This document shows, one piece after another, positions 1-64,000 of a DNA stretch of 64,000 bases. Numbering within the stretch: the first letter of the stretch is position 1; each line of letters begins with the position of its first letter. The notes beneath the pieces are model-generated. The model worked only from the letters and a program-made list of their open reading frames with translations, ran no database searches and was not told the origin of the DNA. Origin of the DNA: Gammaproteobacteria bacterium HGW-Gammaproteobacteria-1 (GTDB lineage: Bacteria; Pseudomonadota; Gammaproteobacteria; Thiohalomonadales; Thiohalomonadaceae); the NCBI GenBank assembly GCA_002840095.1, contig PGZL01000008.1, positions 124,001-188,000 on the forward strand. Reading direction: 5' to 3'. The position numbers and the translations under genes were made by a program.

Positions 1-11
1 GAGGAATGGCT

Positions 12-548
12 ATGGCGTGGGAATTTTTATACAGCGTGCGGCGTGAATTTCAGGGGGACAGCAATTGGGGCGATATGTACATGAAGTCCGCCGACAACAA
101 GGCGTGGGAGTGGCTGTGTTACACCTATGAGCTGCCGTGGAAGGCTGATGCCGCCGGCAAGAGCATTAACAAGAAGAGCCGCGTGGAGATGGGTGTCTAT
201 GAACTCCGCGTACGAACGGATGGAAAATCCCGTGATCAGGGTGGTAAAGGCTGGCGCTTGGAATTGCGAAACACCAAACACCGAGATAACGTTCAAATCC
301 ACCGGGCGGCGCCCAGCATGTATATCGAAGGCTGCATCCTCCCCGTGCATTTCAACACGTTTTCGGCTTCCACAATACGAAAAGGTGATCGCTTGATCCG
401 GTCGAAATCCATTGAACTTATGGACAAGATACAATCGCGTTGGTCGACGCTTTTGAACAGTGGCACGGTGACAGGTGCCCCGACGCTGTGCATCGCCGAG
501 ACCCTACCTGCCGAGTTGTCGACCAACCGGAGTCATGCCCATGCGTAA
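12..548 (+). CDS. DUF5675 family protein
   Basis: The protein is about 178 aa. Its middle part has the DUF5675 pattern: a GVYELRV segment, a GWRLELRNTKHRDNVQIH stretch (residues about 85-100) and then EGCILP. This resembles the 'IRIHxGN...EGCIL' core of DUF5675 proteins, which are often linked to peptidoglycan or phage/T6SS-type contexts. I start at the second ATG (12) because GAGGA at 1-5 is correctly spaced for it, whereas the ATG at 6 directly abuts that motif. The stop overlaps the start of the next gene by 8 nt, so the two are probably translationally coupled. Enzymatic function is not shown by the sequence; an effector role is only an inference. Confidence 0.6.
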   Translation: MAWEFLYSVRREFQGDSNWGDMYMKSADNKAWEWLCYTYELPWKADAAGKSINKKSRVEMGVYELRVRTDGKSRDQGGKGWRLELRNTKHRDNVQIHRAAPSMYIEGCILPVHFNTFSASTIRKGDRLIRSKSIELMDKIQSRWSTLLNSGTVTGAPTLCIAETLPAELSTNRSHAHA

Positions 549-1086
549 ATCAAAATACTTGTACCTGCCGTGGTTTGTGTTGTCACTGCTCACGTCTTCC
601 CTTGCCTTCGGTGGGGAACCTCTTCCGAACAATCGGTATGAGGACGGCATCACGTTGACGATTACGAGCAAGCCATTTGATCCCAAAGCACATGCCATTA
701 AAAAATGTGAATATGCGATTTGTGTCATTGATGGTCGATTCATTTATGGGGGCAATGGGGATATTCCGAAAGAGGAGGTGGCAAGCCTTGTGTTCGAACA
801 AAACGGCAAAACGATTAAACTAGATGTCTCCTCAATGTATGACACGGGCGTGAACAACGCAAATATCAAACAACACATATCTGTTACCAAATGGGGTAGG
901 AGTTCTTATCAGCTGGTAGGTTACTTTAGCGATGGCGACGATACCTATATCGGCAGATGGCTCGTTTCTCCAGATGGCGCTATACGACATTATCTAGGTG
1001 ATTACGAAACGCTCGTCAGTTTGACGACCAAAGTGCAACGAGACTATGGGCTGCCCAGTACGACCGGCCCTGACAGTAACCAATAA
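541..1086 (+). CDS. Secreted protein of unknown function, coupled to the DUF5675 gene
   Basis: The protein is 181 aa with an N-terminal signal peptide (MRKSK, then a hydrophobic stretch, cleavage probably after LAFG near residue 19). I do not recognise the family. The mature part has two nearby Cys residues in KKCEYAICV that could form a disulphide. The start at 541 is supported by CGGAG at 528-532, 8 nt upstream, and it overlaps the DUF5675 stop. A small exported protein encoded immediately downstream of a DUF5675 protein fits an immunity protein or partner, but this is inference. Confidence 0.55.
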   Translation: MRKSKYLYLPWFVLSLLTSSLAFGGEPLPNNRYEDGITLTITSKPFDPKAHAIKKCEYAICVIDGRFIYGGNGDIPKEEVASLVFEQNGKTIKLDVSSMYDTGVNNANIKQHISVTKWGRSSYQLVGYFSDGDDTYIGRWLVSPDGAIRHYLGDYETLVSLTTKVQRDYGLPSTTGPDSNQ

Positions 1087-1229
1087 CTATTAATCGCCCC
1101 CCGCCGTGCAAGGTCAAGTCAAGCCATCACTATTAAATCGAACCATAACGCCAATGCTGTTCTTGTTGGGGGGCGTTAGTGATTTGCCGGTGTGTCGGCA
1201 TTTCAATACAGAATGGCAAGCGCAGATTA

Positions 1230-2105
1230 ATGTGCCCTCATCGTAGTTTCAGTATTAAAACATTTCTGCTAACTGCCCTCACAGGCTGCGTTCTTGCAGC
1301 CTGTGTGTCCAAGCCAGCTGTACAGCTGCGCTGGGATGCGCAAGCCCACAGTGTATATCACTTCGCCAGCGAGAATTTCCCGCAAGAAATGGATATAGAC
1401 GTGGGCGCCATGCTGGCGAACCCGGCTTTGTTGCAGGCCAAGATCAACGAACTCAAATCGCTGCCACTAGATCCGCACTCCTTTCCGATCCAATTGAAGA
1501 TGGAGCCGGAGGCCCATGGGCAGGCCAGCGTGCTGGCCAAAAACAGGCGTGTCGATTATCCCGGTCAAGCGAGCGACGAAGGCGAACAGCGACGCCGGGA
1601 AATGCAGGAAGCAACAATCGGCCTGGTCCAACTGAATACCATCATCGACCAATATGGCGTAAACCAGAATCATTTTATAAAGCCGTTGCAAAATAACCTG
1701 GTGAACATGATGTTCCGAGTGCCGGACTATCCGGTTACAGTCGGCGAGCACTGGCAGATCCCGGTAGTCCTTTCGTCCCTCAACACCCCCTTTCTTGCTG
1801 ATCGTGCCCATCGAGACAATAAAGTGTGGATTAAGTCCATAAGCAATGATCCAGTGGCCGGGAGAGTGGCGGAGATTGTCTATCTATTGCAGGAGAAGAT
1901 ATCTGGGAAACGTCAACATTTCACAACGGAGCCCGCCACTCCGTTTGAGGTGAGTGCTACGTACTTTGCGGTCGGTGAGTATCAAATCGAAGGACATAAG
2001 TGGTTAAGCTATGTCGGCCGCCTGGACACAACAGTTGAATCATTTCGTACGGTAAGTCTGATTGCATTGGCACCAGTTGATGCCTCGAACAGGGATCCCA
2101 AATGA
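1230..2105 (+). CDS. Putative lipoprotein, paralogue of the next gene
   Basis: The protein is 291 aa. A lipoprotein signal runs from Met at 1230 through FLLTALTGCVLAAC, giving a lipobox with the modified Cys near residue 25. A GTG at 1179 is in frame upstream but would make the signal unusually long. No known family is recognised. It shares segments with the following protein: both have an 'EIDV/DIDVG' region, a 'LKxLPL' segment and a 'VGEHWQIPV / VGDHWQLPV' segment. Its stop overlaps the ATG of the next gene (2102), so the pair is a translationally coupled tandem duplication. The role is unknown. Confidence 0.6.
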   Translation: MCPHRSFSIKTFLLTALTGCVLAACVSKPAVQLRWDAQAHSVYHFASENFPQEMDIDVGAMLANPALLQAKINELKSLPLDPHSFPIQLKMEPEAHGQASVLAKNRRVDYPGQASDEGEQRRREMQEATIGLVQLNTIIDQYGVNQNHFIKPLQNNLVNMMFRVPDYPVTVGEHWQIPVVLSSLNTPFLADRAHRDNKVWIKSISNDPVAGRVAEIVYLLQEKISGKRQHFTTEPATPFEVSATYFAVGEYQIEGHKWLSYVGRLDTTVESFRTVSLIALAPVDASNRDPK

Positions 2106-2965
2106 AACTGGCTGCATATGCTGTCCTGCTCACGATGATGGTCGCCACGGGCCCGGCCCAGGCGGTGGAATTGGTCTGGCATCCGGAAGTCCTCGATAAA
2201 CTGGAATATGCCGCAGCAGCGGAAATCGACGTCTCCGGGTTGCTTGGCGAGCTGAATACAGAAGAGTGGCAAACGAATCAATCTGCATACCTGGCAGCCA
2301 TCGATCGACTCAAACAGCTGCCTTTGCCAGATATGTACTTGCACCATCGCGCGCATTTTAAGGCGCTCGATAACGGCAAAGCGATACGCGTGCAACTGGT
2401 AGGCGTGCCGGTGACGTTTAATGAAGAACCTAAAGATGAACATGAAATGGACATGCGTGACCGTATTGATGCGTTCACCAATGCCATTATGTTGCAAGGT
2501 GACATGGACCTGTCGGGCAACAGCGCTGACCTGACATTCTATCGCTTATCCAGCGAGAGAAATATCATGACGCAGTTCTTTTATCTGCCAAACGGCGAGA
2601 TCAGTGTCGGTGATCACTGGCAACTGCCGGTGCAGTATATTGAATTGGGGCCAGGCATTTTCGTCCAGTCTTCCTCCAGACATAACCAGGTAACCCTGGC
2701 AGAGCTAAAGCAGACTCCAGCGGGTACTGTCGCTGTGCTGCACTACCTCGTCAGTGAACAAGTCGATGGCTATTTGGAGCGCGTCGCCAATACTGACAAA
2801 GGCCGTCCTCCCTTTGGTCTGAAGATGGCGTGTTTCGGTTATGGTGAATTTCTTGTTGAGAAGGGTCATTGGCTGCGGCAAGTCCTAATCTTGTCCTACG
2901 ATGGAAAGGGGCAGGCCAGCGGGCTGCACAAACAACACTTGTTTGCCTTACAGCTTAAGCAATGA
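2102..2965 (+). CDS. Exported protein, paralogue of the preceding lipoprotein
   Basis: The protein is 287 aa with a signal peptide ending in PAQA (about residue 21), so it is probably periplasmic rather than a lipoprotein. It aligns with the upstream lipoprotein over most of its length (for example FYLPNGEISVGDHWQLPV against FRVPDYPVTVGEHWQIPV). The start codon overlaps the upstream stop by 4 nt. A strong hairpin terminator follows at 2982. Function is not recognisable; one copy tethered to a membrane and one soluble suggests partners, but that is inference. Confidence 0.6.
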   Translation: MKLAAYAVLLTMMVATGPAQAVELVWHPEVLDKLEYAAAAEIDVSGLLGELNTEEWQTNQSAYLAAIDRLKQLPLPDMYLHHRAHFKALDNGKAIRVQLVGVPVTFNEEPKDEHEMDMRDRIDAFTNAIMLQGDMDLSGNSADLTFYRLSSERNIMTQFFYLPNGEISVGDHWQLPVQYIELGPGIFVQSSSRHNQVTLAELKQTPAGTVAVLHYLVSEQVDGYLERVANTDKGRPPFGLKMACFGYGEFLVEKGHWLRQVLILSYDGKGQASGLHKQHLFALQLKQ

Positions 2966-2981
2966 TCAATGAAATGAAGAC

Positions 2982-3008
2982 GGGGGCCATCGGCCCCCTT
3001 CTTCTTTC
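2982..3008 (+). terminator. Rho-independent terminator of the 1.2-3.0 kb gene pair
   Basis: GGGGGCC (2982-2988), a 3-nt loop, GGCCCCC (2992-2998), then a TTCTTCTTTCT tract. It ends the tandem paralogue pair. Confidence 0.75.
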
Positions 3009-3022
3009 TGCGGTCAGAGAAT

Positions 3023-3120
3023 CTCAGCGATAGCGTGTTGAACACGCACACGCACACACCCTGTTTGCTGAACGCGACCACGTCGTAGAGCTGGGTGATG
3101 CCTGTCCTGCTCCGTGCCGG
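3023..3120 (-). pseudogene. Relic of a DUF411 gene 3' end (copy A)
   Basis: These 98 bp match the 3' end of the intact DUF411 gene at 12577-13050 (coding for ...QPYDVVAFDKQGARVFNSYR), but carry insertions that break the frame. It lies just past a terminator, as copy B does at 4656, and the terminator-proximal sequences of A and B (TTCTT..TCTGCG.TCA) are also alike. Only the last ~30 codons survive. This is a dead fragment, not a gene. Confidence 0.7.
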
Positions 3121-3248
3121 CCCCAGGATCTCTGCATATTTCCATGTCATTCCATTCCTTGGCCCCGCCATGGGGCGCCTGTGCCGGTTATGCGGCGCCC
3201 ACCTGAGGGTTGACAGCCGTGCCGGGGACGGCCAAACTGGCTGCAATA

Positions 3249-3264
3249 TATACCGACCGGTCTA
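3249..3264. promoter_or_regulatory. TetR-type operator just upstream of the TetR gene
   Basis: TATACCGACCGGTCTA differs at only two positions from TAGACCGACCGGTCGA at 3893-3908. The shared ACCGACCGGTC core is typical of NemR/AcuR-like TetR operators. It ends 3 nt before the start codon of the regulator, so it should give autorepression. Confidence 0.65.
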
Positions 3265-3267
3265 TTT

Positions 3268-3873
3268 ATGCCCGAGTACAGCGACAAGGCCCTGCAAACC
3301 CGCGACCGCATCCTGCGTTCTGCCGTGGATCTGTTCTATCAGCACGGCTACAACGCCACCGGGCTGGAGCGGGTGATCGGCGCGGCCGGGGTGGTGAAGG
3401 GCAATTTCTATTACTACTTCAAGAGCAAGGAGGCACTGGCGGTAGAGGCGCTGCGCTGGCATCGGGAGCGGGTTGCCCGTGAACTGGGCGTAGACAGCGG
3501 GTTGGGCGGCGGCAGTCCGCTGCAGCGGCTTTTCACCCTGCTCGAGGGGATACGGGAGCAGGTGGTGGGCGAAGGGCGTGATTGCGAGGTTCGCGGCTGC
3601 TTTTTCGGCAACCTGGCCTTGGAGATGAGCGCCGCGAGCGAGGAAGTGCGGCAGGAGTTGGCCGTGATTTTCGACAATCTGCGTGCCCTCATGGCAGACC
3701 TGATAGCCCAGGCGCAGCAGGCGGGCGAGGTATCTGCGGCCATAGAGCCCGCCAAGACGGCGGCAATGGTGTTGAGCCTGTTGGAGGGCGCCGTGCTGTT
3801 GAGCAAGACCGCCCGGAACCCGGCGGAGGTCGACGGCGCGCTCGATTTCATTCGCGGCTACCTGACACGTTAA
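3268..3873 (+). CDS. TetR/AcrR family transcriptional regulator
   Basis: The protein is 201 aa. The N-terminal HTH (residues about 10-57) has the TetR hallmark: RDRILRSAVDLFYQHGYNATGLERVI, then AGVVKGNFYYYFKSKEAL. The C-terminal ligand-binding part holds CEVRGCFFGN, similar to the NemR/AcuR type (TetR_C with a Cys pair). No Shine-Dalgarno is visible: an operator sits immediately upstream, so translation may be leaderless. A second near-identical operator at 3893 lies before the AhpD-like gene, so this regulator probably represses itself and that gene. A reactive Cys suggests electrophile or redox sensing, by inference. Confidence 0.85.
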   Translation: MPEYSDKALQTRDRILRSAVDLFYQHGYNATGLERVIGAAGVVKGNFYYYFKSKEALAVEALRWHRERVARELGVDSGLGGGSPLQRLFTLLEGIREQVVGEGRDCEVRGCFFGNLALEMSAASEEVRQELAVIFDNLRALMADLIAQAQQAGEVSAAIEPAKTAAMVLSLLEGAVLLSKTARNPAEVDGALDFIRGYLTR

Positions 3874-3892
3874 AAATTTTTTGCCCCTAAAA

Positions 3893-3908
3893 TAGACCGA
3901 CCGGTCGA
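3893..3908. promoter_or_regulatory. Second TetR-type operator, upstream of the AhpD-like gene
   Basis: TAGACCGACCGGTCGA, a near copy of the operator at 3249. It sits between the TetR stop and the AhpD-like gene, so the latter has its own regulated promoter. Confidence 0.65.
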
Positions 3909-3994
3909 CCGAAACGACGATCCGGCGGGATGGGACAGGATTTATCCACCGGGTGGGCACGCCCCACCCTTCAACAAGCGACAAGGAGATAACC

Positions 3995-4549
3995 ATGAAC
4001 GAACAAGTCCGTCCGCTGCTGCAGCCGGTTCCCCCCGCGGAAGACGCCGGCCGTGTCGATGCCATCTTCGCCGGGATCAAGGAGCGCTTCGGGTTCGTGC
4101 CCGACGGCCTGCGCCTGTACAGCCTCAGTCCCGCGTTGCTGGAGAACTTCCTGGCCAACGTCGGCTATTTCATGGCCCACCAGCGCCTGAGCCAGAAGCT
4201 GCTGGGCATGATCCGCTACCTGGGTTCGGCGCGGGTCGATTGTGCGTTCTGCATCGATTTCAATGAGGCCTATCTCGCCCAGCTGGGTGCCGACCTTGAC
4301 CAGGTACGGGCCGCGCGCAGCGATATCGCCAGGGCGCCGGTGGAGCCGGGTGAGCTGCCCCTGTTGCGTCTGGCGATGAAGGGTTTGGAGGCGCCGGAGG
4401 CGGTGGGCGAGGCAGATCTGGCGGTGGCACGCGCCCACGGCTGGACCGATCGCGACCTGTTCGACGTGGTCGCCATCGCAGCCCACAACCGCTTTTTCAC
4501 CACACTGCTCAAGACCTTCAAGGTCGAGCACCAGGGTGCCTACGCGTGA
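3995..4549 (+). CDS. AhpD-like / carboxymuconolactone decarboxylase family protein
   Basis: The protein is 184 aa. A CxxC motif (VDCAFCIDFN, about residues 73-82) followed by a helical region with HNRFFT near the C-terminus is typical of the AhpD-like alkylhydroperoxidase / CMD family. Members reduce peroxides via the Cys pair or act on small organic substrates. The start is fixed by AAGGAG at 3983-3988. A TetR-type operator lies about 90 nt upstream. With the redox-type regulator next door, a role in handling an electrophile or peroxide is likely; the exact substrate is unknown. Confidence 0.8.
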   Translation: MNEQVRPLLQPVPPAEDAGRVDAIFAGIKERFGFVPDGLRLYSLSPALLENFLANVGYFMAHQRLSQKLLGMIRYLGSARVDCAFCIDFNEAYLAQLGADLDQVRAARSDIARAPVEPGELPLLRLAMKGLEAPEAVGEADLAVARAHGWTDRDLFDVVAIAAHNRFFTTLLKTFKVEHQGAYA

Positions 4550-4608
4550 CCGGCACCGGTGGTCATCCGCAAAGGAGCAGTCAGGTAAGTTTCGACCAGG
4601 CAATGTAA

Positions 4609-4640
4609 GAAGAAGGGGGCTGCGGCCCTCTTCTTTTTTC
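4609..4640 (+). terminator. Rho-independent terminator after the AhpD-like gene
   Basis: A stem formed by GAAGAAGGGGGC and GGCCCTCTTC, followed by TTTTTT. It could work in both directions. Confidence 0.75.
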
Positions 4641-4655
4641 TGCGATCAAAAAAAT

Positions 4656-4742
4656 TCAGCGGTAGCTGTTGAAGACGCGCACGCCCTGTTTGTCGAATGC
4701 GACCACGTCATAGGGTCTGGGTGATGCCGTCCTGCTCAATGC
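4656..4742 (-). pseudogene. Relic of a DUF411 gene 3' end (copy B)
   Basis: These 87 bp match the last codons of the intact DUF411 gene (12577-13050). The reading ...FDKQGVRVFNSYR-stop is intact, several differences are synonymous, and a single inserted base breaks the frame further in. The upstream part of the gene is gone. It sits directly behind a terminator like copy A at 3023. Confidence 0.75.
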
Positions 4743-4802
4743 GAAAAGGGCTAGCCCCGTCTGTCGCCGGCTTTCCAGGTCATGGGCGCTGTCCTCGATG
4801 AA

Positions 4803-6659
4803 CTACAGCGGCCATACGATGAGCAGCAGAGGCACCGCCACCACCACCACCAGGATCTCCAGCGGCACGCCCAGTTTCCAGTAGTCGCCGAAGCGGAAGC
4901 CGCCCGGTCCCAGGATCAGGGTGTTGTTCTGGTGACCGATCGGCGTCAGGAAGGCGCAGGAGGCGCCGATTGCCACCGCCATCAGGAAAGAGTCTGCGCT
5001 GACGCCCAGCGCCGCGGCGGTACCGATGGCGATCGGGCACATCACGGCGGCCGTGGCGGCGTTGTTCATGAGGTCGGACAGGAACATGGTGACGACGAGG
5101 ATCAGTACCAGGCCGACCACTGCATGGCCCTGGGCCACGTTGTCGAGCATGAAGCGGGCGATCAGATCGGCGGTGCCGGTCGACTCCATTGCGCCGGCGA
5201 CAGGAATCAGCGCTCCCAACAGCACGATCACCGGCCAATCGATGGCCTCGTACACGGCGCGCGGCGGCACGGTGCGCAGCGCCATCGACGCCAGCACACC
5301 GGCGGTGAACGAAATCGCCGCCGGCAACAGGCCAAAGGCGGCCCCGCCTACCGCCAGCGCCATGATGATACCGGCTTCCCACGCCTTGCGCCGGTTCGGT
5401 ATGCGCAGCTCACGTTCGGCCAGCGGCACGCAGCCGTTGTCGGCAGCGAACTCCGAAATCGCCTCGGGCGGCCCCTGCATCAGCAGCAGATCGCCCGACT
5501 GGAGCGCCACCGAGCGCAAGCGCTTCGTCGAGCGCCGCCCCTGGCGCGACAGCGCGAGCAGGTTCAAGCCGTAGCGCGTGCGCAGCAAGATGTCGCTGGC
5601 CGAACGGCCGACCAGCGCGGCCCCCGGCAGCACAGCGAGCTCCATCAGGACGATATCCCCCGAAGTCACTGCGTTGTCCCGCTCCTTATCGGCCTTCTCA
5701 CTTTTCGCTTTCGCGTCCGCCGCATCCTCGCCCGTTGCCGCGTCGGTAGCTTCATCCTTTACCGGCGGCTCCACCGCCTCCTCGAGCGCCAGCCCGAGGG
5801 TGGACAGCACACTCGCCAATGCCTCGGCGTCGGCCTCGATGACCAGGATGTCGCCAGCTCGTGCCTTGCGCCGCGGATTGGGCGCGTTCAAACGAACGCC
5901 GCCATGGACCATACCGATGATCTGCGCGTCGCTCTCCTCCAGCGCCGCCTCAATCTCGCGCAGGTTCATACCGACCGCCTTGCTGTCTTCCGGCACCCGC
6001 GCCTCGGTGATGTAGGCGCCCGACTCGAATCCCTCGATGCCGGCCTGCTTGCGCGCCGGCACGAAGCGCCAGCCCAGCACGACGACAAAGATCACCCCGG
6101 CCGCGGCAACCGCCAGGCCGACCGGCGCGAAATCGAACATGGCAAAGCTGCCGGCACCGGTCTGGGCGCGGAAACCGGAAACGATGAGGTTGGGAGGGGT
6201 TCCGATCAGCGTCGTCATGCCGCCGAGGATGGTGCCGAAGGCCAGCGGCATCAGCACCTGCCCGGGGGCCAGGTCCAGGCGCCTCGCCAATTGCATCGCC
6301 ACCGGCATCAGCAGCGCCATCGCCCCGACGTTGTTCATGAAACCCGACAGCACCGCACCCAAACCGATCAACGCCGCCATGCTGAGGGCGATGCCGGCCC
6401 GCGCCGGCAACACGACGTGGGTCAGCGCATCAACCGCACCCGAGGTCTGCAGCCCGCGGCTCAGCACCAGCACGCAGGCCACGGTAATCACCGCCGGATG
6501 GCCGAAACCGGAAAAGGCCGCGTTCGCCGGCACCAGACCGGCCAGCACGCAGGCGACCAGCGAACCGGTGGCCACCATGTCGTGGCGCCAGTGGCCCCAG
6601 AGAAACATCGCCACCGTGGCGAACAGGATCACGAGAATAAGCAGTTGGTCGGTCGTCAT
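4803..6659 (-). CDS. SLC13 family permease with two TrkA-C (RCK_C) domains
   Basis: The protein is about 618 aa. N- and C-terminal halves are multi-spanning, with the SLC13/CitMHS-type signatures VLSGFMNNVGAMALLMPVA and GTPPNLIVSGF near residues 105-165. Between them (about residues 200-400) are two RCK_C-type domains (YITEARVP...GDILVIEADAE and LLRTRYGLNLLALSR...GDLLLMQG) separated by a charged Ala/Asp/Lys linker. Such proteins transport sulfate, dicarboxylates or other anions. I start at the ATG at 6659; a TTG lies 15 nt upstream and neither has a clear ribosome site. In a sulfur oxidiser, sulfate is a plausible substrate, but this is inference. Confidence 0.8.
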   Translation of the reverse strand: MTTDQLLILVILFATVAMFLWGHWRHDMVATGSLVACVLAGLVPANAAFSGFGHPAVITVACVLVLSRGLQTSGAVDALTHVVLPARAGIALSMAALIGLGAVLSGFMNNVGAMALLMPVAMQLARRLDLAPGQVLMPLAFGTILGGMTTLIGTPPNLIVSGFRAQTGAGSFAMFDFAPVGLAVAAAGVIFVVVLGWRFVPARKQAGIEGFESGAYITEARVPEDSKAVGMNLREIEAALEESDAQIIGMVHGGVRLNAPNPRRKARAGDILVIEADAEALASVLSTLGLALEEAVEPPVKDEATDAATGEDAADAKAKSEKADKERDNAVTSGDIVLMELAVLPGAALVGRSASDILLRTRYGLNLLALSRQGRRSTKRLRSVALQSGDLLLMQGPPEAISEFAADNGCVPLAERELRIPNRRKAWEAGIIMALAVGGAAFGLLPAAISFTAGVLASMALRTVPPRAVYEAIDWPVIVLLGALIPVAGAMESTGTADLIARFMLDNVAQGHAVVGLVLILVVTMFLSDLMNNAATAAVMCPIAIGTAAALGVSADSFLMAVAIGASCAFLTPIGHQNNTLILGPGGFRFGDYWKLGVPLEILVVVVAVPLLLIVWPL

Positions 6660-6882
6660 GGGTATTTGCCGCAATTCACGGGGAAGGCGCCCTTCCTGTC
6701 TCCATAGCTACAAACTACAACATCCCGGCGATGGCTGCTGGAAGACGGAAAAGGTGACAGATTGATTTTCCATACCCAGGCTTAGAACACAGAACCGGTT
6801 AATATAGAGACTGCACAGAGCAGCCACGGCTGCTTGACGGATCGTCACCCTAGTCGGTGGGACATTTCCCAAGGAGGTAGAG

Positions 6883-7320
6883 ATGAACGGACTGAAATGG
6901 ATGTTGGTGCCGCTGTTTCTTGTCCTGGTATCGATGGCTGCATGGGCGGATCAGTCTGCCGATCGGCAACTGGGCGAGAAGCTGGTGCGGGAAGTCTGGG
7001 CCGGGATGAAGACGTCGGATATGGCCGCGATCGATCGCCTCATGGGCGACGGGTTCCAGGCGGTACATGAGTTCGGCGCCTATGACGCCGAGCAGGAAAA
7101 GAAGTTGATCCGGGGGCTCAAGCTCGGCGACTACACGCTCAGCGATATGGTGATCACCCGTAACGGCCCGGTCATCGTGGCGACCTACAAGGTTTCGGTG
7201 GAAGAAGTCATCCAGGGCAAGAAACTGGACAAGAAACCGGCGCCGCGGATGAGCGTCTTCGCGGAAACCGCCCAGGGCTGGGTATGGATCGCACACGCCA
7301 ATCTCAAGGCAATGAAGTAG
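6883..7320 (+). CDS. Exported nuclear-transport-factor-2-like (DUF4440-type) protein
   Basis: The protein is 145 aa with a signal peptide ending at WADQ (about residue 23). The mature part has the NTF2/SnoaL-like layout: a helix with WAGMKTSDMAAIDRLMGDGFQAVHEFGAYD, then strands ending in GWVWIAHANLKAMK. Strong AAGGAGG at 6871 fixes the start. The cone-shaped NTF2 fold binds small molecules; no catalytic residues can be assigned. It is monocistronic. Confidence 0.65.
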   Translation: MNGLKWMLVPLFLVLVSMAAWADQSADRQLGEKLVREVWAGMKTSDMAAIDRLMGDGFQAVHEFGAYDAEQEKKLIRGLKLGDYTLSDMVITRNGPVIVATYKVSVEEVIQGKKLDKKPAPRMSVFAETAQGWVWIAHANLKAMK

Positions 7321-7848
7321 CCTGGGGAAGGCGCAGTAACCTCCAGCAGATTCCAGGTCCGGATAATCTGAAGCATTGAATTGACGGAAGGGAGCCTCGG
7401 GTACCAATACCGGTCAGCTAGCAACACTGCAATATCTGTAGGAGCCGAGTCCTCTCGGCGAAAAGTGCCTGCCCACGGAGTGGGCTCCTACAGCGCTGTA
7501 TTCGCCGGGGTACTCATTGTTGCCGGTCATCAGCTTCGAATCATTGCAGTTGACCTAAATAGCTGTTCTCTATCACCCCTCATCCCGGCCTTGAGAAACG
7601 TGCTCCCTGCGTTTCTAACCGACCAGATCCATGTAGTCGTCTCCCTGTGGGAGAAGGAGCATCCGGTGGACAGCATTTCGGAACAGCTATCCAGTGTATT
7701 TGCCCGGCATCGATAAGCCGGTTTCGTATTCCAGTCCCTGTGGTATTTCAGCGCATCCCGGCGGGTAGTTATTTGTCCTATGTCGACGGCGGCGCTTGTT
7801 TTCTATGCTTGGTGGGTACCTTAGGTCTTTAGTAAGGGTGTCCCACCC
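7321..7848. other. Intergenic region with one REP-like hairpin
   Basis: 528 bp without a supportable gene. It contains the hairpin at 7437-7492 and is otherwise featureless. An AAGGGTG ribosome-site-like sequence at 7833 serves ligD. Confidence 0.5.
7437..7492. repeat. REP-like palindrome
   Basis: TGTAGGAGCC (7437) pairs with GGGCTCCTACA (7482-7492), with an inner CCGAG/CTCGG hairpin. The GTAGGAGC core is the classic gammaproteobacterial REP motif. A related palindrome is at 16190. Confidence 0.7.
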
Positions 7849-10371
7849 ATGGCCAGCCCCTCCCTCCAGCAATACCGTCACAAGCGCGATTTCCGCCACA
7901 CCCGGGAGCCGCCGGGCGCGACCACGGCCGCGGAGGCCGGGCAGCTGTATGTGATGCACAAGCACGCGGCGCGGCGCGACCATTTCGATCTGCGCCTCGA
8001 ACAGGACGGCGTGCTGCGCAGCTGGGCCCTGCCCAAGGGCGCTGCGCTCAAGAGCGGCGACAAGCGCCTCGCCATCGAGGTGGAGGACCACCCGCTCGAA
8101 TACGGCAGCTTCGAGGGCACCATCCCCAAGGGTGAATACGGCGGCGGCACGGTGATGCTGTGGGACGTGGGTATGTGGCAGCCCGACGGCCGCAACGACG
8201 ACGAGCAGATCGACTTCATCCTCACCGGCACCAAGCTCCAGGGTGCCTGGACCCTGGTGCGCATGCGTCGTTGGGACATCCGCGGCAGGAACAAGCAATG
8301 GCTGCTGATCAAGCGCACCGACCACCCCTCGCACGCGCTGCATCCCGATGACCTGAGCGTCGTCACCGGCCGCAGCATGGACGAGATCGCCGCAAGCGCG
8401 ACGGAGCACGAAGTCGCGCCGTCCCCGCCGCCGCCGGTGGCGCGTGAGCTGCCCGGCGCGCGCCGGACAGCGCCGCCCGCCACCATGCCGCCGCAGCTTG
8501 CCACCGCCGTCGACCGCGCGCCGAAGGGACAGGCCTGGCTGCACGAGATCAAATTCGACGGCTATCGCATCGTGGTGCATCTCGATCACGGCAAGGCGCG
8601 CCTGATGACGCGCAACGGCCACGACTGGACCGCGCGCTTGCAGGCGCTGGCGCGACAGCTGGAGTTGCTGCCGGTGCAGCAGGCGATCCTCGACGGCGAG
8701 CTGGTGGCGCTCACCGCCGGCGGCGCCAGCAGCTTCCGTGAGTTGCAGGAAGCGCTGAACCGCAAGGACAGCGCCCATCTCATCTGCCAGCTCTTCGATC
8801 TCGTTTACCTGGATGGCCATGACCTTTCCGCCGTGCCGCTGCTGGAGCGCAAGCAGGCGCTGGCGCAGCTGATGCAGGCGGCGGGTTACGGCGCCGGCGG
8901 CAGCGTGCGCTATTCGGACCACATGCAGGGCCAGGGGCCGGAGTTCTTCGAACAGGCCTGCGCCCTCGGCCTGGAGGGCATCATTTCCAAACGTGCCGAT
9001 GCGCCTTACCGCAGCGGCCGGGGCAAGCTCTGGCTCAAGCTGAAATGCACCCAGCACGCCGAATTCGTGGTCGGCGGCTACACGCCGCCCGCGGGCGCGC
9101 GCAAGGGTTTCGGTGCGCTGCTGCTCGGCACGCCGCGAAACGGACAGCTGGAGTACGCCGGACGCCTGGGCACCGGCTTCAGCCGTCGCCAGCTCGACCT
9201 GCTGCACGCGCAGCTGGAGCAGCAGGAGATCGCGCAATCGCCCTTTGCGCCCTCGCCGTCGCTGCCGCGCCTGCGCGGCCTGCACTGGGTGCAGCCGACG
9301 CTGGTGGTCGAAGTCGAGTATGTGGAACGCACGCGCGACGGCCTGTTGCGCCAGCCCAGTTTTGTCGGCCTGCGCGAAGACGTGGCGCCCGAGGAGATCG
9401 AGTCCATTGGCGCGGCACTGGAAGAAGCCACGGCGGCGCGGGCGTCGGCGCGGCATGCGGGGGAGGGTGCGGTGGAGATCGAAGGCGTCGAGCTCACCCA
9501 CCCCGAGCGCATCCTCTATCCGGAACAGGGCGTGACCAAACTGGCCCTGGCCGCCTATTACGAATCCATCCACCCATGGATGCTGTCCTATTTCGCCCAG
9601 CGCCCGCTGGCGCTGCTGCGCTGCCCCGAGGGACGCGAGACCTGCTTTTACCAGAAGCATCTGCCCGGGAGCCAGGCCGGCGCTGCCCCCCGCATCGCGA
9701 TCAAGGAAGAGGAGAAAGTGAGCGACTATGTGTACGTCCGCTCGCTCACCGATATCCTGGTGCTGGTACAGCACGGAGTGTTGGAGTTCCATCCCTGGGG
9801 ATGCCGGGTGGACGATATCGAACACCCCGATCTGCTGGTGTTCGATCTCGATCCTGGCCCGGATGTGGCATGGACGGAGGTGTTGCGCACGGCGCGCGAA
9901 CTGCGCGACCGTTTGCAGGAACTGGGATTGACCGCCTTTCCCCGCACCACCGGCGGCAAGGGCCTGCACCTGGTCGTGCCGTTGCAACCAAAGGCCGGCT
10001 GGGACACGGCCAAGGCCTTCGCGAAGGCGGTGGTGGAGCAACAGGCGCAGGACCAGCCGCGTCTCCTCACCACCCACATGGCCCTGGCGAAACGCCGCGG
10101 CAGGATCTTTCTCGACTACCTGCGCAACGGCCGCGGCTCTACCGCCATCGCCTCGTATTCGGCACGGGCCCGTCCGCGCGCGCCGGTGGCGGTGCCGCTA
10201 CGCTGGGACGAGCTCAACCCCGGGCTGCATTCCGATCACTACACGGTGGAGACCCTGCCGCGCCGCCTCAGGGCGCTGCGGGCCGATCCATGGGAAGGAT
10301 TCTTCGAGGCCGCCGTGCCGCTCAATGCGCGCGTGCTCAAGGCGGTAGGCCTCGACGGGGGAGGTGCATGA
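7849..10371 (+). CDS. ligD: Multifunctional DNA repair ligase/polymerase LigD
   Basis: The protein is 840 aa, the length of Pseudomonas LigD. Domain order is phosphoesterase (residues about 20-180, with HAARRDHFDLRLE and GTIPKGEYGGG), ATP-dependent ligase (about 200-510, nucleotidyl-transfer Lys235 in EIKFDGYR and a KLWLKLK motif), and primase-polymerase (about 545-830, catalytic DLD at 666-668 in FDLDPGPD, then TTGGKGLHLVVPL). It seals double-strand breaks by non-homologous end joining together with Ku. The stop overlaps the ku start (ATGATG), so it is the first gene of a ligD-ku-ku operon. Confidence 0.96.
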   Translation: MASPSLQQYRHKRDFRHTREPPGATTAAEAGQLYVMHKHAARRDHFDLRLEQDGVLRSWALPKGAALKSGDKRLAIEVEDHPLEYGSFEGTIPKGEYGGGTVMLWDVGMWQPDGRNDDEQIDFILTGTKLQGAWTLVRMRRWDIRGRNKQWLLIKRTDHPSHALHPDDLSVVTGRSMDEIAASATEHEVAPSPPPPVARELPGARRTAPPATMPPQLATAVDRAPKGQAWLHEIKFDGYRIVVHLDHGKARLMTRNGHDWTARLQALARQLELLPVQQAILDGELVALTAGGASSFRELQEALNRKDSAHLICQLFDLVYLDGHDLSAVPLLERKQALAQLMQAAGYGAGGSVRYSDHMQGQGPEFFEQACALGLEGIISKRADAPYRSGRGKLWLKLKCTQHAEFVVGGYTPPAGARKGFGALLLGTPRNGQLEYAGRLGTGFSRRQLDLLHAQLEQQEIAQSPFAPSPSLPRLRGLHWVQPTLVVEVEYVERTRDGLLRQPSFVGLREDVAPEEIESIGAALEEATAARASARHAGEGAVEIEGVELTHPERILYPEQGVTKLALAAYYESIHPWMLSYFAQRPLALLRCPEGRETCFYQKHLPGSQAGAAPRIAIKEEEKVSDYVYVRSLTDILVLVQHGVLEFHPWGCRVDDIEHPDLLVFDLDPGPDVAWTEVLRTARELRDRLQELGLTAFPRTTGGKGLHLVVPLQPKAGWDTAKAFAKAVVEQQAQDQPRLLTTHMALAKRRGRIFLDYLRNGRGSTAIASYSARARPRAPVAVPLRWDELNPGLHSDHYTVETLPRRLRALRADPWEGFFEAAVPLNARVLKAVGLDGGGA

Positions 10372-11147
10372 TGGCTATCCGTGCCATGTGGAAGGGCGTG
10401 ATCCATTTCGGGTCGATCCGGGTGCCGGTGAAGCTGTACGGCGCCGTCGAGGATCGCAACGTGCACTTCCGGCTGCTGCACCGGGAGGATCTGGAGCCGG
10501 TGCACCAGCACATGATCAATCCGGAGACCGACGAGGCCGTTCCCCATGAGGACATCCGCCGTGCCTACGTCACCGAGCCCGGCGACCGGGTGCTGCTGAC
10601 GCCGGAGGATCTGGAGGCGCTGGAACCGGAGCCTTCCCGCGATATCGAGATCATGACCTTCCTGCCCCTGCATGCCATCGACCATCGCTGGTATGACCGC
10701 CCCTATTACCTGGGGCCGGATGAAGACGACAGGGAGTTCTTCGCCCTGGCCGACGCCCTGGAGTCGATGGAGGCGACGGGCCTGGCGCACTGGGTGATGC
10801 GCAAGAAGGACTACGTCGGCGCGTTGCAGCTGCATCAGGGCTACCCGATGCTGATGTCGCTGCACCACGCCGAGGAGGTCGTGCCGGTGGAGGCGTTGAA
10901 TCCGCCCGAAGGCCCGGCCCTGGACCCGCGCGAACTGGGCATGGCCCATCAGCTGATCGAGATGCTGGAGTCGGAGTTTCAGCCGCAGGACTATCACGAC
11001 GAATTCCGCGAGCGCGTCCTGAAAATGCTGGCGGACAAGGCGCAAGGGAAGAAGATTCGCAAGTTCGCCGCCAGGGCGCGCCAGCCGAGCATGGACCTGG
11101 GTGAGGCGCTGCAAGCCAGCCTGCAGAAGATGCGCAAACGTGCGTGA
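10368..11147 (+). CDS. ku: Ku domain protein (first copy)
   Basis: The protein is 259 aa. It opens with MWKGVIHFGSIRVPVKLYGAVEDRNVHF, the prokaryotic Ku start, and includes LLTPEDLEALEPEPSRDIEI and the ...HWVMRKKDYVGALQ bridge segment. It lacks the long basic C-terminal tail of the second copy. It binds double-strand DNA ends as a dimer and recruits LigD. Overlapping ATGs at 10368 and 10371 overlap the ligD stop, and GGGGAGG at 10358 favours either. Confidence 0.93.
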   Translation: MMAIRAMWKGVIHFGSIRVPVKLYGAVEDRNVHFRLLHREDLEPVHQHMINPETDEAVPHEDIRRAYVTEPGDRVLLTPEDLEALEPEPSRDIEIMTFLPLHAIDHRWYDRPYYLGPDEDDREFFALADALESMEATGLAHWVMRKKDYVGALQLHQGYPMLMSLHHAEEVVPVEALNPPEGPALDPRELGMAHQLIEMLESEFQPQDYHDEFRERVLKMLADKAQGKKIRKFAARARQPSMDLGEALQASLQKMRKRA

Positions 11148-11155
11148 GGTGTGAC

Positions 11156-12169
11156 ATGAGTGACGACGACGACACTACGGAAACCGAAGACACGGAAGAG
11201 GAACACCCGCATCCCATCTGGTCGGGCATCATTGCCTTCGGGCTGGTCAGTCTTCCGGTCAGCCTGTTCCCGGCCCATCGCGGCAAGCTGGCCCTGAAGA
11301 TGGTCGATGCCGACGGCAACCTGCTCAAGCGGCAGTACTACTGCGAACACGACAAGCGGCCGCTGGAGCGGGACGACATCGTGCGCAGTTACGAGATCGA
11401 GAAGTACCACTATGTGGTGGTCGAAGACGAAGAGCTGGAGGCGCTGGAGCCGAAGCGATCGCGGGAAATCGACCTGAAGCGCTTCGTGCCGGTGAGCTCG
11501 ATCAATCCGATCTGGTTCAAGCGCGCCTATTTTCTCGTCCCCGACGGGGATACGACCAAAGCCTACCGCCTGCTGGCGAAGAGCATGGAGGATGAACAGA
11601 GGGCGGGCATCGCCACCTTCGTGATGCACGGCAAGGACTACCTGGTGGCGATCATCGCTGAAGGCGGCATCCTGCGCGCGGAGACGCTGCGCTTTCACGA
11701 CGAGTTGCGCACACCCGACGTGGTCGGATTGCCGTCGCGGCAGCCCGCCGACAAGAAGTCGGTGGAGCGGATGCGGGCCGCCATCCGCAAGTCTATGCAC
11801 AAGCAGTTCGAGAGCGAACAGTTGAGCGATCCCCACAGCGGCGCGCTGATGCAGCGTATCGAGGAGAAACTCAAGGCCGGTACCGACGTGCTGTCGGCGC
11901 CGGAACCCGAATCGGTCGAGGCCGAAAGCAACGTCATCGACCTGGTGAAGATACTCAAGGAGCGGTTGCAGGGAGGGCGAGCGCAGGACAGGTCGCCGCC
12001 TAAGACGCCGGCGCCGAAAAAGTCAGCGCCGCCCGCGCCGTCGCAGGCTGCGGCGGACCGGCGCAGCATGCACGAGTTGTATGAACAGGCGCAGGAACTG
12101 CAGATTGCCGGCCGCAGCAGGATGTCGAAACAGCAACTGGTCGCGGCCATCGCCCGGGCACAGAAATAG
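11156..12169 (+). CDS. ku: Ku domain protein (second copy, SAP-like tail)
   Basis: The protein is 337 aa. After an acidic N-terminus it has the Ku core (HPIWSGIIAFGLVSLPVSLFPAHR, KLALKMVD, then KRQYYCEHDKRPLERDDIVRSYE) and VMHGKDYLVAI. The C-terminus (about residues 255-337) is a Lys/Pro-rich linker followed by a SAP/HeH-like helix pair (MHELYEQAQELQIAGRSRMSKQQLVAAI). GAGG at 11146 supports the ATG at 11156. Two divergent Ku proteins in one operon suggest a heterodimer, as reported for some rhizobia; that is inference here. Confidence 0.93.
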   Translation: MSDDDDTTETEDTEEEHPHPIWSGIIAFGLVSLPVSLFPAHRGKLALKMVDADGNLLKRQYYCEHDKRPLERDDIVRSYEIEKYHYVVVEDEELEALEPKRSREIDLKRFVPVSSINPIWFKRAYFLVPDGDTTKAYRLLAKSMEDEQRAGIATFVMHGKDYLVAIIAEGGILRAETLRFHDELRTPDVVGLPSRQPADKKSVERMRAAIRKSMHKQFESEQLSDPHSGALMQRIEEKLKAGTDVLSAPEPESVEAESNVIDLVKILKERLQGGRAQDRSPPKTPAPKKSAPPAPSQAAADRRSMHELYEQAQELQIAGRSRMSKQQLVAAIARAQK

Positions 12170-12183
12170 CGACGCAGGTACAA

Positions 12184-12293
12184 ATGTAGGATGGGTAGAG
12201 TGCAACGAAACCCATCGTGCCGTTCCGCTCCGCAGGCTGCGTCATACGCGTTTGCATAACCGTTGATGGGTTTCGTTGCACTCTACCCATCCT
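12184..12293. repeat. Intergenic palindromic repeat, 'GGATGGGTAGAG' family
   Basis: GTAGGATGGGTAGAGTGCAA with AACGAAACCCATC forms the left arm, and GATGGGTTTCGTTGCACTCT with ACCCATCCTAC the right arm, a 110-bp near-palindrome. Related units are at 12410, 38810 and 39016. Confidence 0.75.
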
Positions 12294-12394
12294 ACGTAAC
12301 CAAGGGGTGCTCCGAAATAGTGCCCAGGCAATCGATGTGTCGGTGATATCGCGAATACAAGCCCCGGCTACCGTTCCATGTCCTGCGCGAGAAC

Positions 12395-12556
12395 GACGCA
12401 GGTACCAATGTAGGATAGGTAGAGCGGAGCGAAACCCATCATCGCTTCTGCGAACCCTAACCCGGCAAACCGGATGGGTTCCGCTGCACCGCTCCTGCGC
12501 ATTTATGTGCCCGCGGATTTAGTGCATCCATGCACGTCGCTCTACCCGCCCTGCAT
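12395..12556. repeat. Second 'GGATGGGTAGAG' family unit with duplicated leader
   Basis: It starts with CGACGCAGGTACCAATGTAG, a near copy of the sequence directly after the ku stop (12172). Its right part (12473-12556) matches 38810-38887 over about 78 bp, including CGCCCGCGGATTTA-like segments. With the unit at 12184 it fills the ku-DUF411 intergenic gap. Confidence 0.7.
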
Positions 12557-12576
12557 TGATGTCGGCAAAGCCGCCG

Positions 12577-13050
12577 TCAGCGATAGCTGTTGAATACGCG
12601 CGCGCCCTGTTTGTCGAAGGCGACCACGTCGTAGGGCTGGGTGATGCCGTCCTGCTCCATGCCGGGGGAGCCCAGCGGCATGCCGGGCACCGACAGGCCG
12701 GTGACCTGCGGGCGTTGTGCGAGCAGGGCCTTTACGTCGGCGGCGGGGACATGGCCTTCCACGACGTAGCCGTCGACGACGGCGGTGTGGCAGGAGGCCA
12801 GTTGCGGATGGACGCCGTGTTCGGTCTTGATGGGCGTCATGTCGTTCACGTTGCGGGTCACGACGTCGAAGCCGTTGTCGCGCATGTGCTCGACCCAGGC
12901 GCCGCAGCAACCGCAGGTGGGGCTTTTGTAGACGACGACCTGCGGCAGGGCCGAGCTTGCCTGGCGTAGCGGCAGGGCGATGGCGGCGGTGATTGCCAGG
13001 GCGGCGATGCCGCCGGCCAGCCACCAGCGTTGCGGTTTGGATACGTTCAT
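12577..13050 (-). CDS. DUF411 domain protein
   Basis: The protein is 157 aa with an N-terminal membrane anchor or signal (WWLAGGIAALAITAAIAL). The DUF411 domain carries the CGCC motif (YKSPTCGCCGAWVEHM, about residues 47-60), then HPQLASCHTAVVDGYVVEGHVPA and GMPLGSPGME. This thioredoxin-like family is often found beside copper or heavy-metal resistance genes and probably binds metal in the periplasm. The start is set by an AGAGG motif about 6 nt upstream. Two broken 3'-end relics of the same family lie at 3023 and 4656. Confidence 0.85.
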   Translation of the reverse strand: MNVSKPQRWWLAGGIAALAITAAIALPLRQASSALPQVVVYKSPTCGCCGAWVEHMRDNGFDVVTRNVNDMTPIKTEHGVHPQLASCHTAVVDGYVVEGHVPAADVKALLAQRPQVTGLSVPGMPLGSPGMEQDGITQPYDVVAFDKQGARVFNSYR

Positions 13051-13167
13051 GGGGGTCACCTCTGGATCCATGGACTGGCGCAGCGGCCGATAGGTTCCGT
13101 GCCCCCCTGTCCGGGCCGCCGCGGGCTGCTATGTTTACTCCCACAATCAACAATAGTGGAGGCCGCC

Positions 13168-13512
13168 ATGCAAACCCCTGTACTCCGTGTATCGCTTTTC
13201 CTTTTTATTCTGATGCTTGCAGGTGCCGCGCTGGCTGCTGAGGGCTCGGTGACCATAGTCTCTCCCGCTGACGGCGCCCGGCTCGATGCCATGGGCGACA
13301 ACCGGATCAGCTATGAAGTGGAGCCCGGGCCGCGGGGCGATCACGTGCATCTGTACGTGGACGGCAACGAGATTGCCGTGCTGCGCCAGCTCAAGGCCAG
13401 CTACACGTTGCCGGCGCTGGACAGCGGCATGCGGGAAATCTGCATCAAGGTGGTGAACAAGGGCCACACGCCCATCGGCGTGGAGCAGTGCGTCAAGGTG
13501 ACGGTGGAGTAG
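13168..13512 (+). CDS. Small exported Ig-like protein
   Basis: The protein is 114 aa with a signal peptide ending in ALAA (about residue 23). The mature part (SVTIVSPADGARLD...HVHLYVDGNEI...CIKVVNKGH...CVKVTVE) looks like a small beta-sandwich domain with one Cys pair, similar to DUF4399/DUF6130-type proteins. TGGAGG at 13157 supports the start. The next gene begins 1 nt after its stop, so they form an operon. The function is unknown; the HVH motif might bind metal. Confidence 0.6.
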   Translation: MQTPVLRVSLFLFILMLAGAALAAEGSVTIVSPADGARLDAMGDNRISYEVEPGPRGDHVHLYVDGNEIAVLRQLKASYTLPALDSGMREICIKVVNKGHTPIGVEQCVKVTVE

Positions 13513-13513
13513 G

Positions 13514-13927
13514 GTGGACCTGCAAAATCTCGCCTATGCGCTGACCCAGGTGGCGCACAACTTCGGCGCCGTGGCGGTGGTGGGCGGCCCCTTGTTTGCC
13601 CGCTGGCCGCAACGCCCGCAGGAGTTGGTACGCCGCCGTCTGGCCTGGCTGGTGCTGGTCGGCTGGATGGTGCAGGGGGCCAGCGGGGCCGGTTTCGGCG
13701 CCATCAGCTATGCCTATTACGGCACCTTTCCCGATATCCACGGCATCGCCGTGGCGGCGCTGCTGCTGAAGATGGGCTGCGCGGTGGCGGGATTCCTGCT
13801 GGTGACCACGGTCCTGCACCAGAGGGAGCGGTGGTCGGCGCCGAGGCACGACATGGCCTGGGCCGGATTGCTGGTGCTGGGGGTTACTGCGCTGACGGCG
13901 GCGGCATTTCTGCGCTGGTTTTCCTGA
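13514..13927 (+). CDS. Four-helix inner-membrane protein
   Basis: The protein is 137 aa, starting with GTG right behind the upstream stop. Four hydrophobic segments are visible (around residues 15-30, 43-65, 75-100 and 113-133). VAHNFGAVAVVGGPLFA near the N-terminus has a conserved-looking His, as in heme-linked membrane proteins. No family is recognised with certainty. It is coupled to the Ig-like exported protein. Confidence 0.55.
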   Translation: MDLQNLAYALTQVAHNFGAVAVVGGPLFARWPQRPQELVRRRLAWLVLVGWMVQGASGAGFGAISYAYYGTFPDIHGIAVAALLLKMGCAVAGFLLVTTVLHQRERWSAPRHDMAWAGLLVLGVTALTAAAFLRWFS

Positions 13928-13990
13928 ACGTCGCACTACGCACCATTGCCGGGCCGAAGCCCGACCCGGGTACGAGCGTCGTGGTGGAAA

Positions 13991-14938
13991 TCAGCCCTTG
14001 GCCTTTTTCTCCGGCGGCTTCGGCAGCTTCTGCTCGCCCTTGCCGAGCAGGGCCGGGCTTTCCTTGATGAGGTAGTCCTTGAAGGTCTGGGAAACGACGG
14101 ACAGCCGCTTGCCCTGGCGATGCACCACGTACCAGTAGCGCATGATGGGAAATTCGGCGACGTTGAGAATCACCAGGCGGCCCAGGGCCAATTCCATTTC
14201 CACCGTGTCGCGCGACAGCAGGCCGAGACCGAGACCGGCCTGCACCGACTGCTTGATGGCTTCGTTGCTGCCCACTTCCATGCCGGTGGTGATGCGCACG
14301 TCGTGCTGGGCGAAGAAGCGCTCCATGGCGATGCGCGTGCCGGAGCCGGGTTCGCGCACCAGGAACACTTCCTGTTCCAGCCGTTGCAGGGGGATCTTCT
14401 TTTCCTTGGCCAGCGGGTGTTCGGGCGGGGCGACTATGACCAGCGGGTTTTCCATGAAGGGCTCGGCGCCCAGATCCACGTCGCCCGGCGGCTGGCCCAT
14501 GATCACCAGGTCGACGTCGTTTTCCGCCAGCTGGTTGAGCAGCGTTTCGCGGTTGGTGACGTCCAGGCTGACGGTGACGCCCGGGTAGCGCTGGCAGAAG
14601 CCGGCCAGCAGGACGGGGATGAAATAGTTGGCGGTGGAGGCGACGGAAATCTTGAGGCGGCCCTTGCCCAGGCCCTTGAGGCTGTTCAGCACCCCTTGCA
14701 GCTCGTCGATTTGCTGCAGCACGCTGCGGCTGTAGTGGTAGACTTCCTTGCCCATTTCGGTCAGGAAGATCTTCTTGCCCAGGTGCTCGAACAACGGCAC
14801 GTCCAGCTGGTTCTCCAGCTGCTTGACCTGCATCGATACCGCCGGTTGCGTCAGGCACAACTCCTCGGCGGCGCGCGTGAAGCTCAGATGGCGGGCGACG
14901 GCGGAAAACACCCGGAGTTGACGCAAGGTAATGTTCAT
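13991..14938 (-). CDS. cbbR: LysR-type regulator CbbR
   Basis: The protein is 315 aa. The LysR HTH covers residues 1-60 (MNITLRQLRVFSAVARHLSFTRAAEELCLTQPAVSMQVKQLE), with the effector domain at 90-295 (GRLKISVASTANYFIPVLLAGF). This is the CbbR profile, and the gene sits upstream of both RuBisCO operons. CbbR activates cbb operons in response to metabolites such as NADPH or RuBP. A box CATAAGCTAATTCTTAT overlaps its own start region, and matching boxes lie before cbbL and cbbM, so it likely regulates all of them and itself. Confidence 0.88.
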   Translation of the reverse strand: MNITLRQLRVFSAVARHLSFTRAAEELCLTQPAVSMQVKQLENQLDVPLFEHLGKKIFLTEMGKEVYHYSRSVLQQIDELQGVLNSLKGLGKGRLKISVASTANYFIPVLLAGFCQRYPGVTVSLDVTNRETLLNQLAENDVDLVIMGQPPGDVDLGAEPFMENPLVIVAPPEHPLAKEKKIPLQRLEQEVFLVREPGSGTRIAMERFFAQHDVRITTGMEVGSNEAIKQSVQAGLGLGLLSRDTVEMELALGRLVILNVAEFPIMRYWYVVHRQGKRLSVVSQTFKDYLIKESPALLGKGEQKLPKPPEKKAKG

Positions 14939-15002
14939 AAGCTAATTCTTATGGTTTCCATCATTACAATTTAATTTACATTATGCGTCTGGAGTCTACA
15001 CT
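14936..15002 (+). promoter_or_regulatory. CbbR-type box and promoter pointing away from cbbR
   Basis: CATAAGCT starts at 14936, exactly 39 nt before a -35-like TTTACA (14975-14980). A 16-nt spacer leads to TACACT (14997-15002). The cbbL upstream region has the same elements with the same spacing (16889, 16928, 16950). This is a functional-looking cbb promoter but no cbb gene follows; a terminated transcript of about 175 nt would result. Confidence 0.65.
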
Positions 15003-15008
15003 AGTTCC

Positions 15009-15183
15009 ACTGCACGGTTAAAGGGGCTTTGTCACCCGGCCCCGGCGGAGATTCCACGGAAGATCTGCCAGCCCTAGTGTAGACCGCGGCGCATACAACG
15101 GATTTTCAATAAACGTGCGGCGGTGAACGAATATCAGTGAGGGAGCCCGGGGCGGCGCATCGGCAACGATGCGCCGCCTTTTT
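15009..15183 (+). ncRNA. Candidate CbbR-linked small RNA
   Basis: The interval runs from the expected start of the promoter at 14975-15002 to a near-perfect terminator at 15151-15183. It holds no convincing ORF with a ribosome site. TCTACACTAG (14995-15004) is an exact inverted repeat of CTAGTGTAGA (15074-15083). No Rfam family is recognised. It may instead be the leader of a lost operon. Confidence 0.4.
15151..15183 (+). terminator. Strong terminator with GCAA tetraloop
   Basis: GGCGGCGCATCG (15151-15162), loop GCAA, CGATGCGCCGCC (15167-15178), then TTTTT. The stem is 12 bp with no mismatch. It stands 98 nt before purC, so it ends a transcript other than purC. Confidence 0.85.
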
Positions 15184-15281
15184 AATTCCCCGGTTATCGA
15201 CAGCGCCGCCGCAAATCCGCATCATTAGCCCCTTTCCGGCCGGGTCATTGCGACGCGGTTCTTCAACCCGAGAACAAAACC

Positions 15282-16175
15282 ATGTCCGAAGTCGTTTTCA
15301 ACTCCGAACTGAAGAGCCTCAAACTTATCCAGCGCGGCAAGGTGCGCGACATCTACGCCCTCGACGATAGCAAGATGCTGTTCATGGCCACCGACCGCCT
15401 GTCGGCCTTCGACGTGGTCCTGCCCACGCCGATCCCGGGCAAGGGCAAGGTGCTCACCGGCATGTCCAACTTCTGGTTCGAGCGCACCGGGCACATCGTC
15501 GGCAATCATCTTACCGGCATCGATCCCGCCACCATGGTTGCCGCCGACGAACGCGCCCAGGTCAGCGGCCGCGCGGTGGTGGTGCGCAAGCTGAAGCCGC
15601 TGCCGGTGGAAGCCATCGTGCGCGGCTACATCGTCGGCTCCGGCTGGAAGGAATACAAAACCAGCGGCACCGTCTGCTCCATGCCGCTGCCCGCGGGCCT
15701 GCGCGAAGCGGACAAGCTGCCGCAGCCGATCTTCACGCCTTCGACCAAGGCGGATGTGGGCGATCACGACGAGAACATCAGCTTCGAGCGCATGGTGGAA
15801 CTGGTTGGCCGCGAGCTGGCCGAGCAGGTGCGCGACGTCGCCATCCGTCTTTATGTCTTCGCCGCCGAATACGCGCTGACCAAGGGCATCATCATCGCCG
15901 ACACCAAGTTCGAGTTCGGCCAGGACGAGGCCGGCAACCTGGTGCTGATGGATGAAGTGCTGACGCCGGACTCATCGCGTTTCTGGCCGGTGGAGTCCTA
16001 TGCGCCCGGCGCCAATCCGCCCAGCTTCGACAAGCAGTACGTGCGCGACTACCTGGAAAGCCTGGGCTGGAACAAGAAGCCGCCCGCGCCGGAACTGCCG
16101 GCCGAGGTGGTGGAAAAGACGGTGGAGCGCTACCGCCAGGCGCTGCGCCAGCTCACCGGCGGCGACATCGAGTAA
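15282..16175 (+). CDS. purC: SAICAR synthase (phosphoribosylaminoimidazole-succinocarboxamide synthase)
   Basis: The protein is 297 aa, matching the longer bacterial/yeast-like PurC class. Signatures are [51 protein letters not shown] and [11 protein letters not shown], then [15 protein letters not shown]. It joins CAIR and aspartate in purine synthesis, in the cytosol. It appears monocistronic, placed between the candidate small RNA and a REP hairpin. Confidence 0.95.
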
Positions 16176-16189
16176 CAACCCGACGTATC

Positions 16190-16220
16190 CCGCAGGAGCG
16201 AATTGCATTCGCTCCTGCGG
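16190..16220. repeat. REP-like perfect hairpin after purC
   Basis: CCGCAGGAGCGAAT, loop TGC, ATTCGCTCCTGCGG: a 14-bp perfect stem. The sequence belongs to the same GCAGGAGC-type REP family as that at 7437. It may also act as the purC 3' end, although a T-run comes only 10 nt later. Confidence 0.7.
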
Positions 16221-16407
16221 TTCAGCAATCTTTTTTCCGCACGATCCTCTCATTCAATCGCGACGCCTTACGCAGGCGTTTTTCGGCACGGTATGTCCGT
16301 CCCGAATATGACAGCAAACGCTGTCTGATAAGAGTGCGTATTGCGCGCACCTCAATCAGCGACTATGTATATTCAATACGTGGTGCGCTGTGCGGGGTTC
16401 CCCTGGT

Positions 16408-16800
16408 ATGAAACCCAGTTTGCCCAATTTGCCGGTACTGAAGTCGCTTCCGATGCGCATGGAGGCGGTGCACTACAACAACGTGTTTCTGGCGTTGCGG
16501 CGCCTGGGTGAACCGCTCCGGCTGATGTTGCCAGGCATGCGCGGTTTCGACGTACATCTCGATCGCGATGCCTGGGTCTGTTTCGATCGCACCAGCGACA
16601 ACCGCCCCCTGCTGGCCTGGACCAATTTTCGCGGCAATGCCCGCAGCGGCCTGTATGAGTCCGTCCCCTGCCGTCTGCTGCTCTACCATCCCTACGCCAC
16701 GCTGTTGATGCGCAACCTGCCGGAAGAGATCAGCCGTCTGCTGATCCGGCGCCTCAGCCATCGTGCCGAGCCGGCCACGGCCCGCGTCATCTCCCTCTAG
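16408..16800 (+). CDS. Small unknown protein upstream of cbbL, paralogue of the gene at 22386
   Basis: The protein is 130 aa and not assigned to a known family. It shares the layout of the 118-aa protein at 22386: a N-terminal 'A(V)xYN...RR' helix, 'PLRLMLPGMRG' (there 'PLRLELPGLSG'), an acidic 'D.DAWV' strand, 'PLLAWTNF' (there 'PVLAWVEF') and 'PCRLLLYHPYA' (there 'PCKLNYYHFAA'). Both sit next to RuBisCO-activase operons. It may be a carbon-fixation accessory protein; this rests on position and paralogy only. The start is uncertain (GTG at 16390 in frame). Confidence 0.55.
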   Translation: MKPSLPNLPVLKSLPMRMEAVHYNNVFLALRRLGEPLRLMLPGMRGFDVHLDRDAWVCFDRTSDNRPLLAWTNFRGNARSGLYESVPCRLLLYHPYATLLMRNLPEEISRLLIRRLSHRAEPATARVISL

Positions 16801-16818
16801 GCCTTCCCGCTTTCCCTC

Positions 16819-16845
16819 CAGCCCCGTCCTCCGGGGCTGTTTCGT
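16819..16845 (+). terminator. Probable terminator upstream of the cbb promoter
   Basis: CAGCCCCG, loop TCCT, CGGGGCTG, then TTTCGTT. It insulates the cbbL promoter from upstream reading. Confidence 0.6.
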
Positions 16846-16888
16846 TATGCCGTAGTGAATAAGTCAAGTATTATGGGCGCCATAAGTA

Positions 16889-16955
16889 CATAAGCTATTC
16901 ATTATCAAATTGTCGAATATTATTGAATTTACATTATATTTCAGCCGCCTACACT
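16889..16955 (+). promoter_or_regulatory. cbbL promoter with CbbR box
   Basis: CATAAGCTATTCATTAT begins at 16889. TTTACA (16928-16933) and TACACT (16950-16955) with a 16-nt spacer are the -35/-10 candidates. The layout is identical in spacing to the element upstream of cbbR (14936-15002). The region is AT-rich within a GC-rich surrounding. Confidence 0.7.
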
Positions 16956-17077
16956 CGGACTCCAACAAGGTACGCCTTGATGAGTGACTTCCGGCTGACC
17001 CCGCCACAGGGGACGCGCCAGGGGTCGTCGACAGAGACCATCTGTAATCGCTAAACCGATCGTGGAGGGCAAGCGAA

Positions 17078-18499
17078 ATGGCAGTTAAGACCTATAACGC
17101 GGGCGTGAAAGAGTACCGCGAGACCTACTGGATGCCCAACTACACTCCGTTGGACACCGACTTCCTGGCCTGCTTCAAGGTCGTGCCCCAGGCGGGTGTA
17201 CCCCGTGAAGAGGCTGCCGCCGCCGTGGCCGCCGAATCTTCCACCGGTACCTGGACCACGGTGTGGACCGACCTGCTGACCGATCTGGACTACTACAAAG
17301 GCCGCGCCTACGCCATCGAGGACGTGCCGGGCGACGACGAGGCCTTCTACGCCTTCATCGCCTACCCCATCGACCTGTTCGAGGAAGGCTCGGTGGTCAA
17401 CGTGCTGACCTCCCTGGTGGGCAACGTGTTCGGCTTCAAGGCCGTGCGTTCCCTGCGCCTGGAAGACGTGCGCATTCCCCGCGCCTACGTCATGACCTGC
17501 GGCGGCCCCCCGCACGGCATCCAGGTCGAGCGCGACCTGATGAACAAGTACGGCCGTCCGCTGCTGGGCTGCACCATCAAGCCGAAGCTGGGCCTGTCCG
17601 CCAAGAACTACGGTCGCGCCGTGTACGAGTGCCTGCGCGGCGGCCTGGACTTCACCAAGGACGACGAGAACGTCAACAGCCAGCCGTTCATGCGCTGGCG
17701 CCAGCGTTTCGACTTCGTCATGGACGCCATCCACAAGGCCGAGGCCGAGACCGGCGAGCGCAAGGGCCACTACCTGAATGTGACCGCGCCGACCCCGGAA
17801 GAGATGTACAAGCGCGCCGAATACGCCAAGGAACTGGGCGCGCCGATCATCATGCACGACTACCTGACCGGCGGCTTCACCGCCAACACCGGCCTGGCCA
17901 ACTGGTGCCGCGACAACGGCATGCTGCTGCACATCCATCGTGCCATGCACGCCGTGCTCGATCGCAACCCGCGCCACGGCATTCACTTCCGCGTGCTGAC
18001 CAAGATGCTGCGCCTGTCCGGCGGCGATCACCTGCACTCCGGCACCGTCGTCGGCAAGCTGGAAGGCGATCGCGGCGCGACCCTGGGCTGGATCGATCTG
18101 ATGCGCGACAAGTACGTCAAGGAAGATCGCAGCCGCGGCATCATGTTCGATCAGGACTGGGGCTCCATGCCCGGCGTCATGCCGGTGGCCTCCGGCGGCA
18201 TCCACGTCTGGCACATGCCGGCACTGGTGACCATCTTCGGCGACGACTCCGTGCTGCAGTTCGGCGGCGGCACCCTGGGCCACCCCTGGGGCAACGCCGC
18301 CGGCGCCGCCGCCAACCGCGTCGCGCTGGAAGCCTGCGTCGAGGCCCGCAACCGCGGCGTCGCCATCGAGAAGGAAGGCAAGACCGTGCTGACCGAGGCG
18401 GCCAAGCACAGCCCCGAGCTGAAGATGGCGATGGAGACCTGGAAAGAGATCAAGTTCGAGTTCGACACCGTCGACAAACTGGACGTGGCGCATAAATAA
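17078..18499 (+). CDS. cbbL: RuBisCO large subunit, form I
   Basis: The protein is 473 aa, full length. It has the carbamylated Lys194 in [17 protein letters not shown], the active-site segments [12 protein letters not shown] and [20 protein letters not shown], and loop 6 Lys327 in [10 protein letters not shown], plus the GGG(T)[11 protein letters not shown] phosphate site. The green-like (IA) type follows from its cbbS-cbbQ-cbbO arrangement and general sequence. It fixes CO2 onto RuBP in the cytosol as an L8S8 complex. GGAGGG upstream supports the start. No carboxysome genes are in the window, so this is the non-carboxysomal IAq arrangement. Confidence 0.98.
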
Positions 18500-18502
18500 A
18501 GT

Positions 18503-18570
18503 CACAAGTTGCAAGTGACAAGTTGCAAGTGGTTTTCCTTGCCACTTGTAACTTGAAACTTGCAACTCGA
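18503..18570. repeat. Long hairpin between cbbL and cbbS
   Basis: Two arms of about 28 nt (CAAGTTGCAAGTGACAAGTT and so on, against the complementary right arm) pair with about four mismatches around a TTTTCCTT loop. It contains tandem CAAGTTGCAAGTG units. A similar CTTGCAACTTGTCACTTG run lies at 43365. In the mRNA it would form a stable intercistronic stem, possibly stabilising cbbL or adjusting the cbbL:cbbS ratio. Confidence 0.65.
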
Positions 18571-18631
18571 TTCCAGAGCGTTGTTCGAGGTTGTGAACCT
18601 AAACGAACCACAGAATATTGGAGTAAAGACC

Positions 18632-18985
18632 ATGAGCGAAATGCAAGACTTCAAATCGTCGCTGAGCGACGTGTCCAGCCGCAAGTTCGAGACTTTCTCG
18701 TACCTGCCGCCGATGAGCGCGGAAGATATCCGCACCCAGGTGGAATACATCGTCAGCAAGGGCTGGAACCCGGCGGTGGAACACACCGAGCCGGAGAACG
18801 CGGCCGGCTACTACTGGTACATGTGGAAGTTGCCGATGTTCGGCGAAACCTCCGTCGACCGCATCCTGGCCGAGGCGGAGGCCTGCCACAAGGCGCACCC
18901 GAACAACCACGTGCGCCTGGTCGGCTACGACAACTTCAAGCAGTCCAAGGGCGCCGAGATGGTGGTGTTCCGCGGCAAGATGTAA
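18632..18985 (+). CDS. cbbS: RuBisCO small subunit, form I
   Basis: The protein is 117 aa. It contains [40 protein letters not shown] and [13 protein letters not shown], the hallmark small-subunit core, and ends with [26 protein letters not shown]. It caps the CbbL octamer. It lies 132 nt after cbbL, separated by a hairpin. The start is chosen at MSEMQDFK with a GGAG 9 nt upstream. Confidence 0.97.
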
Positions 18986-18993
18986 GCAGTACC

Positions 18994-19017
18994 GGCCCTG
19001 CCTTCAAGGGCAGGGCC
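18994..19017 (+). terminator. Intercistronic hairpin between cbbS and cbbQ
   Basis: GGCCCTGCC, loop TTCAA, GGGCAGGGCC. No U-tract follows, so it looks like an attenuator or mRNA-stabilising stem that lowers expression of cbbQO relative to cbbLS. Confidence 0.55.
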
Positions 19018-19115
19018 GCCTTCCGCAGGTGCGGTCACATCGGCACATCTTCGCACCGCGGCAGATTCCAAGGTTTCTTCTCCCCGGAGAGGGAGTTATC
19101 GCAGAGGTATTCGAC

Positions 19116-19928
19116 ATGAGCAATCTGGCGAGCGAGCAATTTCTGGTCAAGCAGCAGCCTTACTACCATCCGGTAGGGGAAGAGGTGGAACTGTATGAAG
19201 CCGCCTACGGCGCACGCATGCCGGTGATGCTGAAAGGCCCGACCGGCTGCGGCAAATCGCGCTTCGTGGAATACATGGCCTGGAAGCTGGGGCGGCCGCT
19301 GGTCACCGTCGCCTGCAACGAAGACATGACCGCCTCCGATCTGGTCGGCCGCTTCCTCCTCGACAAGGACGGCACGCGCTGGCAGGACGGCCCGCTCACC
19401 ACCGCCGCACGCATCGGCGCCATCTGTTATCTCGATGAAGTGGTGGAGGCGCGTCAGGACACCACCGTGGTGATCCATCCGCTCACCGATCACCGCCGGA
19501 CCCTGCCCCTGGACAAGAAGGGAGAGCTGATCCAGGCCCATCCCGATTTTCAGCTGGTGATCTCCTACAACCCGGGCTACCAGAGCCTGATGAAGGATCT
19601 GAAGCAGTCCACCAAGCAGCGCTTCGGTGCGCTGGATTTCGACTATCCGGCGGAGGCGATCGAAGTGGAGATCGTCGCCACCGAAACCGGCATCGACAAG
19701 GACACCGCCGCCAAGCTGGTGCAGATCGCCCAGCGTGCGCGCAACCTCAAGGGCCATGGCCTGGACGAAGGCATCTCCACCCGCCTATTGGTCTACGCCG
19801 GGCAGCTCATCGCCAAGGGCGTCGATCCGGTGGCGGCATGCAGCATGACCCTGGTGCGGCCGCTCACCGACGATCCGGATATGCGCGAAACCCTGGACGC
19901 CGCGGTGGCGACGTTCTTCGTGAAATAG
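19116..19928 (+). CDS. cbbQ: RuBisCO activase AAA+ subunit CbbQ (form I partner)
   Basis: The protein is 270 aa. It is a MoxR-clade AAA+ protein: Walker A GPTGCGKS at residues 41-48, Walker B/sensor [30 protein letters not shown], and sensor region [12 protein letters not shown]. CbbQ hexamers with one CbbO remodel inhibited RuBisCO. GAGG 8 nt upstream supports the start. It is about 80% alike by eye to the second CbbQ at 25629 and is paired with the form I enzyme. Confidence 0.95.
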
Positions 19929-19930
19929 AT

Positions 19931-20015
19931 GTAGGTTGGGTTAGCGCAGCGTAACCCAACAGGGTGCCGAGGCAATGTTGGGTTACGGCGCAAAACAGCG
20001 CCTAACCCAACCTAC
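19931..20015. repeat. Palindromic repeat 'GGTTGGGTTAGCGC' between cbbQ and cbbO
   Basis: GTAGGTTGGGTTAGCGCAGC with GTAACCCAAC, and the mirrored GTTGGGTTACGGCGC with GCCTAACCCAACCTAC. This family also occurs at 22769. It sits inside the operon and would fold in the mRNA. Confidence 0.75.
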
Positions 20016-20039
20016 CGAGGCTGATGGCAGGAGACAGGC

Positions 20040-22376
20040 ATGACCATCTCGCTCGATGATTACCGCGACTGCCTGGAAAAGGCGGCGCCGGAGATAAAGG
20101 ATACGCTGGAAGCTACCTTCCACGAGGCGGCGCGCCTCATGTCGCCCGCCGGTTTGCAGGAATACATGGACGGGGCCAGGGGGCTGTGCAGCCTGGGCCG
20201 CGGCCACGACCTGGTAATCAGTTTCCTGCAACAGATGCCCCTGGTGGTGAAGGAGTGCGGCGAGGACGTGATCCGCGACTGCATCAACGCCGCCCTCAAG
20301 CTTTCTTCCATGACCTCGGGCGAAGTGATTGCCCTGCTGTTCGACAGCCTGCCGACGGCGGCCCGCCGTCTGGGCGATCCGGAACTGCTGCGCGGCTATC
20401 TCACCTTTGTGCACCAGCTGTCCGCCAAGGCGGCGCGCGGCCTGCGGCCGATGCTCAACCACACCGACGAACTGTTGTCCAAGCTGACCCTGAGCGGCCT
20501 GCGCCGCTGGGCCTTGTTCGGCGCCGAAGCCTACCGCCGCGACCTCAACAATCTGACGGCCTATTTCGACCTCAGGACCACCGACAGCGTGGCGATGCTG
20601 CAAAAGGAGCGGCGCGGCACGCTGTTTGTGGACATCCAGCGCAAGATCAATTTCTATCTGCGCGCCCTGTGGGGGCGCGACTTCTTCCTGCGTCCCAGTG
20701 CGGCGGACTATGAAGGTTTCCGCCCCTACCTGGAAAAACACGTCATACATTTGCCCGACGCGCTGGACGATGTCGGCGGCATCAGCGGGCTGGAACTGTA
20801 TCGGGCGGCGGCGGCGCACATGGGCGCGCACCTGTGCTACACCACGGCGCCGATCTCCGCCGAACAGCTGAGCCCGGCGCAGATGTTCTTCATCGGCCTG
20901 CTGGAGGATGCGCGCGTCGAGTATCAGGCCGTGCAGGCCTTCCCCGGCCTGAAGAAACTGTGGCTGTCGCTGCTTACCCTGCAACACGAGGGCACGGTCG
21001 AGCATCCGACGGTGGTGACGCTGGAACAGGTGGCGGCGATGCTGCTCGACGCCACGCGGCGCAGCGGGGATGCCGAGGTCAATGCGGTAGTGGAGAAATT
21101 CCACGCCAACATCGAGACCAACAAGCACGACAACCAGTTTTCCTGGCACATAGGCCTGGAGCTGTTCAACGTCTTCGCGGCCCGGCGCGACGTGCCCAGC
21201 CTGCGCGTGTTGCAATCCATGCGTATCCCCTATCGCGACGACAACCGCTTCGTGTGGGAGTTCGAGGAGTTTTCCTGGGAGCAGGGCGCCGTGCTCAGCG
21301 GCCAGTCGCGCCAGGTGCGCCGCCAGGTCAGCGCGGTGGAGATGGCCAACGAGGTCGATTGCGAGCTGGCCGGCGATGATGCGCAGGAGATATGGGTCTG
21401 CCCTACCGAATTCTTTCCCTACGAGGATGCCGGCGAGGCCATGCAGAGCTTCAACGACATGTGGGGCAAGGAGCCGGTGTCGGATCCTTACCACTATCAC
21501 GAGTGGGACTATCAGGTGCAGCTGCACCGTCCCGACTGGGTGACGCTGTACGAGCGACGCCAAGCCAAGGGCAATCCAGAGGATATCGATCGCATCCTGC
21601 TCGACTACAAGCCGGTCACCTACCGCATCAGGCAGATCATCGACATGCTGACGCCGGAAGGGGTGTCCCGCCAGCGCAACATGGAAGATGGTGACGAGAT
21701 AGACATCAACGCCGCAGTCGACGCCATGGTGTCGATCCGCATGGGTCAGCAGCCTAATCAGCGCATCACCATGCGCAACGTGATCAACCGGCGCGACCTG
21801 TCGGTACTGGTGCTGCTCGATCTGTCCGAGTCCACCAACGAGCTGGTGGAAGGTACGGACAAGAGCGTGCTGGCACTTACGCGCGAGGCCTGCGCCCTGG
21901 TGGCGACCGCCATCAACGGCATCGGCGATCCCTTCGCCATCCACGGTTTCGCCTCCGACGGCCGTCACGACGTGCAGTACTTCCGCTTCAAGAATTTCAA
22001 CCAGAAGTTCGACGACGAGGTGAAGGGGCGGCTGGCCGGCATGCGCGGCGGCCTGTCCACGCGCATGGGCGGCGCGTTGCGCCACGCCGGCCGGCACCTG
22101 CTCAAGCAACCGGAGCGCAAGAAGCTGCTGCTGGTGATCACCGACGGCGAGCCGGCGGACATCGACGAGCGCGATCCGCAGCACCTGCGCCACGATGCGC
22201 GCAAGGCGGTGGACGAGTTGTACAGCAAGGGCGTGATGACCTATTGCCTGACTTTGGACCCCAATGCGGACAGCTACGTGAAGCGCATCTTCGGCGCCAA
22301 CAACTACACCGTCATCGACCACGTGCAGCGGCTGCCGGAAAAACTGCCGACGCTGTTTGCCAGCCTGACGCGATGA
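20040..22376 (+). CDS. cbbO: RuBisCO activase adaptor CbbO (form I partner)
   Basis: The protein is 778 aa. The C-terminal third is a von Willebrand A domain with MIDAS motif DLSES at D594 (LSVLVLLDLSESTNE), TDGEPADIDERDP and a terminal LPEKLPTLF. The N-terminal part is the CbbO-specific helical domain. CbbO bridges CbbQ rings to RuBisCO through its VWA domain. It lies 111 nt after cbbQ, separated by a palindromic repeat. Confidence 0.95.
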   Translation: MTISLDDYRDCLEKAAPEIKDTLEATFHEAARLMSPAGLQEYMDGARGLCSLGRGHDLVISFLQQMPLVVKECGEDVIRDCINAALKLSSMTSGEVIALLFDSLPTAARRLGDPELLRGYLTFVHQLSAKAARGLRPMLNHTDELLSKLTLSGLRRWALFGAEAYRRDLNNLTAYFDLRTTDSVAMLQKERRGTLFVDIQRKINFYLRALWGRDFFLRPSAADYEGFRPYLEKHVIHLPDALDDVGGISGLELYRAAAAHMGAHLCYTTAPISAEQLSPAQMFFIGLLEDARVEYQAVQAFPGLKKLWLSLLTLQHEGTVEHPTVVTLEQVAAMLLDATRRSGDAEVNAVVEKFHANIETNKHDNQFSWHIGLELFNVFAARRDVPSLRVLQSMRIPYRDDNRFVWEFEEFSWEQGAVLSGQSRQVRRQVSAVEMANEVDCELAGDDAQEIWVCPTEFFPYEDAGEAMQSFNDMWGKEPVSDPYHYHEWDYQVQLHRPDWVTLYERRQAKGNPEDIDRILLDYKPVTYRIRQIIDMLTPEGVSRQRNMEDGDEIDINAAVDAMVSIRMGQQPNQRITMRNVINRRDLSVLVLLDLSESTNELVEGTDKSVLALTREACALVATAINGIGDPFAIHGFASDGRHDVQYFRFKNFNQKFDDEVKGRLAGMRGGLSTRMGGALRHAGRHLLKQPERKKLLLVITDGEPADIDERDPQHLRHDARKAVDELYSKGVMTYCLTLDPNADSYVKRIFGANNYTVIDHVQRLPEKLPTLFASLTR

Positions 22377-22385
22377 GGCCGGCCG

Positions 22386-22742
22386 ATGGCGCACCGCCTG
22401 GAGGATGTCCCGATCTACGCGCAGCGATCGGACGCCATCGCGGCAGTGCAGTACAACCTGTGGCGCCGCGCCCGCCGGCACTACGGCCATCCGCTGCGGC
22501 TGGAATTGCCCGGACTGTCGGGACTGGAGCTGATCCTGGACGACGAGGCGTGGGTGGTGGTGGATGCGCGGCAGTTCGACCTGCCGGTGCTGGCATGGGT
22601 GGAGTTTCAGGATCACGGGCGCGCGCTGCATACGCCGGTGCCCTGCAAACTGAATTACTACCATTTTGCCGCCAGCCGTCTGCGCGGCAAGGTACTGGAT
22701 ATGGTGCAGCAGGCGCTGGAAGACAGGCTGCATGCAAGATAG
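22386..22742 (+). CDS. Small unknown protein after cbbO, paralogue of the gene at 16408
   Basis: The protein is 118 aa, not a family I can name. It is probably cotranscribed with cbbO (9-nt gap). It resembles the 130-aa product at 16408: PLRLELPGLSGLELILDDEAWVVVD, PVLAWVEF and PVPCKLNYYHFAA line up with PLRLMLPGMRGFDVHLDRDAWVCFD, PLLAWTNF and SVPCRLLLYHPYA. The two copies bracket the form I operon, so a role in RuBisCO maturation or expression is possible. Confidence 0.65.
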   Translation: MAHRLEDVPIYAQRSDAIAAVQYNLWRRARRHYGHPLRLELPGLSGLELILDDEAWVVVDARQFDLPVLAWVEFQDHGRALHTPVPCKLNYYHFAASRLRGKVLDMVQQALEDRLHAR

Positions 22743-22768
22743 GGCGCGCACCGCGCACAAAAAATATT

Positions 22769-22849
22769 TAGGTCGGGTTAGCGCAGCGTAACCCGACGTT
22801 TCGTGGCCAGGTATGCATTGTCGGGTTACGCTGCGCTAACCCGACCTAC
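22769..22849. repeat. Palindromic repeat 'GGTCGGGTTAGCGC'
   Basis: TAGGTCGGGTTAGCGCAGCG is mirrored by CGCTGCGCTAACCCGACCTA. It belongs to the same family as that at 19931. A second, different palindrome follows at 22859. Confidence 0.8.
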
Positions 22850-22858
22850 ATTTCTGAC

Positions 22859-22924
22859 GTAGGGTGCGCACCGCGCACCATAGACGTCGATTGGGGCAGG
22901 TTGGTGCGCAGTGCGCACCCTACA
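22859..22924. repeat. Palindromic repeat 'GTAGGGTGCGCACCGCGCACC'
   Basis: GTAGGGTGCGCACCGCGCAC is mirrored by GGTGCGCAGTGCGCACCCTA. The same family forms part of the array at 28.9-29.4 kb. Confidence 0.8.
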
Positions 22925-22942
22925 TGAGAAGAGGCTGCAACC

Positions 22943-23254
22943 ATGAATCAACAAGCCGCCGGCTATGTCGGCATCGACAACGACGACAACGCCGGCATGA
23001 CCGCGCTGGCGCGCATCGTGCGCGATGCCTGGGTGTTCGGACTGCTGCCGGAGAGCGAAACCTGCCGGGGCTGGTCCGGGCAGCAGATGCAGGCGCTGTA
23101 CGAACAGGTGCATACCGCCTGGGAGCCCTACGCCCACCTGCCCAGCCGCCTGCCGGAGGAATTGCGTGCGCGCCATGGTCGTATCCATGACGCGGCGTTG
23201 GCGCATGCCCGCGCCCAGGGTTGGGATGCCAATCTGGATGATGAGGATGAATGA
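22943..23254 (+). CDS. Small unknown protein upstream of the gamma carbonic anhydrase
   Basis: The protein is 103 aa, acidic and mostly helical (GMTALARIVRDAWVFGLLPESETCRGWSGQQMQALYEQVHTAWEPYAHLPSRLPEELRARH), ending in NLDDEDE. I do not recognise a family. It sits between the form I operon and the carbonic-anhydrase-like gene, 51 nt from the latter, so it probably shares a transcript with it. Confidence 0.6.
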   Translation: MNQQAAGYVGIDNDDNAGMTALARIVRDAWVFGLLPESETCRGWSGQQMQALYEQVHTAWEPYAHLPSRLPEELRARHGRIHDAALAHARAQGWDANLDDEDE

Positions 23255-23305
23255 GACTGCGGGAGCGGCGATAATGCGCACCCCGTCCAGTCGAGAGAGC
23301 ACACC

Positions 23306-23866
23306 ATGATCCGCAAGAACCCCAGCGGCGATCTGCCCGTCATCCACGAGAGCGCCTTTGTCGACCCGACGGCCATCATCTGCGGCAAGGTGATCGTGCA
23401 CGAGAACGTGTTCATCGGCCCCTATGCGGTGATCCGCGCCGATGAGGTGACCGCCGCCGGCGGCATGGAGCCGATCATTATCGGCGCCAACTCCAACATC
23501 CAGGACGGCGTGGTGATCCATTCCAAGTCCGGCGCCGCCGTGACCATCGGCGAACACAGCTCCATCGCACACCGTTCCATCGTCCATGGCCCCTGCAAGG
23601 TGGGTGACCGGGTGTTCATCGGCTTCAACTCGGTGCTGTTCAACTGCGAGATTGGCGCCGGCTCGGTGGTGCGGCACAACTCGGTGGTGGAAGGCTGCCA
23701 CGTGCCGGAAGGCTTCCACATCCCGTCCACCACCAACATCCACAACGACGCGGAGCTGGCCAAGATCAAACCGGTTCCCGTGGACATGACCGCCTTTTCC
23801 GAGGACGTGGCCCGTACCAATGTCGACCTGGTGCGCGGCTACAAGCGCCTGGCCAACGAGTTCTGA
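23306..23866 (+). CDS. Gamma-class carbonic anhydrase-like hexapeptide-repeat protein
   Basis: The protein is 186 aa, a left-handed beta-helix (residues about 10-150) with GANSNIQDGVVIHSKSG, GEHSSIAHRSIVHGPCKVGDRVFIGFNSVLFN. The paired His in IHS and IAHRSIVHG correspond to zinc ligands of Cam/CcmM-type gamma carbonic anhydrases, and the SSIAHRSIVHGP stretch is CcmM-like. It would interconvert CO2 and bicarbonate, supporting RuBisCO. It sits between the two RuBisCO operons. Activity cannot be proven from sequence, since some gamma homologues are inactive. Confidence 0.85.
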   Translation: MIRKNPSGDLPVIHESAFVDPTAIICGKVIVHENVFIGPYAVIRADEVTAAGGMEPIIIGANSNIQDGVVIHSKSGAAVTIGEHSSIAHRSIVHGPCKVGDRVFIGFNSVLFNCEIGAGSVVRHNSVVEGCHVPEGFHIPSTTNIHNDAELAKIKPVPVDMTAFSEDVARTNVDLVRGYKRLANEF

Positions 23867-23916
23867 CCCCTCCGGAGGACCGCCGCCCCGTCGCCCGCCG
23901 CTATACCCGCCATACA

Positions 23917-23940
23917 ATGGATAAGCATTAGCTTATCCAT
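23917..23940 (+). promoter_or_regulatory. Perfect palindrome upstream of cbbM, likely CbbR box
   Basis: A 10-bp perfect palindrome: ATGGATAAGC, spacer ATTA, GCTTATCCAT. The ATAAGC/GCTTAT arms match the CATAAGCT boxes before cbbR and cbbL. It lies about 150 nt before the cbbM start, followed by an AT-rich stretch. Confidence 0.6.
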
Positions 23941-24087
23941 CCCATCAGTAATTTAGATTTTCTTTATGGAAATCGATCGAGTATCTTTTACCCCGCGTTT
24001 TATACAGATACGGTTTCTGTGTATATGATGGCGGCCTGAGCACCATGCCCGCCGTTTTTTACTCAAACAATGTCAGGGGTATCCAAG

Positions 24088-25467
24088 ATGGACCAGTCCG
24101 CACGCTATGCTGACCTCTCGCTGAAAGAAGAGGATCTGATCAAGGGTGGCAAGCACATCCTCGTCGCCTACAAGATGAAGCCGAAGACCGGCTACGGTTA
24201 CCTGGAAGCGGCCGCTCACTTCGCCGCCGAGTCCTCCACCGGCACCAACGTGGAAGTTTCCACCACCGACGAATTCACCAAGGGCGTCGACGCCCTGGTC
24301 TACTATATCGACGAAGCCACCGAGGATATGCGCATCGCCTATCCCATCGAGCTGTTCGATCGCAACGTCATCGACGGCCGCTTCATGCTGGTGTCCTTCC
24401 TGACCCTGACCATCGGCAACAACCAGGGCATGGGCGACATCGAACATGCCAAGATGATCGACTTCTACGTGCCCGAGCGCGTGATCCAGATGTTCGACGG
24501 CCCGGCCACCGACATCTCCAACCTGTGGCGCATCCTCGGCCGTCCGGTCGAGAACGGCGGCTACATCGCCGGTACCATCATCAAGCCGAAGCTGGGTCTG
24601 CGTCCGGAGCCCTTCGCCAAGGCGGCCTACCAGTTCTGGCTGGGTGGCGACTTCATCAAGAACGACGAGCCGCAGGGCAACCAGGTTTTCGCCCCGATCA
24701 AGCAGGTGCTGCCGCTGGTGTATGACGCCATGAAGCGCGCCCAGGACGAAACCGGCCAGGCCAAGCTGTTCTCCATGAACATCACCGCTGACGACCACTA
24801 CGAAATGTGCGCCCGCGCCGACTTCGCGCTGGAAACCTTCGGTCCCGACGCCGACAAGCTGGCCTTCCTGGTCGACGGTTATGTCGGCGGCCCGGGCATG
24901 GTGACCACCGCCCGCCGTCAGTACCCCGGCCAGTACCTGCACTACCACCGTGCCGGCCACGGCGCCGTGACCTCCCCCAGCTCCAAGCGCGGCTACACCG
25001 CCTTCGTGCTGGCCAAGATGAGCCGTCTGCAGGGTGCCTCCGGTATCCACGTCGGCACCATGGGCTACGGCAAGATGGAAGGCGAAGGCGACGACAAGAT
25101 CATCGCCTACATGATCGAACGCGACGAGTGCCAGGGCCCGATCTACTTCCAGAAGTGGTACGGCATGAAGCCCACCACCCCGATCATCTCCGGCGGCATG
25201 AACGCGCTGCGCCTGCCCGGTTTCTTCGAGAACCTGGGCCACGGCAACGTGATCAACACCGCCGGCGGCGGTTCCTACGGCCACATCGATTCCCCGGCCG
25301 CCGGTGCCATCTCCCTGCGCCAGTCCTATGAGTGCTGGAAGCAGGGTGCCGATCCCATCGAGTTCGCCAAGGAGCACAAGGAATTCGCCCGTGCCTTCGA
25401 GTCGTTCCCGAAGGATGCCGACACGATCTTCCCGGGCTGGCGCGAAAAGCTGGGCGTGCATAAGTAA
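24088..25467 (+). CDS. cbbM: RuBisCO, form II
   Basis: The protein is 459 aa, beginning [12 protein letters not shown] as in other CbbM. The carbamylated Lys191 is in [11 protein letters not shown]; further signatures are [22 protein letters not shown] and loop 6 [11 protein letters not shown]. Form II is a dimer-based enzyme, less CO2-specific, used at high CO2 and low O2. The ATG at 24088 has AGGGG upstream; ATG 24070 lacks a ribosome site. A terminator follows directly. Confidence 0.98.
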
Positions 25468-25498
25468 GCAGTGGTGCAGTCCAGGTAATACAGAGAAA

Positions 25499-25524
25499 CG
25501 CCCCCTCTTTCGGGGGCGTTTTTC
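25499..25524 (+). terminator. Terminator or attenuator after cbbM
   Basis: ACGCCCCC, loop TCTTT, CGGGGGCGT, then TTTT. cbbQ and cbbO follow in the same direction, so partial read-through would give lower cbbQO levels. Confidence 0.85.
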
Positions 25525-25628
25525 TTCCTGCGGTACAAACCCGCGCGTAATATGGGCCAGGCAGAGTGCATGCCAGCGAACACCGCACCACGGGTTCGGC
25601 GGCATGCGGATTTGCACAGGAGAATGTC

Positions 25629-26432
25629 ATGAGCGACAAAGATCAATTCAAGGTTCGCCAGGAACCCTTCTATCAGCAGCAGGGCAACGAAGTTGCCCTG
25701 TACGAGGCGGCCTACCGCAACCGTCTGCCGGTGATGGTCAAGGGCCCGACCGGTTGCGGCAAGTCGCGCTTCATCGAATACATGGCCTGGAAGCTGGGCA
25801 AGCCGCTGATCACCGTGGCCTGCAACGAGGACATGACCGCCTCCGACTTGGTGGGCCGCTATCTGCTGGAGGCCGGCGGCACGCGCTGGCTCGATGGTCC
25901 GCTCACCACCGCCGCGCGCATCGGCGCCATCTGTTATCTGGACGAAGTGGTGGAGGCGCGCCAGGACACCACCGTGGTGATCCATCCGCTCACCGACCAT
26001 CGCCGTACCCTGCCGCTGGACAAGAAGGGCGAACTCATCGAGGCGCATCCCGACTTCCAGCTGGTGATCTCCTACAACCCCGGCTACCAGTCGCTGATGA
26101 AGGATCTCAAGCAGTCCACCAAGCAGCGCTTCACCGCCTTCGAATTCGATTACCCGGAAGCCGAGCTGGAGACCTCCATCCTGGCCAGGGAGACCGGACT
26201 CGACGCCGACGTTGCCGCCAAGCTGGTGAAGATCGGCCAGGCCGCGCGCAACCTCAAGGGCCATGGCCTGGACGAAGGTATCTCCACCCGCCTGCTGGTC
26301 TACGCCGCCGCCCTGATCAAGGACGGCGTGGCGCCGCGCGATGCCTGCCGCATGGCGCTGGTGCGGCCGATCACCGACGACGCCGACATCCGCGAGACGC
26401 TGGACCACGCCATCGACGCGACCTTCGCCTGA
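25629..26432 (+). CDS. cbbQ: RuBisCO activase AAA+ subunit CbbQ (form II partner)
   Basis: The protein is 267 aa. Walker A GPTGCGKS is at about residues 39-46; the [30 protein letters not shown] block is identical to that of the first CbbQ. AGGAG at 25618 fixes the start. It is a diverged duplicate (for example [13 protein letters not shown] against [12 protein letters not shown]) dedicated to CbbM by position. Confidence 0.95.
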
Positions 26433-26439
26433 TGCCCAA

Positions 26440-26537
26440 GAAAAACCTTCCAACGCAGAGACGCGGAGGCGCAGAGTTAATGCATTGTTGTTTCCTCCGT
26501 AGTTCTCTGCGCCTCTGCGCCTCCGCGTTGGGTTTTT
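26440..26537. repeat. Palindromic repeat 'CGCAGAGACGCGGAGG'
   Basis: AAAAACCTTCCAACGCAGAG pairs with its complement in CTCCGCGTTGGGTTTTT, with a further CTCTGCGCCTCTGCGCCTCC segment. Family members also make up part of the array at 28.9 kb and lie at 45735. It is within the cbbQ-cbbO gap. Confidence 0.75.
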
Positions 26538-26554
26538 AAACGTTTCGAGCAATC

Positions 26555-28819
26555 ATGACCGAAACCGCATACGAACATCCGTTGATGAAGGCCTACTGGA
26601 AGCAGCTGAACAGCGGCTTTCCGCAGGTGCGCGAGGTGTTCGAGGACTGCATGGTGGAAGCGCTGGCGGTGCTGAGCCGCGACGGCGTCTCCGCCTATCT
26701 CGACGCTGCCGGCACCATCGGCCGCCTGGGCCGCGGCGTCGAGCCGATCCTGGTATTCATGGAGGAGTGGCCGTCGGTGGTGCAGGCGCTGGGCGAGGAA
26801 GCGCTGCCGCCGGTGATGCAGACCATCCAGGCGATGCAGAAGTCGCCCAACGGCAAGGCCATCGCGCCCTTCCTGCAAACCCTGGCGCCGGTGGCGCGGC
26901 GGCAGCATGCGCTGGAGCAGTTGCAGCATTATCTCGATATCGCCCTCGATTTGATGCGCCGCACCACCGGCTCCATCCACGGCCACCACACCACCTTCCC
27001 CAGCCCGGGCCTGCCGCATTTCTTCCAGCAGGCGCCGTTCCTGTTCGCGCAGCTGTCCATGGCGGGCGTGCGCAACTGGGTGGAATACGGCATCCGCAAT
27101 TACAGCAAGCACCCGGAGCGGCAGGAGGAGTATTTCAGCCTGAAGTCGGCCGATGCCCGCGCGGTCATGCAGCGCGAGCGCCACGGTGTGTTGTTCGCCG
27201 ACGTGGAGCGCCGGCTCGACCTGTATCTGCGCGGCCTGTGGCAGGACAGCGAACAGCTGGTGCCCTATTCCACCGCCTTCGACGAACTGCGCAAGCCGAT
27301 CCCCTATTACGACAAGCTGGGCATGCGTGTGCCCGACGTGTTCGACAGCAGCAACGGTGTCAGTGGCATCGATCGCTACCGCGCCGTGCTGGCGCACATG
27401 GTGGGCCATCGCCGCTGGACCACGCCCATCGTCGCCGACAACTACAGTCCGTTCCAGCGCATGGCCGTCGAGTTCTTCGAGGACTGCCGCATCGAAACCC
27501 TGCTGATCCGCGAATATCCCGGCCTGCGCCGCATCTTTCTGGCCCTGCACCCGCAGCCGGCGGAAGACGCCTGCGACCCGGAGCACATGTCCTGCCTGCG
27601 CCATCGCCTGGCCATGATGTCCCGCGCCCTGCTCGACGCGGGGCACACCTATCAGAATGCGCAGATCCGCGACTTCGCCGCACGTTTCCGCGAGATTATG
27701 GCGCAGGGCGAGTCGAGCACCCGCGACATCGCCGACCTGGCGCTGTCCTTCGTGGCGCGCACCCGCCTGCAAAGCGATCAGTTTGCCCAGGTGTGGTTCG
27801 ACGATACGGTGATCGACTACCGCGACGACAACCGCCACATGTGGGTCTACATCGAGGACAGCGACGATGAGGATTTCTTCGACGACCCGGACAAGAAGCT
27901 GAAGAAGGAGTCCGAGCTGCACTCGCTGCCGCCGCGCCACTATCCGGAGTGGGACTACAACAGCCAGACCTATCGTCCGGACTGGGTCAGCCTGTACGAG
28001 TCGCTGCATCCCAAGGGCAATGCCGCCGACATCGATCGCCTGCTGCAAAAGCATGCGGCGCTGGCCAAGCGGCTGAAACGCATGCTCGACCTGCTCAAGC
28101 CGCAGGACAAGGTGCGTATCCGTTACCAGGAAGAAGGCAGCGAGCTGGACCTGGACGTGGCGATACGCTCGCTCATCGACTTCATGGGCGGCTCCAATCC
28201 GGACCCGCGCATCAACATGAGCCACAAGACCTCGGGGCGCAACATCGCGGTGAGCCTGGTGCTGGACCTGTCGGCATCGCTCAACGAAAAAGTGGCCGGT
28301 TCCGAACAGACCATCCTGGAACTGTCGCAGGAGGCGGTGTCGCTGTTGGCCTGGTCCATCGAACACCTGGGCGATCCCTTCGCCATCGGGGGCTTCCATT
28401 CCAACACCCGCCACGACGTGCGCTACATGCACATCAAGGGCTATCGCGAACACTGGAACGATGAGGTGAAGGCACGCCTCGCCGCGATGCAGGCCGGCTG
28501 GTCCACCCGCATGGGCGCCGCCATGCGCCACGCCGCCCACTATCTGTCGGCGCAGAAGGCGGACAAGAAGCTGATGTTGATCCTTACCGACGGCGAGCCG
28601 GCCGACGTGGACGTGCACGATGAGCGGTTATTGATCGAAGACGCGCGCCGCGCGGTGAAGGAACTGGATCAGAAGGGCATCTTCACTTTCTGCATCAACC
28701 TCGACCCCAAGGCCGATGAATACGTCAGCGACATCTTCGGCCGCCGCTACACGGTGGTGGACAACATCCAGCGCCTGCCCGAGAAGCTGCCGCAGCTGTT
28801 CATGGCGCTGACGAAGTAG
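26555..28819 (+). CDS. cbbO: RuBisCO activase adaptor CbbO (form II partner)
   Basis: The protein is 754 aa. A C-terminal VWA domain has MIDAS DLSAS at D571 (AVSLVLDLSASLNEKV), then TDGEPADVDVHDERLL, ending LPEKLPQLFMALTK. The N-terminal helical part has RLGRGVEPILVFMEEWPSVV, aligned with LGRGHDLVISFLQQMPLVV of the first CbbO. Each RuBisCO form thus has its own QO pair, as described for Acidithiobacillus. It is separated from cbbQ by a palindromic repeat. Confidence 0.95.
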   Translation: MTETAYEHPLMKAYWKQLNSGFPQVREVFEDCMVEALAVLSRDGVSAYLDAAGTIGRLGRGVEPILVFMEEWPSVVQALGEEALPPVMQTIQAMQKSPNGKAIAPFLQTLAPVARRQHALEQLQHYLDIALDLMRRTTGSIHGHHTTFPSPGLPHFFQQAPFLFAQLSMAGVRNWVEYGIRNYSKHPERQEEYFSLKSADARAVMQRERHGVLFADVERRLDLYLRGLWQDSEQLVPYSTAFDELRKPIPYYDKLGMRVPDVFDSSNGVSGIDRYRAVLAHMVGHRRWTTPIVADNYSPFQRMAVEFFEDCRIETLLIREYPGLRRIFLALHPQPAEDACDPEHMSCLRHRLAMMSRALLDAGHTYQNAQIRDFAARFREIMAQGESSTRDIADLALSFVARTRLQSDQFAQVWFDDTVIDYRDDNRHMWVYIEDSDDEDFFDDPDKKLKKESELHSLPPRHYPEWDYNSQTYRPDWVSLYESLHPKGNAADIDRLLQKHAALAKRLKRMLDLLKPQDKVRIRYQEEGSELDLDVAIRSLIDFMGGSNPDPRINMSHKTSGRNIAVSLVLDLSASLNEKVAGSEQTILELSQEAVSLLAWSIEHLGDPFAIGGFHSNTRHDVRYMHIKGYREHWNDEVKARLAAMQAGWSTRMGAAMRHAAHYLSAQKADKKLMLILTDGEPADVDVHDERLLIEDARRAVKELDQKGIFTFCINLDPKADEYVSDIFGRRYTVVDNIQRLPEKLPQLFMALTK

Positions 28820-28825
28820 GAGATG

Positions 28826-29441
28826 CAGAACATCTGCCGCGGAGACGCAGAGCCGCGGAGAGTGTGTTTGCTCAAGCCGTGCATCCGCCTGATGCAGGCC
28901 GCTACGGCATGAGCAAGCCCGACTGCGCTTTACTACTTTCTGCGTCTCCGCGTCTCTGCGGCAAATGGTATAGACGTAGGCATGCCCAGGCGCCGGATGG
29001 TGCGCAATGCGCACCCTACAGAAACACTCTGCGTCTCTGCGTCTCTGCGGCAAATGGTTTAGGTCTTGATGTAGACGTAGGCATGCCCAGACGCCGGACG
29101 GTGCGCAATGCGCACCCTACATAACTTGCAGCACTCTGCGCCTCCGCGTCTCCGCGGCAAATGGTTGGGGCTTGATGTAGGCGTAGCTTGTGTAGGGTGC
29201 GCACCGCGCACCGCGCACCGTGGCATGCCCAGGCGCCGGATGGTGCGCAATGCGCACCCTACATAACTTGCAACACTCTGCGCCTCCGCGTCTCCGCGGC
29301 AAATGGTTGGGTCTTGATGTAGGCGTAGCTTGTGTAGGGTGCGCACCGCGCACCGTGGCATGCCCAGGCGCCGGACGGCGCGCAATGCGCACCCTACATA
29401 ACCTGTAACACTCTGCGTTTCCGCGTCTCTGCGCCAGGGGG
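28826..29441. repeat. Tandem array of palindromic units with DsrE 3'-end copies
   Basis: About 620 bp without a gene. Units begin near 28939, 29027, 29133, 29277 and 29411. Each has a CTCTGCG..CTCCGCG..GCGGCAAATGG segment, a CTTGATGTAGRCGTAG segment, and a GTGCGCAATGCGCACCCTAC palindrome; units 3 and 4 also hold a TGTAGGGTGCGCACCGCGC arm. The CTTGATGTAGACGTAG part equals the last codons (YVYIKP) of the DsrE gene at 29442. The array is therefore a multiplied copy of that gene end plus two intergenic repeats. Confidence 0.8.
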
Positions 29442-29909
29442 TTAAGGCTTGATGTAGACGTAGCCCTTCAGCTGCAATTCGCCCACGGTGGCGACGCCGG
29501 AGGGGACGATGACCGCGTTCATGTTGACCTGGTTTTCGTCGATCTTGCGTCCGGTCAGCGTATTGCGGCAGACGTTGAATACGACGCCCTGATTGGCCAG
29601 GTCCTGCACCATGTCGCCGTGGCTTTTGCCGGCGCCGTCTTTCCAGTCTTCCAACAGGAAATCGATGCCCTTGCCGTGGGTCACCACGACGATTTCGGCG
29701 TTGCCGGCGCCGAGGGCGTTGATGTGATTCTGGATATTGCGCAGGGCCACACCGGCGCCGGCGGCGTCGTTGATGTGATAAACCACTTTTTGTTTGTGGT
29801 AACCGTTCTCCGCCGGCTCCATGGCTCCGGCGGCAGCGGTGCCCGTCATCAGTGCACTGAACAACAGCACCAGCGCGGCGCCTGCGGCGCTTCGTATATT
29901 TTTGTACAT
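29442..29909 (-). CDS. Exported DsrE/DsrF-like protein
   Basis: The protein is 155 aa with a signal peptide (RSAAGAALVLLFSALMTGTAAAG). The mature part is DsrE-like: KVVYHINDAAGAGVALRNIQNHINALGAGNAEIVVVTHGKGIDFLL, then VVFNVCRNTLTGRKI with one conserved Cys. The start at 29909 has GAGGAGA 8 nt upstream. DsrE-fold proteins take part in sulfur-trafficking, fitting a sulfur oxidiser; the secreted type is of unknown role. Its 3' end is repeated four times downstream. Confidence 0.75.
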   Translation of the reverse strand: MYKNIRSAAGAALVLLFSALMTGTAAAGAMEPAENGYHKQKVVYHINDAAGAGVALRNIQNHINALGAGNAEIVVVTHGKGIDFLLEDWKDGAGKSHGDMVQDLANQGVVFNVCRNTLTGRKIDENQVNMNAVIVPSGVATVGELQLKGYVYIKP

Positions 29910-30107
29910 TTTGGATTCTCCTCGACCTGTGTGGTGTAACGGCGGCAACAGGGCCGCTGCAATTAGGAGACTGTGCAGGCGGCTGATTTATTCCATGTTT
30001 CGGTGCAGATAAGGTATCGACCCGATGCCGGTGCATTAGGCACACGTTCCGTGTGGATGAGGCGGGAGTCATGGGGCCGTCATTGACGCCGGGCCTGATC
30101 GTTATCT

Positions 30108-30509
30108 ATGGTTCACTGCATGACGCGCGCCCCCCATATCGTCCACTACCTGCTTGCCGCGCTGGTCGCCTGGCTGCCCGTGCAGTCCTACGCGGACAGC
30201 GTGCCGCCGACGGGCGGGGCCGAGCATTGCGCCACCATGATGGCGGAACATCTGCCGCCGCATGCCCATCACGGCGGGGCGGCAACGGCGCCGCACGATC
30301 ACGGCAACCCCGGCCCATGCGCCGGCTGTCCAGGATGCGGCGGCAGCTGTGACCATTGCCCCGGCTGCACCCACGCCGGGGTAGTCGTGGCCCCGGCGCT
30401 TGCCGTGCTGCATGTACCCGCTGTCGGCGCCGCGGTTCACCGCGCCGCGCCGGTCCGCGTGACCAGCCGTTCCCCTACGCCCCACCTCCGACCTCCCCGG
30501 CACGCCTGA
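30108..30509 (+). CDS. Exported His/Cys-rich protein, probably metal binding
   Basis: The protein is 133 aa (129 from the internal ATG at 30120). A signal peptide ends near QSYA. It is followed by EHCATMMAEHLPPHAHHGG and CAGCPGCGGSCDHCPGC, rich in His and Cys, which suits copper or zinc binding. It is similar in style to DUF2946 proteins found by copper genes. It precedes a cytochrome and a copper ATPase. Confidence 0.55.
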   Translation: MVHCMTRAPHIVHYLLAALVAWLPVQSYADSVPPTGGAEHCATMMAEHLPPHAHHGGAATAPHDHGNPGPCAGCPGCGGSCDHCPGCTHAGVVVAPALAVLHVPAVGAAVHRAAPVRVTSRSPTPHLRPPRHA

Positions 30510-30672
30510 ACCTGCGAAAGGCGGGCGCTGCCCGCTGTCCGGCGCCTGCGCGCCGTCTTGCATTCGTTCCGGAGGTCTTGTGTCTACACTTACGCTTTAC
30601 TCCCCTGCGTGGGCCGTCGCGCACGGATCCGCCATTCCGTCACTCCGTCATGCCGCGACGAGGACGTTACCG

Positions 30673-31128
30673 ATGCGTGCCCTGTTGTTTGTCGCCGTCG
30701 CCACGTTGCTGGCCGGGTGCAACAATCCGCCGCCCCCTTCCATCAACAACGCCGTCGCCGCGCCGGCGCGCCAGTATGAGGCGGCACAACTGGGCCGCGG
30801 CAAGGCCCTGTTCCAGGCCAATTGCGCCGTGTGCCACGGCGCCGGCGCGCAGGGCGCCTTCACCTGGCGGGTGGCAGGGCCGGACGGCAAATATCTGCCG
30901 CCACCCCTCAACGGCACCGGCCACGCCTGGCATCACCCGAAGGCGGCGCTGAAGCAGACCATACGCCAGGGCACGCTGGCCCTCGGCGGCAACATGCCGC
31001 CGTGGCAGGACAAACTGTCGGAACAGGACATCGAGGATCTGATCGCCTGGTTCCAGTCCCTCTGGCCCGATGAGGTGTATCAGGCCTGGTGGGAGATCGA
31101 TCAGCGCGCACTGCAGGCCCGGCGCTGA
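30673..31128 (+). CDS. c-type cytochrome lipoprotein
   Basis: The protein is 151 aa. The lipobox is LLAGC at about residue 16; the single haem site is CAVCH (about residues 50-54) with a Met ligand probable in NMPPW. Such monohaem class I cytochromes shuttle electrons in the periplasm, anchored to a membrane. GAGG 9 nt upstream supports the start. It precedes the copper ATPase by 42 nt, so they may share an operon. Confidence 0.85.
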   Translation: MRALLFVAVATLLAGCNNPPPPSINNAVAAPARQYEAAQLGRGKALFQANCAVCHGAGAQGAFTWRVAGPDGKYLPPPLNGTGHAWHHPKAALKQTIRQGTLALGGNMPPWQDKLSEQDIEDLIAWFQSLWPDEVYQAWWEIDQRALQARR

Positions 31129-31170
31129 GGGCTCATCCGGCGACGGACACCGTCGCGAGGAAGACAGCAA

Positions 31171-33222
31171 ATGGAAGCGATGTCACATCATCATCACCAC
31201 ACCATGGCCGCGGCGCCGGAGACGCCGCACACCCATGATCACGGCGCCATGATCGATGAGTACCGGCGGCGCTTCTGGACCTCCCTGATTCTTACGCTGC
31301 CCATACTGCTGCTGGCGCCGCCTGTCCAGCAGTGGCTGGGTGTGGGTGATCGCTGGGTTTTCCCCGGTGCCGATTATCTCCGCCTGGTGCTGGCCAGCAC
31401 GGTCTATTTTTACGGCGGCTGGCCGTTCCTGCGCGGCGTGATCGAGGAGTGGCGCGGGGGCAATGCGGGGATGATGACGTTGATCGCCCTGGCCATCAGC
31501 GTGGCCTACTTCTATTCATCGGCCGTGATACTGGGACTGGACGGCAAGGTGTTCTTCTGGGAACTGGCCACGCTGATCGATGTGATGCTGCTGGGACACT
31601 GGATCGAGATGCGTTCGATCATGGGTGCATCGGGCGCGCTGGAGGCGTTGATCAAGCTGTTGCCGAGCAGGGCTCATCGACTCGGCGCCGACGGCGAGTT
31701 GGAGGAAGTGCCGATAAGCGCATTGCGGGTCGGCGATCAGGTGGTGGTGAAACCCGGTGAACAGGTGCCGACCGACGGCGTCATACGCTCCGGCAAGACC
31801 AGCGTCAACGAAGCCATGCTCACGGGGGAATCGCGCCCGGTGGCAAAGGGGCCGGACGATGAGGTGATTGGCGCGTCCATCAACGGCGACGGTGCAATCA
31901 CCATCGAAATCCGGAAGACCGGCAAAGACACCTATCTGTCCCAGGTGGTCGACATGGTGCGCAAGGCACAAGCCACCCGCTCGCGCACCCAGGACCTCGC
32001 CAATCGCGCCGCGCAGTGGCTGACCTTCATCGCGCTGGGCGGAGGGGCGCTGACCTTGTCCGCCTGGCTGCTGCTGGGACAGGACTTCGAGTTTTCCCTG
32101 GAGCGGATGGTGACGGTGATGGTCATTACCTGTCCCCATGCCCTCGGCCTGGCGGTGCCCCTGGTCGTGGCGATGAGCACATCGCTGGCCGCCGCCAGCG
32201 GCCTGCTGATCCGTGATCGTGCCGCCTTCGAGCGGGCGCGCAATCTGCAGGCCGTGGTGTTCGACAAGACGGGAACGTTGACGGAGGGCCGCTTCGGCGT
32301 CTCGGATGTGCTGCACTTCGCCGACGCCGATGAGAACACGGTATTGGCTCTGGCCGCCTCTCTGGAGCAACAGTCCGAGCATCCCATCGGGGCCGCGATT
32401 GTGGCGGCGGCGCGGGAGCGCGATCTTGCGCTGGGCGATGTGGCCAACTTTCGTGCCCTGCCGGGACGCGGCGCGACCGCCGACGTCGACGGGGCTGAGA
32501 TCCGCGTGGTCAGTCCGGGCTATCTGGCGGAAAAGGACATCGACGTACCGGGCAAGGAGGCCGACAAGCTGGCCGCACAGGGAAAGACCGTGGTGTTCGT
32601 GTTGCGGGACGAAAAACTGATCGGCGCGATCGCGCTGGCCGATATTGTGCGCAAGGAGGCGCATGCCGCCATCGCGCGGCTAAAGCGTATGGGCATCCGT
32701 TGCATGATGCTGACCGGTGATAGCGCGGCGGTCGCGCAGGCGGTGGCCGACGAACTGGAACTGGATGAGTATTTCGCCGGGGTCCTGCCGCACCAGAAGG
32801 CGGAGAAAATCCGCGAGATAAAGTCCCGTGGTCTGAAGGTCGCTATGGTCGGCGACGGCGTCAACGATGCGCCGGCCCTGGTTGAAGCGGACCTCGGCGT
32901 CGCCATCGGCGCCGGTACCAACGTGGCGATTGAAGCGGCGGACGTGGTGCTGGTGCGCAGCGATCCATCCTCGGTGGTCGAGATCATGGGGCTGTCCCGC
33001 GCGACGTACGGCAAGATGATCCAGAACCTGTTGTGGGCAACCGGTTACAACGCCGTGGCTATCCCCCTGGCCGCTGGAGTGACCTATGGCATCGGATTTG
33101 TGTTGTCGCCTGCATTCGGTGCGGCATTGATGTCCGTCAGCACGGTAGTCGTAGCGATTAACGCACGGTTGCTGAGGGTGTCCGGGCGGCATGGGCGTGA
33201 ACGGCCAGACGCCGGGACTTGA
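31171..33222 (+). CDS. copB: Copper-translocating P1B-type ATPase (CPH class, CopB-like)
   Basis: The protein is 683 aa. The N-terminus is a His-rich metal-binding tail (SHHHHHTM...HTHDHG) in place of a CxxC domain. The transmembrane metal site is CPH at 321-323 (VITCPHALGLAVPLV), the class that exports Cu(I)/Cu(II) or Ag. Phosphorylation Asp365 lies in DKTGTLTEG; TGE (LTGESRP) and GDGVNDAPAL are present. It probably exports copper to the periplasm. The neighbours (His/Cys-rich protein, DUF302, Met-rich protein) fit metal stress. Confidence 0.93.
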   Translation: MEAMSHHHHHTMAAAPETPHTHDHGAMIDEYRRRFWTSLILTLPILLLAPPVQQWLGVGDRWVFPGADYLRLVLASTVYFYGGWPFLRGVIEEWRGGNAGMMTLIALAISVAYFYSSAVILGLDGKVFFWELATLIDVMLLGHWIEMRSIMGASGALEALIKLLPSRAHRLGADGELEEVPISALRVGDQVVVKPGEQVPTDGVIRSGKTSVNEAMLTGESRPVAKGPDDEVIGASINGDGAITIEIRKTGKDTYLSQVVDMVRKAQATRSRTQDLANRAAQWLTFIALGGGALTLSAWLLLGQDFEFSLERMVTVMVITCPHALGLAVPLVVAMSTSLAAASGLLIRDRAAFERARNLQAVVFDKTGTLTEGRFGVSDVLHFADADENTVLALAASLEQQSEHPIGAAIVAAARERDLALGDVANFRALPGRGATADVDGAEIRVVSPGYLAEKDIDVPGKEADKLAAQGKTVVFVLRDEKLIGAIALADIVRKEAHAAIARLKRMGIRCMMLTGDSAAVAQAVADELELDEYFAGVLPHQKAEKIREIKSRGLKVAMVGDGVNDAPALVEADLGVAIGAGTNVAIEAADVVLVRSDPSSVVEIMGLSRATYGKMIQNLLWATGYNAVAIPLAAGVTYGIGFVLSPAFGAALMSVSTVVVAINARLLRVSGRHGRERPDAGT

Positions 33223-33274
33223 GCCCTGAACGGCGCCGAAAAAAATTTTCAACTAAAAATACAGGAGAACACCC

Positions 33275-33664
33275 ATGTACGGTTTTACCGTTACCACTGC
33301 CGGAAAATTTGATGACGCCGTTGCCCGTACGGTGGCTGCGCTGAAAACAGAAGGCTTCGGCGTGCTGACCGAGATCGATGTGGCGGCGACGCTCAAGGCG
33401 AAGCTCAATCTCGATCGCCGGCCCTACAAGATACTCGGCGCCTGCAATCCACAGCTGGCCAGCCAGGCCCTGGATGCGGATCCCGACATCGGCCTATTGC
33501 TGCCCTGCAACGTCGTGGTGCGTGAGGACGCCGACGGCAGGGTGGTGGTGGGGTTCATGGATCCGGCGGCGGTGCTCGCGCTGGCCGAACACCGTGAGCT
33601 GGAGCCTCTGGGGGCCGAAGTGCGCGCCCGCCTGCAGCGCGTGGCCGAGGTGCTGAAGCAATGA
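33275..33664 (+). CDS. DUF302 domain protein
   Basis: The protein is 129 aa. It matches DUF302: FDDAVARTVAALKTEGFGVLTEIDVAATLKAKL, YKILGACNPQLASQAL and LLLPCNVVVRED. These small cytosolic proteins are often beside metal ATPases and sulfur-oxidation genes; function is unknown. It has AGGAG upstream (about 33262) and follows the copper ATPase by 52 nt. Confidence 0.88.
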   Translation: MYGFTVTTAGKFDDAVARTVAALKTEGFGVLTEIDVAATLKAKLNLDRRPYKILGACNPQLASQALDADPDIGLLLPCNVVVREDADGRVVVGFMDPAAVLALAEHRELEPLGAEVRARLQRVAEVLKQ

Positions 33665-33669
33665 GAGCC

Positions 33670-33788
33670 TGTCTCAAAAATCCAAAGCCTTGACCACCGG
33701 GAACACGGAGGATCACGGGGACAACTCGCCATTTTTCCTACCCCGTGTCCTCCGTGGTTTTCCTGTTTGGCTTTCGAATTTTGAGACA
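33670..33788. repeat. 119-bp MITE-like inverted-repeat element
   Basis: Outer arms TGTCTCAAAAATCCAAAGCC and GGCTTTCGAATTTTGAGACA are inverted with three mismatches. An inner pair, CCACCGGGAACACGGAGGAT with CACGGGG, mirrors CCCCGTGTCCTCCGTGG. It has no coding capacity and no clear target-site duplication. Confidence 0.7.
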
Positions 33789-33870
33789 GCTTCGAATCTC
33801 TTTGCCGCCATGCGGTGCATGGCAGTGATCATCCGTGTCCTGAGGACACCAACCGAGGAGGGTGTGTGAG

Positions 33871-34503
33871 ATGAAAAGGCAGAGCGTGTGGTACTGGAGT
33901 ATCCCCCTGTTGTTGTGCGGCTGGCTCGGGGCTGCCGCGGTGCAGGCGGAGGAGGCCAAGACGCCGCCCTACGGCTACGGCATGGGGCCGGGCATGATGG
34001 GTGGCTACGGGCCGGGCATGATGGGGCGTGGCTATGGCCCCCGTTGGGATGACGATGGCGGTGGCTACGGCATGGGTCCGGGCATGATGGGCGGCTATGG
34101 CATGGGCCCCGGCATGATGGGTGGCTATGGCATGGGTCCCGGCATGATGGGTGGCATGGGCGGCGGGATGATGGGCGGCATGGGCATGATGGGGCCGATC
34201 TGGTCGCTGGACCTCAACGACAACCAGCGCCGTGCCGTGGAAAACATCATGAACGAGCAGCATACCCAGCACTGGGCAATGATGACCTCGCAGTTCGGCA
34301 ACTACGGCAAGCTGCGCGAACTGTACAGTGCGGAGATGCTCGATGCCGCGGCCATCGGCAAGGTCTACGACGAAATCTTCCGCAACCAGCGCGCGATGAT
34401 CGAAAGCGGCATCAAGACGCGCAACCGCATCTACGACCAGCTTACCAAGGAGCAGAGGGAACAGCTCAAGCGCTGGCGCTGGAGTGGACGCTGGGGCCGC
34501 TAG
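33871..34503 (+). CDS. Exported Met/Gly-rich Spy-like protein
   Basis: The protein is 210 aa. A signal peptide (ending VQAEE) leads to a low-complexity region (about residues 30-105) of repeated GYGMGPGMMGG units, then a helical Spy/CpxP-like part (LNDNQRRAVENIMNEQHTQHW... LTKEQREQLKRW). Met clusters bind Cu(I), and Spy-like proteins act as periplasmic chaperones. Start at 33871 with GGAGGG about 8 nt upstream. It probably protects against copper in the periplasm. Confidence 0.75.
   Translation: MKRQSVWYWSIPLLLCGWLGAAAVQAEEAKTPPYGYGMGPGMMGGYGPGMMGRGYGPRWDDDGGGYGMGPGMMGGYGMGPGMMGGYGMGPGMMGGMGGGMMGGMGMMGPIWSLDLNDNQRRAVENIMNEQHTQHWAMMTSQFGNYGKLRELYSAEMLDAAAIGKVYDEIFRNQRAMIESGIKTRNRIYDQLTKEQREQLKRWRWSGRWGR
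33963..34190 (+). repeat. In-gene tandem repeat coding for GYGMGPGMMGG units
   Basis: Repeats of about 33 bp (GGCTATGGCATGGGYCCSGG plus CATGATGGGY) inside the Spy-like gene. Copies are nearly identical at the DNA level, so the region can expand or shrink by slippage. Confidence 0.8.
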
Positions 34504-34513
34504 GCCCGAAGGA

Positions 34514-34538
34514 GGGGCGGCCGCGGCCGCCCCTTTTC
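34514..34538 (+). terminator. Terminator after the Spy-like gene
   Basis: GGGGCGGCCGCGGCCGCCCC palindrome followed by TTTT. Confidence 0.8.
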
Positions 34539-34615
34539 CTGATCTGTGTCAATGCTGCCCGGCGCTGCTTACCTGTTACACTTACGCCCCGTTTGGCCGT
34601 TTTGCGAGGCAGTGC

Positions 34616-35542
34616 ATGACCTCCGATGTTCCCCCCGGGTCGCCGTTCGACCTGAATGACGTTGCCGCTTATCAGCGCTGGCGCGAAGCCAAGCTGGCCG
34701 ACTACCCGCAACAGGCCGCGCAACTGATTGTTGAAGTGCGCGACCCGCGCGCACTCAGCACCGCCGAGTTCGATGCCCTGCAACAGCGGCTGGGCAAGAC
34801 CAACATGGCCATCTACGCGGCGGCCACCGGCGACGATCCGGACAAGGCCATCCCGCGTGAGCTGGGCCGCCGCTTCGGCCTGGTGCGGCTGGACAGCAAC
34901 TACCTCGCCGACGACGACGGCATCACCTCGCTCACCGTCAATCCGGACGGCGAACATCCCAATTACATTCCCTATACCAACAAGCCGATCAAGTGGCACA
35001 CCGACGGTTACTACAACACCGCGCAAAACCAGATCCGCGGCATGATCCTGCATTGCGTGCATTCCGCGGGCGAGGGCGGCGACAACGGCCTGCTCGATCC
35101 GGAGATCGTCTATATCCTGCTGCGCGACGAAAATCCGGATTTCATCCGCGTGCTGATGCGGCCCGACGTGATGACCATTCCGCCGGGCAAGGACGGGGAA
35201 GGCGGCGAGCGCGATGCCGCCAGCGGCCCGGTGTTTTCCTATGACGCCGCCAGCGACAGCCTGCACATGCGTTACACCGCGCGCAAACGCAACATCGAGT
35301 GGAGCCAGGATTCCATGACCCACGACACGGTGGAGTTTCTGGAAAACCTGCTCGACGGCGATCTGCCCTACCGGGTCCGCGCCCGGCTCGAACCGGGCAT
35401 GGGGCTGATCTGCAACAACGTGCTGCATGATCGCAGCGCCTTCTACGATCCGTCCGGTGGCGAGCGGCGCCTGCTGTATCGCGCGCGCTATTTCGACCGC
35501 GTCGCCGGTACCGGCGTGCATCAGGTTTATCCCTACCTCTAA
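34616..35542 (+). CDS. TauD/TfdA-like Fe(II)/2-oxoglutarate dioxygenase
   Basis: The protein is 308 aa. The HxD iron site is in KWHTDGYYN (about residue 127), the distal His in CNNVLHDRSAF (about 272), and a 2-oxoglutarate-binding Arg in LLYRARYF. This is the TauD/TfdA fold. Substrate is unknown. GCGAGGC upstream supports the start. It is monocistronic, with a hairpin and T-run just after the stop. Confidence 0.82.
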   Translation: MTSDVPPGSPFDLNDVAAYQRWREAKLADYPQQAAQLIVEVRDPRALSTAEFDALQQRLGKTNMAIYAAATGDDPDKAIPRELGRRFGLVRLDSNYLADDDGITSLTVNPDGEHPNYIPYTNKPIKWHTDGYYNTAQNQIRGMILHCVHSAGEGGDNGLLDPEIVYILLRDENPDFIRVLMRPDVMTIPPGKDGEGGERDAASGPVFSYDAASDSLHMRYTARKRNIEWSQDSMTHDTVEFLENLLDGDLPYRVRARLEPGMGLICNNVLHDRSAFYDPSGGERRLLYRARYFDRVAGTGVHQVYPYL

Positions 35543-35573
35543 GCCGCGCGGCGCCATGCGCGGCGCTGTTTTT
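35542..35573 (+). terminator. Probable terminator after the dioxygenase
   Basis: A GC-rich hairpin (AGCCGCGC against GCGCGGCGCT) followed by GTTTTTG. Confidence 0.6.
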
Positions 35574-35731
35574 GCACCATGTTGGGGCAACGGCAACGGC
35601 AGGTTGCCGTCCCCTTCTTCTCCCGCTACCCTACGCGCCCCGCCGCTCCCGCGCCGCATTGACCTTCATCAATGCGCCCTGCGCCGGGCAGGCCTGATCA
35701 TGCCCCTCACACCGCGTAGAGGACCCCAGCT

Positions 35732-36169
35732 ATGACCACCATCACCGAGTTCATGGAGAGCGATCATCGTCGTTGCGACGAGCTGTTCGCCGCCGCCGAA
35801 CGACTGGTGGCTGCCGGCGAGTGGAGCGCCGCAGCCGACGCCTATGCAAAATTCCATAGCGCCATCGAACATCATTTCAGCATGGAAGAGGATGAGCTGT
35901 TTCCCGCCTTCGAGGACGCCATGGGCAGCACCATGGGTCCGACCCAGGTGATGCGCATGGAACACGGCCAGATGCGTGCCCTGTTCGAGCGCATGCGCAA
36001 TGCCCTGGCCGTGAAGGAGATCGAGGACTATCTCGGCGCCTCCGATACCCTGCTGATCCTGATGCAGCAGCACAACATGAAGGAAGAGCAGATGCTCTAT
36101 CCCATGAGCGAGCGGGCCCTGGCCGACGGCACTGCCGCGCTGCTGCAACGCATGCAGGCGGTGGGGTAA
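35732..36169 (+). CDS. Hemerythrin domain protein
   Basis: The protein is 145 aa. Di-iron ligands: His in ESDHRRCDE, HSAIEHHFSMEEDELFP, MEHGQMRALF and QQHNMKEEQMLYP. Four-helix bundle, DNA-independent; hemerythrins bind O2 or NO or repair iron centres. It overlaps in arrangement with a DUF2249 gene 6 nt downstream, a common pair in nitric-oxide or microaerobic clusters. Confidence 0.9.
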   Translation: MTTITEFMESDHRRCDELFAAAERLVAAGEWSAAADAYAKFHSAIEHHFSMEEDELFPAFEDAMGSTMGPTQVMRMEHGQMRALFERMRNALAVKEIEDYLGASDTLLILMQQHNMKEEQMLYPMSERALADGTAALLQRMQAVG

Positions 36170-36175
36170 ACCATC

Positions 36176-36466
36176 GTGCAGGACGCAGAGCGCAGTATCG
36201 ACGTCAGCGCGCTCGGACCGCCGGAGCCGCTGCTGCTGACGCTGGCCGCCGTGGAGCAGTTGCGGGCGGGCGAGTATCTGCGCATGCGCCATCGCATGAA
36301 GCCCTGTCTCCTGTATGACGAACTGCAGCGGCGCGGTTACGGCCACGACACGCGCCGCGGCGACAACGGCCTGTGCGAGGTATTCATCTGGCGCCACGGC
36401 GACAACGCCGCCGCCGCCGCCGCCCGCAACGCCGCCGCCGCGCTGTCTCCCTGGATCGATGCCTGA
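36176..36466 (+). CDS. DUF2249 domain protein
   Basis: The protein is 96 aa, starting with GTG at 36176. It matches DUF2249 (TusA-like fold): IDVSALGPPEPLLLTLAAVEQLRAGEYLRMRHRMKPCLLYDELQRRGY. It follows the hemerythrin gene by 6 nt and precedes a 12-TM protein by 38 nt, so the three are probably an operon. The family is often linked to NO reductase-type genes. Confidence 0.85.
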   Translation: MQDAERSIDVSALGPPEPLLLTLAAVEQLRAGEYLRMRHRMKPCLLYDELQRRGYGHDTRRGDNGLCEVFIWRHGDNAAAAAARNAAAALSPWIDA

Positions 36467-36504
36467 TACGTCGCCTGCCTGACGCCCAAGATCGATAACC
36501 GCCC

Positions 36505-37809
36505 ATGCGTCCCAGTACCGCCCTGCTCAGCCTGGAACAGACACCGCCCCTGTCGGTGCCGTTGCGCTTTTTCCTGACCGCGCCGCTGTTCGGCATCGCC
36601 GCGGCCCTGCTGGCACTATGGCTGGGGCCGGAGGCGATGGGGTCGCGCTGGCAGCCCGGCGTGCTGGCCTTTACCCATCTGCTCACGCTGGGCTTTCTGG
36701 CGATGGTGATGTTCGGTGCGATGTTCCAGTTGCTGCCGGTGCTGGTCGGCGTGCAGCTGCGCCGGCCGGTGCCGACCAGTGCCGCCATCCACCTGCTGTT
36801 GAGCGGCGGCACGCTGTTGCTGGTTGCGGCGTTCCTGTCGGATCACAACGCCTGGTTCATCGCCGCCGCCGTGGTGCTGGCCCTGGCGCTGGGCCTGTTC
36901 ATCATCGTCATCGGCCATGCCCTGTGGCAGGCGCGCTCGACCCACGAAACGGTGTGCGCCATGAAGCTGGCGGTGGTGGCGCTGGCGGCGACCCTGGTGC
37001 TGGGGTTGCTGCTGGTGCTGGCCAACATCGGCAGCGATCTGGCGCCGCTGCGTGCGCTGATCGACGTGCACCTGGCCTGGGGCCTGCCGGGCTGGGCCGG
37101 ACTGCTGCTGGTGGGCGTGGCCTATCAGGTGGTGCCCATGTTTCAGATCACGGCGGAGTACGCGCCGCGCCTGCGCCGCTGGTTTGCCTGGGCAGTGCTG
37201 CTGCTGCTCATCGCCTGGTCGCTGGCGTTCCTGCACCTGCCCGCTCTGGCCTGGCTGCCGGGCAGCGGGCTGGCGGCGGCCTTCGTGCTGTTTGCGGTGG
37301 TGACCTTGCGTTTGCAGCACAAGCGCCTGCGCCGCCTGCCCGACGTCACCGTGGATTTCTGGTATCTGGGACTGGCCTGCCTGCTGCTGGCGGCCGGCCT
37401 GTGGTTGCTGCACCAGTTCGCGCCGCAGCTGATCCGCGCGCAGTGGTTTCACTTGTGGTGGGGCGTGCTGGTGTTGATCGGCGGCGCGGGCGCGGTGATC
37501 AGCGGCATGCTGTACAAGATCGTGCCGTTCCTGATCTGGCTGCACCTGAACAACCGGATGCAGCAGGCCGGGCTGTGGCAGGGCGATATACCCACCATGC
37601 GGCAGGTGATCAGCGAGCGCAGCGCGCGCCGCCATCTGTATCTGCACGGTGCGGCCACCGTGCTGTTGCTGGCCGGCGTGGCGTGGCCTACGCTTGTGTT
37701 CTACCCCGCGCTGCTGCTGCTGGCCGCCGCCTATGCCCTGCAACTGTGGAACCTGCTGGGCGCCTTGCGTATCTACCGCGCCGTCGTGCAGCAGGCCGTC
37801 ACGCCGTAG
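36505..37809 (+). CDS. 12-TM membrane protein (NnrS / haem-copper oxidase I-like)
   Basis: The protein is 434 aa with about 12 hydrophobic segments. His residues lie in helices at FTHLLTLGFLAM, DVHLAWG and WFHLWWGVLV, resembling the haem-binding layout of NnrS and haem-copper oxidase subunit I-like proteins. It lies in an operon with hemerythrin and DUF2249. A role in NO handling or haem biology is inferred; no specific activity can be assigned. Confidence 0.6.
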   Translation: MRPSTALLSLEQTPPLSVPLRFFLTAPLFGIAAALLALWLGPEAMGSRWQPGVLAFTHLLTLGFLAMVMFGAMFQLLPVLVGVQLRRPVPTSAAIHLLLSGGTLLLVAAFLSDHNAWFIAAAVVLALALGLFIIVIGHALWQARSTHETVCAMKLAVVALAATLVLGLLLVLANIGSDLAPLRALIDVHLAWGLPGWAGLLLVGVAYQVVPMFQITAEYAPRLRRWFAWAVLLLLIAWSLAFLHLPALAWLPGSGLAAAFVLFAVVTLRLQHKRLRRLPDVTVDFWYLGLACLLLAAGLWLLHQFAPQLIRAQWFHLWWGVLVLIGGAGAVISGMLYKIVPFLIWLHLNNRMQQAGLWQGDIPTMRQVISERSARRHLYLHGAATVLLLAGVAWPTLVFYPALLLLAAAYALQLWNLLGALRIYRAVVQQAVTP

Positions 37810-37896
37810 GTGCCGCCGGCGGGACCCACGGCCGCGTGAAGATTGAAGGGTAGCGCCGTTCGATCTTTCTCCCCGGTCCGTTCATGGAGTCGCGCA

Positions 37897-38748
37897 ATGG
37901 CAAACCTTTTCCTGCTGGCGCTTGCGGCCCTTCTTCCCTTCCTCGCCCTGCTGCTGCTCTACGGCGCCTCGCGCTGGCGCGTGGACGGCGCAGCCCTGCG
38001 CACGCAGTTGCGGGCGGTGCACTCCGCGCCGACGCCGCAACACTATGACCCGCAGGAACTCGACGCGCTGCCCGCACCGGTGCAACGCTATTTCCGTGCC
38101 GCGCTGACGCCGGGGCAGCCGCTGGTGGCGGGCGCCGCGCTCGCCCACAGCGGCAGTTTCAACATGAGCGAAACCGCCGAACGCTGGAAACCGTTTACCT
38201 CGCAGCAGCAGGTCGTCACCCGGCGTCCGGGCTTCGTCTGGGAGGCGCGCATCGCCATGGCGCCCGGTGTGCCCGTGCGTGTGTACGATGCCTACGTGGC
38301 GGGGGCCGGCGTCCTGCATGCCACGCTGTTCGGCGTGATGCCGCTGGTCAACATGGTGGGCACGGCGGAACTGGCGCGGGGCGAGTTGATGCGTTTCCTG
38401 GCGGAGGCGGCGTGGTATCCCACGGCGCTGTTGCCGAGCCAGGGCATGCACTGGGAGGCCGTCGATGCGCAGTCGGCCCGGGCGACGCTGATGGACGGCG
38501 ACACGGTGGTGTCCCTGCTGTTCCGTTTCGATGACGACGGACTTATCGACAGCGTGCGCGCCGATACCCGTGGTCGCACGGTGGACGGCGCCGTGGTGCC
38601 CACGCCGTGGGAAGGACGCTGGTGGGATTACACGGTGCGGGACGGCATGCGTGTGCCCATGCAGGGCGAAGTGGCGTGGCTGCTGCCGCAAGGGCCATTG
38701 CCGTATTGGCGCGGGCGCATCGAGAACCTGGCGTATGAGTTCACGTGA
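37897..38748 (+). CDS. DUF6544/DUF6920 family protein
   Basis: The protein is 283 aa with one N-terminal TM segment (NLFLLALAALLPFLALLLLYG). The rest is the soluble DUF6544-like domain (LPAPVQRYFRAALTPGQPLV, HSGSFNMSE, FTSQQQVVTRRPGFVWEARI, EGRWWDYTVRDGMRVPMQGEVAWLLPQGPLPYWRGRI). Function is unknown. GGAG about 7 nt upstream sets the start. Confidence 0.75.
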   Translation: MANLFLLALAALLPFLALLLLYGASRWRVDGAALRTQLRAVHSAPTPQHYDPQELDALPAPVQRYFRAALTPGQPLVAGAALAHSGSFNMSETAERWKPFTSQQQVVTRRPGFVWEARIAMAPGVPVRVYDAYVAGAGVLHATLFGVMPLVNMVGTAELARGELMRFLAEAAWYPTALLPSQGMHWEAVDAQSARATLMDGDTVVSLLFRFDDDGLIDSVRADTRGRTVDGAVVPTPWEGRWWDYTVRDGMRVPMQGEVAWLLPQGPLPYWRGRIENLAYEFT

Positions 38749-38809
38749 TGTGCCGGAGGGCAGAATTACATTGGCTGATTGATTGGGGCCGTCGATGTGC
38801 AAGCTGATG

Positions 38810-38890
38810 GGTTTCGCTTCACCGCTCCTGCGCATCCATGCGCCCGCGGATTTAATGCGTCCATGCACGTCGCTCTACCCATCCTACGAA
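38810..38890. repeat. 'GGATGGGTAGAG' family repeat, right arm type
   Basis: GATGGGTTTCGCTTCACCGC through CGTCGCTCTACCCATCCTAC, about 80 bp, matches 12473-12556. It includes CTCCTGCGCATCCATGCGCC. Together with 39016-39045 it forms an inverted pair in the 432-bp gene-free gap 38749-39180. Confidence 0.7.
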
Positions 38891-39015
38891 GCTTTGGTGG
38901 TTCGCTACGCAATCTCGCGCATCGTTGCGAGAATATTGAGCCCGCGCTGCTTGACCGTTTCCTAACCGATTGTGTCGACGGACGACTGGATTGAATGCCC
39001 ACCGCACCACCCATG

Positions 39016-39045
39016 TAGGATGGGTAGAGCGCAGCGAAACCCATC
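39016..39045. repeat. 'GGATGGGTAGAG' family repeat, left arm type
   Basis: TAGGATGGGTAGAGCGCAGC then GAAACCCATC, the mirror of the unit at 38810. Confidence 0.7.
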
Positions 39046-39180
39046 AGGCCGTTCGCTTACCATTCAAAGACTGCTGCGCCGACAAGATGAGCAGGGTGAA
39101 CACAATGGAAGGAATCTTGTTCCTCCTGCGTCATCCTGTGAGTCTTGCCGGAGCTGTTCTTTCTACCTCCGGCGCACCGG

Positions 39181-40344
39181 TCAGTGCATCAGCTCGCGTT
39201 CCAGTGCCTTCAGGTCGAGGTCTGCGGCGCGGGTTTTGGCGCCGCCGTCCTGGCACAGCTTGCGCGCCTCTTCCTCGCTCTTGCTGAAGGCCTGCTCCCA
39301 GGTGAGCACGCACACGTCGGTGGGCCGCGCCTGCCAGCCGTCGTTGCAGGTCTTTACCGTCTGCTTCGCATCGGCGTCGGGATTGTTGCCCATGGTGGCC
39401 TGCCAGCAGGCGGCGGTCAGGTCCTGGTACATCACCTGTTCGGCGGCGTCGAAGCCCTTGTCCTTGGCGTACCAGATGAAGCTGGGATGATTGGCGCCGA
39501 TGACGGTGGCCTTGCTGCCGCCGCCGAGGTCGAGGGTGCCGGTGTCGAGCACCTGGAGGGCGACGCCGTACTGCTGCTGCACCCAGTTGCGCACCGGGTA
39601 GCCGTAGGCCACCACCGGGCGCGCCGCGCCGCTGTCGCGCTTGAGCAGGAACTCCAGCATGTTCTTGGCGTAGGGCGCGTAGTAGGGGTAGGTGGCTGCC
39701 AGGGTGCTGCCGGCGCTGGCCGGTGCGGCGATGGGGGCGATGTCGACGATGGCCTCGTACAGAGTCACGTCGGCGGCGGCGACGCCGTTTTCCTGCAACA
39801 GCGACTCCCACCGCTGGCTGGTCTTGGAGCCGAGGTAGTCCTGGTCCGGCAGTGAGTAGTCCGGCGGGAAGTGCAGCAGCTGCACCGAGCGCTGTTCCAC
39901 CAGGGCCAGGCCCAGGGGCAGGAAGAAGCGCCATTCCTTGTCGTTCCACAGGCCGGCGGCCTTGAGCTGCGCGGTGGCTTCCACGCCCTGTTCACCGATG
40001 GCGAGGAAACGCGGCAGGCGCCGGCTGTAGTCGAGCACGTGCCAGTTGGAGCTGCGCACGGTGGCGGTGTAGTTGCCGAGGTCGTTCCACACGGTGACGG
40101 CCAGATAGGGCAGGCCGTCGCGCTCGCCGCTTTGTTGCGTGTAGTGGGTGAGGGTGTCGGTGAGGGACTGCGGGCTGTCCGGCGTGTTGGGCCAGGAGTA
40201 GAGCTGTATCAGGGTCTGCTCGTCGCCCAGTCGGGCGCTGGCTTCGTAGATGCCGGCGGTGACCGGCGTGGCGGGCGGGGTGGCGGCGCAGCCGCCGAGC
40301 AGCCATAGGCTGAGCAGTAACCAGGTCCACACGGCCTTCTTCAT
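39181..40344 (-). CDS. Putative lipoprotein of unknown function
   Basis: The protein is 387 aa with a lipobox at LLGGC (residue 19). The mature part has two Cys pairs near the C-terminus (CWQATMGNN...TCNDGW, CVLTWEQAFSKSEEEARKLC) and ends in a helical ELERELMH-like tail. No known family is recognised. It lies 15 nt from the histidine kinase stop, in the same direction, so they may be cotranscribed. Confidence 0.6.
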   Translation of the reverse strand: MKKAVWTWLLLSLWLLGGCAATPPATPVTAGIYEASARLGDEQTLIQLYSWPNTPDSPQSLTDTLTHYTQQSGERDGLPYLAVTVWNDLGNYTATVRSSNWHVLDYSRRLPRFLAIGEQGVEATAQLKAAGLWNDKEWRFFLPLGLALVEQRSVQLLHFPPDYSLPDQDYLGSKTSQRWESLLQENGVAAADVTLYEAIVDIAPIAAPASAGSTLAATYPYYAPYAKNMLEFLLKRDSGAARPVVAYGYPVRNWVQQQYGVALQVLDTGTLDLGGGSKATVIGANHPSFIWYAKDKGFDAAEQVMYQDLTAACWQATMGNNPDADAKQTVKTCNDGWQARPTDVCVLTWEQAFSKSEEEARKLCQDGGAKTRAADLDLKALERELMH

Positions 40345-40359
40345 GGAGCGTCTCCTTGT

Positions 40360-42105
40360 TTACGTTTTGGTTGCCGCCGGCCCGGCCGGCAGGGTGAAGT
40401 GTACCGCAGTGCCTTCGCGCAACCGGCTTTCCACCCACAGTTCGCCGCCCTGGCGTTCCGCCAGCTCCTTGCACAGCAGCAGGCCGAGGCCGCTGCCGGG
40501 CTCGCCGGCGGTGCCGGGACGGCTGGAAAGGTGGGCGATCTCGAACAGATCCGGCAGTTTCTCGGGATCGATGCCGATGCCGGTGTCGCGCACGGTGACG
40601 CGCACCACCCCATCCTGCGGCGCAGCCTCGATGGTGACGAAACCTTCGCGGGTGGTGAACTTGATGGCGTTGGAGAGCAGGTTGCGCAGCATGGTTTGCA
40701 GCATGTGGGGATCGGCCCGCACCACGACATCCGCCGCCACGCGCCGTTCCACGGTGATGTTCTTGAGCGAGGCATGGAGCACGATGGGGCCGCTGGCGGT
40801 TTCCAGCGCTTCGGCGAGCCTGACCGGCTGCGGCGAGCACTGCTCCTGATCCAGTTGCAGGCGCGACCAGTGCAGCAGGTTTTCCAGGAAGCGCATCAGC
40901 TGCTGCATGGCTTCGCGCAGGGTGCCGAAACGTTCGTTCAGCTCCCGGTTGCCCAGCTCGCGGATCTGGCTGTCGATGATGCCGAGCAGGGAGACGATGG
41001 CCCCCACCGGGCTGCGCAGGTCGTGGGCCACGAGGGAGAACAGGCGGTCCTTGCTGGCGCTGGCGGCGGTGAGGCGGTCGGCGGTCTGGCGCAGTTCCCG
41101 TTCGGCCTGTTCGCGCTGCGTCATTTCGCGGCGCAGGCGCACGTTGGTGCCGGACAGTTCGCGCGCCGCCTTTTGCAGCGAGCCGGTCCAGTGGGTGAAC
41201 AGCTGGGCGCCGAAGAAGGCAATGAACAGGATCAGGATCAGCACCGCCCAGTAGAGCATGGAGGTGGATTCGGCGGTGGCGAGGGCGGCCTCGCGCCAGG
41301 CCTGGGCATCGGTGCCGGCCAGGGCCGCGTCGAGCCGGCCGGCGGAGAGCGTCACCGTGAAATGCAGGTAGAGCAGCACGCCGGCGATGATGACGGCGCC
41401 GGCCGCCAGGGTTCCCCGCGCGTGGCGCGGGCGCGCGCTGATGGCGCCGAGATGGCGGTCGCGCCAGCGGCTCACCGCCGGGCTGAACAGGTACAGCAGC
41501 GGCGCCACCAGCAGCAGGTTCTGCAGCAGGCCGCCCAGCCACCAGCCCTGCCAGATGGGCAGCAGGTCGTGGATGCCCAGGGCGTTGGTGTGGGTCCAGA
41601 TGAAGGAGCCGGTGGCACCGAAGATGCCGCCGACGAAGGAAATCAGGGCGAAGAAGGCCAGTGCCGTGAAGGAGCGCAGGTCCACGGGCATGGGGATGGC
41701 GCGGTAGGCGATGGCGAACACCGCCAGGGACAGCGGATCGGCGAAGGCGAACAGCAGCGACCAGCCCAGCGGCATGCCGGAATACAGCGCCAGCACCAGG
41801 GTGGCCATATAGGCGGGCACGAAGCCCCACCAGAAGCCGAACCAGAGGACCCACAGGGTGCAGAAGATGAGCGGCGGGTAAACGGTGACGTAGATGTCCA
41901 CGCCGCCGAAGCGCAGGGGCAGGCCGGACCAGCCGTAGGCGATGGAGGCCAGGCCCAGGCCGATGCCCAGCGCCAGGGTGGCGCACCACGCCACCAGCAG
42001 GGCGGCGCCGTCGAAGTGCTGGCCGAGGGGTTGCAGGGCGCGCAGGCTCACCGCGCGGTAACGTGCCGATGCACTGTGGGCCCCTGGCATATGTTCCTGA
42101 TCCAT
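40360..42105 (-). CDS. Sensor histidine kinase with MASE1-type membrane domain
   Basis: The protein is 581 aa. An N-terminal multi-TM MASE1-like domain (residues about 30-215; WGFVPAYMATLVLALYSGMPLGWSLLF) is followed by another TM segment (about 290), a coiled coil, and HisKA with H361 (LVAHDLRSPVGA). The HATPase has LRNLLSNAIKFTT, DTGIGIDPEKLPDLFE and GSGLGLLLCKEL. The signal is unknown, and no response regulator is adjacent. Confidence 0.88.
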   Translation of the reverse strand: MDQEHMPGAHSASARYRAVSLRALQPLGQHFDGAALLVAWCATLALGIGLGLASIAYGWSGLPLRFGGVDIYVTVYPPLIFCTLWVLWFGFWWGFVPAYMATLVLALYSGMPLGWSLLFAFADPLSLAVFAIAYRAIPMPVDLRSFTALAFFALISFVGGIFGATGSFIWTHTNALGIHDLLPIWQGWWLGGLLQNLLLVAPLLYLFSPAVSRWRDRHLGAISARPRHARGTLAAGAVIIAGVLLYLHFTVTLSAGRLDAALAGTDAQAWREAALATAESTSMLYWAVLILILFIAFFGAQLFTHWTGSLQKAARELSGTNVRLRREMTQREQAERELRQTADRLTAASASKDRLFSLVAHDLRSPVGAIVSLLGIIDSQIRELGNRELNERFGTLREAMQQLMRFLENLLHWSRLQLDQEQCSPQPVRLAEALETASGPIVLHASLKNITVERRVAADVVVRADPHMLQTMLRNLLSNAIKFTTREGFVTIEAAPQDGVVRVTVRDTGIGIDPEKLPDLFEIAHLSSRPGTAGEPGSGLGLLLCKELAERQGGELWVESRLREGTAVHFTLPAGPAATKT

Positions 42106-42382
42106 GGATTATTTCTTCCTGCTTGGTCGAGCGGCACGTCGGCATGGGGCAACACACATGATGGGCCCCAGTGTAGCGTGTGCGGGAAGGACATAAAACC
42201 GGGAACGGCGATGCAGGCGGCGTTTATCGGCCCGCGCCGGCCATCGAAAGCTTTGATAGGTTCCAGACAGAAATGCTCAGGCTTTGCTGCTACAGTTTCG
42301 GGTGAACGCAAGTCTTTTCGACACAGGGTGTGCTCCCCGCCACGGAGGGCTGATTCCACTGTCTCTCCCGGAGGTGATGATC

Positions 42383-43183
42383 ATGCGTCGTCCCTATCTG
42401 GAACATTACGTATCCCCCATTTCCATGCCCGAAATCCGCACCGTCGATCCCATGCGGCCGTGGTTCTGGCTCAGCGAGGGCTGGCGTGACTTCGTGGCAG
42501 CGCCCGGCCTCAGCCTGGGCTACGGCCTGATGGCGGCGCTGGCCTTTGCCCTGGTCTCCCTGCTGCTCGGCTCGGCCGGCTCCTGGCACTGGGCCATCGC
42601 CCTGATGCCGGGCTTCCTGTTCCTCGGTCCGGTGCTGGCGGTGGGGCTGTACGAAATCAGCCGGCGCCGCGAGGGCGAGCTGGACAGCACCCTGGCCGAC
42701 ACCGCCCACGGCTGGCGCCGCAACATCATGACCAGCCTCAGTCTGGGCATCATCATGGTGTTGCTGATGCTGGCCTGGTTCATCGCCTCCATGCAGCTGA
42801 CCGCGCTGTTCGTGGCCAATGCGGGGGTGATGGCGATGGTGTTCGGCGGCGGGGCGGATCTCGCAGGCTTTCTTTCCTCCATCACCTGGCCCATGGTGGC
42901 GGCTGTCGCCATCAGCGGCGTGGCGGCGCTGGCCGTGGCCTTCGTCCTGACGGTGGTGGCGGTGCCCCTGGCGGTGGATCACGAAGACATCGACGTGATT
43001 ACCGCCCTGATGGTCAGCGTGCAGGCCTGCATACGCAACGGGCGGACGATGCTGCTGTGGGCGGCCCTGGTCACGGTATTTGCCGGCATCGGCATCCTGC
43101 CGCTGTACCTCGGCCTGATCGTCACCTTCCCGCTGCTGGGCTATGCCACCTGGCATGCCTACCGCGACATCGTCGGACAGTAG
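42383..43183 (+). CDS. DUF2189 family membrane protein
   Basis: The protein is 266 aa with six or so TM segments. It has IRTVDPMRPWFWLSEGWRDF near the N-terminus and LPLYLGLIVTFPLLGYATWHAYRDIV at the end, typical of DUF2189 proteins, which are often near cytochrome oxidase genes. CCGGAGGTG supports the ATG at 42383. A 44-bp copy of its 3' end lies downstream at 43251. Confidence 0.82.
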   Translation: MRRPYLEHYVSPISMPEIRTVDPMRPWFWLSEGWRDFVAAPGLSLGYGLMAALAFALVSLLLGSAGSWHWAIALMPGFLFLGPVLAVGLYEISRRREGELDSTLADTAHGWRRNIMTSLSLGIIMVLLMLAWFIASMQLTALFVANAGVMAMVFGGGADLAGFLSSITWPMVAAVAISGVAALAVAFVLTVVAVPLAVDHEDIDVITALMVSVQACIRNGRTMLLWAALVTVFAGIGILPLYLGLIVTFPLLGYATWHAYRDIVGQ

Positions 43184-43250
43184 GCCGGACATAGCGTAGC
43201 GGTGTCCGGCGACGTTGCCCGATACCGTTGCGCTATATCGGGCCTACATT
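43184..43250. repeat. Palindromic repeat 'GTAGGCCGGACATAGCG'
   Basis: TAGGCCGGACATAGCGTAGC to CGTTGCGCTATATCGGGCCT. A similar unit lies at 45844. It separates the DUF2189 stop from a relic of a second DUF2189 gene end. Confidence 0.7.
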
Positions 43251-43294
43251 GCTATGCCACCTGGCATGCGTATCGGGATATCGTTGGGCAGTGA
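43251..43294 (+). pseudogene. Relic 3' end of a second DUF2189 gene
   Basis: These 44 bp read YATWHAYRDIVGQ-stop, as does the intact gene end at 43140-43183. All eight base differences are at third codon positions or in the stop (TAG against TGA), so each is silent. This implies the copy descends from a paralogue that evolved under protein-level selection and was then lost. No other part of it remains. Confidence 0.75.
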
Positions 43295-43393
43295 CGGAAG
43301 GGGCTGGGGGTCAGGGACTAGGGGCTAGGGAAGGAGTGCGCTGCGCACACCGTGGTTTTTCTTGTCACTTGCAACTTGTCACTTGTAACTGCC

Positions 43394-45430
43394 TCACCCA
43401 CCCAACATTCCTTTCAGGTTCGCCAGTTGCGCCTTGCCGCGTTCCTGGCGCACTTCCGGCGCAACTTCCACGCCGGTGCCTTCCCATTCCAGATCGTCCT
43501 GCGGCAGTTCCTCCAGGAAGCGGCTCGGCTCGCAGCGCACCAGTTCGCCGCCGCGGCGGCGGCGGGTGGCGACGGTGAGGGTGAGGGTCTTCTGCGCGCG
43601 GGTGATGCCGACGTAGGCCAGGCGGCGCTCTTCCTCGATGGTTTCCATCTCGATGCTGTTGCGGTGCGGCAGCAGTTCCTCTTCCATGCCCACCAGGAAC
43701 ACGTGGGGGAACTCCAGGCCCTTGGCGGCGTGCAGGGTCATCAGGCGCACGTTGTCGCTGTCGCTCTCTTCATCGTTGCGATCGAGCATGTCGATGAGGC
43801 AGATCTTGTTCACCAGCAGGGTGATGTCCGGCTCGCCGCCTTCCTCCTGTTCGGCCAGGCGCTTGACCCAGTCGAGGAGCTCGTAGACGTTGCCCATGCG
43901 CCGCTCCGCGGCCTTGATGTCGTTGGAGGTGTCCTTGAGATAGGTGTCGTAATCGATCTCGCGCACCAGGTCGCGCACCGCCTCCACCGGATCGCCGCGC
44001 CGCGCGCGATCGCCGATGTCCACCAGCCAGTGGGCGAACTGTTCCACCCGCTCGTAGGCGCGTTCGGACAGCTGCTGCTTGAGGCCCAGTTCGAAGCAGG
44101 CGGTGAACAGGCTGATGCCGCGGCCGCCGGCGTAGGCGCCCAGCTTTTCCAGCGTGGCCGGTCCGATTTCGCGCCGCGGCGTGTTCACCGCGCGCAGGAA
44201 GGCGGTGTCGTCGTCCGGATTCACCAGCAGCTTGAGATAGGCCAGCACGTCCTTCACCTCGGTGTGGGCGAAGAACGAGGTGCCGCCGGACAGGGTGTAG
44301 GGGATGCGCTGTTCGCGCAGCGCCTTTTCGAACAGGCGCGACTGATGGTTGCCGCGATAGAGGATGGCGTAGTCGCGGTGTTCGGTGCGGTGCTTGAACT
44401 TGTGGGCGATGATCTGCCCCACCACCTTGGCCGCCTCGTCCTCCTCGTCGGCGCAGGACACCACGCGGATCGGATCGCCGTAGCCCAGCTGGCTCCACAG
44501 CTGCTTTTCGAACACGTGCGGATTGTTGGCGATGATCTGGTTCGCCGCCTTGAGGATGCGGCCGGTGGAGCGGTAGTTCTGCTCCAGCTTGATCACCTTC
44601 AGGTTGGGAAAGTCGGTGTTGAGCAGGGCCAGGTTTTCCGGCTGCGCGCCGCGCCAGGCATAGATGGACTGATCGTCGTCGCCCACCACGGTGAGCGCGG
44701 CGCGCGCGCCCACCAGCAGCTTCACCAGTTGGTACTGGGTGGCGTTGGTGTCCTGGTATTCGTCCACCAGCAGGTAGCGGATGCGGTTCTGCCAGTGCTC
44801 CAGCACCTCCGGGTGCCGCATGAACAGCAGCACCGGCAGCATGATCAGATCGTCGAAGTCGAGGGCGTTGTAGGCCTTGAGGTGGCGGTTGTATTCGCCG
44901 TAGATGCGCGCGGCGCGCATCTCGCCGTCGCTGGTGGCCAGGGTCACGGCCTGCTCCGGCGTGGTGAAGGCATTCTTCCAGCGCGAGATCTGCTGGTGCA
45001 GTTCCTTCAACAGATCCTCGTTGACGTTCTCCTTGCGCAGCAGTTCCTTGATCAGGTTGGCGCTGTCCTGGGCATCGAAGATGGAAAACGAGGGCTTGTA
45101 GCCCAGGTGCTTGCCCTCGCGGCGGATGATGTCCAGGCCCAGGGTGTGGAAGGTGGAGACGCGCAGGCCGCGGCTCTCCTTGCCCTGCAACAGCTTGCCG
45201 GCGCGCTCCTTCATCTCCCGCGCGGCCTTGTTGGTGAAGGTGACGGCGGCGATGTGCTGCGGCGAAATGCCGCACTCCTGGATCAGGTAGGCAATCTTCT
45301 GGGTGATGACGCGCGTCTTGCCGCTGCCGGCACCGGCGAGCACCAGCAGGGGACCGTCGATATAGCGTACGGCTTCATGTTGGCGCGGATTGAGATCGGA
45401 CACAGGCGGTTTCGGCAGGCGGGTAGTCAA
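43394..45430 (-). CDS. rep: ATP-dependent DNA helicase Rep
   Basis: The protein is 678 aa, the length of Rep. UvrD/Rep motifs: LNPRQHEAVRYIDGPLLVLAGAGSGKTRVI (Q motif, Walker A), AAVTFTNKAAREMKER, DEYQDTNATQY (motif II), VVGDDDQSIYAWRGA, LEQNYRS, LMTLHAAKGLEFPHVFLVG and EERRLAYVGITRAQ (V, VI). It is a 3'-5' SF1A helicase clearing blocked forks. It runs convergent with DUF2189. Confidence 0.95.
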   Translation of the reverse strand: MTTRLPKPPVSDLNPRQHEAVRYIDGPLLVLAGAGSGKTRVITQKIAYLIQECGISPQHIAAVTFTNKAAREMKERAGKLLQGKESRGLRVSTFHTLGLDIIRREGKHLGYKPSFSIFDAQDSANLIKELLRKENVNEDLLKELHQQISRWKNAFTTPEQAVTLATSDGEMRAARIYGEYNRHLKAYNALDFDDLIMLPVLLFMRHPEVLEHWQNRIRYLLVDEYQDTNATQYQLVKLLVGARAALTVVGDDDQSIYAWRGAQPENLALLNTDFPNLKVIKLEQNYRSTGRILKAANQIIANNPHVFEKQLWSQLGYGDPIRVVSCADEEDEAAKVVGQIIAHKFKHRTEHRDYAILYRGNHQSRLFEKALREQRIPYTLSGGTSFFAHTEVKDVLAYLKLLVNPDDDTAFLRAVNTPRREIGPATLEKLGAYAGGRGISLFTACFELGLKQQLSERAYERVEQFAHWLVDIGDRARRGDPVEAVRDLVREIDYDTYLKDTSNDIKAAERRMGNVYELLDWVKRLAEQEEGGEPDITLLVNKICLIDMLDRNDEESDSDNVRLMTLHAAKGLEFPHVFLVGMEEELLPHRNSIEMETIEEERRLAYVGITRAQKTLTLTVATRRRRGGELVRCEPSRFLEELPQDDLEWEGTGVEVAPEVRQERGKAQLANLKGMLGG

Positions 45431-45535
45431 ACGGGGGCGTATTGTACCAGTGCCGCCCTCCGCTCACAGCGCACTTTACCCGGGCCGTGACCTGGTTCAT
45501 CCTGATGGCCCTCACTCCGACAGGGGGATAGGCCC

Positions 45536-45706
45536 ATGCAGGACGATCTCTACAAGGCGGAACGCCACTGGCGCAGCCGCCGCCTGTTCCACGCCCGGCG
45601 CGGCGGCGGGCGCTGGCTGCGCTGGTTGCTGCTGACCATGGTGGCCGCCGGCCTGCTGGTGTGGCAGGAGGAAACCCTGGCCTGGCTGGCGGGAATGCTG
45701 GGCTGA
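45536..45706 (+). CDS. Small membrane protein (56 aa)
   Basis: A short ORF, MQDDLYKAERHWRSRRLFHA at the N-terminus, basic, then one TM helix (WLLLTMVAAGLLVW) and an acidic end. GGGGG about 8 nt upstream serves as ribosome site. No family is recognised. It points away from rep. Confidence 0.5.
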   Translation: MQDDLYKAERHWRSRRLFHARRGGGRWLRWLLLTMVAAGLLVWQEETLAWLAGMLG

Positions 45707-45734
45707 AGCCCCCCGAAAAGCGAAACCAACTGCC

Positions 45735-45906
45735 GCAGAGGCGCGGGGCTCAAAATTGATTTCCTCCGCGGCCCTGCGTCTCCGCGGCGGGATTTTGAAG
45801 TTTTTCCCGTTCTTTGCGTCCTGCGGTGAGCGGGCGCTGACAGTAGGCCGGACATAGCGCAGCGGTGTCCGGCAAGGGCGCCCCATACCGCCGCGCTTTC
45901 CCGGAC
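45735..45906. repeat. Two palindromic repeats before comM remnant
   Basis: 45735-45795 carries GCAGAGGCGCGG mirrored by CTGCGTCTCCGCGG ('CGCAGAG' family). 45844-45906 carries GTAGGCCGGACATAGCGCAG mirrored by GCGCTTTCCCGGACCTAC, the same family as 43184. Confidence 0.65.
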
Positions 45907-46575
45907 CTACCCCCCGCCCCGATCCAGCCGCCGGTAGGCCAGGGCCTCGCTCAGGTGCGGCAATTCCACCTTGTTACTGTCCGCCAGGTCCGCCACCGTG
46001 CGGGCCACGCGGATGATGCGGAAATAGGCCCGGGCCGACAGCCCCAGCTTGTCCACCGCACGATCCAGCACATCCAGTTCCCTATCCCCCATTGGGCAGC
46101 GCTTGCCGCACTCCAGATTGCTGAGGGCGCTGTTGGGCTTGCCCTGGCGCGCCAGCTGCCGCCGCCGCGCCGCCGCCACCCGCGCCCGCACCGTGGTGCT
46201 GTCTTCCGCCGTCCCGTCGGCGGCCCGCAGGGCCTCCTGCGGCAGGCTGGGCACCTCGATCTGCAGGTCGATGCGATCCAGCAGCGGCCCCGAGATGCGG
46301 GCGCGGTAGCGCAGGATCTGGTCGCGGGTGCAGTGGCAGCGCCCGCTGGGGTGGCCGAGATAGCCGCAGGGGCAGGGATTCATGGCCGCCACCAGCTGGA
46401 AGCGGGCGGGAAACTCCGCCTGGCGCGCGGCGCGTGAAATGGTGATGCGGCCCGACTCCAGCGGCTCGCGCAGCACCTCCAGCACCCGGCGATCGAACTC
46501 CGGCAGTTCGTCCAGGAACAGCACGCCCAGATGGGCGAGGGAGATCTCGCCCGGCCGCGGATGACTGCCGCTGGC
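45907..46575 (-). pseudogene. comM: ComM (YifB, Mg-chelatase family) truncated by transposon insertion
   Basis: About 222 codons of the C-terminal half remain: GSHPRPGEISLAHLGVLFLDELPEFDRRVLEVLREPLESG, then FQLVAAMNPCPCGYLGH, SGPLLDRIDLQIEVP and the terminal ALAYRRLDRG. ComM is a hexameric helicase that aids branch migration in natural transformation. The family is about 500 aa; the N-terminal half with Walker A is missing, and AT-rich foreign DNA replaces it. comM is a well-known target for AbaR/Tn7-like islands. Transformation is probably impaired. Confidence 0.88.
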
Positions 46576-46618
46576 AGTTCTTGCATTATTTTTAAAATAA
46601 CTAACAATAATTAAGAAA

Positions 46619-47305
46619 ATGGTCACCAGACGCATAAAATCGGACCCGTCCAGGGTTACCGGGACGGTCGCCACGGGGCAGAAATTCGAGAGCACCCTCG
46701 AAGAGGACTTCTATGTCCTGCTCCGATTCAACCCTTGGGTGGAGGATTTCGAGGTGCAGACGGTGCAGGTGCCTTGGACCGACAAGGAAGGCAAGCGCCA
46801 TACCTATACCCCTGATGTTCTTGTGAGATACCGCAGCGATGTACCTTTGGAAGACCGGCGCCCTCCGATGTTATGCGAGGTTAAGCCAGATCTGGATGCC
46901 GAAGGGCGCACCGTCGGAGGGAGAACCCGTAAATTCCGCAAGGAGAATTCCGAGCACAACACTCTGAAATGGGAGGCGGCCGAGCATTTCGCTGCCGCCA
47001 AGGGGTGGGGCTTTAAGGTCTACTACGAGAGCGATATACGTACGCCCTACCTGGAAAACGCCCGTTTCCTTTTGGCGTTTCTGGAAAGGTCTGTTGAGCC
47101 TCGCAGCGAAACGGCTCTCCTAAACAACCTGGCACGAATGGGGCCGATGACGGCAGGTGACCTTCTTGCGACCATCACAACAGATCGCCAGGACCGAGCG
47201 CTGATTTTGCCGACTTTCTATCACCTGGTTGCCACAGGACGTATCGAAGCTGATTTAACCGAGCCATTTACGCTCAAATCGACCGTACGGGTACCTGAAC
47301 ATTGA
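46619..47305 (+). CDS. tnsA: TnsA-like transposon endonuclease (TniC equivalent)
   Basis: The protein is 228 aa. The restriction-like nuclease site reads E24 (FESTLE), D66 (TPDVLV) and E87-x-K89 (CEVKPD), followed by a TnsA C-terminal helical part. TnsA cuts the 5' ends so the element moves by cut-and-paste with TnsB. It overlaps tnsB by 4 nt. Intact catalytic residues suggest the transposase can still work. Confidence 0.92.
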   Translation: MVTRRIKSDPSRVTGTVATGQKFESTLEEDFYVLLRFNPWVEDFEVQTVQVPWTDKEGKRHTYTPDVLVRYRSDVPLEDRRPPMLCEVKPDLDAEGRTVGGRTRKFRKENSEHNTLKWEAAEHFAAAKGWGFKVYYESDIRTPYLENARFLLAFLERSVEPRSETALLNNLARMGPMTAGDLLATITTDRQDRALILPTFYHLVATGRIEADLTEPFTLKSTVRVPEH

Positions 47306-49320
47306 GTAATGGACTGGTTAAGTTTCACATAGACGCCATCGTCCGGTTCCAGGGCGAGGACTGGCGGATCATGCACGTCCCCGATTTCAACCGAGTGTTG
47401 GCCAAGCGCCTCAGCGATGGCCATCTCGACTTCTTGCCGACTGCTGAACTTGCCGGTGGCCCACCCTCCCTACTACCGGGCCAAGACGGGGGGGCGGAAA
47501 TGTCGGAATCATCTGAGGTAGAGGCCTCGCCCGCTGCCCGGTACGGGCTTGCCAAGCGCGTGCCACGCCCCACACGACAGGGCTCTACGGCCGATGAAAA
47601 GAACCTGGAGCAACTGGTCGCCCAGTTTAAAGAACTGGTAGATATCGTCCGAGTTCCCAACAGAAAACGTGGGGCTAAGGTGAAGGCCTTTGCAGACCAG
47701 CACGGCATAACGTTGCCGACGGCATATCGCCGGCTAGCCATAGTTGAAGCTACGCCCACCGTTGACGCATTGAATCGCGCGGTTCGCTCTGACAAAGGAA
47801 AGCCGCGGCTTAACGTAGCGGTGGCGGCAATAATCCGTGAGAAGCTCCAAAAGCACCGGCGCATTCCAGAGGCTAAGACGCTCGAGCGGGTGAGGGACCT
47901 CGTAAATGGCGTATGTAGGTCCCGTGATTTGCCAGAGGTATCGATCGAGACGATCCGGCGATTCGAACAGGAAATACCTCTGAAACAACGTCTCGAAGAG
48001 ATGGGGCGCCTGGAGGAGGCAAAGGCGCTCTATGGCAACAAAGTCGGTCACCTCCCAGGGAACGACTATCCACTTGCCTTGGTGCAAATCGATCACACTC
48101 CCTGCCAGATATGCTTCGTCGACGAAATTGACCGGATGCCAATCGGCGATGCGTGGCTGACCCACGTGATCGACACCTACAGCAGGATGATCCTGGGCTT
48201 CTTCCTGTCATTTGACGCGCCATCGGCACTGAGCGCGGGTATGGCGCTGGCTCAAGCCATCCTGCCCAAGGAGTCATTACTGCGTCGGCTCGGGATCGAA
48301 GGTGAATGGCCATGCTGGGGTTACCCCGACATCGTGCATGTCGATAATGCCCAGGACCTGAATGGCCGGATGATGCACAGTGCCCGCGAGCAGTTTCGCT
48401 TCGATCTGATAGATCGCCCAGTCGGCAGCCCCAATTTCGGTGGCACTGTAGAAAGCGCGTTCCGCACGTTCATCAACAGACACAAAGAGACGCCCGGAAC
48501 GAAGTTTTCCAATATCTTCGAGCGAGCCGAATACGATTCCGAAGGGCGCGCCATAATGACCCTCCGCGAATTCGAGGTTCTGTATATCGAATTCCTTGTG
48601 AACGACTACCACCTTAAGGGCCATCGAGGGCACGATATGGACCTTATGGCGCCCCTGCAGAAATGGAAGCTCGGCATATTTGAAGGTGACAAGCGGCCAC
48701 CACGAGGACTCCCTGACCGCCCTACAGATGAACTCTCAATAAAGCTGGGCTTCCTGCCATATGAGATGCGGACGATCCAGGACGGGACCGTCAGTATGTT
48801 CGCAGAAAAATACTACAGCGGTGTTTTGCAGCAAGTGATGCTCGATATTGACCCAAACGCTCCGAAGGACAAGCGGCGGTTTATGGTCCGATATGACCCG
48901 CGTGACATTTCACGTGTTTGGTTGTTCCGTGAGAAGACACAGAGCTATATCGAGTTGACGTTCGCGGATGCTCGTAAACCGGCGATTACTCTCTGGGAGC
49001 ACAATGCCCGCAAGAAACGTCGCGGGGATCCGGCGCGAGAATTCGTGGAGCAGCGATTCCAAAGCATCCAGAAACAGGATGAACTTCGCGTAATGAGCGC
49101 AAAAGCTACCAAGAAGGCACGCAAGGAGCGGCAACGTGAAACAGAACGAAAGCGCGGCGCATTAACGAGCCAGGAACGTCCGCCACGGCCGAAGTCGCCA
49201 CAATACGATGATGACCTTATCATATCGGACAATGATGCCGAGGAGCTGAAGCGCCTTTCTGAAAGGGTGCGCCCCGCATCGGTGAAAGGCCATGGTGGGA
49301 ACACTAATGACGGAAACTAG
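47302..49320 (+). CDS. tnsB: TnsB-like DDE transposase (TniA equivalent)
   Basis: The protein is 672 aa, starting with TTG that overlaps the tnsA stop (TTGA). The catalytic triad is D264 (VQIDHTP), D348 (VHVDNAQ), E384 (GTVESAF), giving the classical D,D-35-E spacing. HTH parts lie in residues 100-230 and a basic C-terminal tail after 570. It binds element ends and joins 3' ends to target. Confidence 0.94.
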   Translation: MSNGLVKFHIDAIVRFQGEDWRIMHVPDFNRVLAKRLSDGHLDFLPTAELAGGPPSLLPGQDGGAEMSESSEVEASPAARYGLAKRVPRPTRQGSTADEKNLEQLVAQFKELVDIVRVPNRKRGAKVKAFADQHGITLPTAYRRLAIVEATPTVDALNRAVRSDKGKPRLNVAVAAIIREKLQKHRRIPEAKTLERVRDLVNGVCRSRDLPEVSIETIRRFEQEIPLKQRLEEMGRLEEAKALYGNKVGHLPGNDYPLALVQIDHTPCQICFVDEIDRMPIGDAWLTHVIDTYSRMILGFFLSFDAPSALSAGMALAQAILPKESLLRRLGIEGEWPCWGYPDIVHVDNAQDLNGRMMHSAREQFRFDLIDRPVGSPNFGGTVESAFRTFINRHKETPGTKFSNIFERAEYDSEGRAIMTLREFEVLYIEFLVNDYHLKGHRGHDMDLMAPLQKWKLGIFEGDKRPPRGLPDRPTDELSIKLGFLPYEMRTIQDGTVSMFAEKYYSGVLQQVMLDIDPNAPKDKRRFMVRYDPRDISRVWLFREKTQSYIELTFADARKPAITLWEHNARKKRRGDPAREFVEQRFQSIQKQDELRVMSAKATKKARKERQRETERKRGALTSQERPPRPKSPQYDDDLIISDNDAEELKRLSERVRPASVKGHGGNTNDGN

Positions 49321-50182
49321 CCGCTATCCACACCTCAACGGCGATGCCGCTGTTGCCGCGGACATGGATAATGAAACCCGTATCAAATATATGTACGCGG
49401 ATCGTTACGTCCCGTATGACAGAGCCGACAAGATCATATCCGAACTGGAGTTCTTGGTGGGGCTGGATGACGCAATACGCCCCCAAGGCCGGCTGCTGGT
49501 GGGTTCATCGCTCAGTGGCAAGACGACCATTCTGAACGAGTTTTTCAAGAGGCACCCGGCCGATGACAACCTTGATGGCGAGGCCGTAAGGGTTCCTGTC
49601 CTCTATGTCTCTTTGCCAGAAAGCCCAAAAGACAGTATCTACTACCAGATCCTTGGCCGGCTTGGCGTCCAACTGCCTTCCTATACAAAATTCCACGTTA
49701 TTAGAGAAACCGCGCTGAAGTTGATGTGCGACATCGGTATGCGTGTGCTAATCGTTGATGAAGTCGGGAATTTGCTTGAGGGAAGCAAATCTCATCAGCG
49801 GTTAGCGATGAATACTCTGAAGGCGATTATGAATGAAATCAGAAGACCGCTTGTGGCGGCCGGCACGGAAGATGCACTGCAAGCTATCAGTAGTGACCTG
49901 CAAATTCAAAGCAGACTTGCTCCCATACAACTGCCGCCATTTAAGTGCGATAGGCAGTTTTCTCTTCTGCTAGCCGGATTCGAGATGATGCTACCGCTTC
50001 GTGAGCCATCGAATTTTGGTAAGAACGCGAATCTCATTCGTAAAGTGCATCTTATGACCGGGGGGGTTATTGGCAACGTATCCGATCTGCTTAACCGTGC
50101 GGCGGAACATGCCATTAAGCTCGGTATCGAGTACGTGGATGAAGAGATATTGGATAAGTGTTCCTTCGCAAGATATGAGTGA
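49307..50182 (+). CDS. tnsC: TnsC-like AAA+ transposition regulator (TniB equivalent)
   Basis: The protein is 291 aa. Walker A GSSLSGKTT (about residue 66), Walker B VLIVDEVGNLL, and a sensor region at RRPLVAAGTEDAL. It links the target selector TniQ to TnsAB. GGTGGGA upstream favours ATG 49307 over 49292. It overlaps the tnsB 3' end. Confidence 0.92.
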   Translation: MTETSRYPHLNGDAAVAADMDNETRIKYMYADRYVPYDRADKIISELEFLVGLDDAIRPQGRLLVGSSLSGKTTILNEFFKRHPADDNLDGEAVRVPVLYVSLPESPKDSIYYQILGRLGVQLPSYTKFHVIRETALKLMCDIGMRVLIVDEVGNLLEGSKSHQRLAMNTLKAIMNEIRRPLVAAGTEDALQAISSDLQIQSRLAPIQLPPFKCDRQFSLLLAGFEMMLPLREPSNFGKNANLIRKVHLMTGGVIGNVSDLLNRAAEHAIKLGIEYVDEEILDKCSFARYE

Positions 50183-50236
50183 CACCCCCTAAGATCCAGA
50201 CGCCTGGGGGTAAGGACAAGTGGCAGGAGATGAGAA

Positions 50237-51280
50237 ATGCGAATTTCCCATGGCTTGTCTGGCCGCGTACTGCCGGCACATCCCCACCAACTGCCTGATG
50301 AGCTATTTACATCCTGGTTTGTCCGTACGGCCCATGCTAATGGCCTAAAGGCGCAGGTGCTCGCTGACCGGCTCTACGGCAAACAATGTAGCTTTTGGGC
50401 CAGAGACCAAGACAAATTAGCGGCGCCACACATATTGTCGGCATTCGCGGGGATAGTGGGTTGTAGCTACGAGGAAGCTCTCGCTGCGACACTAAGGCCG
50501 TATGAAGGGACTATCTATTCCAGTCATAACCCTTATGGCAATACGCTGTGGATTCTTCCGATTGGCGTTCGCCATAGGATCAGAGATCGGCCCGGCCAAC
50601 AGTACTGTCCCCTTTGCCTTGTCGAGGATGCAATCCCCTACTACCGTCGGCGGTGGCGGCTATCGTATTACACGATTTGTGAGATACACGGTACGCAGAT
50701 GCATGACTGCTGTCCTGAGTGCCAGGCACCTGTCGCGTTCCATCGCCTGGAACTGGGGCATAAGACAGAGACGCTGCCTCGCCTCGCTACGGCCTGTTAT
50801 AGATGCGGCTTTGACCTGGCGCGAGCGCCCGCGTGGTCACCGGATGCCCTGGATGGCCAATCGATCATGGCGCTGCGGGCATTCCTTGCCTTTCATGATA
50901 TCGGGTGGTGGTTTCACGCAAAGGAAGATATACCATCTATGCCTGACTACCTGAAGGTTGTTCACCACGTGGTCACCTGGTTGACCTCGGCCCAAGGGGG
51001 GAGGTTGCTAAGGTGGGCCGAGGAATCGGTGCGTGGTGTAGCACAACCCTCTGTCAAATACGAAAGGATGCCATTTGAATTTAGGCCGCTTATCACTCGG
51101 CACTGGCTATTGGTATGCACATGCTGGCTGTTTCAGGACTGGCCGAACAGGTTCCTTGATGGATGTCGAAGCGTTGGCCTGACGAAATCTCGGATTACAC
51201 GAAGCGAGGTCATGCCAGGATGGTTTGACCGAGTGGCTGAGGAATTGGCTGTGGTGTGGGGTCATCATACGGAGCACTAG
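50237..51280 (+). CDS. tniQ: TniQ/TnsD-like target selector
   Basis: The protein is 347 aa. TniQ zinc-ribbon motifs: YCPLCLVED, CEIHGTQMHDCCPECQAPV and CYRCGFDLA. The N-terminal LSGRVLPAHPHQLPDELFTSWFVRTAHANGL is the TniQ opening. TniQ proteins choose the target; location in comM means this one probably recognises comM. It is shorter than Tn7 TnsD. Confidence 0.9.
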   Translation: MRISHGLSGRVLPAHPHQLPDELFTSWFVRTAHANGLKAQVLADRLYGKQCSFWARDQDKLAAPHILSAFAGIVGCSYEEALAATLRPYEGTIYSSHNPYGNTLWILPIGVRHRIRDRPGQQYCPLCLVEDAIPYYRRRWRLSYYTICEIHGTQMHDCCPECQAPVAFHRLELGHKTETLPRLATACYRCGFDLARAPAWSPDALDGQSIMALRAFLAFHDIGWWFHAKEDIPSMPDYLKVVHHVVTWLTSAQGGRLLRWAEESVRGVAQPSVKYERMPFEFRPLITRHWLLVCTCWLFQDWPNRFLDGCRSVGLTKSRITRSEVMPGWFDRVAEELAVVWGHHTEH

Positions 51281-51376
51281 CCATCGACAGCCGATATTTA
51301 ACGGCATGTGCTTGCGTACCGTTGACTGCCTAAGACAATATTGTCGTTTGACATGATACTCAACGGGTCGTAATGG

Positions 51377-53050
51377 ATGCCGGATACAACAATAACCATA
51401 AGGGCGCTTCGAGGGATTGGTCGCGGCCCTCATAGAATTGAGTGGTTTGGACCCGTTCACCGCAAGAGGGGCCTATCGAGCGGCCCATTCACCCACATCG
51501 AAGTTGCTCTCAGAAGTATCTCTAATGACCATGTCGCGCGTGGTACTGGATCGGAGGGGCGATCCCCGCCAATTATACGCAGCGTCCCCATCAGTCTTTT
51601 GCGGTTGTTTCGAATAGGTGATATCTGGTCGAATGGACACCGCACGGGCGAGTCGACCCTGCCAAAACTGACGCTAGAGCGTGTCACGGTAACCAAAGAA
51701 ACGTGTGAATTAAGACCTATTGGTCTGCCTGCAAACTTTCCCTCCGGACGGAGATATCCTGTGCCGTTCGAGCATTTCGATTGGCACAAGCCGTATACGG
51801 GATCGTTCTGCGCCAAGATTGAAGCCAATGACGGTCTTATAATATTTGTACCCTGCATCGAACTAATCCGGTTCTATCTAGCAAGTAGTGCACTACTGAT
51901 TCAACGCCTCTTTACCCCACTGGAGAGTAAGAAGCTATATACGTATCGACGGTATAGCGCGCTAGATGGGACGGCGTTTATTCGGCTTTCACCTGGCCTT
52001 ATTGGTCCCGCAGCCCCTACGGTTGCGAGAATTGCGTTTGACACCGCGGCGGCGAGGGCTGCTTCGTGCATTCTAAATTCATGCATGGCGGCGTCATATA
52101 ACGGACACGATGTGCATCCTAAGGGCCTCTTTCCTTTTGAGGGTGAAACAACACTGACAGTGAGGGGGATAGAGTTGCCACGCTCCAAGAAACGACGAGT
52201 AGTCCTCGCCGCTACTATAGAGCAGTGCATGCACGCATTCCCATTCCAACGCTTATTCTATGAGTCTTCCCATCAGTCACGACCAGTACTTGGGCGCGCA
52301 GTGGAGAAGACTGCCATACCATTGTGTGGCGACACACCGCAGGAGAAAAAGACGATAGTCGTAAGTGATGGTGGGGCAAGAGTCGATATAGCGCCGGCAA
52401 TTATTGACGTTTCGTCTTCCCACACACCCTTTCCGGACCTTGATGCAAAACAGGTTAGGCGTGTAAGGCTCGATCTCGGGCGAAAGAGTACCGGCGGAGG
52501 CCGCGCTGATTCATTGACGGACGTGTCCCTAGGTGTTGGTGGGACTAGAGGCGAGGCACATCCTGTGGAGTTTACTGGCGCTGATACAGACCCTGAAATC
52601 AGAGAGCTATTGCCGGAGGCTCTAGTCGCATTCATGGATGCGACGAAGATGCTTACAGGGTACGGGTACCAGACGCGACCGGTCATGTTTCTCAATGAAA
52701 ACGGCCGTAGGCCAAGGGTGATTCTCAAAATTGATGACATAGTTCCAGGCGGAGATAGGCTGCCTTGGCGGGAGCTTATGTGTACTGAACTGTCTCGTGG
52801 CCAATTTTCTGGGACTATGGTTGCGCTTACCGGGCGAAGGATATTAATGCCAGATGACGCGGCGCTTACGGTATCAATGCGCAGAGACATTGATATGCAT
52901 GATATGGATGCGGTGCGCGGATTGATTTTGGCGCTAGTTGATGGCAAAGCGCGCGCAAGACCACCTAGGGATGTGCGACACCTTGCATCTGAAAAAGTCG
53001 AAAACTATAGGGTTCTAGCCGAGGAGCTTCGCCTGATAGTTGATTTCTAA
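51377..53050 (+). CDS. Fifth transposition-module gene, TniE/TnsE-like by position
   Basis: The protein is 557 aa. It sits where tniE lies in AbaR/Tn6022-type modules. I see a VPCIELIRFYLASSALL motif (about residue 155) like the 'IPQLELARSLFL' stretch of Tn7 TnsE, and a C-terminal 'RPRVILKIDDI' like 'EFVLLEVDAS'. That suggests a distant TnsE-like protein, the selector for mobile plasmid or replication targets. Similarity is by eye and weak. No ribosome site is clear. Confidence 0.55.
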   Translation: MPDTTITIRALRGIGRGPHRIEWFGPVHRKRGLSSGPFTHIEVALRSISNDHVARGTGSEGRSPPIIRSVPISLLRLFRIGDIWSNGHRTGESTLPKLTLERVTVTKETCELRPIGLPANFPSGRRYPVPFEHFDWHKPYTGSFCAKIEANDGLIIFVPCIELIRFYLASSALLIQRLFTPLESKKLYTYRRYSALDGTAFIRLSPGLIGPAAPTVARIAFDTAAARAASCILNSCMAASYNGHDVHPKGLFPFEGETTLTVRGIELPRSKKRRVVLAATIEQCMHAFPFQRLFYESSHQSRPVLGRAVEKTAIPLCGDTPQEKKTIVVSDGGARVDIAPAIIDVSSSHTPFPDLDAKQVRRVRLDLGRKSTGGGRADSLTDVSLGVGGTRGEAHPVEFTGADTDPEIRELLPEALVAFMDATKMLTGYGYQTRPVMFLNENGRRPRVILKIDDIVPGGDRLPWRELMCTELSRGQFSGTMVALTGRRILMPDDAALTVSMRRDIDMHDMDAVRGLILALVDGKARARPPRDVRHLASEKVENYRVLAEELRLIVDF

Positions 53051-53360
53051 CGACGAAGACCGGAGCGCGAGTGCAACGAGTGGGGCGAATAAGTCTCAAG
53101 TAGCCGGGCTCAGTCACTCGTTGCTATCGTCCTTAAGGTCAGCTGTCAATATGCAGGGCAAGAACGGAGACTTATGCAAATGGTTCTACATAGAATGTGA
53201 GCAAGACTGAAAGAGATATTATTGCAAATCTAATGGGGATTGGGTTATACAACAATGAAAGTGTTGGCATGTGACGTGATATGCAAAGAATTTAGAGTGC
53301 ATGGTATCAGGCATATCAGTCGGACACTGCGATCAGGCACATCAGGATGGGGCGTCTAAT
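53051..53360. other. Gene-free gap between transposition module and cargo
   Basis: About 310 bp, AT-rich, with no supportable ORF and no clear promoter. It marks the border between transposition genes and the defence-like operon. Confidence 0.5.
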
Positions 53361-54248
53361 ATGTTGTCATATGAGGATGAAGCTAGAAAGCTTGAGCGCA
53401 AGTTACGTCAATATGCAGAACGTCTATTTTACTCGTCATTCGCGTCCAAATTGTTAACGATAGTTGTCGGTGTTATCGCTAGTTTCTTCGCACAATTGAC
53501 TGACATTGTCAGTCTAGTGATGCTCGTTCTGTACTTGTTGTCAGAGCTATTGTTGTTTCTACATCAGAATGTGCGAGGAGATTGGGAGTATCTACAACGT
53601 AGACTTGATGCCCTTAACTCACTAGGATGGCCAATTCCCAATAAGCAGATGTCGGACCTTAGCACAGAATATAGTCGCCTTTTGAACAAGTCCGAGACTC
53701 TTAAGCCGCATCACGCTGAATACTTTGCAAGTACAGCGCCCATTGGCGAATTACGTGCTCTTCAAAATACACAGGAATCCGCCTGGTATGCAAAACATAT
53801 TGCGAAAGCTACATTCAGGATATATTTGGGACTCATTGGCGCCCTTGTGATAGTCGCTATGGTCGCCCTTTCATTTGTAATAATAACAGCAAATGACTTA
53901 AGTGCAGTGGTCGGTGCTACAAGAGGTGCTATCGCTGGGTTTACACTTCTGGTTTCTGTAAATCTATTTACATTTACGCTTGGATATAATGCATACGCTA
54001 GGTGCGCCGATCTAATAGAGTCGAACATTGCAGCGCTGCTAGATTCTGGTAGTTATACACAAGAAGACGCAATCCGAATAATGAATGAATACCATTTATG
54101 CCATGCGAGCGCCCCAATGAATCCGAGTTGGATATGGAAATGGAAGCGGACAACGTTGGGCGTGAGTTGGAATACGTATCGACGGGAATTAGGAGGGGCC
54201 TCCGACTACGTAGGTAAGACGGACTTGGGAGTGTCCAGGCGTGATTAG
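53361..54248 (+). CDS. S-4TM-like putative pore-forming effector
   Basis: The protein is 295 aa (an ATG at 53301 would add 20 residues). Two TM pairs are visible: SKLLTIVVGVIASFFAQL with SLVMLVLYLLSELLLF (about 27-70), and YLGLIGALVIVAMVALSFVI with GFTLLVSVNLFTFTLGY (about 155-215). The middle carries EYFASTAPIGELRALQNTQE then SAWYAKHIAKATF, like the QRxNxxW region of S-4TM (SMODS/SLOG-associated 4TM) effectors. Such proteins are thought to open membranes upon activation. It overlaps the kinase-ATPase gene by 8 nt. Confidence 0.6.
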   Translation: MLSYEDEARKLERKLRQYAERLFYSSFASKLLTIVVGVIASFFAQLTDIVSLVMLVLYLLSELLLFLHQNVRGDWEYLQRRLDALNSLGWPIPNKQMSDLSTEYSRLLNKSETLKPHHAEYFASTAPIGELRALQNTQESAWYAKHIAKATFRIYLGLIGALVIVAMVALSFVIITANDLSAVVGATRGAIAGFTLLVSVNLFTFTLGYNAYARCADLIESNIAALLDSGSYTQEDAIRIMNEYHLCHASAPMNPSWIWKWKRTTLGVSWNTYRRELGGASDYVGKTDLGVSRRD

Positions 54249-56799
54249 TCGTGACTGGTTTCATGATATACAACTTCCTCGATTGTTAGTTATTGATGAG
54301 GAGCATCAACGTCACGAATTTCGCGTACTTGATGAAAGAATTGAGGATATCCCGGCGGCGCGTATTGGCTACCAAGGTATTGTTCTGAAGGTTTGTGATA
54401 AGAATTCAGATTTCCCCTACGCCGCAAAGATTTGTCCGCGAAGTCAGTACGACGCTAGTCGCACGCCGACAGATGAGGCGAGGTTGGGCGCCATTTTGGG
54501 AAAAGCAGACGGATTGTTCTGTCTGCCGCGGTTCTATGGATTAGTGACGCTTACATCAGGAGCCGCAGGTTCTGAGTCCCAGTATGTTTGCATTATCACC
54601 GACTGGGTCGAAGGAAAAACGCTATTAACATATCTCGAAGAATATCCAGACGAAATCACACCTGAATGGGTGTGCCAAGTGGCTGTCGACTTATATCGCG
54701 CCGTGTATTTCCTTGCGAAAAATAAACTATCACATGAAGACCTGCACACAAAAAATGTGATGTTGCAGGATGACAATCCGGACCTCCTTCCTAAGGACGG
54801 TAGCGGAGAAAAAATACGACTCATCGTCGTTGACACAGGTAGTGTCACAATGGCTTCGTCCGCGTCTGTAATCGATTTCGTCGCATACATAAAGATTCTT
54901 GTTGAAATGTATAATGCAGCGATAAGAAATCGCCGCGCCCTCAAATCGGCTCCAGGGTTTGTCACTAAGTTTCGTGAATTCATTGAGAAACTTGTTGACG
55001 ATGATGAGAGCCGCTGCTTCGGTGGCGACAGGTACAAAGAGTTGCATCGCATGTGCGAACGGCTGACAAGTGTGAGAAGGAGTCGTGTATTTCAGCCGTT
55101 TGATGCAATCTCGGCTGAGCATCTTGCTAGCGACACGCTGTTGCTGCAGCTGTTTAACGAGAAGTTTCCATGGTATTCCACGGTGATGAGCAAGGCGCCT
55201 ACAGCCTTGGCTGGGCCGCGCGGATGCGGGAAGTCAATGTTTTTCAGATACCTTGCTGCAAAAACACATCTTTCACCTGGGGGGGACTCTCGTAAACTTG
55301 AGTCGATTCCATTTCTTGGTGTTTACATAGGATGCTCTAGTGACCTGCAGAATAATCTCTTATGGCTTACTCGCGAAGCAGGTATGGCGGAGCGAAAAGC
55401 GAATGAGATCGTTACATTCTTTTCTCTTATCCTGCTCCGCGAACTCTTTAAAACGCTTGCGGCAATCCAGGATAGCGATTTTGCCGCGCAGCTCTATGGG
55501 GTTACTCAGAGTTCGATTGATGATTTGATTTCTTACTGCCACAACTTTCTGCCGGAGTCGATCGAAACGCCGCGCTTGGACGGTATAAGTCGAGCGCGTC
55601 ACTATGCGAATAGAGTTGACAAGCTAAGGGTGACTCTTGGGATCGCCATGCTTCATGATGATCGCCCTCCAATTATATTGCCTGAGACATTTATAGGCGA
55701 AGTGACCAATCAACTACAGCAATTGTGCGAGCCATTGATGTCGAGGCCAATAGCGTTTCTCTTGGACGACTATACTAGGCAGCGCATTGGAGTGGGCGTC
55801 CAGCGCATTCTGAATAAGGTGGTATGGGAGCGAAAGCCATCTCATTTGTTCAAGATTTCTTCCGAAAAATTTGGATTTGACCCAGACACAATTGATGGGG
55901 TGAAGAACGATTCAGAGCGGGAGTTCATGTTTGTTGATGCCGGTAGCTATGCCATTGACCGCATAAATCACTCGAATAACGTTCAGTTCATTCGGAGTCT
56001 AGTTGACTTGCGGCTAGAGGCGGCAAACTGGAAAGGCCGCGTGGATACGCTTATAGGTGTTAGCGAATTCAAATCAGATATTGATATGGCTAGATTCATT
56101 CGCACCCAAACAAAGGGGGCGAAAAATTATTATAACGGTATTGATGTAATTGCTCGTTTGTGGAGTGGTGATGTTTCTTCTATCTTGCATATCGTGAGAG
56201 AAATTTTCGTCGAAGGAGACGTTGGCGCCGATTACAATGAACCTATTGCTAAAAAGACACAGCATAACGCGATAACTAGGGTATCAAGATCGTTCGTTGA
56301 GCGTGTTCAGACATACCACCCGTATGGCGACAGCCTCGCACACATATTACAATCGTATGGAGGCTTCGTTAGGGATGTCTTGCGAGCAGGTGCCTATGAG
56401 CGGAAAACAGACAACCCTCGACGCCTTATACAAATAGAGTTTTCGCTTCGTCACGAAGACGACGTCTTCGCGCTTTTAAAAGAAGCTGGCTTGCGCCTAT
56501 ATAAGCGTGAAGATGCCGATCTTATTGCCAGAGAATTACTCCGACGCTCGGTGTTTGTTGAACGCAGCGACAGTAGCGCAAAGGAGTCCCCTGCGTTTCG
56601 GACCATACGATGGCAGCTTCGTCGGGTGTACCTGCCAAACTTTGGCGCTGCGCTTGAGCGGCACTCCTATTTAGACATTAAAAATATCGAAGAGTTTGTT
56701 TCGTTGTTGTATGAACCAAGCAAGTTTCTAGAACACAAGCGTATTGGTCACGGGGTTAGGAAGCACGGGACTTCCGATATGTTTGATGGTGAGGAGTAG
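54241..56799 (+). CDS. Ser/Thr kinase fused to an ORC/CDC6-like AAA ATPase
   Basis: The protein is 852 aa with a GTG start. Kinase domain, residues about 40-280: glycine loop RIGYQGIVLKV, Lys63 in YAAKIC, hinge ITDWVEGKTL, catalytic loop HEDLHTKN (D167, N172) and D198 in VVDTGSV (DTG for DFG). All catalytic residues are present, so it is probably active. ATPase domain, about 285-640: Walker A GPRGCGKS (325-332), Walker B IAFLLDDY (504-511), sensor FKISSE (537-542), resembling ORC-CDC6-family AAA ATPases seen in defence loci. The last 200 residues are unassigned. The middle gene of a tight operon, it is a likely sensor or switch. Confidence 0.7.
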   Translation: MISRDWFHDIQLPRLLVIDEEHQRHEFRVLDERIEDIPAARIGYQGIVLKVCDKNSDFPYAAKICPRSQYDASRTPTDEARLGAILGKADGLFCLPRFYGLVTLTSGAAGSESQYVCIITDWVEGKTLLTYLEEYPDEITPEWVCQVAVDLYRAVYFLAKNKLSHEDLHTKNVMLQDDNPDLLPKDGSGEKIRLIVVDTGSVTMASSASVIDFVAYIKILVEMYNAAIRNRRALKSAPGFVTKFREFIEKLVDDDESRCFGGDRYKELHRMCERLTSVRRSRVFQPFDAISAEHLASDTLLLQLFNEKFPWYSTVMSKAPTALAGPRGCGKSMFFRYLAAKTHLSPGGDSRKLESIPFLGVYIGCSSDLQNNLLWLTREAGMAERKANEIVTFFSLILLRELFKTLAAIQDSDFAAQLYGVTQSSIDDLISYCHNFLPESIETPRLDGISRARHYANRVDKLRVTLGIAMLHDDRPPIILPETFIGEVTNQLQQLCEPLMSRPIAFLLDDYTRQRIGVGVQRILNKVVWERKPSHLFKISSEKFGFDPDTIDGVKNDSEREFMFVDAGSYAIDRINHSNNVQFIRSLVDLRLEAANWKGRVDTLIGVSEFKSDIDMARFIRTQTKGAKNYYNGIDVIARLWSGDVSSILHIVREIFVEGDVGADYNEPIAKKTQHNAITRVSRSFVERVQTYHPYGDSLAHILQSYGGFVRDVLRAGAYERKTDNPRRLIQIEFSLRHEDDVFALLKEAGLRLYKREDADLIARELLRRSVFVERSDSSAKESPAFRTIRWQLRRVYLPNFGAALERHSYLDIKNIEEFVSLLYEPSKFLEHKRIGHGVRKHGTSDMFDGEE

Positions 56800-56802
56800 C
56801 AA

Positions 56803-57990
56803 ATGACAGGCCAGCTAGGTGTTGTCGGAGCTAGGGAAGTAAATGACATTCTAGGGCTCCTTCCTGATCTGGAAGTTGTTGCGGACTCATCTATCGCGCT
56901 ACCGCAATTATTTATTTTGGCACTTGGCTTCGAAGACAGAGCACCATCTATAGCCCGCTGTTTGCGCACTGCTGCAAATGATGGTGAAAAAATTCGGCGG
57001 TCGTGTCTGCTTGGTGTTTATGATACAAATCCACTTGATAACGAACGGAATCGTGGACCCATATATGAGGCCGTTAGTGAATTCGCCGATCATATTGTGA
57101 CAGTTAATGCAGACCGACCAAATGACGTTTCGGTTGCTATTCGTCGTGAAGTATCGGTGTTATTCGGCGGCACACGGATAGAAGTGGCATTCGACATTAG
57201 CGCGGCTTCGCAAAATTATATATTGTCCGTTATGTCTGGTTTATCTTTGGTTTCAGAAAAGATTAATTTGACGATATTGTACACAGAGGCTGCCGAGTAC
57301 TTTCCAAAGAAATCTAAATTCGACGACGATGTTGGCGCCCTAATAGAGGATGCAGTTATTCTGGGCGATCGGAATGTTCATCTCGAATACGGTGTTCAGG
57401 ATGTTGAAGGGAATGAGTTATACGCAGGCATATTTGAAGAGGGTCATCCTAATTATGTAATTGCGATACCAACATTTCGCATGGCACGTATAATGCGCTG
57501 CTTGAATGCCATCGGAGAGCAGGTCGCTGGATCGCCTATTGATAACGTCTTTTGGATTCTCGGACGCCCTCCGGCATTAGAGAACAGCTGGCGAGCAGAT
57601 TATCTTCTGAGTATCGTTGAGACGATGATTGCAAGGGCATCTGGTGCTGTGGGTGAGGAGTGCCGTCTTTCGGGTGAGAATTCTGTGTTTTGTAGTACCC
57701 TAGATTACAAAGACGTTCTCGCCGAAATACTGAAGCGATCAGATACTTTGATCGATATGAACGTCACAGTTATCAATATGGGGTCCAAAATGCAAGCTAT
57801 TGGGGCCGCTCTCGCACTCTTGTCTCGCCAAGAAATGGCTGTTACAAGTGCTCGGCCGACGGAATATAACGCCGCATTCTATTCCCAAGGTGAGGGGTGT
57901 AAGTGGCGACTGCGGTTCGCGGCATTTGATTACATATTAGCCCGTTTGGGAGAGGTATCGGCGTTAACCTATTCTACGGAACAGTCATAA
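56803..57990 (+). CDS. Rossmann-like protein of unknown function (third operon gene)
   Basis: The protein is 395 aa, no known family named. The N-terminal half (about 34-170) alternates strands and helices: LFILALGFEDRA, then GVYDTNPLDNERN, EVAFDISAAS and LTILYTEAAEYFP. Such a layout resembles nucleotide-binding (CARF-like or nucleotidase-like) folds. The C-terminal half has PTFRMARIMRCLNAIG and a NMGSKMQAIG strand-turn. GAGGAG 6 nt upstream, 3 nt after the kinase stop: one operon. It may sense or make a signal; this is inference. Confidence 0.6.
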   Translation: MTGQLGVVGAREVNDILGLLPDLEVVADSSIALPQLFILALGFEDRAPSIARCLRTAANDGEKIRRSCLLGVYDTNPLDNERNRGPIYEAVSEFADHIVTVNADRPNDVSVAIRREVSVLFGGTRIEVAFDISAASQNYILSVMSGLSLVSEKINLTILYTEAAEYFPKKSKFDDDVGALIEDAVILGDRNVHLEYGVQDVEGNELYAGIFEEGHPNYVIAIPTFRMARIMRCLNAIGEQVAGSPIDNVFWILGRPPALENSWRADYLLSIVETMIARASGAVGEECRLSGENSVFCSTLDYKDVLAEILKRSDTLIDMNVTVINMGSKMQAIGAALALLSRQEMAVTSARPTEYNAAFYSQGEGCKWRLRFAAFDYILARLGEVSALTYSTEQS

Positions 57991-58769
57991 TGTGCTCGGC
58001 ATGTAATGTTAGCACTAGCCGGCAAACAAGTAAGTTTGATGTCGTGGGTTCAACTCTCTGTGACTACAGGCGGGATAGTGCCGAAAAAATCTCGGAGGGG
58101 GTGTCTTTATGCCAAGGCATTTTCCTTGGATGGTCATTGAATTATCCTGATATGGAGATGCTTTGTCAGTGATGGTGGCGAAGTCACAGCCCTTCGAAAA
58201 GTATTGGTGAGTGGGGTTGCTGGTGCTCAGTCCGCAGTCACATAAGGCACGGCGCGAACGAAGTAGCAGTCGCCATCAAGGGCTTCGGCAATGGTCTCGT
58301 GACGTGGGCGGGCCGGCGTGAGAGAAGTGTTAGCACAACATCCCTGACACTGCCGGTCTCCTTGGCCGCGTACGTTGGCAATAACAGCTAGGCGCGAATA
58401 GCGGATGGCCTGTTTGTGGCTCGCGCCGATGATGGTATCCAACTCCTGCCCCCCCTCCCCCCCCAAGCGGGCGCTCCACTGACCCGGTACTCATGAAGTT
58501 GCCATGGGATTCCGTGGCAGCAGGGGGAAGACAAGCCTTCGTTCAGCTCCGGAACGTCCTACGATTATGGCTCTCGCCACAATGAACCAGCCTTGACATA
58601 CCTCCGTTGTGTTGCCCACCGGGGCTCGTTTATCAGGGGGGGCTTGACCCCTCCCTCGTTCGCCTGGCACCCGTTTGGAGAGATGGGGGGTAGGCCATGA
58701 TGAAAAAAGTGGTGGCCAAAACGATTGACATATCCTAATATGCTTCTCAAATAGGAGAAGGTTGGGGAC
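57991..58769. other. 779-bp gene-free region upstream of druA
   Basis: No ORF with supporting signals. From about 58190 to 58700 GC is higher than in flanking cargo and includes CCCCCCCTCCCCCCCC near 58450, so it may be a decayed gene or insertion scar. A perfect -35 TTGACA lies at 58725 before druA, without a good -10. Confidence 0.45.
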
Positions 58770-59951
58770 ATGGTAGCCGCGACGAAATTATCTATCGGTC
58801 AAAATGCTTCCGGAAAAACGGAGCTGGTACCTGTTCCTCGTGTATCAGATACCGAGAAAGAGCAGCTAAAGTGTCGTATTGAAGATGCTTATAGCCGGTT
58901 CCGTGATGCGGTAGATACGGGAGATAAAGACTACATCCGCGAAATGCATCTCCTTTCCAAGAGCTTCGTCTTCTCTGAGAAACATTCGGATATCTGGTCT
59001 CAATTTCGCAAACACCGCGCAAAATTTGCGAATGGAACAGACATAGACCCCCAGAAGATCAGGCCAGCGCTAAGACTTGTCGAAGCGAAGAGTGACTGGG
59101 AGGCTATATTCCGGATCGTACGGCACACATGGTCTATTCCGTACTCAAAAGGGTATGGTCGTAGGATGCGCTTTGTTGTGTATGACGAATACCATAATGC
59201 CGTTATCGGAATCATAGGATTCCAGTCTCCTCCTGCGGACTTGGCCTGTCGCGATAAACTATTCAACTACCCTCTCAAAGAAAAGCTTAATCTAGTTAAT
59301 CGGACAATGGATGTCTACACGATAGGTGCCATTCCGCCATACTCAGAATTGCTTGGTGGTAAATTGGTTGCTGGCCTTGTCGCTAGCGATGAAGTGCGCC
59401 AAGCATACTGGCGTCTCTATGCCGGGAAGCGCACGGTAATGCAAAACGAGTGTATAGAGCAGCCATTAGTAGGAGCAACGACCACAAGTGCTTTCGGCCG
59501 GAGCTCGATATACAACAGACTTCGCTTCAACGAAAGAATTTTGGCGGAGCCGATCGGATACACTAAAGGCTTTGGGACGATACATCTTGAACACGTATAT
59601 CCGGACGTCGTGAAGCTCCTTAAGGGTGAATGTGAGGGGTTTGTTACTGGCGGTTATGGCAATGGTCCAAAAATACGATGGCAACATTTTACTAGAGCGT
59701 TGCAGTTGTTAGGTTTGCCATTTTCGTACTTTGAACATGGCCTACGACGCGAGACATTTTTGTTCAAATTTGTTGAAAATATAGAGCACGGAATGTCTGG
59801 TGGGGATTTTGGAAAAACAATAAACATGTCTGTGAAGGAATATGCTGAGTATTGGAAGGAGCGCTGGGCATTGCCGCGTTCGGAAAGAATTGATACATGG
59901 AGGGGTTTTGATAGGGACTCATATTTTGCTCGCACTTTAAATCAAAAATAG
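58770..59951 (+). CDS. druA: DruA-like protein (DUF4338), orphan Druantia component
   Basis: The protein is 393 aa, full length for DruA. Blocks typical of DUF4338: VIGIIGFQSPPADLACRDKL (about residue 150), NRTMDVYTIGAIPPYSELLG then GKLVAGLVASDEV, ATTTSAFGRSSIYNRLRF, GYTKGFGTIHLE, GGYGNGPKIRW and a final FEHGLRRETFLF. DruA is part of type I Druantia with DruB-E. None of DruB, DruC, DruD or the large helicase DruE is present in this window, so it acts alone or with the facing SF1 helicase. Low GC. Confidence 0.85.
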   Translation: MVAATKLSIGQNASGKTELVPVPRVSDTEKEQLKCRIEDAYSRFRDAVDTGDKDYIREMHLLSKSFVFSEKHSDIWSQFRKHRAKFANGTDIDPQKIRPALRLVEAKSDWEAIFRIVRHTWSIPYSKGYGRRMRFVVYDEYHNAVIGIIGFQSPPADLACRDKLFNYPLKEKLNLVNRTMDVYTIGAIPPYSELLGGKLVAGLVASDEVRQAYWRLYAGKRTVMQNECIEQPLVGATTTSAFGRSSIYNRLRFNERILAEPIGYTKGFGTIHLEHVYPDVVKLLKGECEGFVTGGYGNGPKIRWQHFTRALQLLGLPFSYFEHGLRRETFLFKFVENIEHGMSGGDFGKTINMSVKEYAEYWKERWALPRSERIDTWRGFDRDSYFARTLNQK

Positions 59952-60078
59952 AACAAAGGTATGAGTCGTGAATTATGCTGGTGACCATAATTTATGATCA
60001 TTAATAGAATTGATCATAAATCAGAGTGTGGCCGAGTGGTCTCCAACACGGCCTCATGTCTAAGCACTTCCCTGTAAC

Positions 60079-62778
60079 TCATCCGCTAACCGGCGTAAGG
60101 CCACGACGGCTAGCGAGGAGAGCTACGTCCTTTGGGTGGGCGCTGCGGCGGAGACGCTGTAGAACTCCCTGCTGCGTCTCGGGTGTCCAGAATATCTGCA
60201 GGCGATCACGGGTCCGAGTGACAGCTGTGTAAAAGATGCTGTGCGTGATGTCGTCTTCATTTGCATCGGTTATGACGATCTTAACCGAGTCGTACTCGAG
60301 GCCCTGTGCCTTGTGGATCGACACGGCGTAGGCTACCTGGAAGGGCACAGTGGTATTCAGCGAGTCGTCGTCCTCGTCGCTGGTATCGACCTCGTAGACG
60401 GAGAAACGTACAGTTGAGCCCCCCATCCATTCAAGCTCATCACCGACGACGTCAAACTCACTGAGAGGTCGATCCAGCTCGATGTCGAACTGGATCCGAC
60501 CAGGGACGTGGTCGATGCCGACAATCCGGCCCTTCAGGTTGTTATAGATCACCGGTCGGAACCGCTCGGTCTCGTTGAAGAGAACGGGATCACCGATCTT
60601 GTACGTGGAGACGCGCCAGGTGGTAGCCGCACCAGGATTGCTGCTCTGCAGAAATCGGTTGATGTTGTTGATGCCATAAAGACCGTCGTAGTTCAGGCAA
60701 AGAATGATTTCGTCCTGTCCTTGGGACTCGAATAGCGTCTTGTCGAGCACGGTCGAGTACCCGTTGCGGGCCATGATCTCTGCGATATCGTCGTCAATAT
60801 CCCGAACTTTGTTCCAGAAGCCCAGAAGCGAGTTATTCTTGGTTCTGAAGGGCGTCGTCAGCTCGAACACTGACGTGCTTGGGATAAACGAGCGAATGAT
60901 TTCGAACCAGTTGCCGAACTGGATCGACTCGATCTGGTAGACGTCACCGACGAGTACGAGCAGCTTGAAGGAGGTCTTCTCCAGGACCTCGATCAGGTCT
61001 GCGTTGCTCACGGTACTGCACTCGTCGATAATGAGGAGGTCGTATTCCGGATCTGAGTTTCTCCTACCAATCTGACTGCTGATCGTCCTGAAGTCAGAAC
61101 TCTGGGCGGTTACCTTGCGTTTGAGGTTGTCGATCGCTGGATTGGTGTGTGCCAGGAAGAGTTTCTTCTTGTCGTTGAAGTAGTGCGCGATGTGCTCCAC
61201 CATTGTTGACTTGCCAGTGCCAGCCGCCCCGTAGATCAGAGCGACGCGCGACTGGCAGAACAACTGCCTGAGTGCATCCTTCTTCGCTGGGTCGTCGATA
61301 CCACGAGATGCTTCACTTAACCAGCGCTCAACGGCTTGGGTGTAGCCGGCAATTCCGGACGATGCGTACTGCTGAAGCTTCTCAACGATGGAGACAGTGT
61401 CGTTCTCATATCCGCGGATGAAAACGTGCCCCTTATCGAGCACGAGCTGGCGGTCCGTATGCTTGTAATAGAGTTTGTTGTTGTAAGTGGAGAGCAAGAC
61501 GTTGACGTCTCCGAATTCCTCGAGGTCGACCACGGGCGTGTATAGGGCTCCGTGACGTTCCACGTTGTTCTTCACGCGTCGTACGAGCAGTTCGTGGTTC
61601 CGCCCGATCGAATCGATGGCTTCGGCAACGTCCCAGTACCTGGGATTGTGGCCAGGAAGCGATGTACAGAACGGCATGTCGTCAAAGGGAATGCAGCCGT
61701 ACGAAAGGTTCATCCCGGAGAGACGATCACAGCGATCCCGATAGTACTGCCGCTTTAGTGTCTGGTTGTGCATCCGGAGAATGAGATAGCGAAGGACGTT
61801 GTGACCTTGGGCGGCTGACCTCACGATGCGGCGCGCCTCATCCAGTATGGAAAAGATTTGCGGGTTGCCGATGGACGCCGTACCTTCCGCCCTCACCGCG
61901 GCGTATTTGCTGTCGGGCAAATCAATCAAGTCTAGCAGGCTGCCGGAGCCGACCGTCAGTCCCCGCATCAAGTAGCGATATTCCGCCGAGTTGGTTCGAG
62001 TTTCTATGGTGATGCCAAAGAGACGTGCGAAGTTGTCGAACTCGCACGGGCGGATCGAAACCTCCCACTCGCGGATGATCGTGATCGGCATCGTCTGGCC
62101 GAGCACATCGATCGAGTCCCGCTGGAGCGTCAACATGGCTGCGTACTTGTCAGTCATGTCAATGTGAGTGAAGGCGATGATGCGGTCAAATTTGCTCACC
62201 TTGTTGATGGCGCGGCAGAAGGTTACCTCGTAGTAGATGCGTCCGTTGAGGAAGAACGGGCGCGTCTTATGGATGTAGTATCGTTCCGGGGTACCGCTGT
62301 CCAGCAGAGATGAACGGATCGCCTCAATCCTTGCGGCGATCTTCTCGTGGTACTCCCGTAGCGATGGATCGAGGTCAACTGGGAATGCCTCAAGGTTCGC
62401 GAGCACCACGATTCCACAGTTGTCTTGAAGCAAGCTGCGGATGCGGTAGAGGTACTCGTAGTACTTGAGCATCAAACGCTCGGAAGCGTCCCCGTCCAAG
62501 GTGTAGTGGGAAGCACTTTTCTGAATCAGTTTGTGGAATTTGCCAAGGAAATTGAACCTTGCCTTGCTTCTGGCGAAGGAAAGCCCGGGCTCTACGGCGA
62601 CGTACTTGAATTCGGCATCGGGTGTGCCCGTGTGGAGAAGGACTGCAACTCCCTCGACTAGATTCCGTAGCTGTGCGAGGATGTTCTGCGAGAGCAAAGC
62701 TCGCTGATCCGCCAACGCCTCGATATTCAGACAGATCGCTTCGTCAGCACTCTGAATTTGCTTGCTTACCGTGGTCAT
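60079..62778 (-). CDS. SF1 DNA helicase with large N-terminal extension
   Basis: The protein is 899 aa. The helicase core occupies residues about 480-880: Walker A GAAGTGKST (517-525), Walker B LLIIDECSTV (581-590), motif III VGDVYQIESIQFG (610-622), ELTTPFRT, AYAVSIHKAQGLEYDSVKIV (V) and FYTAVTRTRDRLQIFW (VI), which is RecD/Pif1-like SF1B. The first 480 residues match no family I know. It converges on DruA. Similar 'ATP-binding' helicases occur in defence islands. Its GC is a little higher than that of its neighbours, hinting at a separate origin. Confidence 0.8.
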   Translation of the reverse strand: MTTVSKQIQSADEAICLNIEALADQRALLSQNILAQLRNLVEGVAVLLHTGTPDAEFKYVAVEPGLSFARSKARFNFLGKFHKLIQKSASHYTLDGDASERLMLKYYEYLYRIRSLLQDNCGIVVLANLEAFPVDLDPSLREYHEKIAARIEAIRSSLLDSGTPERYYIHKTRPFFLNGRIYYEVTFCRAINKVSKFDRIIAFTHIDMTDKYAAMLTLQRDSIDVLGQTMPITIIREWEVSIRPCEFDNFARLFGITIETRTNSAEYRYLMRGLTVGSGSLLDLIDLPDSKYAAVRAEGTASIGNPQIFSILDEARRIVRSAAQGHNVLRYLILRMHNQTLKRQYYRDRCDRLSGMNLSYGCIPFDDMPFCTSLPGHNPRYWDVAEAIDSIGRNHELLVRRVKNNVERHGALYTPVVDLEEFGDVNVLLSTYNNKLYYKHTDRQLVLDKGHVFIRGYENDTVSIVEKLQQYASSGIAGYTQAVERWLSEASRGIDDPAKKDALRQLFCQSRVALIYGAAGTGKSTMVEHIAHYFNDKKKLFLAHTNPAIDNLKRKVTAQSSDFRTISSQIGRRNSDPEYDLLIIDECSTVSNADLIEVLEKTSFKLLVLVGDVYQIESIQFGNWFEIIRSFIPSTSVFELTTPFRTKNNSLLGFWNKVRDIDDDIAEIMARNGYSTVLDKTLFESQGQDEIILCLNYDGLYGINNINRFLQSSNPGAATTWRVSTYKIGDPVLFNETERFRPVIYNNLKGRIVGIDHVPGRIQFDIELDRPLSEFDVVGDELEWMGGSTVRFSVYEVDTSDEDDDSLNTTVPFQVAYAVSIHKAQGLEYDSVKIVITDANEDDITHSIFYTAVTRTRDRLQIFWTPETQQGVLQRLRRSAHPKDVALLASRRGLTPVSG

Positions 62779-62897
62779 TAACCGTCAAGTCCTGCTTGAA
62801 TATAAGAGATCATGGGCGTCACTATCCTTAGTTGGTGTAGAACTTGCCCAGTGCAGCCTAAGCTAAAGGAGCGCCTATTATAGTCAATGCATTGTAA

Positions 62898-63005
62898 TGT
62901 CAATTCCACCAATAAAAACGACAAAACATTAAAACACGATTGACGGTCTTGACTAAAGGCAAGTCTTGTCAATTCCACTAATCAATTCGACCACACAATA
63001 AATAC
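62898..63005. repeat. Two 38-bp direct repeats, 69 bp apart
   Basis: Copies start at 62898 and 62967. Both read TGTCAATTCCACYAATMAAW then WCGACMAMACAWTAAAWAC. Length and spacing look like protein-binding sites such as TnsB sites or operators, but no matching copy was found at the tnsA end. Confidence 0.65.
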
Positions 63006-63084
63006 TCCGACTGGAACCGGTAAGCGCGAGTCAATGGGGCACCGGCTGCCGATGGACAAGCGCGTGATTCTGTGAATGCACACA

Positions 63085-63131
63085 GTAAAGATCGCTTTAA
63101 TTTACTGCGAATTTACTAAAGCGGTCTTTAC
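63085..63131. repeat. 15-bp inverted repeat
   Basis: GTAAAGATCGCTTTA (63085-63099) and TAAAGCGGTCTTTAC (63117-63131) pair with one G-T, loop 17 nt. It could be a regulator site or an end of a small element. Confidence 0.6.
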
Positions 63132-63220
63132 CATGAATCGTCCCGTTGGAACCTACGTTACCACGACAACGCTTGGGGAGAGCGTCAAAGCCTCCGTCCC
63201 AGTCGCTTGCCGCTCCACGC

Positions 63221-63502
63221 CTACGATTGTTCATAATCAGGCCCACCAAATTCCCGGCCGACAGGTCCGCCTAATGCGCCTTGCAGCTTCCTGTGCCGGC
63301 ACCATGCAATAGCGAGGTCATCCATAATATGGGGCGGCACACACAACATGGCAGATATCCCATTCATATCATGCTGGAAGGTGCACTCCTCGGGATTGTC
63401 GACAGCCAGATAGGCCGGTGACTGGATATCACCTGACGTCATCTCTTCATACAGATGCACACCTGATTCCGACTGGTAATAGATGGATACTTTGGTGCTC
63501 AT
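63221..63502 (-). CDS. Small hypothetical protein
   Basis: The protein is 93 aa: MSTKVSIYYQSESGVHLYEE then MTSGDIQSPAYLAVDNPEEC. No family is recognised. A weak GTGAGG precedes the start by about 5 nt. It is in the same direction as the NAD-kinase-like gene 127 nt upstream of it, and may be cotranscribed. Confidence 0.4.
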   Translation of the reverse strand: MSTKVSIYYQSESGVHLYEEMTSGDIQSPAYLAVDNPEECTFQHDMNGISAMLCVPPHIMDDLAIAWCRHRKLQGALGGPVGREFGGPDYEQS

Positions 63503-63629
63503 AATGGCCTCACTTGCCGAGGATATGGATCGTAGATCATTGCAATCAGTGCACGTATATCGCCGTCAGCGGTGTGTTCCGCGCGTCATAGAGTAGTCTA
63601 GCTCCGCACGGTCCCACCTGAGCGCCATA

Positions 63630-64000
63630 CTAAACAATGAGTGTTCCCTTGCTGCCCGCGATGCCGATCGTTGCCTCCGTCCCTGAGCTGAATACCAGAT
63701 AGTCCGCCTCGATCCCATCGCTGAAAATTACCCCGCCTTCGGGCATGAGCGAACGCACCACCAGTTTCGTGGCGCGGTCTACCGTACCGTAGACTAGCGT
63801 GGTCGACGAAGCCCGGCTCGGAAACGGCTCCCTCACCGCCAGTTGCAGATAGTCGGCATCCCAATCCCACGGCCGATACACATCGGGCATGGCCTTGCCG
63901 TAGGCGCCGGCGATGGCCATCGCCCCGGTAACAATCGAGCGCATCCAGGCCGACGAGCCCAACCCCGTCGAGACGATGATCCCGCTGGAGGACTGCACTT
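63630..64000 (-). CDS. NAD kinase-like protein (partial, 5' end outside window)
   Basis: 123 C-terminal codons are visible: SSGIIVSTGLGSSAWMRSIV and EGGVIFSDGIEADYLVF then SSGTEATIGIA. The SxGIIVSTGxGS motif and the beta-rich end are those of the NAD/diacylglycerol-kinase-like family; this subgroup is sometimes labelled sugar kinase. The GC is back at core level, so it may already be outside the low-GC cargo. The gene continues past the window end. Confidence 0.7.
   Translation of the reverse strand, partial: VQSSSGIIVSTGLGSSAWMRSIVTGAMAIAGAYGKAMPDVYRPWDWDADYLQLAVREPFPSRASSTTLVYGTVDRATKLVVRSLMPEGGVIFSDGIEADYLVFSSGTEATIGIAGSKGTLIV

Follow-up and report, generated by a model that had tools for sequence, protein, structure and literature searches.

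How a single gene can come to have two ends is the question raised by the DUF2189 locus of Gammaproteobacteria bacterium HGW-Gammaproteobacteria-1. In the stretch of 64,000 nucleotides that we analyzed (hereafter the window), an intact DUF2189 membrane-protein gene of 266 amino acids (42383–43183, forward strand; ATG at 42383 within the ORF 42284–43183) matches PF09955 in a profile search (E 1.3e-19). Its last 44 bases, the live end (43140–43183), recur on the same strand as a dead, truncated copy at 43251–43294. A sequence-only reading of this region had reported that the two 44-mers encode the same peptide and stop with silent differences only, and this is borne out: 8 of the 44 bases differ, in 7 codons (live/dead GCC/GCG, TAC/TAT, CGC/CGG, GAC/GAT, GTC/GTT, GGA/GGG and TAG/TGA), giving seven silent and no replacement changes. 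The copies share an identical core of 19 bp, and the sequences flanking the repeat that separates them align over 40 bp with an E value of 2.4e-8. Because of this E value, and because only 6 of 1499 points drawn at random from 464 kb of the genome have a comparable flanking direct repeat, a chance origin of the paired gene ends is very unlikely. The silent-only pattern is also hard to obtain by copying one end and letting the copies drift. In a model that restricts the live copy to silent changes and leaves the dead copy free, all six sense-codon differences are silent with a P of 0.0014 (kappa 2) to 0.0025 (kappa 4), which agrees with the earlier claim that a simple recent duplication does not fit. 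These values suggest that, before the two ends were brought together, they probably belonged to separate lineages and diverged there as coding sequence.

The palindromic repeat that the same reading had placed between the copies proves to be a 68-bp doublet of two inverted REP palindromes (GTAGGCCGGAC...ATCGGGCCTAC; 43180–43247), and apart from this doublet only 3 bp lie between the two gene ends. The doublet runs from GTAG to CTAC as a single long hairpin, with a DNA fold of −22.8 kcal/mol (z −5.2) and no equally stable sequence among 200 shuffles. Its family has 18 near-full copies in the genome and further copies in congeners. With an inverted REP pair in one hairpin, GTAG tags and many dispersed copies, it is REPIN-like. 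Its best Rfam match is naRNA4, which we take to be REP-derived (RF02564; E 0.01 and 28.6 bits, far under the cut-off of 59.5). GTAG stands at both termini, as it does in all 42 full-length doublets compared, copies that were chosen for full-length alignment. At the left edge, the TAG stop of the live end is part of the doublet's own GTAG. At the right edge, a tail reading ATTGCT (43248–43253; AGCAAT in reverse) ends in the same GCT at which the similarity of the dead copy starts. AGCRAY is the commonest 5′ neighbor of the GGCCGGAC half in the 42 full-length doublets; at DUF2189, the AGCAAT-type tail adjoins the other half and not the GGCCGGAC half. Three matches to Y1_Tnp (RAYT-type) transposases were found in the genome, each beside GTAG repeats of another family, and the loci of about 3.3 kb around these genes, among the 70 contigs of the genome, gave no match to the DUF2189 doublet family. 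The repeats at the three loci (L161, L162 and L163) belong to the GTAG families GTAGGAGCGGATCG, GTAGGATGGGTAG and GTAGGGTGGGCAG, different at each. Elsewhere in the window, a second doublet of the DUF2189 family lies beyond the helicase gene (45843–45910), and doublets of a family marked by GTAGGGTGCGCA lie at 22859–22923, 29208–29262 and 29334–29397.

The sequence-only reading interpreted the dead copy as the relic of a lost paralogue and proposed to look for tandem DUF2189 genes in close relatives. DUF2189 matches occur in 14 of 56 genomes, including that of HGW-Gammaproteobacteria-1 (G000) and four others of the same genus (G001 to G004). Each of the four congeners has one DUF2189 gene at the locus, and none has a second gene end or a tandem gene there. 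A UvrD-type helicase gene comes next in G001, G002 and G004; the G003 contig ends 56 bases past the DUF2189 gene, its helicase is on another contig, and the downstream side was covered in G003 by the genome-wide search only. That search returned further DUF2189 matches at 27–32% identity in the four congeners and 26–27% in G000, and with identities of only 26–32% none of these can be the source of the relic. The sequence that follows the single gene end is CAGTAGCAGAAGGGGCT in G002 and CAGTGATCTAGGGGCT in G003, and in the window CAGTGACGGAAGGGGCT follows the dead copy. This GGGGCTAGG-type tract (43295–43331 in the window) stands directly after the gene end in both relatives; the dead copy, with its TGA stop as the native end, is therefore in its native place. 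The idea of a lost paralogue is thus not supported. That reading had also named what would speak against it, namely relatives without a second gene that hold the same 44 bp; the relatives do lack a second gene, and the extra 44 bp are absent from them. Directly after the gene, the doublet is present in the window and absent in G001–G003. G004, which has 33 matches to the doublet family, all but one near full length, has a family doublet in the corresponding gap, 86 bp past the DUF2189 stop, with no gene-end copy. In G001, the gene end (L003) shows a 16-bp inverted self-copy around the stop, CGAGACATCGTCGGCC AGTA GGCCGACGATGTCTCG.

The two ends differ in their affinities. The dead copy has 3 differences of 44 from G003, 9 from G002 and 7 from G001, and the live end has 9, 3 and 5, respectively; four informative sites pair the live end with G002 and the dead copy with G003, against one and none for the alternatives. 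From these comparisons, the dead copy looks orthologous to the G003 end and the live end looks foreign, although codon bias could imitate the likeness of the live end to G002. In the gene as a whole, synonymous-codon identity between the window and G003 is 76.0 and 74.9% in two upstream genes and 59.4% in DUF2189, whereas between G003 and G001 it is 71.3 and 71.7% upstream and 71.3% in DUF2189. G002 is upstream as near to the window as G003 by this measure (75.0 and 75.2%), and the upstream affinity to G003 resides mainly in protein identity and in the trees. Both upstream gene trees join the window with G003 (alternatives at p-AU 0.0032 and 0.0007). For DUF2189, the best tree joins it with G002 but keeps the grouping with G003 at a p-AU of 0.27; none of the AU tests on the whole gene or on sections of it reaches significance, and the tree of the downstream helicase supports no grouping. 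Site patterns that unite the window with G003 make up 84 of 178 upstream and 11 of 43 in DUF2189, where they number 3 of 14, 1 of 10 and 7 of 19 in successive thirds. In the last third, nearest the joint, the three patterns are even (7 : 5 : 7) and no loss of affinity to G003 is seen. In 800-bp windows, DUF2189 is the third-lowest of 125 for likeness to G003, with windows near 19.1 kb lower and others near 34.0 kb about as low. Import of the whole gene is thus suggestive only, and we discarded these gene-wide measures as proof of it, since windows elsewhere are as low or lower and the AU tests are not significant. Around 19100–20000 of the window, G000 agrees with G001–G003 at about 82% while these three agree at 90–93%, and this stretch is a possible replaced segment of its own.

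Gene-end copies also occur at doublets elsewhere. Across 864 kb of G000, comprising the window and 40 stretches of 20 kb, they are present in 3 of the 22 gaps that contain a GTAG-tagged doublet, compared with 1 of the 355 that do not (Fisher p 6.7e-4, or 0.0086 without the window's own gap); the general doublet definition was written after two cases were known, which makes this test partly post hoc. The first test, confined to the DUF2189 doublet family, gave 1 of 4 gaps with the doublet, namely that of the window, compared with 3 of 206 gaps lacking it, and in two of those three copy-bearing gaps the doublets belong to a different GTAG family. Over 400 kb of G001, none of 180 gaps contains a doublet and none a gene-end copy. 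Taking G000 and its relatives together, 4 of 38 gaps with a DUF2189-family doublet carry a gene-end copy, and so do 2 of 23 gaps with a GTAGGGTGCGCA-family doublet in G000, both already known cases. In five gene-end cases, the truncated copy starts close to the doublet, at 3 bp in the window, 8 in a G002 case, 5 in a G004 case, 6 in a recG-like gene and 14 at locus L247. More generally, a flanking direct repeat within 250 bp accompanies 14 of 48 doublets, compared with the 6 of 1499 random points given above. Seven of the 14 lie in arrays (L107, L111 twice, L205, L212 twice and L213); the others involve gene ends (the window, L144 and L149), other repeats (L115, L137 and L159) and a CRISPR-like locus (L208). 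The "gene end" of L107, within a doublet array, may be a spurious ORF. At L208 (G004, contig C19, near the contig start), two copies of GTTCATCCCCGCGCATGCGGGGAACA, a repeat that we take to be CRISPR-like, flank the REP doublet. A regular target-site duplication by doublet insertion was considered and rejected, as 34 of the 48 doublets have no flanking repeat at E 1e-5.

Individual cases vary in how closely they resemble DUF2189. The clearest parallel is a gene that we label recG-like (L232:13411–13557; contig C1 of G000, about 53.4–53.6 kb), in which a dead copy lies across a GTAGGGTGCGCA-family doublet from the live end, with three silent and no replacement differences, and is identical to the gene ends of G001, G002 and G003. 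It is weaker than on first appearance: the last 34 bases of the gene show no differences among G001–G003, and the end may therefore be conserved for another reason. The same layout at a presumably RND-type gene in G002 has no silent and two replacement differences, and at the start of what we take to be a response-regulator gene in G004 no silent and five replacement differences. At the RND-type locus, the end is single in the other genomes and no DUF2189-family doublet is present in them; in G000, this locus has a doublet from a different GTAG family. At L149:1356–2200 (G004), a doublet separates a truncated response-regulator start from a truncated copy of a neighboring gene's end, as if two operon versions had been fused at the doublet. 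At L247:7240–7560 (contig C66 of G000), three copies of a gene's 3′ end alternate with as many GTAGGGTGCGCA-family doublets, with silent/replacement codon counts of 2/3 and 2/4; the stop of this gene is the doublet's GTAG, and the gene ends differently in G001 and G003. With replacement differences in the G002, G004 and L247 cases, we dropped silent-only divergence as a general rule. Conversely, the start of a presumably bioD-like gene (L231:14950–15275, contig C1 of G000) forms a tandem repeat of 140-bp period with no doublet between the units, whose coding part has silent/replacement counts of 3/0 in the second unit and 2/1 in the third, so silent-only pairs also arise without a doublet.

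Of the explanations considered, we tentatively favor replacement of the DUF2189 end by a diverged, doublet-carrying allele through an illegitimate right-hand joint, with a confidence somewhat short of even. The live end, and perhaps the whole gene, would derive from an allele of a related lineage, whose last codon was immediately followed by a REP doublet. Upstream, homologous recombination would have exchanged the resident allele; downstream, the doublet tail ATTGCT would have been joined illegitimately to the resident gene at GCTATG, a candidate microhomology of three shared bases (GCT). A joint 44 bp before the resident gene end would leave the last 44 bp dead ahead of the native flank. The sequences show two diverged ends separated by a doublet, a dead copy in its native position and one gene per relative; the import, its direction and extent, and this joint are what we infer. 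Replacement is favored because it explains the silent-only pattern and its polarity better than the rivals do. It gains from the loss in DUF2189 of the G003 affinity held by the upstream genes, and from the recG-like gene, which has the same layout and a dead copy identical to G001–G003. Counted against it are the p-AU of 0.27 for the window with G003 together with the even last third, and the replacement differences in three other doublet cases. Our confidence is lowered by the even last third, by an L231 pair that is silent-only and by the post hoc nature of the doublet definition. We found no donor genome for the live allele, and illegitimate joints of this kind are described as rare in the available text on displaced genes (PMC5361080).

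The association with doublets is better explained by template switching or cleavage at REPs than by replacement, and both kinds of process may operate. In a template switch during replication or break repair, the gene end would be copied, then a REP doublet elsewhere, with a return 44 bp upstream, so that end, doublet and end arise in one step; the ends would then drift, with the silent-only pattern a matter of luck or of a later exchange of the live gene by ordinary recombination. Such doublet gain with duplication accounts for gene-end copies that track doublets (under the post hoc definition), for the G002, G004 and L247 cases with replacement differences, and for arrays of doublet plus flank. 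We nevertheless consider it unlikely, if far from negligible, at DUF2189, given the P of 0.0014–0.0025 there (0.08–0.09 for the recG-like gene) and the polarity of the two ends: in the window, where the nearest relative of the dead copy is G003, the closest by the upstream tree, and in the recG-like gene, the dead copy is nearer to relatives than the live end is, and neutral decay predicts the opposite. Alternatively, REP doublets may be active joints: cleavage near their edges, either by RAYT at CT or CA sites or through processing of the hairpin, would fuse the resident gene, within about 14 bp of the doublet, to a sister or incoming allele. We regard this reading as quite unlikely. According to the available text of PMC8266576, TnpA-REP enzymes do cut their REP substrates at CT or CA sites close to the REP.

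The lost paralogue of the sequence-only reading would be one of two diverged tandem DUF2189 genes, with a deletion ending at the doublet that left 44 bp of the second. It would provide two diverged ends, each from a coding gene, the layout matches a deletion between the doublet and the second gene, and the G004 doublet between two truncated genes (L149) is in line with it. Set against this, no congener has a tandem or second close DUF2189 gene (G003 downstream by genome-wide search), an extra stage is required that nothing shows, and the one gene in G003 looks like the ortholog of the relic, all of which makes this history decidedly improbable. Recoded gene ends are a known outcome at integration sites, for example with prophages in icd, and the 19-bp identical core would suit an attachment-site relic, left by an element that had integrated with a recoded gene end (attL/attR) and later disappeared. 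With nothing integrase- or element-like between the copies, where there is only the 68-bp doublet and 3 bp, such an origin is scarcely credible.

Several elements of allele replacement at a doublet, as favored here, have precedents in the literature. The DUF2189 doublet shares with REPINs the dispersed, inverted REP pair, and REPIN ordered clusters are described as tandem repeats that take in flanking sequence (Bertels and Rainey 2011, PMC3116915); unlike such clusters, as far as the available text describes them, a single doublet here stands between a complete gene end and its truncated copy, which has diverged silently. A GTAG repeat terminus is reported to serve frequently as the TAG stop of a gene (PMC3733652), and the DUF2189 doublet likewise lies at a 3′ gene end with its terminus giving the stop. 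Duplicated gene ends set our case apart from that account, in whose available text the string "duplicat" does not occur. For leftovers of displaced genes, homology-facilitated illegitimate recombination has been proposed (PMC5361080). For gene displacement in Vibrio T6SS arrays (PMC5361080, PMC3240628), as in our favored reading, the proposal is that homology-anchored incoming DNA replaces a resident gene with older 3′ material left behind the newcomer, but as far as the available texts go the leftover differs, being here a dead 44-bp end with a REP doublet at the joint. None of the titles or abstract openings retrieved describes duplicated gene ends at REPs or REPINs, and within that literature we have not seen a silent-only dead native end combined with a REP doublet at the joint.

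Clear evidence that an allele has been replaced is hard to obtain. With a dead native end next to a REP doublet, a single sequence would document the replacement, its direction and its joint. The spread of REP elements is itself called poorly understood in the available text of PMC8266576. If doublets are active joints, the spread of REPINs would leave a genome-wide record of gene-end replacements in the form of truncated gene ends. Should the link between doublets and dead gene ends hold, a count of such scars in REP-rich genomes could serve as a measure of illegitimate allele replacement and as a test of whether REP doublets take part in it.
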